A stretch of DNA of 64,000 nucleotides from Theodoxus fluviatilis (taxonomy: Eukaryota > Mollusca > Gastropoda > Cycloneritida > Neritidae). Below the pieces are notes generated by a model, which saw only the letters and a list, made by a program, of their open reading frames with translations, had not been told where the DNA came from and searched no databases. Location: positions 73,261 to 137,260 of the forward strand of contig JAWQFJ010001141.1 in NCBI GenBank assembly GCA_034096865.1, written 5' to 3'. Positions 1 through 64,000 of this stretch are shown here, piece after piece. Numbering within the stretch: position 1 is the stretch's first letter; each line of letters begins with the position of its first letter. A program made the translations under genes and the position numbers.

Positions 1-75
1 TGGGCTGGCTGGGAGTTCCTGTTTTGATCTGGCTTCGAGCCCTCTGTAGCTTTTCCAGAAATTCACCTCGGCTCT
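1..75 (-). CDS. HECTD1: HECTD1 exon 13 (truncated by window edge)
   Basis: Joined to exon 12 it reads [20 protein letters not shown] then TPSQP, matching the family sequence [18 protein letters not shown]. The acceptor is TGTTCCAG|AGAGCC. The exon continues past base 1. Confidence 0.92.
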
Positions 76-3000
76 CTGGAACATGCACAGAAACATCATG
101 CCGACACATTCTCTTCAAGTAACAAAAGCAATTATTATGACACATGACATCTTTCCCAACATTGTGGCACTGATGAAAACAGTCAACTCCTGTTTTTGCC
201 TACTTTCACAGCCATTCAACAACACATGTGAAAAACATGGCATACAAAAACAAAATTTACAGAGTGATGCCACTTCTAAACTCCCATTTCTTGGGTTACC
301 TTGATCACAACTTTGTTTAGGGGGCCTTAACACTATCATGTGGAGTTATCTTGTGACGGTCAATCACACACTGACCTTCGAAGTAATCCACATTACCTAT
401 TCATTAACCTCATTTCTGTCCCGCAGTATGTCTGCATTAGTCTGCATACTTGGTATGTCTGTCAGTGTGTCAGGGTTTTTGTCTGCATATCTGTTTGTGT
501 GTTTGCATATCTGCTTGTCTATGGGTTTGTTAGCATCTGTCAGTGTCCATATATTTGTCTGCATATCCCATTGTCAGTGTGTCTGTATGTCTGCATATGT
601 CAGTGTGTCAATGTGATTGCATATCTGTCAGTGTGCCTGTATACTTGTCTGCATATCTGTCAGTGTGTATGCTTGTCTGCATATTTGTCTGTGTGTCTGT
701 ATGCTTCACTGCATAAATGACAGTCAGTGTCTTTGAATGTGCATATCTGTCAGTGTGTCTGTGAGTTTGTCTGCACATCGGACAGCCAGTGCATCTCAAA
801 ATGCCCTCTGACATGCCTCCCTTCAGACCCCACACCAACCTGAGCTGTCTGATCCACCCTCAGGGCTTCCACTGGAGTACATTGTGGCTAGCTTGCTGTC
901 CAGGATGAAGCGGAACCATCCATTGCTCCCATTGGACAGCTCGAGGGCAGCCGCATCACTCCACAAGTAGAGGCAGTCACGGCCCCGCACAAAGCACCAG
1001 TCTTTCCAATGGTAGGGCTTACCCTGAACTATCTCCTTTGCATCGTCCATTGGATTCTCCTCCTCCTCCTGGAGAATAAGAGTGCAGGTGTAGGAGCAAT
1101 TAAACAACATCAAGGTGAAGATGCAATTTGTCCAAGTATTCACTTTGGCATTTGTAAGGACAACTGCATCAATATCATAATGTAGTTTCCTTGCAGAACT
1201 AGCTCTAGGCAAACTTCACAACTCATAAATCAGCAAAGATATATTACCATGCTTTCAGTTCCTCACTAAAACAAATATGCAAATAAAAATGTGATAATTG
1301 CAAACAAGAATGAACAAAAGATAACACATTCTACAAGCTAAGGCCAAAACATTCTGTAAGAGTACACCCTGTTTTAAAGATTAGCATCTGCTCCCCATCT
1401 TACCTATGCAGCAATTACTTAGTTGGAGCAACCTTTTGTCATTGTAACAGACTGCACGTTTCAATAATAAATTTTTATCTCCATCTTTTATTTCTATTTC
1501 AGTGTACACTGAGACAGACTTAACCCTAATACTGCGACATGATTAGGGCCGATTGCTTCACCCACTCTGAGGGGAAAAGTTCATAACCTCCATTCCAGCC
1601 ATTAGTATGGGCATGTAGTAACCTTTCCTTCATGGCGTGAAGCCAAACAATCTGCTTCAAAACCAATCCCAACAGAGAGAAGATTGGACAACCTTTACCC
1701 ACCATCACACACAACACGCACCACGACTAGCAGGCTTGGCGCAGGCCTGACCATGTGGCATTAGCCTCAACTACCGGGGTATGGATTAAAATATGCTGAT
1801 GAAAAAAATCAAATGTCATGTTTCCTATCAGGCACTACCTTGTCATCCTTGGTCTTGGCCTCTTCCTCCTCCTCCTCCTCCAGAGAGGGTCCAGCCAGAC
1901 TCTGGACACGGCTGAACAGGCCCAGGCGGGCAAAGTGCTCCAGGAACACTTCCTTTCCCTTCTGCATGAGGTCCACCATGATCTGGAGCACTGTGAAGTG
2001 GCCCTCGTCGTCCTCCTGCAACAACAAACACCAGAATTCAGAGCAACAATTCCAACAGGAGAGGAGGTTACTGCATTACTCAGTGACTGTCCAGAAGATG
2101 CTCTTTATCTCAACAGTGGTATCAGTAAATAGTGGGCTTAGTTCAGCAGCAGTGCTGTGCAACATTCACAGTGGCTTCAAACTCATGAAAGAACGATAGG
2201 TGATTGAGGTACTTTCAACCAGACTCCTCATACCGGTTATGCAAAAGAAAGCTGTTATGGTTTTTTGGCCATGGCGATTTTGAGGTCTGACCAATTCCTA
2301 GATAGTCCACAAACTAACACTACAGCACACACAAATGAAAGCCATGTCTGTGTTGTCTAGCTAGTCCAAGTGGCCATCCAATTAGAAAAGAAATATTAGT
2401 ATCACAACAGACACATACAAAGTGATACTTACAGCCTTCAGTTCAAAACGTCCCTGCCACCATGAAAATTTGCTTTTAACTCAGCTCATTCTGATGCACT
2501 TAGATTGAAGGCAATTATCACATAAAATGTAAAGCTTAAAGCTACGAATTTCCTCAATCGATGAAGTCACTATAACTGCACACTCTACAGTCTACTAATC
2601 ATTTATCACCATAAAATTTGTCCAAAAGAATAACTTAGTGCATCAAAATGCCACAATGCCATGGCATGTCAACATACAGAAAGGTCAACTATGAACCACA
2701 TGATCTTGGAACTAAGCAAGCAAAAACCCACAAGCCAAAGCAGTGTGACTCTGGTCAGTGTGTCATGAAATCTGACTTGCTACTGATCCAAAGCTAGTCC
2801 AAGCATTACAACGTACTGGTCCCTGAAGCTGCAAAGTCACCAGGATATACATGTATAATTACCTCACTCCTCCTAGCTCAACTCCGGGGGCAACGACAGC
2901 ATGCTGTCAAATATTTACCCCTAAATTAGGCAGTAAACCAGATCCTCCACTGAAAGTTCCCTCATAATACATAATAGATTGTATTACAGTCCTTTCCTGA

Positions 3001-6000
3001 CAAGTGATGTGCATATACACAACTGCTGCATAGCCTCCTGCATCCACCAACCAACGATTTCAAATTTAGTGACCTCATTCACCAAATCAGCCCGATCCAA
3101 ATTTCAAGAAGACTGAAGCAGAAACATGCTATTAAACATTCTGAAAAACCAAGAAACTATCAAAGTTGTGTCTGCTTTCTTTCTGCAAAGTCAGGTAGCA
3201 GGTGTGATTCTGTTTAAGCAACACTGTTCGGAGCAGAGTTAGCCATCATGAGTCGTTTCCTCCTATTTACTCATACATACATGTACATGTTAATAGCAGG
3301 CGGAGGAAAAATATGTTGATCCAGAAGCCATGGGTCAGGTGGAGGAGCAATGCAAGGATGAGGAGATGGATGTAACAGAGCTAAATAACCAGTCACTTCT
3401 GCAGCAGGCTAGAGACAGCACTGACCTCAGTGTCCAGCACTGTGGCAAGGACCTCAGTGAGGGAGGAGGCAAAGTTGGGGGTGGAGAACTCTGCTCCAGA
3501 CATCTCTTCCAACAAGCTGCCTGACATGTAGTGCAGAATCTTCCTGATCAGGTTCAAGCTGGCCTTGCTGCAACACACAGACAGCAGTGCTTTGTCAAAC
3601 ACACGATAATTCACAACAGATTCTTTATGCAGACATGCATCAGGTAAAATATATTTCCCTGCACATTAAAAATGGATGATGTGAAATAAATAAGCACAGC
3701 CTCATCACCAATATTCAGTTAGTACAGCTTATGTCCACAGACTTGTTAGCAATTCATAAGGCTTTCAAAATGAGATATGCACTGCAGATTTACCAATGAA
3801 ACTTAGCTAGCAAAATATAAAACTGATAAGTCATGCCAGAGAATTTGGGGGCCTAGAACCCACTCATCTCAAATCCTTTCCATAGTACTCAGAAACAGAA
3901 ATCCTGAACTCTATGACTTTGCGTACTCAAGATCAAAAGAAGAGGTTACATGCACCCGTCTTGATGAACCTTCCACATCCATGCACACCAACAATTCAAC
4001 GATAATTTCACTGATATTAATAAGAAACAGCCATGACTACTTAAAGCATTGGAGCTGTGGTTCCACATATCCAGAGAACTATAAGCTTACCAAGCCAACT
4101 CATATACACATGTCTACACCAAGTATTGCAACAAGATAACACAAGACATCAAAAACAAAAAGGCTTACTCTGATGGATTGATAATATGCATGTAGGCATG
4201 CATGTTTGTGTGCGTGCACACACACATACATACACACACACACACACACTCAGAATAGATCCCAATAGACGGACTCACTGGACAGAGGTCAGCATGGAAC
4301 AAACACATGCACGCATGCACGCAAAAACACTCACACTCACACACACATTCACACACACACACACACACACGTGCAAAAGCACCGTCTAAACAGACCCCAC
4401 TGCAGGTGCCTACCGGACAGAGGCCAGCATGGAGCTGTGGAAGACTTGGGTAAAGACAGGCAGGAGGCGACGCACATACAGTGGGGCCACCTCGGGGTCA
4501 CCTCGGGGCTCCGAGGTGTCCATCTTTTCTGCTTCGTTGTTCTCCTCCTTCCTCTCCTTCTCCAGCTCCCCCTGGCCCCCTGCCACAGAGGCAGCTGCCC
4601 CTGCTGTGCTCTCTCGGCTGACAGGCACCATCCACTCCCCTGTGTTGGCAGGAGCAGGACACCAGAGGCAAGAATGAGGTGCTCACTCCAGCTAGGACAT
4701 GGAGTTTGCGTGTACTTCATACAGGACGCCCCATGCCACCCATCTCCATGCCTTGCTGCCATTCCCACACCATTCCCACACCATCCCAAGCTGCCTGCAA
4801 CATCCAGCTATACTCCCACCATGTTTTTCTCCCCAAGCTGCCTGCAACATCCAGCTATACTCCCACCACGTTTTTCTCCTATAACTCACTGTTTTAACTT
4901 CAGTGACCATGTGAGGAATGACAGGCAACTGCAACAGGCTGTGAGTTTCAATAAATGTGACATTAATTTTTTGTATATTATGCACCAAGACATGATTAAT
5001 TCAAGTATGATGTCCCAGTTCATCATGTGATCGCTAGACTTTGAACAAAGAGGAGGAAAATGTAGTAGGAGAAGCTGGACATTGCTGACAATTAGGGACT
5101 GAATGACTACAAGGTAATGTAACATTATTCATCTTTTCTCCATGCATTGAAGCCCAATTTCAGGGCATTTTCGCCATTCCCTGTCTACAATGAAAGCCTT
5201 TGCCATGACCAGGTTTTGTTTTTGCATAACCAGGATTATAATTCTAATGTAGAAATCATAATAATTGATTTAAAATGTGCTCCATGCTTCCGGATTCTCT
5301 GATTTAGTGAAACAATACATAGAAGGATTAGGAAACATAGAGAAAACTGCATGATATCAAAACCATGATTTTTACCTCATGTGTTCTATACTCTGCACCA
5401 TACCATCTACATGACAAGAACAAAAAGGTTGATCTAAAACCATAAAGTTTGCATTATCTCACCTGTACTGTGAATTAAACAGATACATTTGTCAATGGCA
5501 ATGCTTGTTCGTACTGCCATGCCCGTGTGCTCACCTGGCGACTGCAGAATAGTGATGACATCTCGGTGACCTTCATCCCCACGCTCCCGAGCCTTGTCCA
5601 GGGGCGTCTTGCCATCCTCGTCCCTGAGGTCAGGGTTGGCACCGTAGTGTAGAAGAGTCTGCAAATGCCATGTCACAGTGTAATCTGAGGAACTGATAAA
5701 CATAGTCAAATGCCATCTCCAAGGGAAGAGCAATGATTCTTCTAGAGACCACACACTACCATAAGCAAGACACGCCATCTACTTCATGAGTGCCAAAGCT
5801 TTAGGAGTGTGCAATGCTAGCATGTATTATCATCATCCCTACACTTGTACACTATTCCCTGCATGGACTTTTGAAATGTTATTTTAAACAGGGAAAAGTT
5901 CATTTGCGCCAAAATACATAGTAGCAAGCAAGTGACAAACAGGGCAACAACAAGGGCAAAGCCCATACGACTCACATGCTTGACCTTGACCTTTATATGA

Positions 6001-9000
6001 CCTTGACCTTCAGGTGACCTTCAAGGTCAAGGTCAAACAACTAAACCTACCAATGACATCATACACTAAGAAATGCTTTACACATTTTTCCTACCAAAAT
6101 ACATGTGACCTTGACCCAAGGTCAAGGTCATCCAAGGTCATGCAACACAAAGCTGTTAATTCAAGACATAGGAAGCACAATGGTACTTATTGGCACTTTC
6201 TACCATGAGATATAGTCACTTTTAGTGGTTCACTACCCCATTTTGGTCACATTTCATAAGGGTCAAAGTGACCTTGACCTTGATGATATGTGACCAAATG
6301 TGTCTCATGATGAAAGTACAACATGTGCCCCACATAATTATTAAGTTTGAAACAGTTATCTTCCATAGTTCAGGGTCAAGGTCACTTCAAAACATGTATA
6401 CAATCCAACTTTGAAGAGCTCCTGTGACCTTGACCTTGAAGCAAGGTCAACCAAACTGGTATCAAAAGATAGGGCTTGCTTTGACCTATATACCACTTGT
6501 AGCTAAGGTCACCATTCTCAATAACATGGGAGAAAATTGGGAAAATGTGAAAAATGACTGTTTTTGAGACCACATTTATGGCTCCTGTGACCTTGACCTT
6601 GAAGCAAGGTCAAGTCACTATGTATGTTTTTTGAGGCCTTGTCATCATACACCATCATGCCACATTTGGTGTTGATAGACTTAATAGTCTCAGAGAAAAA
6701 TCCAACGTTTAAGGGGAGGTGCTGGTGAAATGGAAAACTTTTTTTGTTTTGATTTTCATTTAATCATTACTTATGCAATATCAAGCATGCATATAAAGGT
6801 AATTACAGTAAAAAATTCAAGTCAAAAAACTGAAATGTTGACTTAGAAATAGCAATTTTATTCTCAAAATTGCACATTTTTGGGCAACAGTGTAACACAG
6901 CAGACAGTCTTTAACACAGATTTGTTTTTATCACTAAGTACCTCAATATGTTCTTCAATACCTGACAGNNNGCCAATAGCCTTACCCATCTCACTCACAA
7001 ACGTCGTGAAAGCTGGCCTTTCTTAGCGATAGAAACTGCTCTCTCATTGGATAGAAGTTTGAAGAGATACATGATCTGTCAGTGCACTTTGTGGAGGGAT
7101 TGCAGGGCTATCTAATGGTATCAAACTCAACTACGATCGCTCGCTCTCTTGTGGTTGAAATGCTGCGTCAAAAGCACGTTTTTAGCATCGATCTGTTGAT
7201 GTTTTTTCTTTTCTGACGCACCCCCTCAGTTGATTTAAGGCTGATAATACTATATTTAGACATAATCTAGACTAAATATGTTTATTTCATCATAGTACGG
7301 TGATTGGAGAATGCAAAGAACACAAGAACCAAAATTTGATAATTTTGTCGTTATGGACTCAAAATATCACCCGCACCTCCCCTTAAGTTTTTTACGCCCG
7401 GACGGACGGACGCCCGGACGGACGCCCGGATGGACGGACGGACGACACGGCTCAGTACATAGACTCACTTTTGCTTCGCATGTGAGTCAAAAATGTAGAT
7501 GGTTTAACATCTCAATGAAAATTTTATACTTCAAAAACAGCATGCCGTCAAATGTATTATCTCACATGGGGGGTGGAAATGGGGGTGGGACGAAGAAAGC
7601 ATGAAGTGAGTCACACTGTTCTCACCTTGACTATCTGAGGTCGGCCAAAGCAAGCAGCATAGTGTAGAGATGATGACCGCAGCCCCCTGTTGACATCTGC
7701 CCCTCGCTCACACAGAAACTCCACCTGCCCGTCCAGACAAAACCAAGCAGTCAGGCACAGAGTCTCTGCACCGCCCTTCCTTCACATTCACAAGTAATAG
7801 CACTTCAAGCACAGCAATCATGGACGATCTAACCACTGAACATTGCACAGCTCAATGAGAACACCCAACATGTTCCGATTCAGAATGCAGCTGACCCAAG
7901 CTTCCATACAGCAGAGAGCTGTTCTTTCTCTCCAGCAACTATGTCATAGCGCTCCTTGTACAGAGAGCACACAACAAAAAGTGGTGCTGATACTGCCTCC
8001 TGCCAAGCAGTGCTCATGAAGCTCTCCAAAAGTATCTGTACTGCTCCTTCATCAAGTCACATTTCCCACCACATGGTACACCAGAAAATGGCATGTCAAA
8101 CTTATCAGTTGCTGACCAATCTACAGATCACCTACATCCAAATTCCATGGGTGTTCAAACCATTCGCCTGCTTGCCCCAGGCGAGTTGACATTTCCTCGG
8201 GCTAGAAAAAACTGCAGGGTTGCTCACCCAAAGGGCTTGTAAAAACCTGCAGGGTTGCTCACCCAAAGGGCTAGTAAAACAAGAAGGGCAAAGCCCATAC
8301 GACTCACATGCTTGACCTTGACCTTTACATGACCTTGACCTTCAGGTGACCTTCAAGGTCAATGAACTACACCTAGCAATGAGTGAATGACATCATACAC
8401 TAAACTAAGAAATGCTTTACACATTTTTCCTACCAAAATACATGTGGCCTTGACCCAAGGTCAAGGTCATCCAGGTCATGCAACACAAAGCTGTTAATTC
8501 AAGACATAGGAAGCACAATGGTGCTTATTGGCACTTTCTACCATGAGATATGGGCACTTTTAGTGGTTCACTACCCCATTTTGGTCACATTTCATAAGGG
8601 TCAAAGTGACCTTGACCTTGATGATATGTGACCAAATGTGTCTCATGATGAAAGTATAACATGTGCCCCACATAATTATTAAGTTTGAAACAGTTATCTT
8701 CCATAGTTCAGGGTCAAGATCACTTCAAAATATGTATACAATCCAACTTTAAAGAGCTCCAATGACCTTGACCTTGAAGCAAGGTCAACCAAACTGGTAT
8801 CAAAAAATAGGGCTTACTTTGCCCTATATACCATGTATAGGTGAGGTATCCAATCTCAAAAACTTCAGAGAAAATTGAGAAAATGTGAAAAATGGCTGTT
8901 TTTTAGACAACATTTATGGCCCCTGCGACCTTGACCTTGAAGCAAGGTCAAGTCACTGTGTATGCTTTTTGAGGCCTTGTCATCATACACCATCATGCCA

Positions 9001-10086
9001 AATTGGGTGTTGATAGACTTAATAGTCTCCGAGAAAAATCCAACGTTAAAGTTTTCGGACGCCCGGACCGGACGCCCGGACGGACGAAACGGGTGAGTAC
9101 ATAGACTCACTTTTGCTTCGCATGTGAGTCAAAAAAAGAAGAAGAAAAAAGATAATAAAATTAGGCGTTTTGATGCTGTCATCCTTAATTCCTTGGCTAC
9201 ATGAGTGGATTACAACAGTCATGTCCTCTGCTGCAATGTCCGCCATCTTTCTCGTTATTCACTGCTGAGTAGATTTCTCATCACTTGTTTCACGACAAGA
9301 ATGAATTTAATCTTCGATGAATGCATTTATGAAACATAATGCAAGTAAGCCACCGCCAGTTAAAAGCAGAAACAAAGTGACCAAGAAAAGAAAGAAAGAG
9401 ACAAAGACTACGAACACAAGACACAAACTCCTTCATTTCAAGATAAATTGTACTACAATTCAGACAGGCTGATAAAAATTTTGCAGGCTGGTAAATGTTA
9501 CTCACAACTGGCCCAACAGGCTAGTAAACAAAAAACCTTTTAAGCACCCCTACACCCTCCATCTTTACAATGAAAGTTTCCCGTTACCATCAACTCAACA
9601 AATTCCACATGAAATATTGTTTTTTTCTATTGTCATCCCCAAGCATGTCATATAATTCATTCCAGGAAGTCAACTCACCATTTCCTTGGTGCCAAAAGCA
9701 GATGCCCAGTTCAGCAAAGTCTGGCCCACATCATCCATGAAATTGACCTCAAACCCTAGAGGACAAGGCAAGTTCTTCCATGGCATCATCATCACATGGC
9801 AACAACATGAAAGCAAAGACATTACACAGAAAGCCATGGAACTCCTTCATAGCCTTCATGTAAAGAAGAGAGGATGCGAAGGAGTTGCATCCCTTGAAAA
9901 ACATGGCAGTTATGCACAGGGAGCTTAGTTTAGTAAGCACACTTTCATTTATGAAGTGAAGGAGATCGATCACCATAACTGTACTTTAATGACATCTGAA
10001 ATGTCCAAATCCCTTATGCAATGATTTTTTTAAATGACAGAAGGTTTTCCGTTTGTTTTTGTTTTCTTTTTCGGAGGGGGTACTGC

Positions 10087-10149
<63 letters not shown>

Positions 10150-13100
10150 ATGTCAATGATCCATATCCATTCCTCCTGAAAGCACAATCCCCTATCCTTT
10201 GGTCATTTCACAAACAACAAGAAGGGCAAAGCCCATACGGCTCACATGCTTGACCTTGACCTTTATATGACCTTGACCTTCAGGTGACCTTCAAGGTCAA
10301 GGTCAAACAAGTAAACCTATCAATGACATCATACACTAAGAAATGCTTTACACTTTTCCTATCAAAATACATGTGACCTTGACCTTGGGTCATGCAACAC
10401 AAAGCTGTTAATTCAAGACATAGGAAGCACAATGATGCTTATTGTCACTTTCTACCATGAGATATGGTCACTTTTAGTGGTTCACTACCCCATTTTGGTC
10501 ACATTTCATAAGGGTCAAAGTGACCTTGACCTTGATGATATGTGACCAAATGTGTCTCATGATGAAAGTATAACATGTGCCCCACATAATTATTAAGTTT
10601 GAAACAGTTATCTTCCATAGTTCAGGGTCAAGGTCACTTCAAAATATACATGTATACAATCCAACTTTGAAGAGCTCCTGTGACCTTGACCTTGAAGCAA
10701 GGTCAACCAAACTGGTATCAAAAGATAGAGATTACTTTGCCCTATATACCATATATAGGTCAGGTATCTAATCTCAAAAACTTCAGAGAAAATTGAGAAA
10801 ATGTGAAAAATGACTTTTTTAGACAACATTTATGGCTCCTGCGACCTTGACCTTGAAGCAAGGACAAGTCACTATGTATGTTTTTTGAGGCCTTGTCATC
10901 ATACACCATCATGCCACATTTGGTATCGTTAGACTTAATAGTCTCCAAGAAAATTCCAACGTTAAAGTTTTTGGACGCCCGGACGCCTGGACGGACGAAA
11001 CGGGTGAGTACATAGACTCACTTTTGCTTCGCATGTGAGTCAAAAATCTTGTTTCCATCAAATGCCATGATTATTGTATATCCTGCATGAGGCTAGCGGC
11101 TGCTGGGATATTTTCATCTGTTATGTAAACAGAGATAAGAAATTGTGTTCAACTTATCATTCTGTCTCTTTGGGGAACATAAAAACTATTTGATGGCACA
11201 ACTGTGGTTGTATCGAGCATTTGAACAAGAAATTGTGCTGCAAAATATGCTGCTGTGCCTCTTTCGTTCAGTCACAATTGCCATGCTGGCCACCCTATCC
11301 CCCAACAAGGAAAAAAACCTCTTGACACCCCATTTCTGCTGTTTCATTTGAAGTTTAAGTCTTTCTCTGTAACATTTTTTATCAAAGAACTGCTGTGCTT
11401 TGCTTTATTCCAATAATTTCTCAAGCAAAAAAAGTGGTTGTATCAATCATTTTTCATTTGGAAACCTTGAAAAATTTTCCAGGTCAGAGGTATTGTCTCA
11501 ACACTAAGGGAAAAAAAAGAAGAAAAACCTTATTAAGATGAAGACAAATTACAAATGAGAAGAGCATCAGCCTTTCAATTTCATCTAACAGCCTCTACCT
11601 TTCCTAAGGAATGGCAAATATCCACAGACACATATTTCATATACCATCATGCTCAACGACATTGCTTACCATTGTCAATTGCATCAATGAGTGCGTCCGT
11701 ATCCTTGCTGCGGATGCAGTCTATCAGTTGGCGGTGAGAACGTTCGCCTGCAGAGTCTGTGCGGCGAAGGCCTGTCAGACGGTTGGTCATGGTGGACACG
11801 CCTGACTTGGGCAGAGCCTTGCGTCCCTCAAACAGCAGCACCAGGAGGAGGTCCACCAGCCGCATGGTGTCCAAGCAGCACCTAAGAAGGTGAGCAACCA
11901 TCAGTATCAGTATGAGAGTATTTCACAGCTTTTGTACTGTAATGCTACAGCTCTGCCCAAGATAATCACTTGACAGAACAAGTCTAGGGAGGGAACCAGG
12001 GAGCAGCTGAGAGGTGACCAACACTATGTCATCAGGGTATTGACACCAAGAGACAGAGAGGTGGAGTGGCTGTGACTTCCCTGTCTGCCTACAGCTATCT
12101 GAGCAGCACTGGATGGTGCTAGTTGCTAACATTCACAGCCAGAGATTGCTTCCAAAGTGCATGCATTATCAGGCAAGTCTAACAAAGCACAGGCTTCACC
12201 ACTTCCAAATGGACTGTGCAGGCAGAAATGTGATATCTACACTGCTTTACTTCCCACCCCAAACCCTCTTTCCCCCTTCCACACATAAAAATGATAGCTG
12301 AGCACAAACTTGAATCTGAAGACACTTTCATGGCTAGAGCTTTTCATTAATAAATAGTGATCTTAAATGAAGTGGTGGCACGCAGGGCCTCACCGTTCTT
12401 CACCATGCAGCCCACTTTCAATAGCCTCAGGAAGTTTGGAGCGGAGCAGGTCGTGGGTGATGCCTGGGGAACCCCTGCACAGCGTGGACAGCAGGGAGAT
12501 GACGGTGGAAATGCCAGGACTCTTGGTCTCTGGTGTAAGGGCAGCAGCTGCACTGGGAGTGGCAGTGGCATGAGCCGATGCGTCTCCAACCTTGCGCAGG
12601 CGCAGCAGCAGTTCTTCCATCAAGCCATTCTTGGCCAGGGGAGCAGGGTCAATGCCTCGACGCGTGAAGCGATCAGCCAGGGAGGCAAAGCAACGCAGGG
12701 CACCATCGGATACCTGCAGGATAAATTAATTCATGAGGGAAAGTGAAAAGGGAAGACTGTAGTGGAGACAAAGAAGATGGGTGGATCAGAATAGAAGGAG
12801 CAAGGAGGAGCAAGGAGGAGGAGCAAGGAGTGAGATGATGGAGGAGCAAGTAAAAGGAGAAAGAAGAGCGAGGGCAGGGTTCATACAGGTTTTTAGATAC
12901 AAAATTCCATGACTTTTCCATGACTTTCCATGACCTTCAACAACATTTTCCATGACCTAGCGTACTGTGATACATGACAATTTTAAAGAGAAAAGTGTAT
13001 GGCGCACGACCAAACTCACGCACAATACACCCGTTGTAAAAAAAAAATCTAATTCTTTTTATTATTTTTACAGCAGATTGATTCAAAAACTGACAAATGC

Positions 13101-16100
13101 AGAAAATATTCAAACAAGTACTCCTTAAAATGATGATACTTTTTGTCCCAAATTGTCTGGTGCTTCAACGATTAACGCACGCTGAATGTGGTAATCGAGC
13201 ATGCGTCTACACAACGCCATTGCGGTCCGATGTACACACAAAAAGGTGGAAAATTTCCGCCTGTTTTCTCCTTTCAAGCGCACAATCCGGGCGCTAGACA
13301 AAAAGTAGATTCATCGTACATTAACATCGAAGATAGCGTAGGAAGGGGTAAATCTTGTAGAATTCGAGGGTGTCTGTACAAAATTGATCGGAAAAGCGGG
13401 AGTGAGCAAATTTTAACAAAATGTCCGATGACGTTCGAACTTTCATCCATAACTCGTCTTTCGATTTTCACCGGAAGTTCAAACATACACCGAACAAAAG
13501 AGCAATCTTTCCTCTAATGAGTAGTAAAGTTTCAACTTGATCAAATGAGAAACTTCGACGGACGAGTGTTTAGAAGAGACCAACCCGAGTCGCGAAATGT
13601 TAACTCCGTCGAGCCACCGCGAGTCGGTAGTGGCGGAGGGTGGTTTTTTAACGTAATCGGCTTGTATGTTCTCAGCGAAAATAAGACGGATTAACACAAA
13701 ACTACACGACACATGTTCTTGAAACCTTCTGCTTCATAAACAACTTTCATTCTTGTTTTTATTCACAATATTTTGTGGATTGTCCACAATTAGCCATGAA
13801 AGTGAAGTGGTATTGCCGAGTGCATTTTGGCTAGTACTGTAGTAGCGCAAAGATTTGATACAAATTACCACGGAATCCTACCACTAGTTAAAAAAAATTA
13901 GACAACTCAGAAAGACTTTCATCTTTCATGTTACATTGGTATTTTGTGTTATTGATATGTGCGAATCCTAGAAAAAGTGGATTCTATCGAACCGACGGCC
14001 ACTTCCGGTCTGATGAAATTTCTTCGAACGTCGCGTGCGGCGTCTATTTAGCACTCGCTGAAGGTCCCGAGTTCTACAATACTTTTTCCAATATGTGCAA
14101 AATATTGCAATAAATATCTTCCTAAATGATTGTTCTAGCATAAACTGAAACAAAAACCCCAATAAACTAACCTATTTAAGCTGATTTGTCTGTCAAAATC
14201 GCATCTGCGCCGTCACGCTCTTACTCGCCATTGTGTGATTTTGACGGTCATGCTATTTACCAAAATGGCGCTAATGTCTTCGAAATGGCTTAGAAATGAG
14301 CATATATGGCCATGGCTCAGAATTGGTGTCTAAAAACCGGACATTTATTTTTTTGTGACTATGTAGGTTTTGTGAACTGCAGTGGAAAAAGAAAAAGATG
14401 ACAAAGCCAACGCAACAAATTTGAAATGAAACGGACATTTATTGGCCACACAGTGGACGAAAACGTATTTAAACGTTGTTCATAACCCTTACATCAAGTC
14501 ACATGATTAAATTGATCATAAACAAGGAATTTAGGCCACATCACTTCAGAATTTCAGCCGATATTGATAAGCAAGCTACAGTAATAGGCTCTGCACTAAA
14601 ACTCTAGAAAATTGACTGAACCGAGCCGAAGAAAATAAAACTCTTTCTAGCAGTTCATAACCTTACAGCATTGAGAGCGCCCCTTGTTATAAACATCTAA
14701 AACTCATGGTCTTATCAGTCAAATATATGTTTAATTAGAATGCATCAACCAGCTAACACTGGGAGTAGATTTTAGAGTGGTCCTGCGAGCAATTTTGTTG
14801 AATACCAGGATGATGTAGCAACTTTTGTAAAAAAAAAGGTTTTACAGTGTACCAAAAGTAAAAAAACTAAAATATAACCCACATTAAAGAGCAAATCAAC
14901 TTAATCACCATGTAATGCAAAATGTGTTATCATGTGGCAATCATTTAGGGAAAATTCAAATTTCTACACCAACAGCAAACAGCAAAATCACTAATTGGTC
15001 TCATTTGTTCATAACTTTACAGCGGGACAAAATTAGTTTTTATGAATTGGTATCTAAATGCTGCATAGCTCAGACATGATTCATACACCCAAAGCACACA
15101 TATTGGATGAGGATAACAACAATGCCTTTGAATATCTAGTACTTTAAAACAATCACAAGTTATCACTAAAAAAGTATAGTAGTACATAACATTACAGCAC
15201 CAATGACCAATAATTCAAAATAATTGACAGCCACGCCTTTAAAATGCCCTAAAAATGTAAAGAAACAAGCTCATCCAAGTGACAGACCAAAAATAATGCA
15301 TTTTGAAGTTGTAAACACATTTTGGAAGGATATAGTAAGGCAAATAAGGAAATTGTTCATAACCTTACGACACGCAATGTTTTCAGACACAGGGGTTTGG
15401 AAACCCAAATTGTGATAAGAAATTAAAATTTGACCAACAGAGGTAAAAATGATACAAGGAACTGAACTAGAGTAAAAAATACTGTAGCAATGCTGATATA
15501 AACGATGATGCTTAAAAGTTCATAACTTTACAGCACAGTGGTTCTTTTACTGGAAAATCATCATGCCTAGTGGCATATGGCCATGGCTCAGAATTGGTGT
15601 CTAAAAACCGGACATTTTATTTTTTTGTGACTATGTAGGTTTTGTGAACTGCAGTGGAAAAAGAAAAAGATGACAAAGCCAACGCAACAAATTTGAAATG
15701 AAACGGACATTTATTGGCCACACAGTGGACGAAAACGTATTTAAACGTTGTTCATAACCCTTACATCAAGTCACATGATTAAATTGATCATAAACAAGGA
15801 ATTTAGGCCACATCACTTCAGAATTTCAGCCGATATTGATAAGCAAGCTACAGTAATAGGCTCTGCACTAAAACTCTAGAAAATTGACTGAACCGAGCCG
15901 AAGAAAATAAAACTCTTTCTAGCAGTTCATAACCTTACAGCATTGAGAGCGCCCCTTGTTATAAACATCTAAAACTCATGGTCTTATCAGTCAAATATAT
16001 GTTTAATTAGAATGCATCAACCAGCTAACACTGGGAGTAGATTTTAGAGTGGTCCTGCGAGCAATTTTGTTGAATACCAGGATGATGTAGCAACTTTTGT

Positions 16101-19100
16101 AAAAAAAAAGGTTTTACAGTGTACCAAAAGTAAAAAAACTAAAATATAACCCACATTAAAGAGCAAATCAACTTAATCACCATGTAATGCAAAATGTGTT
16201 ATCATGTGGCAATCATTTAGGGAAAATTCAAATTTCTACACCAACAGCAAACAGCAAAATCACTAATTGGTCTCATTTGTTCATAACTTTACAGCGGGAC
16301 AAAATTAGTTTTTATGAATTGGTATCTAAATGCTGCATAGCTCAGACATGATTCATACACCCAAAGCACACATATTGGATGAGGATAACAACAATGCCTT
16401 TGAATTTCGTGTACTTTAAAACAATCACAAGTTATCGCTAAAAAAGTATAGTAGTACATAACATTACAGCACCAATGACCAATAATTCAAAATAATTGAC
16501 AGCCACGCCTTTAAAATGCCCTAAAAATGTAAAGAAACAAGCTCATCCAAGTGACAGACCAAAAATAATGCATTTTGAAGTTGTAAACACATTTTGGAAG
16601 GATATAGTAAGGCAAATAAGGAAATTGTTCATAACCTTACGACACGCAATGTTTTCAGACACAGGGGTTTGGAAACCCAAATTGTGATAAGAAATTAAAA
16701 TTTGACCAACAGAGGTAAAAATGATACAAGGAACTGAACTAGAGTAAAAAATACTATAGCAATGCTGATATAAACGATGATGCTTAAAAGTTCATAACTT
16801 TACAGCACAGTGGTTCTTTTACTGGAAAATCATCATGCCAAGTGGCATAAATTGTCATAAAACAACCAAATAAAAGTATTTCAAATTTCCAAACACAGAA
16901 TTCACAAGTTATTGCAAAAAAAACTGGCCAAAGTTATCCACACTTCGATTCAAGAACAGTTTTGTATCAGTCTATCCATCTCTGTAATATTTGATATTTC
17001 ATTCTCATCTGTGATTCTCACTCTCCAGCTGTGATGAAAAATTAATCGAAAATGGAAAGACACAGCTCACACACAATCAAGAAAAAAAACACCATCAATA
17101 TCTGAACTAAAAGATGAAGACAAATGCACGCTTTGAAGTTCTTGTTGTGTAGTCACGGAGGACAGCCAAAATGTCACTCCGCTGGATAAAAAACTCAGGC
17201 ACTTGTTCTGCTGGCCACTTCCACCCGTCTGGGAAGCCGTTGACCTTCTCCAGGTACTTGCCCCAAGGGCCCTCCTCCGAGACTCTAGTCACCTGTAACA
17301 TCATCAATAAGTTCTTTATAGCTTGGGCAGGTTAAGGGAGTGGGGTTGGGGGAAGTGGGGTGTCTTTTCTATTATTTGTCTGAAGAAAATGTGGTAAAGT
17401 TATGAACTGTGAGACTGAGAAAACAAAAAAAATGGCAAAGCTTAACATTATAAAAGCCAGAGAGAAGTTGGAGGTTCTGATTTTTGCACAAAAAAGAGGT
17501 CACAGTTAGAAACATGTCCATTAAAATAAAGGGCATAACTTTGACCTTAGTTCATAACTCTACACATATCATAATGCAGACATCTGCTGTAAGGTTATGC
17601 ACTGAATATGCACAAGTAACTGACGCTAAAGGTGAGATTAACAGTTAGTTCCAGATTGTAAACTGGAGATAAGTTAAAAGTTTCCCTACAAAATAATACA
17701 ATCAATGGCATAGTGGAACATTTGGCCTTTGTTCATAACTCCACAGCAATAAGTGTCGAAGAACTTGCTGTAAGATTATGAACTACACCAGTTTAAGTAA
17801 CCCTACAATAAAATTTCAATCTGATCAACTAAGATGAAAAATAAACTTTGGATAATAAAAATTCCATCTAGTTTTCACAATTTAAACCTATAATGCTTTC
17901 AAAAATTGCTGATTTAGGGTCCGCAAGTGGCAGGCACATTTGTTGTTGTTGAAAAGTTATGAACTACATCGACATGAGATATTGCCGTGATTATCGAGTG
18001 ACAAAACAAGCGAATCACTTCCTTACTTAAAATTATAAGTGAAAGCAGGAAATTAACGATTTCATCAACAACTCTTCATGAAATAGTACTCCGAAAATCT
18101 GAGTTCATAACCCTACGACAAATCGATAACAAAAACTTATTTTTTACCCGTTGATTGTAAATTGAATTGGCTCCGAACCCGCCGAAACCACGTGTGCACT
18201 CGTTTGTGAAACAAAACAAGACAACAAGCAACAGTGCTGTTTGAGAAATAAATGAAATACAAGCAAATGTGTATGGCAAATCAGTTCATAACGCTGTCAA
18301 CAAAAGTTACAGCAAAACATTTACCTTCTTTCTCTTCGCCTGAGGCAGACATTGTCGATTTTTTTCCAAGCAGAATCCCAGGCTGTGATGCTTTCGCGTC
18401 GAAGACAACGGAATGATGACGCATCCGCATTTCTGGTTTAGTATCCATCCGATCAAAATGTAGTTCATAACTTTTCGTCTTACAGCAAACTCGCACATTT
18501 CACCAATGTAGACCAGTTCTGTGGAAACCATCGCGCTGACCTCAAATTTTAACCCAGCAAATGTTACTCTAACATAGTCTCAACAAAAACTTTGAGTAAA
18601 ATAATACACATGTACAATGGCGGATTAATAATAACAAAAAGAAGTTCCACTGTTTCGTTCACGACAATTCGTTATGAACTACGCATCGTTTTTTCTCGGC
18701 AAATGCGCGGCGCGTACGCAAAATTTTACGTTTGCAAAATAATCATGGAATTCGTCAACATTTCTAGAACCCGCAAACTTTCTTTTGAGGTGTTTAGGCC
18801 AGAGGAACTGCACAAAAAACCGATATGAAGACACCCATCGAAAAATGTCCGGTAAAAATCGGAAAAATACGGCCGATTTTCCGCAAAAAAATCATTGCAG
18901 AGAACAAACTAGCGACAACGGCAATTCATTTAAAGTGAAAACAGAAAGATTGACATGTCTTGGATGTAAAAATTCTCTTTCCGTTCACATTAAGCAATTC
19001 TGCTTTGAGAAATCTGCACTTGAATGCAGTGAGTCGGCAAAAAGTACCGTTCGACGCCATTTCTGAGCCAAGGCCATATATCGTTATCCCCTTCTTGAAT

Positions 19101-22100
19101 ATGATATATTTAAGCTATTCTAATTAAACCAGAACTATATTTGACCAAATTACGTTAGAAACAGCAACATTTTGAAACAGACATGCGGTCGCCATTTCGA
19201 TCCAGCGCCAAATGGTAAATAGCAAAATCGGACATGGATATCCAGCTGTTTCTTCTGAAGTTCAGCATTCAGGGACTCATCAAAGAGCAGCACCAGAGAA
19301 TCAGAAGACCGGGCCTTTGCCTTGAGCATGTCTAAGAAATGTGGCCCCAGACCAAAAGTTGTCAAGTACCGGGCTTTGCTTTCACTCAAGGCAAACTTGG
19401 AGGCGATGACACTGTCGGGAAACATGCGACGGAACAGCTCGTTCATTCCTTTGGTACTGGAGAATGAGAAGTGGGAGATGACCATTTTCAAAGTCCACAA
19501 AATTTCTGCTTTCAGTGTGTCCTCTGTTGTCAAGAAAGTGTCAATCCCAGTAGATCTACTGCCACTGCCAGTGGGTGCAGGCCTAGTTTCGACCGGCGTA
19601 GCAGCGCCAGCTGGAACCACCACCTTTGAAGCACTCTCTGTCTCAGCATTTTTTGCAGTTTGAACAAAATCTGATATTCGTGTTTGACGTTTGCTCTTTT
19701 CTTCTTGGTGTTTTTTAGCACGCGCCTGGTGCGCGACACCTTTCATGTGGCTTTTCAACGCTGCCGCTCCCATGTTGGATACATCAAAGTCTTTTTCACA
19801 AAATCGGCACTTTGCCATCCCATCCACTCTCGCTCGCATGACCCACTCACGGTATTCAGGGTCTCCTGTCCAAGAGTCTTGAAAGCGACACTTTCCAGGC
19901 ATGATGATAATCTGATTCTCAAAGAAACACTGCACCACAAACAAAACAATCTCTTTTCACTCTGTCCTCGTTTGAACCAACTGACCGGACCGGCGTGGAA
20001 ATGAAACGAGGTCACCTAGCCAAAGAACCAATCAGGAAGCAGAAGGCACACGAGCCTTCAGAATTAACCAATGGGATGCAAGGGTACGTTTTCCTGACGT
20101 GCTCAGCGTTTAAAATTACATTGAGAGTATCGCGCGAAGCACAGCCTAGAAAACGTCTTTTTTTCTTTCTTTTTTTTCTTTCTTAAATTCCATGACTTTC
20201 CATGACCTAAGTTGAAATTCCATGACTTTCCAGGCCTGGAAAATGAAAAATCAAATTCCATGACTTTCCAGGTTTTCCATGACCTGTACGAACCCTGCGA
20301 GGGGGAGGAAGATGGTGAGGAGGAGGAAGAGGAGGAGTCCTGAGTCAAGTCATTTCACACAAAGAAATTTAAGAAATTTCAAATAATAAAGAAAGGTTCA
20401 TCAGAGTACGAAAACCAAGTCCACCATAAAGCCACATGTACGCCTAAGGGACATCAAGTCAAAAAGAGTTGCTTCCCTTGAACCAGAATGCTTAGTCATA
20501 ACCCCAAAATTGTTCTAGGACATAGCAAGACGGCAACAATTTGATTCCTAGGGAAATTTCCGGTCATGGCAGGGAAGGGGTTAACATTGATGTACGATTT
20601 CCTGTAATGCAACATTCTACCTCTCCCACCATTCCCATACTGTCCCTTGCTGCCATTCCCATACTGTCCCTTGCTGCCATTCCCATACTGTCCCTTGCTG
20701 CCATTCCCATACTGCCCCTTGCTGCCATTCCCATACTGCCCCTTGCTGCCATTCCCATACTGCCCCTAGCTGCCATTCCCATACTGTCCCTAGCTGCCAT
20801 TCCCATACTGCCCCTAGCTGCCATTCCCATACTGCCCCTAGCTGCCATTCCCATACTGCCCCTAGCTGCCATTCCCATACTGCCCCTAGCTGCCATTCCC
20901 ATACTGCCCCTAGCTGCCATTCCCATACTGCCCCTTGCTGCCATTCCCATACTGCCCCTAGCTGCCATTCCCATACTGCCCCTTGCTGCCATTCCCATAC
21001 TGCCCCTAGCTGCCATTCCCATACTGCCCCTAGCTGCCATTCCCATACTGCCCCTAGCTGCCATTCCATACTGCCCCTAGCTGCCATTCCCATACTGCCC
21101 CTTGCTGCCATTTCCATACTGCCCCTAGCTGCCATTTCCATACTGCCCCTAGCTGCCATTTCCATACTGCCCCTAGCTGCCATTCCCATACTGCCCCTAG
21201 CTGCCATTCCCATACTGTCCCTAGCTGCCATTCCCATACTGCCCCTAGCTGCCATTCCCATACTGCCCCTAGCTGCCATTCCCATACTGCCCCTAGCTGC
21301 CATTCCCATACTGCCCCTAGCTGCCATTCCCATACTGCCCCTAGCTGCCATTCCCATACTGCCCCTTGCTGCCATTCCCATACTGCCCCTTGCTGCCATT
21401 CCATACTGCCCCTAGCTGCCATTCCCATACTGCCCCTTGCTGCCATTCCATACTGCCCCTTGCTGCCATTCCATACTGCCCCTTGCTGCCATTCCCATAC
21501 TGCCCCTAGCTGCCATTCCCATACTGCCCCTTGCTGCCATTCCCATACTGCCCCTTGCTGCCATTCCCATACTACCCCTTGCTGCCATTCCATACTGCCC
21601 CTTGCTGCCATTCCCATACTGCCCCTTGCTGCCATTCCCATACTGCCCCTTGCTGCCATTCCCATACTGCCCCTTGCTGCCATTCCCATACTGCCCCTAG
21701 CTGCCATTCCATACTGCCCCTTGCTGCCATTTCCATACTGCCCCTAGCTGCCATTCCCATACTGCCCCTTGCTGCCATTCCATACTGCCCCTTGCTGCCA
21801 TTTCCATACTGCCCCTAGCTGCCATTCCATACTGCCCCTTGCTGCCATTCCCATACTGCCCCTAGCTGCCATTCCCATACTGCCCCTAGCTGCCATTCCC
21901 ATACTGTCCCTAGCTGCCATTCCCATACTGTCCCTAGCTGCCATTCCCATACTGTCCCTAGCTGCCATTCCCATACTGCCCCTAGCTGCCATTCCCATAC
22001 TGCCCCTAGCTGCCTAGGCAAGGTGTGGAGTTACTCATTCAATTTTCCTTCTCCAAGTCATCACATGCTTAATTTAGGACAATGAGTCTGCAAAGTGCAA

Positions 22101-23645
22101 CTCATGAGAGAGCAGCTAGAGGTAACAACACCTGGATCACTATGGTGATGACAGCAAGGGGCAGAGAGGGGCAGTACTGGACAACTATCATTGAAACAGG
22201 CACTCCATCTGACATCAAAGAAAGTCTTCCATCTCGTAGCTGAAGAGCATGAGGGAGCTGCTGAACAGGCAAGCATGGCTCATGAAGCACCTGCATAATA
22301 GCCAGGAGCTAGTGCCTGGACCCTATCGCCCTCTGTGTAAGCAATGTAGCGAGAGGGCCGTCATCCATCACACAATACAGCTGTCAACCCAACGCCAAGC
22401 CAAAGTGACCAGAGAAGATAAGGTGCTGCTTACATATTGATCATCATGCTGCAGCAGGGTGGAAAGGGACTCGACACAGTTCTCCAAGGCAGCATCCTGC
22501 GGCTCCATCTTTCCACACAGGCGTGACACAACTGACATTGCAGAGTGCAGCGTATCCTTGTGCACCTGGGATCCGTGTTCCCTGATGAAGGTCAGGACGC
22601 AGTTCAGGCCTCCTGCCTCAAACACTGCACCAGACTCCCGAGTGCACACAAGCTCCAAGACCTGGGTAGAAAAAACAACACCATCAGTGCCTGATAAAGT
22701 AGAGTCACTGCCATATAACATTAAATTCATAGGAAATCGATGCCCCCAAAACCACCCATATGAATGGATTTCCTCGTAATATTTAATTTAGCACTCTATA
22801 GAGTGGTTCAACCAAAGCCTATGGTATTATAACATTACTGGGGGAATAGGAAACCCTTATCATTGAGATTCCAATTGAAAAGTATACAACTAGCCCATCA
22901 CCCCATCATACTGCTCATTATCCATCCCCTTACTCAGCTCCATGTAGATAGCCAACTGTCAGCTAAGGGCAGTCTTCTTCCTTCACCGCCGTAGCCATCC
23001 ATGCTTTTTGACAAATGCTATTTGCCTGAAAGTGTGTGTGTCTTTCATGGTCTTGTGTATTTACCCATTTATGTCCTGTATCACAATGATACACCCTTTT
23101 CACTATTCCCACACTGTCCCTTGTTGCCAAGTACAGGTGTAAATAGGCTCTCTAGTTCTACTGGGATTGTTCTGAATACAGAACTCCCCGCCTCTGTTCG
23201 TCACTCTACATCTCCCTCGACCTTTCGCTCTGCTCTCAAAGCTCACCTCTTCTTGAAATTGTTCCCGAATCCTGTCTAAGTATCTTCATCTTCCTCCCCT
23301 CACTGTTCTCTTTGTACTAGCTTGCCTAAGCCCCCTACCACCCTCCTGTCTCTCCTCCCCCTCTCCCCAGTTTCATGGTTAAGCGGTGACGCTGTACATC
23401 AGTTTGTCGAATGCCTGCAGTGAATGTCTGACTCCTATGTTATTAAGTTTATTAAGTTACCTTTGATGTGATTGACGGTTATTGTATATTGTAATGGTTG
23501 TTTATGTATGCGCCTTGAGCATGTCTTAACTCATGGTAAGGCGCTATATAAATCCACACATTATTATTATTATTATTACATCAACTAGGCAATAATGGAA
23601 CTTGTTATTGTTCCATCTACCCTATCCCACAATTTCACTGAAATC

Positions 23646-23677
<32 letters not shown>

Positions 23678-24031
23678 ACCTTGATGCACTGCTCAGAAAG
23701 GTCCTTGCTGGCACGGGTGGACATCTCAGCCACCACCAGACGGTTGCAAAGTGCCTTGATGGCACCATCCACACCGACGATGCGGCGGGTGCACTCAGCC
23801 GAGACATCCAGGTAGTAGGTGATGGCCCGGGCAGTAACTTCAAGCACATTGTCAGGGGCGCACTCGTCCAGGAAGATCTTGCACAGGGCTGGCAAGAATG
23901 TTCTTGGGGGGCAGCTAAAGGAACACAAAATGTACACACCATTTAAGAATATAATAACGCATTTACACACACACACACACACACAGAAACACTGTGGTTA
24001 CAATAACATGGCAAAAAAAGATAAGGTTGGG

Positions 24032-24104
<73 letters not shown>

Positions 24105-24129
24105 GTTAGAGGAGGCCAGTTTGAAACTG

Positions 24130-24208
<79 letters not shown>

Positions 24209-24510
24209 ATTAGATTCATCCAGACATAAAATCATATTTCTCTTTCACTGAAAATGATTTTTTACTTAAATAATGCTAACAGGAGAGATGGGACAGTATG
24301 CAGTTTGTTTACTTTCAACTTTTTCTTTTCTCCCCACCCCACCCCCTTAAAAAAAAAAAGGTTCGGGTCAGCAGGGAAAAATAGGGTTGGTCAGATTATA
24401 GTAACCACAACATTTTTCTCATTTTTATAAATTCCTAATATAATGCATTATAATACATCAATACATCTAAATCATGAAACTTAAGGGGGGGGGGGGGGGG
24501 GGGGGGGGGT

Positions 24511-24608
<98 letters not shown>

Positions 24609-26571
24609 TGATAATGATGCACGAAAAATGGAAAAGAAACAAGATTACACAATTACACAGCGGATGAGGGAAAGGAAAAGGGGTTGTGGAAATAATTAGG
24701 GGTATGTGGGGTTAAAAACCAAAGGAAAGGGGAAAATAGGAACAGATGGGAAAAGTGGGGCATGGAAGGCAGGCCACTAATAACTAAGGGACCATTTAAG
24801 AAAAATCCAGTGAGATCATAACTGCATTCTTGTATTGTTTGTGTGGACCAATCAGAGAGTAGCTGTATACAAGGTGTCACCACCTCATTTGCCAACAGGA
24901 AGCTTCCAAGGTATCCTTTTTTCTTTAAATAATTTCAGTGTAAAGGCATCAAGTGAAGGGATGCACAGGTGATGCATTCATTGGTTGAAAAATTCACATT
25001 AAGTGGTCACCAATGCCCTGCTTTCCCCTGTAATGGAGGGAAAGAAAAGCGAAGTGTGACAGGCTGATAATCATAAAAATATATTTAGAATTCCAAAATA
25101 ATCCCCTTCCACCATGATATAACATCTTTAATGAGAAATCATGTGAGGTAGCAAAGAAATGTCATCATCCCCATTAACTGTCACAGTAGCTTACTCAGCC
25201 TTCCTGTCCATGAATCAAAAGACACTACAATTAATTAAGATATAATGACCTATCGGCCTTTGTAGGCTATGAAAGGCCGTTGATCACCAGTATCATCAAA
25301 GCTGGTATGAGCAAGAGCAATTCAAGTCTCCACTTCCCTGTTTATTCCCACAATTACACCCACAAATCTGGCATACAATACAATACAGAGATGCTGTGGG
25401 TCTGTTCATTTGAGTATTCATTGTCAACAACTCAATCAATCCAAATTTCAAAATATTTCGCCCTATATTAGAAATAGATCAACAAAAATACTAAAGTCTC
25501 AAATGGCTATTTTCGTTCAGCTCTTTACATTGTGACTATTTAGATTGCACATACGACTGAAATTGAGTTTTGGTGACAAAAATGTTTTACATGGTAGCCA
25601 CCTGGCAACCTAAAAAAAATGTTATTGTCCTGCAAGAATTTCGCAATACAACTTCAACGAGGATCTATTGGAGTTACTCCCATCTTCTTCCACTTTAGCA
25701 CCGAACTTACAGAAGGTAGAAAGTTGAGAATGATGGTGAATATTATGTACCCCATCAACAAGGCATCATGCATCAATAGCATCATGGGTCCCTGTCTACC
25801 AAATATTGAGAGATAGCTGGTAAAAAATTGATGTGGCTAGTCAATTTACTAGCCATTTGTCAAGTGTAAGTGTGTGTGTGTGTGTGTGTGGGGGGGGGGG
25901 GGGGGCGGGGGGGTGGGGGGGGGGGGGGCGGGGGGGGGGAGGGGGGGTGTCCTCTGAACCAAAACAATAACGGTAAATGAGAAGTCGCTGTCAAACACAG
26001 GGCGAGTACAAATGAAATGCACATTTTCGACTTAAAAGTCTTCATCAGACATAAAACAAAACAAAAAACAACTGAACTGAACTGTACTGGGTAAATTGTC
26101 AACTCGAAAATTTGCATTTGTACTAGCCCTGTGACAGTGTTTCAAAGGCTGCAGTTTGTCAAAACATCCATGGTCAAAGCGACTGCTCATTTACCGCCGT
26201 TGTTTTTGATCGGTTTTACGCGTCGACTGCAGTCCACCAGTTAGTATGAAGAAAGTCTTCATAAAGGGCTGTTTTGTATCAATCCACAGTGTTCATGTCC
26301 ACCGACATGATGATGAACTGACGAGGCACAAAATCAAAACAACCAATGAACCATCAATCGAATCGGTCCGATGAACAACCTCAACGAAATAAAGAAAACA
26401 AAAAAAACGACAAAGAATGAAGGATCCAAACCTTTCAAAACATCTGTCGACATTGTCAGCCATCAGTAGTAGCATGCACAGTTGTTCCAGCGCGATTAGC
26501 TGCATTTCCCGTTCATCTCCTTGGCCCATCTGCAGCCATTCCAATAATGTCTCAGGATCGACATCGGCCAT
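1..26571 (-). CDS. HECTD1: HECTD1 E3 ubiquitin ligase, N-terminal 13 coding exons (partial gene)
   Basis: This is the N-terminal part of a HECT-domain E3 ubiquitin ligase; the HECT domain itself lies beyond the left edge. Thirteen exons read in order from 26571 down to 1, all with GT-AG borders and compatible phases, giving about 761 codons. Residues 1-378 form the conserved armadillo/HEAT-like N-terminal region, residues about 379-478 are ankyrin repeats (for example [20 protein letters not shown]), and residues about 670-736 contain the conserved GKPYHWKDW and [17 protein letters not shown] stretches that precede the MIB/HERC2 and SUN-like regions in the family. The start [20 protein letters not shown] matches the known HECTD1 N terminus. 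Introns range from about 0.5 to 9.7 kb and carry most of the transposons on this side. Identification comes from recalled family sequence, not a search. Confidence 0.95.
338..800. repeat. Diverged ~20-bp tandem repeat in HECTD1 intron 12
   Basis: Degenerate repeats of TCTGCATATCTGTCAGTGTG and shorter variants fill most of the intron between exons 12 and 13. Open frames here are a by-product of the repeat. Confidence 0.7.
840..1068 (-). CDS. HECTD1: HECTD1 exon 12
   Basis: Codes residues 661-736: [20 protein letters not shown], then [20 protein letters not shown] and [17 protein letters not shown]. This stretch is nearly identical to vertebrate HECTD1. The acceptor is TTCTCCAG|GAGG and the donor is TCAG|GTTGGT. 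Confidence 0.95.
1069..1838. other. HECTD1 intron 11
   Basis: Unique AT-rich intron sequence between exons 12 and 11. I see no gene or repeat in it. Confidence 0.8.
1839..2015 (-). CDS. HECTD1: HECTD1 exon 11
   Basis: Codes 59 residues (602-660), [20 protein letters not shown] through SLAGPS and a run of glutamates to AKTKDDK. Phase 0 at both ends. The acceptor is TTGTTGCAG|GAGG and the donor is AAG|GTAGTG. Confidence 0.93.
2016..3425. other. HECTD1 intron 10
   Basis: Unique intron sequence between exons 11 and 10. I see nothing further in it. Confidence 0.8.
3426..3567 (-). CDS. HECTD1: HECTD1 exon 10
   Basis: Codes residues 554-601 ([20 protein letters not shown] through LATVLDTE), helical repeat region. 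The acceptor is TTGCAG|CAAGG and the donor is GAG|GTCAGT. Confidence 0.93.
3568..4413. other. HECTD1 intron 9 with short CA tracts
   Basis: Mostly unique intron sequence. Two short CA-rich tracts lie at about 4210-4250 and 4330-4371, close to exon 9. Confidence 0.75.
4414..4639 (-). CDS. HECTD1: HECTD1 exon 9
   Basis: Codes residues 479-553. It begins [10 protein letters not shown], passes through an acidic, lysine-rich low-complexity linker ([20 protein letters not shown]) and ends in the conserved [16 protein letters not shown]. The acceptor is CAACACAG|GGG and the donor is GTCCG|GTAGGC. Confidence 0.93.
5535..5658 (-). CDS. HECTD1: HECTD1 exon 8 (ankyrin)
   Basis: Codes residues 438-478, the third ankyrin repeat ([20 protein letters not shown]) and the following helix ending ITILQSPG. 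Compared with the vertebrate sequence as I recall it (RERGHSEV), this reads [11 protein letters not shown], two residues longer. The acceptor is TTTGCAG|ACT and the donor is CCAG|GTGAGC. Confidence 0.95.
5948..7489 (+). mobile_element. TGACCTTGACC element copy 1 (Helentron/HINE-like), interrupted by a TTAA MITE
   Basis: Member of a ~860-bp non-coding family with six copies here. The 5' end has the hairpin GGGCAAAGCCC followed by GACTCACATGC. The 3' end has GCATGTGAGTC, so the two ends carry an 11-bp subterminal inverted repeat. The 3' end also forms its own hairpin (GACTCAC, 13-nt loop, GTGAGTC). Between them are many TGACCT/AGGTCA half-sites and a CGGACGGACGCC-rich tract. Subterminal inverted repeats plus a terminal stem-loop and no clear target duplication resemble non-autonomous Helentrons (HINEs); that assignment is inference. 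This copy holds a nested insertion at 6713-7382. Confidence 0.75.
6713..7382. mobile_element. TTAA-target MITE nested in copy 1
   Basis: A 670-bp insertion with inverted ends GGGGAGGTGC...GCACCTCCCC (about 16 bp with one mismatch), flanked on both sides by TTAA (6709-6712 and 7383-7386). Sister copies of the host element read straight through this point (AACGTTTAAGTTTTTTACGC), so they give the empty site. TTAA duplication is typical of piggyBac and Kolobok superfamilies. No transposase is visible. A 3-base N gap lies at 6969-6971. Confidence 0.85.
7626..7724 (-). CDS. HECTD1: HECTD1 exon 7 (ankyrin)
   Basis: Codes exactly 33 residues (405-437), [20 protein letters not shown] then [13 protein letters not shown]: one complete ankyrin repeat encoded by a symmetrical phase-0 exon. 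The acceptor is GGGCAG|GTGGAG and the donor is AAG|GTGAGA. Confidence 0.95.
8196..8279. repeat. Two-unit ~40-bp tandem repeat
   Basis: CTGCAGGGTTGCTCACCCAA is repeated twice with AAGGGCTNGTAAAA spacers, immediately before copy 2 of the TGACCTTGACC element. A related phrase (CAGGCTAGTAAA) recurs near 9517, just beyond that copy, so the element probably inserted into an older repeat. Confidence 0.5.
8280..9131 (+). mobile_element. TGACCTTGACC element copy 2 (Helentron/HINE-like)
   Basis: Full-length copy with the GGGCAAAGCCC hairpin, the GACTCACATGC/GCATGTGAGTC subterminal inverted repeat and the same internal order as the other copies. It lies in HECTD1 intron 6 and has several private substitutions, so it is not a recent duplicate of its neighbours. 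Confidence 0.8.
9679..9755 (-). CDS. HECTD1: HECTD1 exon 6 (ankyrin)
   Basis: Codes residues 379-404, [20 protein letters not shown] then FGTKEM, the first ankyrin repeat. The acceptor is CCTCTAG|GGTTT and the donor is ATG|GTGAGT. The exon is 77 bases, phase 1 in and phase 0 out. Confidence 0.95.
10091..10146. repeat. (GT)n microsatellite
   Basis: About 28 GT units in HECTD1 intron 5. Confidence 0.95.
10217..11042 (+). mobile_element. TGACCTTGACC element copy 3 (Helentron/HINE-like)
   Basis: Full-length copy with the same ends and orientation as the others, in HECTD1 intron 5. It has small internal deletions around 10380 (one AAGGTCA cluster is missing). Confidence 0.8.
11670..11881 (-). 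CDS. HECTD1: HECTD1 exon 5
   Basis: Codes residues 308-378 ([20 protein letters not shown] through [14 protein letters not shown]). The acceptor is CTTCTTAG|GTGC and the donor is AATG|GTAAGC. It is strongly conserved against vertebrate HECTD1 just upstream of the ankyrin repeats. Confidence 0.95.
12394..12713 (-). CDS. HECTD1: HECTD1 exon 4
   Basis: Codes residues 202-307, starting [20 protein letters not shown], through an Ala/Thr/Pro-rich linker ([20 protein letters not shown]) to [20 protein letters not shown] and LHGEER. The acceptor is CCTGCAG|GTATCC and the donor is CG|GTGAGG. The 9.7-kb intron before it is mostly transposon and minisatellite. Confidence 0.95.
14304..16847. repeat. 1.27-kb direct tandem duplication
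   Basis: Bases 14304-15575 and 15576-16847 are nearly identical: only a handful of substitutions and one single-base indel. The duplicated unit begins at the left inverted repeat of the nested element, so that terminus is present twice. The identical 63-codon open frames at 15224 and 16496 are a consequence, not a gene family. Confidence 0.95.
17107..18531 (-). CDS. Two-exon small gene of the nested element, 130 aa
   Basis: Exon 1 runs from ATG at 18531 to 18325 (69 codons, [20 protein letters not shown] onward), with donor AAGAAG|GTAAAT. Exon 2 runs from 17292 (acceptor TGTTACAG|GTGACT) to the stop at 17107 (61 codons, [20 protein letters not shown] then [20 protein letters not shown]). Both borders are canonical and phase 0. 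The C-terminal part, with a WKWP core and a final RAFVFIF, resembles small tudor-like domains I associate with invertebrate transposon proteins; this is recalled resemblance only. Exon 1 overlaps one copy of the element's dispersed motif. Function unknown. Confidence 0.5.
19150..19902 (-). pseudogene. hAT-type transposase, N-terminal part (truncated)
   Basis: From ATG at 19902 the frame reads [20 protein letters not shown], then a BED-like zinc finger ([16 protein letters not shown], then [10 protein letters not shown]), a Lys/Arg-rich linker, and the start of the catalytic region ([20 protein letters not shown] then DIHVRF). Similarity is lost at about 19225, where the nested element's outer inverted repeat begins; the frame then runs into unrelated sequence and stops at 19150. 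The catalytic remainder and the C-terminal dimerisation domain are not found in the element, so it is non-autonomous. Confidence 0.75.
20620..22016. repeat. 24-bp minisatellite, about 58 units
   Basis: Tandem copies of a 24-bp unit containing CCATTCCCATACTGCCCC followed by TAGCTG or TTGCTG. A few 23-bp units (one C lost) shift the frame. The long Met-Ala-Ala-Arg-Gly-Ser or Ile-Pro-Leu-Ala frames on both strands come from the repeat. It lies in HECTD1 intron 3. Confidence 0.97.
22434..22661 (-). CDS. HECTD1: HECTD1 exon 3
   Basis: Codes residues 126-201 ([18 protein letters not shown] through LLQHDDQY), exactly 76 codons, phase 0 at both ends. The acceptor is CTACCCAG|GTC and the donor is TAT|GTAAGC. 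It is part of the armadillo-like helical region. Confidence 0.95.
23129..23582 (+). mobile_element. LINE 3' end fragment with (ATT)n tail
   Basis: The translated phrase [20 protein letters not shown] then HLFLKLF is the C-terminal signature of many non-LTR retrotransposon ORF2 proteins. It is followed by a 3' UTR ending GGCGCTATATAAAT and an ATT repeat at about 23561-23580, a common LINE 3' tail in invertebrates. It is 5' truncated and inactive, in HECTD1 intron 2. Confidence 0.75.
23647..23677. repeat. 31-base C tract (G tract on the HECTD1 strand) abutting a splice donor
   Basis: An uninterrupted run of 31 C. On the coding strand of HECTD1 it is a G run starting at intron position +3 (AAG|GTGGGG...). 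Confidence 0.95.
23680..23914 (-). CDS. HECTD1: HECTD1 exon 2
   Basis: Codes residues 47-125 ([16 protein letters not shown] through LSEQCIK), part of the armadillo-like N-terminal region. The acceptor is CCTTTAG|CTGCC and the exon ends in phase 0 at ATCAAG. The donor GT is followed directly by a 31-base G run on the coding strand, which is unusual (see findings). Confidence 0.95.
24035..24206. repeat. Two (GT)n microsatellites
   Basis: GT runs at about 24035-24101 and 24132-24206, separated by a short unique segment (TTAGTTAGAGGAGG...). A short CA run lies at about 23966-23985. Confidence 0.95.
24310..24480 (-). repeat. Dispersed repeat fragment (reverse orientation)
   Basis: Its complement contains GTGGTTAC followed by CCAACCCTATTTTT and a T run, like the repeats near 44.8 kb and 51.8 kb. 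A related piece also occurs near 56.75 kb. Class unknown. Confidence 0.4.
24484..24608. repeat. Poly-G followed by (GA)n
   Basis: About 27 G then a GA microsatellite with one interruption. Confidence 0.95.
25866..25947. repeat. (GT)n followed by an interrupted G tract
   Basis: A short GT run leads into a G-rich tract with single C, T or A interruptions, in HECTD1 intron 1. It has G-quadruplex potential on the plus strand. Confidence 0.9.
26432..26571 (-). CDS. HECTD1: HECTD1 exon 1 (coding part)
   Basis: Codes residues 1-46, from the ATG at 26571 (context ACAAAAATGGCC) to DNVDRCFE plus two bases of the next codon. The donor is AG|GTTTGG. Splicing to exon 2 restores an AGC serine codon, giving CFESCPPRTF, close to vertebrate CFETCPPRTF. 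The 5' UTR extends upstream of 26571 and is not resolved. Confidence 0.95.
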
Positions 26572-27524
26572 TTTTGTAGCTTTCTCTGACAGATCAGAGC
26601 AGCAGCTGTTCAGGTGGTCAATACATTCCTTTAGAGAAGAAATAACGGCGAGAGATCATTCAGTTCCTATACGTCAAAGTCCTAGTGGCGAAATATAGGC
26701 AACACGAAGTAGAACGAGCGCCCAAAACAAGAGATGAGAAAGAGGTATTTCCTCTAGCCTAGCCCTAGGCCCTTTCTTTTCGTTGTCTCGAAGTCAGCCC
26801 CTTTGTTGCCATCGGCGGCAACGGCTACGCCGTACTCGGCGAAACCGCCAAGTTCATAAGACCCTATCACTTATTAATCCGAAAATTATCTTGAGCTAGG
26901 CAGAGGGAGAACAAATCTGCGTAAAAACAAAGAACGAGAGTTTCCTACTAAGTCCGATCCAAGATATTTCCAGCCTCGTTTTGAACCATGAATCAAGGAC
27001 GAAGTGACAGGAAACGGAAGCAAATGTCATAATCTAAATCCTGATAGTCGCAAAGCGCTGGCCTATGGCATGTGCGATCACATATTTATAATTATTAAGC
27101 TTAGCATGGCATGTAGCGAAATTGTGTTGTGAGTAGCAAAGACATTCTCTACACCTGTGTACTTTAGTGCATGCCTCACAAATTTTGCACATGATTATGG
27201 ACACCATGTAGTAGGAGGCGTCTGTTGAGTGTTGTAAAGGTAATGTGAAATGCCTGCGGAAGGTTCGGGAACTTTCCCTGTCCTTGCACAAATTAAACTG
27301 GACCGTGACAAAAGGCTTGTTCAGGAGGCGTAGCGCTGCATGTGATTCACTCCTGACCAGCAATTTTGGGGCGTGATTCACTCAGCGCTGTGCATCACCG
27401 ATCCGAGGTGATTCAGACGATTTTTAAAATGGCGTCTTCGATCCCGCACTCATTCTGTAAACCAGAGCATGGATCCTATATATACTTTTCCCGGTAGGCG
27501 AAATCTCTAGTTTACTAGAATGTC
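26572..27524. promoter_or_regulatory. HECTD1 5' UTR and presumed promoter region
   Basis: Sequence upstream of the HECTD1 ATG. It is locally GC-rich (about 26795-26850, GGCGGCAACGGCTACGCCG). No clear TATA box is seen. The transcription start and any 5' UTR intron cannot be fixed from sequence alone. Confidence 0.4.
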
Positions 27525-27968
27525 CCGCACTGGCCGTCGATGCGTAAAATAACCCTCAGAAACATCATTTTGGGACTGGAACGGGCTTTATTTGCCTCAA
27601 GCGGTCCGTATGCGCGAGTAATGGCAAGTAAGGATGACACAGTAGTGGACTTTATTCATGCAGAATACATTTAAACGTGCATAAACGATGTCTGTGGCAA
27701 AGAAAACACTTTATTAGCGTCTAGCAACACAACATGGGGGCGCAGAAGATTTACCTCCCCTTTAACAAGTGAAGCCCAGCTGCACTAAATCTGTAGGTGT
27801 TCAGGAGAGGCAAAAGAGCTCAATTGCAACATGAGGCGCTCATGCAGCGCACGACGATGACGTCATAATGAAGAAAGTGACGTAGGACAGCGACGAAGAC
27901 AGTTAGAAAAGGGGCATCAAGAAAAGAAGCCAAGAACGATAATTTAACGGAAAAGCACTCAACATGGC

Positions 27969-27970
<2 letters not shown>

Positions 27971-28042
<72 letters not shown>
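27971..28042. repeat. (GA)n microsatellite
   Basis: About 36 GA units inside the long inverted-repeat structure. Confidence 0.97.
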
Positions 28043-28199
28043 CTAAACATACACTACAGCCTATAAGCACTTCAAAGGTTACGGTGGCGGAGGCGATAAA
28101 ATTTCTGTTTATGGTTGTAATTAAAAAAATAAAAACACACCAGATAACAGATAACCTCCAACATTTAATTTTGTGTATCGGGCCTCTACGTTGAAACGT

Positions 28200-29400
28200 G
28201 TGATCCGCATCAAGCATTCGTTGGCATCGAAGTGGTGTGTCCGATAGATCCTTCGTATTCACCAGGGGTACAAGGGGTTTGTGGTCTGTTTGTATTACAA
28301 AGGAAGGAATTCTCACCAATTAAGTAGCGGGTCAAATCTCTCTCACATGACCACAGAGCAGCCGAGCATTTCTTTTTAAATTGTGCATAGTTAGTGTTAT
28401 GAATGTTTTTGCGGTTGCGTAGATCTGTCTAGTTAGTGCTAAAGTGCATGCCTCTCCTAGCCCTAATTAAGCTTGTGAGGAGTATTCAGTTGCCCCTGCT
28501 GCTGTCTCTTATATTCCAACCCCCTTTCCTGTCTGTCAGGCCTCCCTCCGACCCCCTTCGATCCCCATCCTTCCTGTGGGCTGTGGTGTGATTGTTGTGG
28601 TGGCTGCCTTGTCGGTCGCTGCCCTGTGGGTCGCTCTTGTCTTGGTGTGACCCTCGGCTGGTGAGCCGCTGTCTGCACCCGCCCACACCTCTCTCGGCCC
28701 TCCCCCCTGTTTCTCTCCATAGCTACCCCCCCACCCCACCCCCACCCCCTCTCCTCTTTCACAGGGAGGGAGGACTTCCGTCCTTTGTCTGAAAGCCTTT
28801 CGGAAGTGAATCCTTTCGGTTATGGTCCCGCTTTGTCCCTATTCTGGTTCGCCCCTATAAACAGAGGCGGCAGTGCTTGTTTAGGGAGACCCCATTCCAT
28901 CTGGGTGCGAGAGAGACCCGATTACATCTGGGTGAGAGAGAGACCCCATTAAACCAGGTTGAGAGACAGACCATTTTACCACCAGGGTCCAGAAGTTTAC
29001 TTACTAAGAACTTGTATCAACGGCCAATAAAGAGTGGAAAGAGCTCGACTTGGCCCCTGCGTCTTACTTGGCTCCAACCTTACCACCGACCACCACATGT
29101 CATTGAAGCTGTTGTCTTGCTTGGGAAAGCCTGAGCGTCCCACAAGGGACGGGATCCACCAGTGAGAGGATTGCGGATGGAACTACACCACTCTCCTCCT
29201 CGATCGGCAACTCGATCCCCCAGTCCCCTTTCCGCAACATTACGTTCTGCTGATGACGGGCCACGTGTTCTGGAGCAGTACGCCGCAGGTTTGATAGTGC
29301 CATTGGCTTGCTCTTGCAACAAGACGCCCCCACTGCCAAAGCTGCTTGCGTTGGCACCGACGATGGTGGGTTTGCTGTCTATTCAATCCAGAACTTAACC
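28200..29400 (-). pseudogene. Ty3/Gypsy-type retrotransposon pol remnant (RNase H), split by an insertion
   Basis: Reading the minus strand, 29400-29240 encodes KPTIVGANASSFGSGGVLLQ then EQANGTIKPAAYCSRT, the start of a Gypsy RNase H. The domain resumes at 28394-28200 with NYAQ, LWSCE, RYLIG and QTDHKPLVPLVNTKDLSDTP. The pieces are in different frames with substitutions, so this is a dead fragment. The gap between them (28395-29239) is a separate insertion. Confidence 0.7.
28395..29239 (+). mobile_element. Probable solo LTR inserted in the Gypsy RNase H remnant
   Basis: An 845-bp segment that splits a conserved RNase H motif (SERN / NYAQ). It starts TGTTATG and ends GCAACA, so it has TG...CA ends. 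A TATAAAC lies at about 28856 and an AATAAA at about 29022, in LTR order on the plus strand. Flanks TTAG and TTAC could be a decayed target duplication. No internal retroelement region is present. Confidence 0.5.
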
Positions 29401-30383
29401 GTTTTCGGATTTCATTAGCGCTTACAACTTCGGTCTGCCGAAGGGACAAAAAGGAGGAATTACGTCTCTATCACGTAGGGGTACCACTTCGTCCCGTTCG
29501 CTGTCGAAACGACTGGAGTGGTCGGTCCGGCAGCAACGGAACTTATTCAAAAGATCGACCAGCGGATAGCACTGTCGACCGATGACCCACGCCAGACACA
29601 ATTCCTGTTTTAAAGAATCTCGCTGGCAATCGCGAGGGGCAACGCGTTTGCGATCACGGCGTCGGCCAAGCGTGAGACTGCCCGTGACTCAAAGCCGAGG
29701 GGTTTCCCCTGTCTCTGACCCTGCCGGTTGTGTGTCCCATGGGTTTGCCATCAGTGATGAGGTCATGCTCCTCCCTCACAGAGAAAGTGACTTTTTGTGA
29801 CATTGACAACAGCGATTGTTTGGTTTCCGTGCATATCGTTCCAGCCAATGCAGCCGTGCGTTCAAGACGACCTACCGGTAGCCGAGCAACCAATGTGCAC
29901 TCTTGAACGACTCGTTATGACCCAACGGTAGCCAAGATGGCTTCCGCGATGCCTTCTCATCGTCGCGGATTGCGCTTCTCAACCAAATGAGTAAACCAGC
30001 AGCTGCAGACTGCTCGTTCCTTGTGGAAGCTGATGAAATACGTTAAGCTGTAGCTGTGCATGAATGCTCGGCATCGATCGAATAGAAATTTATGTCAAAA
30101 CGACAGTGCTAACTTGGTGTAAGCAAGAATAGTTCGATGCTCACTTCAAGGGAGGTTACACAACGAACGAAGGGCTAATGTAAGAAATAAGAGTTGCTTC
30201 CCTTGAAATTGTTTTGCCATCTGTCGTGGAAATGTTTGCTCACATCTTGCCCGGTAATTATTTCAGAGCAGTTATTCTTTTAAAAAAGAAAAGTACAATA
30301 TCAGCCTAACTTCTTGTAACGTCTCGCATAGGCTGGGTAATAATCACAGGTTGAAATGCGTGCCACAGCGCATATTTATGATG

Positions 30384-30636
30384 ACGACTTTCTTCCTTTC
30401 CCCGAAGGCAGCCATTTTGGTTATACAGGCGCAACAGCGTTCCGGCGCGGTACGTACCGGAGGCGTGTTCAGAAGGCGACGAGTACTCAGTGGGCTTGTT
30501 CAGGAGTACACGACTTTCTTCCTTTCCCCGAAGGCAGCCATTTTGGCTATACAGGCGCAACGGCTCTCCGGCGCGGTACGTACCGGAGGCGTGTTCAGAA
30601 GGCGACGAGTACTCAGTAGGCTTGTTCAGGAGTACT
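30384..30636. repeat. 126-bp tandem duplication
   Basis: Two nearly identical 126-bp units, each starting ACGACTTTCTTCCTTTCCCC, just inside the right arm of the long inverted-repeat structure. Differences are few (for example GGTTATACAG versus GGCTATACAG). Confidence 0.95.
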
Positions 30637-31001
30637 CAGCGCTGCATGAGCGCTTCATGTTGGCAATTGAGCGCTTCATGCCACTCCTGAACGCCCCAGA
30701 TTTTGTGCAGCGCTTCACTTGTTAAAGGGGAGGTAAATCTTCTGCGCCCCATGTTGTGTTGATAGACGCGAAGAAAGTGTTTTCTTCGCCACAGACATCG
30801 TTTATGCACGTTTAAATGTATTCTGCATGAATAAAGTCCACTACGGTGTCATCCTTACTTGCCATTACTCGCGCATACAGGGCGCTTGGGGCAAATAAAG
30901 CCCGTTCCAGTCCCAAAATGATGTTTCTGAGGGGTATTTAACGCATCGACGGCCAGTGCGGAGGCGTGTTCAGAAGGCTACCGGTTGTATGGCCTTTTTA
31001 A

Positions 31002-32992
31002 GGCAAGACACGGGTCGAAAAGTTGGGAAAATTTCATATCTGGACGTTTTTGAGATAACATCAGTTTTGAGCAGTTCAAACACTTGCAAATGCCCCCACG
31101 TGTTTTTTTCGACCTGTCATTCGATAATTAGTTGAATAAAATGGCTTTTAAAAACATCACTCCTCGTAAAAAACGTTAAAAACGTCATTGATGCATCGTA
31201 TTTTATGACTTTTGGAAAAATTGTAACTTTCGATCTATTCTACGAAGAGGTTCACGCCCGGTACCGTTGGAAAGCTCGTCTTTTCGATCGAGCACAGCAA
31301 GGGAAATCACTCCGCCAACTATAGTGGTCTATTTTTAGTTGATGATTTCAAACAGCGTACACAGGGTTGTTTGCAAACTCACTAGCCAATCATTGAGCTT
31401 AGAGAGGGAATTCCACTTGTTTCAACCAATCAGAGACTCCAAAGCGAGGATTCCCTGGCCCACAATGCATCGTAAACATGGCTGCCGCTTCAACGCTAAT
31501 TCTCTCAGTTAGTTTATGTTTTGCACCAAATCGAACAAATTCGACTTCAATCAAACAATCAGAGAATGCCCATGAGTGAATAAACTCAACATTATGCCGC
31601 GATCGAAAAATAGTGGGCGAAGAGAGCAGCTTTCGGCTGCACGCACCTCGAAAATACTTCGCGGTCAAGGTCGAAAGTCTAGTTCTACTTCGTCAGCGCC
31701 TGCGTTGACAGTGCCATCGCGATCGCTGCCTCCTCGTCCCTCCATCTCAACTGCCTCGATTCCGGAAGAAACTTCAAACACATCGGCATCAAGGAGGAAG
31801 ATACAGATGATGCAGGCAGAAGCGAAGCAGCCGATTGAAACCGATCATAAGTGGGTCAACGTGCACTTAGATCAGCTGAGTGAACTAATGAACGATGTTC
31901 TTTGCCCGAACTGTTTTCGGTCTGGTCTCACCTTCAGCATACTATACGATGAAGACAATGGCTTAGCCAGAAAACTTTGCTTGAAATGTGGAGCCTGTGA
32001 TGCCAGAAGAATGAAGAAAGCTAATGTGGCAGCCTCTGTTCAGGCATAGCAACAGCGCCTACACTATGTCAGTATGTGGCTTCATGCCTTCAACTCAAGG
32101 CATCAGAAGAGGAGGCTTCAGGAGGAAGAAGAAGGGGAAACCTATGGTGCTGGAATGGCAAACTGACTTGTTGTTGACTCATTCACAGCATGTGTCTCTG
32201 AAGTTGCCTTTATTGACCTTGGCATTTCCTGTGTAGTAGTAGGGCTGATCCTTTCCTCTTGAGCATGAACTTTTCCATCCCTGCATTTTTTTGTACTTAC
32301 TGCACAAAAACACTAAAAACTGGAAACTGTAAGTTCAGTTTCATTTTTTTAGCATGTGTAGTCCTGCTGGATGAATGTATGAATAAATGAAACAAGTTTT
32401 AGCCATGATGGATAGTTTTAGAAGGACTTATGCATGACTAAAAGTTGTTTTTGCCATTTTCTCAAAATGTGTTTTTTTCATAGAGTTCAAATCAATTAAT
32501 TACTAAAACTCATCACAGGATGATGATGATGACTTGTAATTTTGCAGGTATGTTACATGTATAATAATTTATGAACATACAGACACGTTTTGCTGTAAAC
32601 TGATTATTTGGCCAGATATGATTTTTTTTCTTTGATGTTGAACCTACTTTATCTGCAATTCGGATATTGATGTGGAAGCAATAAGTACAATTTTTTTATT
32701 TTTTGCATTACAAACATAATCTTCTGTACATTTAAAGATAAAGAGTGTACAATTTTAATGCAAAAAGAATTTTCAAGAAATATCAAGTAGTTAAGAAGTT
32801 ATAGAAATTTAAAAAGATACAGAAATTTGCATATTTTTGCATGTTAGGCGGCCATTTTGGATTACCCATAATTCTAATTACTGTCAAACTTTGATGTTTT
32901 GATTAACTGTTATGAGTTCTTTCATGCCAATGAAACAAAAAAATTTCAATAAGCATATTTAAAAATTTCATGCTTCCTAGTAGTGTCTTGCC
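31002..32992 (+). mobile_element. TTAA-flanked DNA transposon with zinc-ribbon ORF
   Basis: The ends are inverted: GGCAAGACAC at 31002 and GTGTCTTGCC at 32983-32992, each flanked by TTAA (30998-31001, 32993-32996). The inverted identity extends outward to TTTTTAA, so the exact border is uncertain. It contains one ORF (31594-32049) for an N-terminal transposase-like protein, and an AT-rich second half without coding capacity. TTAA duplication plus this protein type suggests a Kolobok-like element; this is inference. Confidence 0.65.
31594..32049 (+). CDS. Zinc-ribbon protein, N-terminal part of a Mutator/Kolobok-like transposase
   Basis: ATG at 31594 opens a 151-aa frame, MPRSKNSGRREQLSAARTSK onward. 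A basic, Ser/Pro-rich N terminus is followed by a region with DLSELMNDVL-type spacing and a zinc ribbon: CPNC, then CLKCGAC about 25 residues later. It ends at a stop after KKANVAASVQA. Invertebrate proteins with a Mutator-like transposase domain, as I recall them, start this way and then continue into a catalytic domain that is absent here. It is either a truncated transposase or a protein of a non-autonomous element. An in-frame GTG lies upstream but the ATG is the better start. Confidence 0.5.
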   Translation: MPRSKNSGRREQLSAARTSKILRGQGRKSSSTSSAPALTVPSRSLPPRPSISTASIPEETSNTSASRRKIQMMQAEAKQPIETDHKWVNVHLDQLSELMNDVLCPNCFRSGLTFSILYDEDNGLARKLCLKCGACDARRMKKANVAASVQA

Positions 32993-35433
32993 TTAAAAAC
33001 AACATTGGCAATAGGCTATCCATGCCAGCCCTTGCTTGAGAGGACTTCGGCCTCAGCAGGAGTGGTCACGCTTAAGTAGAGAAAAGGATACTGAGGGCGG
33101 TGAGAGGTGTGCCTATCATCCCTCTCAATAAAGAAAATTAGGAGGACTCCTCTCCATTCCCTTTCATAAGGCTTTGGGACTGGGAGGAGAGGAGAGGAAA
33201 GAAGAGGAGAAGAGTGGTTGAGGATGGTAGAACTAGAGATAAGGATGCTGAGGGCAAATGACAATTCCTGTCCATCTCTTGTCTCTGCACTTAAAGCAAG
33301 TGTAAAATTCACACTGATGAGAATTTGGTCTGGAAGGAGGAGATAAGTGGGGGTGGGGAGAAGTACTAAGCTATTGTTCTCTCCCAACAAGCAGTATTTC
33401 GCCTTTACATATCTGCTTAAAACACCTATAATTTTGTCACTCACTTTGTGTGCCTTTTTGGAGGAGGAGGAGGAGCAGGAGGAGGAGAAGGAGCAGGAGC
33501 AGGAGCAGGAGCAGAAGGAGCAGGAAAAGGTGGCGGAGAAGGAGCCAAGTGCACTGTTGTCTGCTTCTAAACTTTTGACAGTTTGTCGTTCTTTTGCCAT
33601 ACTCCTGTAGCAGGCGTGGAGGGTGTGGTGCCAAACACAGCTAGTCACACATCAAATCACACGTAGGTCAGATCGACTTGTACTTGTGATCCTATTACGA
33701 CAAATGCTGTACTGTCACAAGAGCGTACCCAACTGTTTACAATCATTACAACCCCCAACCACCCCTATCCCAGTTGCCCTGCATGTAAAGGCACTTGATA
33801 TTTGATATATTCTTTTATTAGAAATGTCTCTTGGAGGAAGAAAAAACATTTAATGCATGTGTGGACAAATAAAGATCACCCTAGGAAGTTTCGTCCTGTT
33901 TGTGCATGCTACGAAATACATTGCTTATCCATGGGTGCGAGGTGGTAGCTAAGATCCTACCATAAAGAAGTGTCAAACGCATATAATTCTTGTTGGACAA
34001 GGTCCTACAGGAAAGAGCAGTTGACAGACATTATGCTTTTATTGGCTTTCTTTGCACATACATGAATCTACAATGGAACACATCATTCTTCACTGACAGT
34101 TTTTTAAATTATCAGTATGCCAAGACTGAATCATAGTTCATCATTATTATGAACAAATTTAAAGTCTTTAGAACTTGAAAAGACAACAATTCCAAGAACA
34201 AATTCAAGAGGTTGACTAGTCTAGCAGATAAAACTCACCAGAAAGTCATGTAGCAACATCACCGTCACTGTGAGCTCTTGGCCAAAATTAAGTGGTTTTG
34301 GTATTTTTAGCATTTCTTGTAAATGACCAAACCATTCTATTTGTCTCAACTGAAACAACTTCATCTATCACAGACAATGTAGTATGTGTCAAATGTTTCT
34401 TGCGCAAAAATAATATACATCTTCATTAATTTTATTTCAATTGCCCATCGTTTTCAAATAATTCTGTCATAATAATAAGATATATATTGCTATGTACACA
34501 GAATGATATAATTACTATATATGAATTGTGTCTTTAAAAAATGACAAACTGATATGGCTCCAAATTATCACAAGCTTTTCTACAGATAAACAAAGTACAT
34601 TAATAGCAAGCAGTTCATTAAAAAGTTACAAAAAAACCCATTTCAGCTATTATGGATATCCAAGGGCAGTGTAGTTATCTCAGTGTTTCATATCAAAGGG
34701 AATGTTCACTTGCATCCCTCATTTCTTGTTATGATGAATGTCTTAAGTTAATATATAGCATTTACCTCATAAGCACTGGCATGATATCTCATACTTTTTG
34801 ACAAGAAAACTCAAAGTGCTTTGTCAAATATACGTGAGAACTCACACCAGATGAGTTAGTTTTGAAGCATATCTGGTAAGGCTTGACCTTTAGCCTCAGA
34901 TAACATAATATCTTATAATTATGCAGTCATAACATCAAGATGACCAATACAGGTATTGACGTGTCCACAATATCTGCACAAATTATCATGTCAAGTTTCA
35001 GACTTGTTAATGAAATCAACGTACAAAAATGCAAATGTGAGATTTTTGTATTTGCAGTGCAGTTATCCTGCAAAGCAATGATGGAAACCAAACATAGCAT
35101 CACTGTGTAGATATGCACTGCCAACAACATTCGTAACTTTGGGCCTAGTACTTTCTGAGAAAATTAGCCAAGGTTTGAGTTGGTGCTTTTGGTTAAGATT
35201 ACATATCTACTCACTGTTGGTAAGGTGATAAAGATTGCTCCCATGGGATCGATGGTAAAAGGAAAAATGCTAAGTTATGGGTGTTTCTGATGACATTTTC
35301 ATAAAAACTATGGCAGAGTTGAAAATACCAGCTACTTCAATATATGGCATAAATTTAACACTTTCTGATCAATTGACACAAAAAGATGCTTGCATACTGT
35401 GTCTCACTTTAAGCTATATGCCAATTTGAAGGT

Positions 35434-35537
35434 AGTATGACACACTAGTGACATAGTATGTCACACTAGTGATGTAGTATTTCACACTAGTGATGTAGTA
35501 TGTGCACTAGTGACGTAGTATTTCACACTAGTGACGT
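35434..35537. repeat. 21-bp tandem array, five units
   Basis: Five copies of AGTATTTCACACTAGTGACG(T), one unit a base short. Each has ACTAGT followed by TGACAT, TGATGT or TGACGT. Confidence 0.9.
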
Positions 35538-37144
35538 ACACCATCACAAAATCCAAGTCATGTGACCTTGTTCTTTTATTCAGTGCCAAAAGCTCACAAA
35601 TTGGCTTCAAACACAAAGTTTCACTTTTCTCAACAAATTGTTAAACATTATACACAAAACATGTAGTCTGAGCATATTTTCTTTGCCATTTTGCTTCTGA
35701 AAAAACTTAGCACTTTTCCTGTTAAGATCATTACAATTATACATGAAAAACCAACATTAACACTGTAATCCAACATCACCTGCATAAATATCAACAGATG
35801 ATACAAATAACCTACAGCCAGGAAGAAGATGCAAAAGAGACACATGTTTTACCATATGGAAATGGCGAGAGAAAAAATGTGTTGCATGTAAATTCTTTTG
35901 AAATTAAAGTTCAACCCTGTCTTTAGAATAAAAGTATACACATATACTGTGTAACAACAAAAACGATTAAGGTCATCACAACTAGATGACCAGGCATTGG
36001 TAGAGGAGACAAATGAAGACATTCTCCAGCTGTAATTGCATGTATCAATTTTGAGATTTCTCTGGTATATTGTGCACAAAATAGATTCAAATGAGTCAAT
36101 GACTATTTCAATAGGGTTTTGCTTCCCCTCCTTTCTTTTAACAAAATCTTTCTCTTTGCAACTAGAGCCTCCATGTTCCAATACTTTTAAAGAAACAAAC
36201 TCATGCTCTCCAAAGTGCCTATGTGGTGTTTTTACAGAATTTCTTAGGGATACTTAGGCCACACAAACAAGTTGTTGGTTTGCAGTTACCTGACAAACCT
36301 AAAATTTTGTTGATGACCCTACATTTGTTTTGGCTGCTGGGGAAAACACACACACCCTGCAAAAAAATGTTTGTTATGAGTCACCAAGATTTTGGCAAAC
36401 ATTAGAATGGAAGGAACATTTAGGAAAAACTATTCCAGCTCCTCTGTGTGCCCACGTGTGCGTGCATGCATGTGTGTGGTTAAAGCTTCAGATGCAGAGT
36501 AAAAGAAGAAATACAAAACTCATGGGTTGCTACTGCGATGTACTGCATCAATGAATAATCATGAATCCCAACGCAGGGGGAAAAGTGCCTCTTGAAACTC
36601 GACAAAGAAAGCATGCAATGCTTTGTAAATTCAGAGTCATTTGTAAGTTTGTGAAACAATGTTAACATATTCTGGACAATTAAGGAGATTACTACCTTTT
36701 ATAAATGCAATATAAACTGTACATTTTTTTCTCTATCACTCACCATACACCAGTTGCATTCACAGCAACAGCAACTGAGACAATTTCTTATATAATCTCA
36801 TTGCAGAACTTAACACATTAGCTGATACTGATATGCTCTGCATCACAACCCAGACTTGCCAAGAAGAAATGGTGAATTCACTGTAGATGAGCAACTAGAT
36901 ACCAGACTCTGACTGTGGTGCCATGGTTCCCATGACAGACTCTGGCTCTCTAACATCTGGCAAGAGAGAGGGAGAGATGCAAGATAGGGAGTGGCAAATG
37001 AGTGTCTTCTGGAGTGAGTTAGGACTTGGCCAAGCCCTACAAGTGCAGAGACATGGGCCTCATAGTAGGACATCTTCCTTTTGACAGATCAGGTGGAAGA
37101 ATTAATGGAACTAATGGGTCACAGCAACACACATTATAGACACA

Positions 37145-37178
37145 CATACCCCCTCACCCCCCCCCCCCCCCCCCCCCC
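37145..37178. repeat. Poly-C tract
   Basis: C run with a few leading interruptions, followed by AAAGGGAGG. Confidence 0.9.
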
Positions 37179-40100
37179 AAAGGGAGGAAGAATCACAGAG
37201 CATGAGAGAAGAGCAATCATAAACTGACCTTATGTGGACTGAGCAGGTCGTTGGAAACTAAGAACAAAAAGATTTAGCCCTGTGAAGAGTCGGCCGGCAG
37301 CCGGCGGCAGGAAGTGCGGCGAACTACAAAAAAGTCTTAAAATACAAACGAACTACGAAACATACAAAGCCGCGGAATAATTTCTGGAGACGGAACAGTA
37401 AGCGACAACAAACGGGAACAGATCATCATAATTCATACAAAACTTACTGGAGCACTGACTCTTAGTCAAAGGTTTAGGTCATGCAGCTCTCAAAGAAAAG
37501 AGAACAATAAATGCATTGCAAATCACTAGCCAATCAAGGTCCCCTGCACATTTATCTGCCCACCATGAAAGGCATTTCTGAGTACAAGTTCTGCAGGACA
37601 TGAGAGGAAATGGTTAAAAATCTGAATGCCATACCAAGGAAATCCTCTTATGACTAGTTAAAATTGCAGTAGTTGACAAACAGGACTTCTTGCAAAATCT
37701 GAAGCCACAAGTGTAAGAACCTAAACCAATTCCTGAGTGTAACTGTTTCACATCCTCTTGAATGAATAGTCTAAAGTTTGGTGGGGAAAGGAAACCTCTA
37801 GAGGTAACTACAGCTGGCAGTTCAACCACAGTGGTCGACATGCACAACTGTGAACTGGGGTGCTTTGTATAGCTGTGAGGAAAGCTAAGATCTTGCAAGG
37901 GATAGGCTGGCATCAACATTCGATAGCCAGTACATCTGCCGACATCATACTGACTTTGGCCTATTCCTTGCAAGATGGAAGTTTTCCTTGAGATTATGCT
38001 GTGGCCTGACTATGCATGGAGAGAGCACCTTGCCCAGCTGTGATTGCCTGAGGTGCAAACTTCACCTCTTGATTTTTGGTACAATGCAGCAAGCACAACA
38101 CTTGCATGTGCACAAAATGCAAAAACCAATACCAAAAAGACTTTCCAAATAAAGAATATCTAAAGTAAGTATCATGGAAGTAGAGAGTGGGGCTGTGCAT
38201 ACTTCAAAGAAAAATGCACACACACAACCTGGATCATGTATCCTGGGTAATCTGAGCATGGCAATTCAGAGATAAATGAATCTCAGTAAAATAACAGTCT
38301 TCTCAACATATATTTTTCAAGTCCAGTAACTCAGCTGTCTGTCATGCATCATATTCAAATACGGCACCACACAGTGGTGACATAAGTGTTAATTTCACTC
38401 ACTCACACTCAGAACACTGAGGGTAGAGAAATTCTTTGCATGAGATCTCGCCTCTACAGCTTTGAAAAATCCTACTCACATTCTCCAGAAATAGCAAGTT
38501 CATATATGCATGATTCCATAATGGGTGCCATGTATAAAACGTGTAAAAACTTTGCTTTTTTCACACAGTAAGAACATTTTGTATTGAGAACAACAGAAAA
38601 CAATGTAATAAGTCTCACTTTTCAATATCTGTTTTAGGAAGCATTAAGTCTATATGAATCTTCTGGCCTTTACAGGCAAACAAGCAGACAACACAAGATT
38701 AGGCTGCCTGGAGAACAGTGGGAGACTAGTTGCTCTACTTAAATGGAAAAATAAGGTGATATACCCATGTCTGAAGACATAATAAAAATATTGCCCACAT
38801 CAGTGTTATATTAACAAAATTACAATTCGGTCAAGAGTGCTTAACATAAAAAAGAAGAAGAAATATATATATTTTTAAATCATAAACATGATTCAACTGT
38901 TGACAAGACAACTGTAATATGCTAAGCAATCTTTTAAATGTGTCCTTATCACTCACAAACAGGAATATGTTTGCTTTATATGACACAATGTAGTCTCCCA
39001 TTACAATATGAATATGATTATAACATTTCCACAATGTTGACATCATTTTAATGATGAACTTTGACACCAAAGTACCACAGTGCAAACAAGTAGAGTCTGT
39101 TTAAAAATGACAAGGTCAGGTCACACAGATGCCCCAGCTCACACACCAGAGTTAAAGCTTTTTGTCTTCTTACATGTGGGTAAACTCAAATTGAAGAGTG
39201 GAAAACCACCTCAATAATGCTAGCAAGATGTGTGTCTTTTGCAAAGCATTTATCTCCAAAGCTTTGAAAAGAACGACTCACCACTGCTACAAAACAACCC
39301 ATGGACTTAAGCAACATGAAGAGTGGTTACACGCATATCAAATGTTGTGAATTCTATTCCTTATTTTATATTTATTCGAGACATCAAATTAAATTCCTCT
39401 GGACAAGTATTCTCATGCACTTTAATAAGACACAATATGCAACTGATTAGTGTATCATGAACACTAACAAACTTGGCACTACACAGGTAAAAGTTGAGCA
39501 ATGTGCTTGCACAAATAAGGCTATTTTTCTACCTCATGACAAGCAACTTTCTGACGCTAAAACAACTGGAAACTCCTCATATCACAAGTCCACATCAAAT
39601 GTAAGAATGCCTATGGTGAAACACCTATGCACATTATTATCAAAGTTGAAAGTTTATGTGCCAAATCAAAGAGAGCCTAACAGCATGAGGGAGATATAAT
39701 CCAAAATTTGCTGGCAGGCTCCACAACTTGGAGACAGCTGCAAAGCTGCTGCATGGCATTTCAGTAGAAAAATGGTGAAACAAATACTGTTTACTTTCTT
39801 CAGTAAAACAAAGCAGTTTTGATTTTCATTCTTTGAAGTCATCAAGTTGCAACCAACTCTCACAAGAAAGGTAAGAAGATAGTATGTGGGGTGCTTCTAA
39901 AAGGGGGAAAGGGTATGTTGGAGACAAGTTTCAAAATGATATCTATCTTATATATTGGCATTTGTATTTTTTAATGTGCTTTCACTTAGAAAGTACAACA
40001 AATAATTTCTAAATTATGACACTTACAGACAGCATAAAATTAGCCCAACATCATTTAGTCTCAAAGAATGACGCATTTCCCACTCGTCTTCATTCTTAGA

Positions 40101-41038
40101 CACAAGATTAATTTTTCCAAGTTTTCATTGACTAGCAAGATGGATGCCAACCAAATACCATTATGATAGGCATGACTACTTCTGTTTAAACATACTGCAT
40201 GCTTCCTACAGGGGATTTACTATGCTAATAATCTATATAAATGACTGCTTCTAAAGATCAAACAACCATCTCCAAAGAATTATAGGGCTGAGGAATGAAG
40301 AGGTAGATTCATCCCATACTTCATGAATAGTCACATACATACCATGAGACTAGATGGAATGTTTCAAGGAAAATAGAGGCTTTTCCACACTCTGATTGGA
40401 CTACATTTGGTAGGAAACCCTTCTTGATCCTGCCTTACTGGCTATATCATGCTTCTGCATTTCTCATCCCTCTAGACTTTATCATCACCAAGACCTCCTC
40501 AACTGCTGATCAAGATCTACTCTACTGAGGAGGCATTACAATCCCTGGCAGCATAGCAGAGATCTGGCAACAGTGCAAGTTTGAATCAACCAGGGAATGG
40601 CTGAAAACAGCCTAAATAAAAAACACGAAACATTGGGTGATCACCAGGTTGGGGCTCCGAGATGTGCAGGAAGATCCTACTGGACAACAGAGCGTCCAGA
40701 TTCCACACACAAAATACAGCAAACAGGCTGTTCCACTCCAGTCATAGTGTGTAGTTGATGCATGAACAGCGTCAATCTTTACTTTCACCAGGCTTGCACC
40801 TTTACTTTCACCAGATCGGATTCCATTCAACATCAAACCACAAAGCCACAAGTAACATCAAACAAATCTTTTCTACATAATTTTCATGAGCAACAAATAT
40901 TGCACAGCAGAAATTGTGTAGCTAATTCGTATTCATACTGTTACAAACCAGACATGCATAACAATGACACTACAATAAATGTTTCAAGTTCATTAGTAAA
41001 AAACGAACACATGAACACTGAGCATGAAACAGCTCTTT

Positions 41039-41040
<2 letters not shown>

Positions 41041-41117
<77 letters not shown>
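41041..41117. repeat. (GA)n microsatellite
   Basis: About 38 GA units, 0.4 kb downstream of the SLC46-like stop codon. Confidence 0.97.
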
Positions 41118-41118
<1 letters not shown>

Positions 41119-41502
41119 AACTTAGTTTCCAGGATAGCTCTTGCTGATGAACATAAATAAGTCTTCTGCAGTGAATCAACCACGACCACATCAATATGGT
41201 GAGAACTACAGCTCTCAAAATTATGTCAAGCGCACCCTTTATGCAAGCAGTCAATCGATGACAAAAATATGTCTGCAAAGAGATCTTGCTCAGCACATCT
41301 ACCAGAGGGACCGCAAAGCTTATCACAACAAAGGGAACTACATATGTGAGCAAGTTCGCTGGGGTTGCTTGAATTCCTAACTTCAAATTCAAGTTTGGTG
41401 GGATTGATGGACGATGGCTCCGAGTTGGCTGAAACTCTGAGCAAGCAGGGCTATGCCTCACTATGTCCACACCGTGATCCAAGGATGGACAAGCGAGGAC
41501 AG

Positions 41503-60717
<19,215 letters not shown>

Positions 60718-61176
60718 GACTTTGACGTGAGGGGTAACTAGTTCAAATTATGAGGATAGAGTCGCGGCATGGGTCTTCGGGATGGGTCGCACAGAGTTGA
60801 ATCATTCCACTGTCAGTGTCAAGCTGAACTCAGAGGCTCAGCCGACCGAGAGATAAAAACGAAGCGCTGCATTGGCTGGCAGTCCGCTGAGCCTTCCGGC
60901 GAAACCAAGGGCGGTAACTGGACACTACACACGTTTAGTCTAGTTCACTCCCGACCCAATCCCACAGTTTCTGCGCCGAGCAGTCACGTCAAAATCGTAT
61001 GTGCCGTACCAAATTTTCGAGTTCCCATCCGTCCACTGATAAAAAGTTGCAATAGCAATAAGTCAACACTTTAAGCTTATGCAATTACATTTCTCCGAAG
61101 ATCTCTTACATAAAATTATGTTAGTCCCCTTTCCAGCATCGTTGCAATCACCATGGCATCTGCCCGCCTTGACAAA
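60718..61176. promoter_or_regulatory. Presumed promoter and 5' UTR of the SLC46-like gene
   Basis: Sequence immediately upstream of the ATG at 60717 on the minus strand. It is moderately GC-rich at about 60765-60980. No definite TATA box or start site could be assigned. Confidence 0.35.
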
Positions 61177-61245
<69 letters not shown>

Positions 61246-61247
61246 AC
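61177..61247. repeat. (CA)n microsatellite
   Basis: About 30 CA units with ACAAAC interruptions at both ends. Confidence 0.97.
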
Positions 61248-61698
61248 AACGAAGCAGGGGAAAAAATTATGCGTATCAAACATGATATAATAAGCTAAAC
61301 ATAAGTGTAGACATGAGGTTTCATCTCAAGATTCCTTGACTGACATACGGATACACACAAAGACACAGACAGACGAGAACACGTACCCGCGTGAGCACGA
61401 GCACACACAAAACACTCATACGCACACTCATAGCAAAGATCCTATACACTTATGATGACTCACTCCGATACTTTGAGCGAGGTTTCTTTGAGAGTTACCT
61501 CCCTCGATGGGAATGCTACTTCTGAGCGCTGCGTTGACAACATTGCATGTGTGCGTGCTTGTGGTGTGTGAAAGAAATAAAGTTTTGTGTGAATTATAAT
61601 GTACAAAGTATGTATAGGTTTTCTGGATGTTTGTTGAAACCATGCATGTTTATTTCATTACTCTTTTGCGTTCAGACGGTAAATTTCTGTATATGTAG

Positions 61699-61704
<6 letters not shown>

Positions 61705-61768
<64 letters not shown>
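61705..61768. repeat. (CT)n microsatellite
   Basis: About 32 CT units. Confidence 0.97.
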
Positions 61769-61771
<3 letters not shown>

Positions 61772-62129
61772 ACGAGTCCCTTTTTGCTGAGACTTTTTCC
61801 CAGAGAGACAACTACCATCCAATCAAAAGATACCACAATACAGGAAATGAAATAGAACAAATACCATTTATTATACAAACCAACACAACAACACAAATCC
61901 TAATATGCATCTGCGCAACACTACGCAGAGCTGATCAACACATCAACAAAGAAAACCCCTTTTTCTCCATCAAACCAACAACCTCCAAACCTCAACCACA
62001 CCCACTCCGAATATACACCACATAAAACCACAACAAACAAAACCACCCCAACTTCCCCAAAGCCAGACCTTGCACTGCAGCAATCTATCCCCACATCTCC
62101 AGATCAACACTAACCCTGCAACCACAAGG

Positions 62130-62396
62130 TCAACAACCCCAGTCAATTTCAACCACAACAGTACCAATCTCCGTAACTGTCAATCACATCAACCAATCCC
62201 CCACCGGTCACCACTACACTGCAACCCCAGCAGTACCAATCTCAATAAATGGAAATCACATCAATCAACACCCCCATGTCACCACTACACTGCAACCACA
62301 GCAGTAACAATCTCAGTACATGGCAATCACATCCCACAATCCCCGCCGGTCACCACTACACTGCAACCACAGCAGTAACAATCTCAATAGACTGCA
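62130..62396. repeat. 71-bp tandem repeat, about 3.5 units
   Basis: GTCACCACTACACTGCAACC recurs at 62207, 62278 and 62349, followed each time by AGCAGTAACAATCTCA-type sequence. Confidence 0.9.
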
Positions 62397-63320
62397 AACA
62401 CAAAAATCAACACGGAACGATGAATACACAAACTCAATACAAATCCAACACGCTCACCAATCCACTGTAAACACAATGCTCAACTCCGTCAGACAAACAA
62501 ATATCAGATCATCAGATCACGACAATATCCAACTTAACACAATCCTAAGGTACACAACAATTACCAGTCCCTATCATGACCTGCGCCACCCCGACCTAAA
62601 TCAAAGAACAACCAAAAATACAAATCACTAGCGTGACCCGTGCCACACCAACAACCAATCACTGGTCATACAGACAAACCAATCCAACAAAACAATACAA
62701 GACCTGGCCGGTATTCACATTATCTTGACACTCCGCCTCCCCTTCAATTGGTACTCACGGAAGCTCTCATTCCTCCAACACGACACTGGGGAACACACTC
62801 TCGCAGGTCGATACTATCCACACGATAATTATCCACTCTGGCTCGCACAGCGTCAACTGACTTTTAACAATCCAAAAGATCAGACTCTACCCGCAACCAA
62901 CTCCAACACCCCTCTCGTCTCGCACGACAGCAGGCAGTCCCCTATTATTGGTCGAGACTCTCGCCACGAGACGTCTCCACTGTGGGCCACACAGCGCCAC
63001 CTGCCTCTTAATACACAGAAACCAGGCTATCACGAAACCAACCTCAGAGCTCCTAGCACCACCGCTCTCTACCTCTGTCTGCCTCGATTCCTCCCCTCCG
63101 ACCTCCCTCTCAAATCTCCCGTGAGCCTGATCTCACAAGCAACTTGCACGGACCAAAACCTTCTCCGTTCCTAGAACCTTCCTTAGTCCGTGCGCACTGT
63201 GAGCTCTATTCACTCTCCCCATTGCTTCGCACGAGGTTACCCTTTTCTAACGCAGCAAAACTTTAATGGGTTGCCGCCTAACCCCTAGCCAGGATGTAAA
63301 AGGCCCAAATTCACCGGCTC
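62397..63320. other. Region without recognised gene; possible LTR on the minus strand
   Basis: C- and A-rich plus strand. On the minus strand, a purine tract near 63342-63351 (GAGGGGGGG) followed by TGTCACACGGCG could mark a polypurine tract and the start of a 3' LTR extending leftward. An AATAAA on the minus strand at about 61870 would suit its end. The other LTR is outside the window, so this is unproven. Confidence 0.25.
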
Positions 63321-63499
63321 CTCAAATTCGCCGTGTGACAAAACCCCCCCTCAAGTTCTATCATCTGATAGAACCCCCCCCCAAAAAAAAAACACACGGA
63401 AGAATTTGTGAATACGGAGGACACCGCGCACGACCACGGCTGAATGCCAGACCCCACTCGTGGTCTTGCACCGCTCTCTCCGTACTCTCCTCCCCTTCA

Positions 63500-64000
63500 T
63501 CAAGGCTGCCAGCCAACTCCGTCATCAGTCCGTCCACCTCTTCCGTTGTCTTGTAACGCGCCTTGAGTGCTTGTTCCCCGGAAGTCCTGGAAGTGTTTCA
63601 GCCGTTCTCGGACAGAATCCACACTGGCGGTGGCCTTGGCACTGGTCTCCAGCTTGGTCACCTGTATCGGACAGCTGTCCAGCTGCGTGCTAACCTCCAC
63701 TTCCTCTGCCTCTAGTCGCTCGAGAGCCTTTTCTGCCTTATCCTTCTCGAACTTCATCACCGCTTTCTCCAGGGTGACGATGTCCAACATCTGTTTGAGG
63801 GCCTGGGTCTGACCTTCCTGTTTGCTCAGCTTCTCAGATCTCTCTGCCAGAGTCTCCCTCAGCTTTGCAATCTCCCCATCCTTCCTTGACGCCAGCTCTT
63901 GCTTGCGCCTAACACCAGCTCGGGTGCCAACCCCTCTCAAGAGATCGCGTCGCGGGTAGACCGGGACATCCTCCCACTCACCGGTTTCCCGTTGGGCATG
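63500..64000 (-). CDS. Coiled-coil ORF, open at the right edge
   Basis: An open minus-strand frame enters from the right edge (GEWEDVPVYPRRDLLRGVG) and continues RKQELASRKDGEIAKLRETL with heptad-like Leu spacing through KAVMKFEKDKAEKALERLEA to a stop at 63500. A coiled coil of about 90 residues is followed by a basic RERLKHFQDFRG segment. It could be the end of a retroelement gag-like protein or of an unrelated gene. No family is recognised. Confidence 0.4.
   Translation of the reverse strand, partial: HAQRETGEWEDVPVYPRRDLLRGVGTRAGVRRKQELASRKDGEIAKLRETLAERSEKLSKQEGQTQALKQMLDIVTLEKAVMKFEKDKAEKALERLEAEEVEVSTQLDSCPIQVTKLETSAKATASVDSVRERLKHFQDFRGTSTQGALQDNGRGGRTDDGVGWQP

Follow-up and report, generated by a model that had tools for sequence, protein, structure and literature searches.

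A TIR transposon of Theodoxus fluviatilis with a predicted array of bipartite binding sites spaced at about 180 bp

Analysis of a 64-kb stretch of DNA from Theodoxus fluviatilis (the window) revealed, in a single copy of an element with terminal inverted repeats (TIRs), strong enrichment of one short bipartite motif, which is confined to the element within this window and is spaced on both strands along a ~180-bp lattice, with no overall in-phase homology in the DNA between the sites. We read the element as a non-autonomous DNA transposon whose non-coding DNA is a selected, predicted array of binding sites, one per nucleosome length, a reading that we hold with about even confidence. The earlier note's proposal of a functional array inside one element gains support from the strong enrichment, the sharply bounded motif and the unrelated spacers.

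Structure of the element and its insertion site

The element (14302..19081) has inverted ends, as previously claimed, of 32 nt at 88% (14302-14333 / 19050-19081), and its outer flanks join to a foldback sequence. It measures 4,780 bp with a 1,272-bp internal duplication and about 3.5 kb without it. Copy 1 of this tandem duplication (14304..15574, plus strand) begins 2 bp inside the left end, and copy 2 (15575..16846, plus strand) shows 99.45% identity to copy 1, with 7 differences in the alignment and none inside any listed 18-mer. The terminal sequence is ATATATGGCC, which differs from CACTA TIRs. ATATAT adjoins both ends, so the element may have a target site duplication of 2 to 6 bp, one that is indistinguishable from palindromic TIR sequence.

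The element sits inserted in a MITE of about 194 bp, with a left piece (14251..14301) carrying TGCTATTTACCA at 14251 on the plus strand and a right piece (19082..19224) carrying its complement at 19213-19224. The joined flanks folded with a z of -5.8, 33 of 61 pairs linking the left to the right flank. To the right of the MITE, hAT homology starts at 19225 in five of six inspected matches; a left-side continuation of this hAT remnant, sought by tblastn with 64 proteins to fix the outer insertion site, was not found. The exact 8-mer CAAAATCG occurs at 14194 and 19223; as an outer target duplication it is doubtful, because its left copy lies about 50 bp off the MITE end. A HECTD1-like exon at 22368-22787 gave no PDB match at E 0.001.

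No transposase was recognised in the element by ORF scan and Pfam. The longest stop-to-stop frame in 14190-19240 was 107 aa, and the 13 sequences scanned against Pfam (3 + 10), which cover part of the shorter frames and of any decayed or multi-exon genes, matched no transposase family; the ten further element frames gave a single sub-threshold match, to DmmA-like_C (E 0.069). A non-autonomous copy may do without TNPA/TNPD-type, transposase or nuclease genes. No tRNA genes were found.

The two-exon gene proposed for the element held up in its second exon and was left without support in its first. Coding exon 2 (17107..17292 with the stop, minus strand) is preceded by a splice-acceptor-like TTACAG and has the homologs P0001 (77% identity over 70 aa; cluster of 2 sequences from 2 contigs) and P0002 (57% over 70 aa; 5 sequences from 7 contigs), beyond which a profile search found no others. 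These homologs span 48% of the 130-aa query, namely the exon-2 part. The proposed exon 1 (18325..18531, minus strand) is the sole frame that splices in phase and has no homolog; an alternative frame over the same DNA is more protein-like and out of phase with exon 2. Pfam gave no family for the proposed 130-aa protein at E 1, the small-gene frames gave just a sub-threshold KH_2 match (E 0.04) on the out-of-phase exon-1 frame, and the best PDB match of the exon-2 frame had an E of 1.4. An AlphaFold model of an exon-2 homolog (mean pLDDT 50.8) was too poor for use. Viral links were also considered and rejected: no relative of the exon was confirmed in viral contigs, 15575-19081 had no DNA match in phage records, and the motif pattern, matching once in each of 11 viral contigs, formed no array there. 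Among prokaryote genome contigs, 80 stretches fitted a pattern and none was confirmed.

A bipartite motif on a lattice of about 180 bp

Each site combines an anchor, GTTCATAAC, with a second half that is looser, TTACAGCA. The anchor was present with at most one mismatch at all 22 positions listed in the earlier note, and the coordinates given there mostly stood, 15749 becoming 15750 and the minus-strand 18-mers placed at 17395 and 17954 lying at 17390-17407 and 17947-17964. Exact anchors numbered 19 in the window, 18 within 14478-18679 and one outside, at 1579. Allowing one mismatch raised the count to 36. The remaining ~59 kb held 12 of these and 14190-19240 held 24, namely the 22 listed plus GTTTATAAC at 14686, which the duplication repeats at 15958. 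The 18-mer with at most three mismatches matched 15 times, always inside the element, against 0.07 expected in the window. The asserted confinement to the element is borne out in the window, as is the rarity of the motif elsewhere that had been set as a test (one exact 9-mer outside versus 18 inside, in this window only). The 9-mer with at most one mismatch was absent from the element's first 176 and last ~400 bp. No sites lie within coding exon 2, which means little, since its 183 bp would hold only about one.

The 1,272-bp duplication accounts for six of the 22 listed sites, so that 16 are independent. Over these 16, the anchor was conserved in 16/16 at seven positions, in 15 at one and in 14 at one, a conservation that is partly by choice because the sites were selected via the same 9-mer; the second half, independent of that selection, still gave the consensus YTACAGCA. 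Beyond the 18 bp, information was found only in a weak TA directly before the anchor. In two plus-strand sites, exact TTACAGCA was displaced, to 8 nt after the anchor in 18463..18487 and to 14 nt after it in 18284..18314.

The spacing had been described as irregular, which the same-strand gaps contradict: they lie near multiples of 180 in all three series. The left lattice (14478..15535, plus strand) has sites at 14478, 14653, 15007, 15182, 15355 and 15518, all repeated at +1272, and once the six duplicated sites are removed its gaps are 175, 354, 175, 173 and 163. Its single gap is occupied near 14833 by a degenerate place with TTTTACAG, also repeated at +1272. In the right lattice (17390..18679), plus-strand sites at 17550, 17731, 18103, 18284 and 18463 are separated by 181, 372, 181 and 179, and minus-strand sites (9-mer start) at 17399, 17594, 17775, 17956 and 18671 by 195, 181, 181 and 715; at least one site falls in each of eight successive ~181-bp periods, the outermost two being 14-17 bp off. 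Distances of about 35 bases, cited as irregular, do exist and represent facing pairs at one recurring offset (9-mers at 17550/17594 and 17731/17775). For a period of 180, R was 0.963, which none of 1000 random placements reached (largest 0.794), with a site grouping that was chosen after the sites were seen. GC content showed no significant phase signal (p 0.185). About 180 bp is roughly one nucleosome length.

Alternative origins of the array

The main rival to a binding-site array, somewhat unlikely in our judgement, is a decayed satellite, that is, a former head-to-tail array of ~178 bp whose spacers diverged while a short CENP-B-box-like box survived, kept via selection or exchange, so that the 180-bp spacing would be inherited and not functional. 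Mollusc elements commonly carry such monomers: in the oyster genome, according to PMC7492417, monomers of 160-180 bp account for 51.41% of those found among tandem repeats with units of 100-500 bp, and the most abundant tandem arrays reside on non-autonomous elements. Local similarity between spacers also points this way. The pair 17522-17620 and 17697-17801 showed 68% identity over 106 columns, 3 of 78 spacer pairs had z > 3, and local scores averaged 11.6 versus 9.8 in random window pairs; a score of 18 was reached by 3 of 91 pairs versus 0.87% of random pairs, and the best, 22.5, was equalled by 0.5% of random pairs.

Against a satellite origin, in-phase homology ranked only 20 of 25 rotations overall (91 pairs), 25 of 25 for left-left and 16 of 25 for left-right comparisons, although right-right comparisons ranked 5 of 25. 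Masking the motifs abolished the k-mer lag peak seen at multiples of 179, and TRF found no array of ~180-bp period over 13800-19600. Strand switches and facing pairs are unlike a plain head-to-tail array. In simulations, a neutral satellite kept its in-phase signal until divergence approached 1 hit per site per unit, a degree of decay at which a motif free of constraint should be lost as well. The site spacing had a standard deviation of 5.8 bp versus 17.4 expected by simulation (indel/substitution 0.1, mean indel length 3.5; P 0.0025), a conflict that depends on the assumed indel rates, as does the case for constrained spacing, and disappears when these are low; across 15 parameter sets, P(sim <= observed) ranged from 0.89 down to 0. 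The earlier statement that the repeats are not a satellite is upheld in part, as to the absence of a TRF array and of overall in-phase homology, whereas the ~180-bp lattice is compatible with a decayed-satellite origin. Counting against the binding-site array, a different motif-rich repeat of the window had no significant extra conservation in its own motif (11/133 versus 78/711 columns variable, p 0.22).

Two mollusc-borne systems resemble the element in part. Helentron and HINE elements are not known to have terminal inverted repeats, whereas this element has 32-nt inverted ends. Helentron-type non-autonomous elements carry satellite-like central repeats of ~160-180 bp (PMC7492417 and PMC5139131), and share with this element an internal period of ~170-180 bp in a mollusc; their monomers align head to tail, whereas here only the 18-bp box is common and the residual right-half similarity is weak. 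KolobokP, composite-like transposons reported from molluscs (PMC9587614), likewise have a direct repeat beginning at a TIR-like end, but carry two long terminal direct repeats on either side of an internal region. Here, by contrast, both repeat copies lie in tandem at the left end, the right end lacks a direct repeat of its own, and the unit measures 1,272 bp versus about 450 or 660; neither a DDD/E transposase nor a His-Me finger nuclease was recognised in frames of at most 107 aa or in the 13 sequences scanned with Pfam.

An improbable alternative is that the motif is a TNPA-type accessory site of an uncharacterised TIR family, pairing the ends for transposition, with the ~180-bp spacing incidental. 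According to PMC2613891, plant CACTA elements (En/Spm, Tgmt*) have subterminal repeats of a 12-20 bp motif bound by TNPA-like proteins; that of soybean Tgmt* spans 17 bp, of which one part of 7 bp is invariant and the other, of 10 bp, is looser. It occurs in direct and inverted copies that form stem-loops, no further than 159 and 732 bp from the ends. The present sites are similarly bipartite, numerous in both orientations within a TIR transposon, and form two hairpin-prone pairs. Unlike in Tgmt*, they run at ~180 bp throughout 14478-18679 and leave the terminal stretches free; moreover, this is an animal genome, the ends are not CACTA, and no TNPA/TNPD-like gene or transposase-like ORF was recognised.

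The facing pairs might instead be a small-RNA hairpin source with the dispersed 18-mers as targets, which we consider very improbable. The pair at 17731..17783 folds well as RNA (17723-17793, z -3.26 on the plus and -4.15 on the minus strand). The second pair (17550..17602; fold of 17542-17612) reached only z -1.96, the other two of the four places folded were no better than shuffles (z 0.97 and 0.93), most sites are single, and Rfam gave nothing at gathering score over 13800-19600. Finally, chance or mere duplication by-product, which accounts for the six copied sites, is refuted by the 16 remaining sites and the excess of 18-mers, so that the earlier denial of a by-product stands for all but those six.

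Predicted function of the array

Returning to the binding-site array, its best reading is that it would act in the manner of the TNPA sites of CACTA elements or of the VANC sites of VANDALs, although the element may belong to neither group. Proteins that bind short-motif arrays inside elements are published for both of these plant systems (PMC2613891 and PMC5735166), so the earlier remark that no described family has this layout holds only in part: among the papers listed, a keyword literature search found no layout with one site per nucleosome length, and a search for the 9-mer gave nothing relevant among the matches listed. In Arabidopsis VANDALs, anti-silencing VANC proteins act on a short motif that is frequent in the introns and other non-coding DNA of one element family and rare elsewhere (PMC5735166, PMC10398659), and the VANC21 motifs are of 9 bp, in the same orientation and often within recognisable tandem repeats (PMC5735166). 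The present motif is likewise short, dense in the element's non-coding DNA and rare elsewhere in the window. Unlike in VANDALs, the spacers bear no relation to one another and the sites occupy both strands; in this copy, which has no long ORF, no VANC- or transposase-like gene was recognised.

The array would be bound by one sequence-specific, probably multi-domain DNA-binding protein, which could be supplied by the small gene within the element, by an autonomous partner that is missing here, or by the host. Each site would offer it the GTTCATAAC anchor and the displaceable, looser YTACAGCA half; with one site or facing pair per ~180-bp period, the sites could recur at one fixed linker position from nucleosome to nucleosome. 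Once bound, the protein may organise the element's chromatin, keeping it open (anti-silencing, VANC-like) or loading it for transposition (TNPA-like). A stricter version, in which both sequence and spacing are selected and a dedicated protein dictates phased nucleosomes, preventing silencing or readying transposition, is in our view fairly unlikely.

Phased nucleosomes are a testable prediction of the lattice, and because the motif is short, specific and repeated, a binding protein could be fished for directly. Plant VANDALs are a documented case of transposons whose chromatin is controlled through their own dispersed motif arrays; a site at every nucleosome length in an animal element, if true, would extend VANDAL-type control to animals and add a geometric rule to it.

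Distribution, spacing and form of the 18-mer sites

The earlier note had placed an 18-mer at 22 positions in the element (14302..19081), and its 9-mer anchor GTTCATAAC was recovered with ≤1 mismatch at 22/22 of them. At the same tolerance, the window contained 36 anchors, of which 24 fell in 14190-19240 and only 12 in the ~59 kb outside it; 18 of the 19 exact copies lay within the element, with the remaining one at 1579. The 18-mer with ≤3 mismatches gave 15 matches, whereas shuffled sequence predicts 0.07; all 15 are in the element. Because 6 of the 22 sites are products of a 1,272-bp tandem duplication (14304-15574 and 15575-16846, 99.45% identical), 16 sites are independent; the seven differences between the copies fall outside the listed 18-mers.

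Spacing had been described as irregular, but the 16 independent sites, divided post hoc into three groups (left plus, right plus, and right minus), instead followed a common period of 180 bp (R = 0.963), a value that none of 1000 random placements within these spans attained (maximum 0.794). Successive gaps were 175, 354, 175, 173, and 163 bp for the left plus sites, 181, 372, 181, and 179 bp for the right plus sites, and 195, 181, 181, and 715 bp for the right minus sites. The array opens with a site 176 bp inside the left end of the element, and the sole missing period of the left half is occupied near 14833 by a degenerate match, TTTTACAG. Minus-strand 9-mers of the right half lie 44 bp past the plus-strand lattice (17550/17594 and 17731/17775), and here each of eight successive periods holds at least one site, with a facing pair in two of them; the two outermost periods deviate by 14–17 bp. 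The array is broken by ~600 bp containing a coding exon.

Across the 16 sites the anchor was near-invariant, which partly reflects its use in selecting the sites; YTACAGCA, the second half, was looser yet still clear, and information beyond the 18 bp was limited to a weak TA directly 5' of the anchor. The second half carried 3 mismatches at 17550 and 18103 and was not found at 18671, where the best match had 4. Exact TTACAGCA, usually 1 nt past the anchor, was displaced to 8 nt at 18463 and 14 nt at 18284; of random 30-nt stretches drawn from this region, genuine sites among them, 3.5% contain an exact match. Hairpins from the two facing pairs gave z-scores of -4.15 (minus strand) and -1.96, and control folds at two other places gave 0.97 and 0.93. 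The variant at 17766-17783 includes AATCTTACAG, which is identical to the looser half (10 bp) of the CACTA motif in soybean Tgmt* (PMC2613891), an identity that is probably due to chance.

The carrier element and its small gene

The inverted ends previously reported for the element were confirmed (32 nt, 88% matched). The outer ends of its flanking pieces (14251-14301 and 19082-19224) are exact inverted copies of TGCTATTTACCA, and the joined flanks, with four additional bases (198 nt), folded end to end, with a free energy of -55.4 kcal/mol (z -5.8, 0/200 shuffles as low), with 33 of 61 pairs connecting left with right flank. Given these shared ends and the common fold, we read the element as inserted at ATATAT within a ~194-bp MITE. 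Exact CAAAATCG occurs on either side of the MITE, at 14194-14201, ~50 bp outside it, and at 19223-19230, covering its last two bases; an outer target duplication is possible but doubtful.

To the right lies a minus-strand hAT transposase remnant (19225-19956; 84% identical to protein P0005), with an open frame continuing to 19150 and, below threshold, a match to the BED zinc finger (E 0.0072). Its homology stopped at 19225, the exact MITE edge, in five of six inspected matches, and the sixth, protein P0003, aligned to 19202. A second hAT remnant at 52881-53480 contains the C-terminal dimerisation region (Pfam E 5.3e-07). Minus-strand exons at ~12.7 kb and ~22.6 kb, which we take to be HECTD1-like (a name without a database match), bracket the element, which therefore probably lies within an intron of that gene in its animal host. 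A long minisatellite with several open frames (20526-21747) is also located between these exons, and another with several open frames is found at 45617-46141.

The proposed two-exon gene was upheld for exon 2 (17107-17292, minus strand), whose coding status is supported by its homologs P0001 and P0002 (77% and 57% identity over 70 aa); a profile search of exon 2 found no further relatives. These homologs occur on two contigs (P0001) and seven contigs (P0002) of their assemblies, which suggests that they belong to repeated sequence. Exon 1 (18325-18531, minus strand) did not gain the same backing: homologs were lacking for the only frame that splices in phase, and a frame of this DNA that looks more like protein was out of phase with exon 2. 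We recognised no transposase: stop-to-stop frames in 14190-19240 reached 107 aa at most, and a Pfam scan of 13 sequences returned two sub-threshold matches and nothing else.

A possible protein-binding array or decayed satellite

Our best reading, at about even odds, is that the 18-mers form an array of sites bound by a single protein, one for each nucleosome length. The main rival, that the array is a decayed satellite, is appreciably less probable; it is made plausible by how often oyster elements hold 160-180 bp monomers (PMC7492417). With motifs removed (14 units, 91 pairs), in-phase spacer homology did not exceed out-of-phase homology (rank 20 of 25 rotations; left-left 25, right-right 5, left-right 16), and the mean z against 100 shuffles per pair was 0.11 over 78 pairs, with 3/78 above 3. 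GC content showed no phase signal (p 0.185). Local scores averaged 11.6 versus 9.8 for random pairs elsewhere in the window, the top score of 22.5 (15355 unit versus 18463 unit) being attained by 0.5% of random pairs, and a BLAST comparison between element and window yielded, apart from the duplication and TIRs, one pair (17522-17620/17697-17801, 106 columns, 68%). On account of these scores and this pair, slight spacer homology is possible, mainly in the right half; overall, the spacers appear to have none.

In a simulated neutral satellite, the in-phase signal was lost only as divergence approached 1 hit per site per unit (detection in 32% of 25 runs at 1 hit, none at 2). The spacing sd was 5.8 bp versus ~17 bp simulated at that divergence (indel/substitution 0.1, mean length 3.5; P 0.0025), but rarer or shorter indels made it ordinary (P up to 0.89, 15 parameter sets). 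Because this P depends on indel parameters, site conservation is better supported than spacing constraint.

Comparison with other motif-bearing elements

A second family with a dispersed short motif in the window, an ~850-bp repeat (5946-6713, 8276-9137, 10213-11046, 42811-43686, and 58489-59959), carries TCAAGGTCA, the NR5A/ERR receptor site. Its consensus contains 20 AAGGTCA half-sites in both orientations, with CGGACGGACGGACG close to the end. One copy (58489-59704) has its own ~607-bp tandem duplication (99.5% identity), resembling the 1,272-bp duplication of the element. The TCAAGGTCA columns were not significantly more conserved (11/133 variable versus 78/711 elsewhere in the repeat, p 0.22); since they vary about as the remaining columns do, we caution that selection need not act on dispersed motif arrays.

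The element lacks the paired terminal direct repeats of KolobokP and the alignable monomers of satellite-carrying Helentrons. It also lacks CACTA ends, and its motifs are not restricted to subterminal regions as in CACTA elements. By analogy, the closest working counterparts of a protein-binding array of this kind would be the TNPA sites of CACTA elements and the VANC sites of VANDALs.
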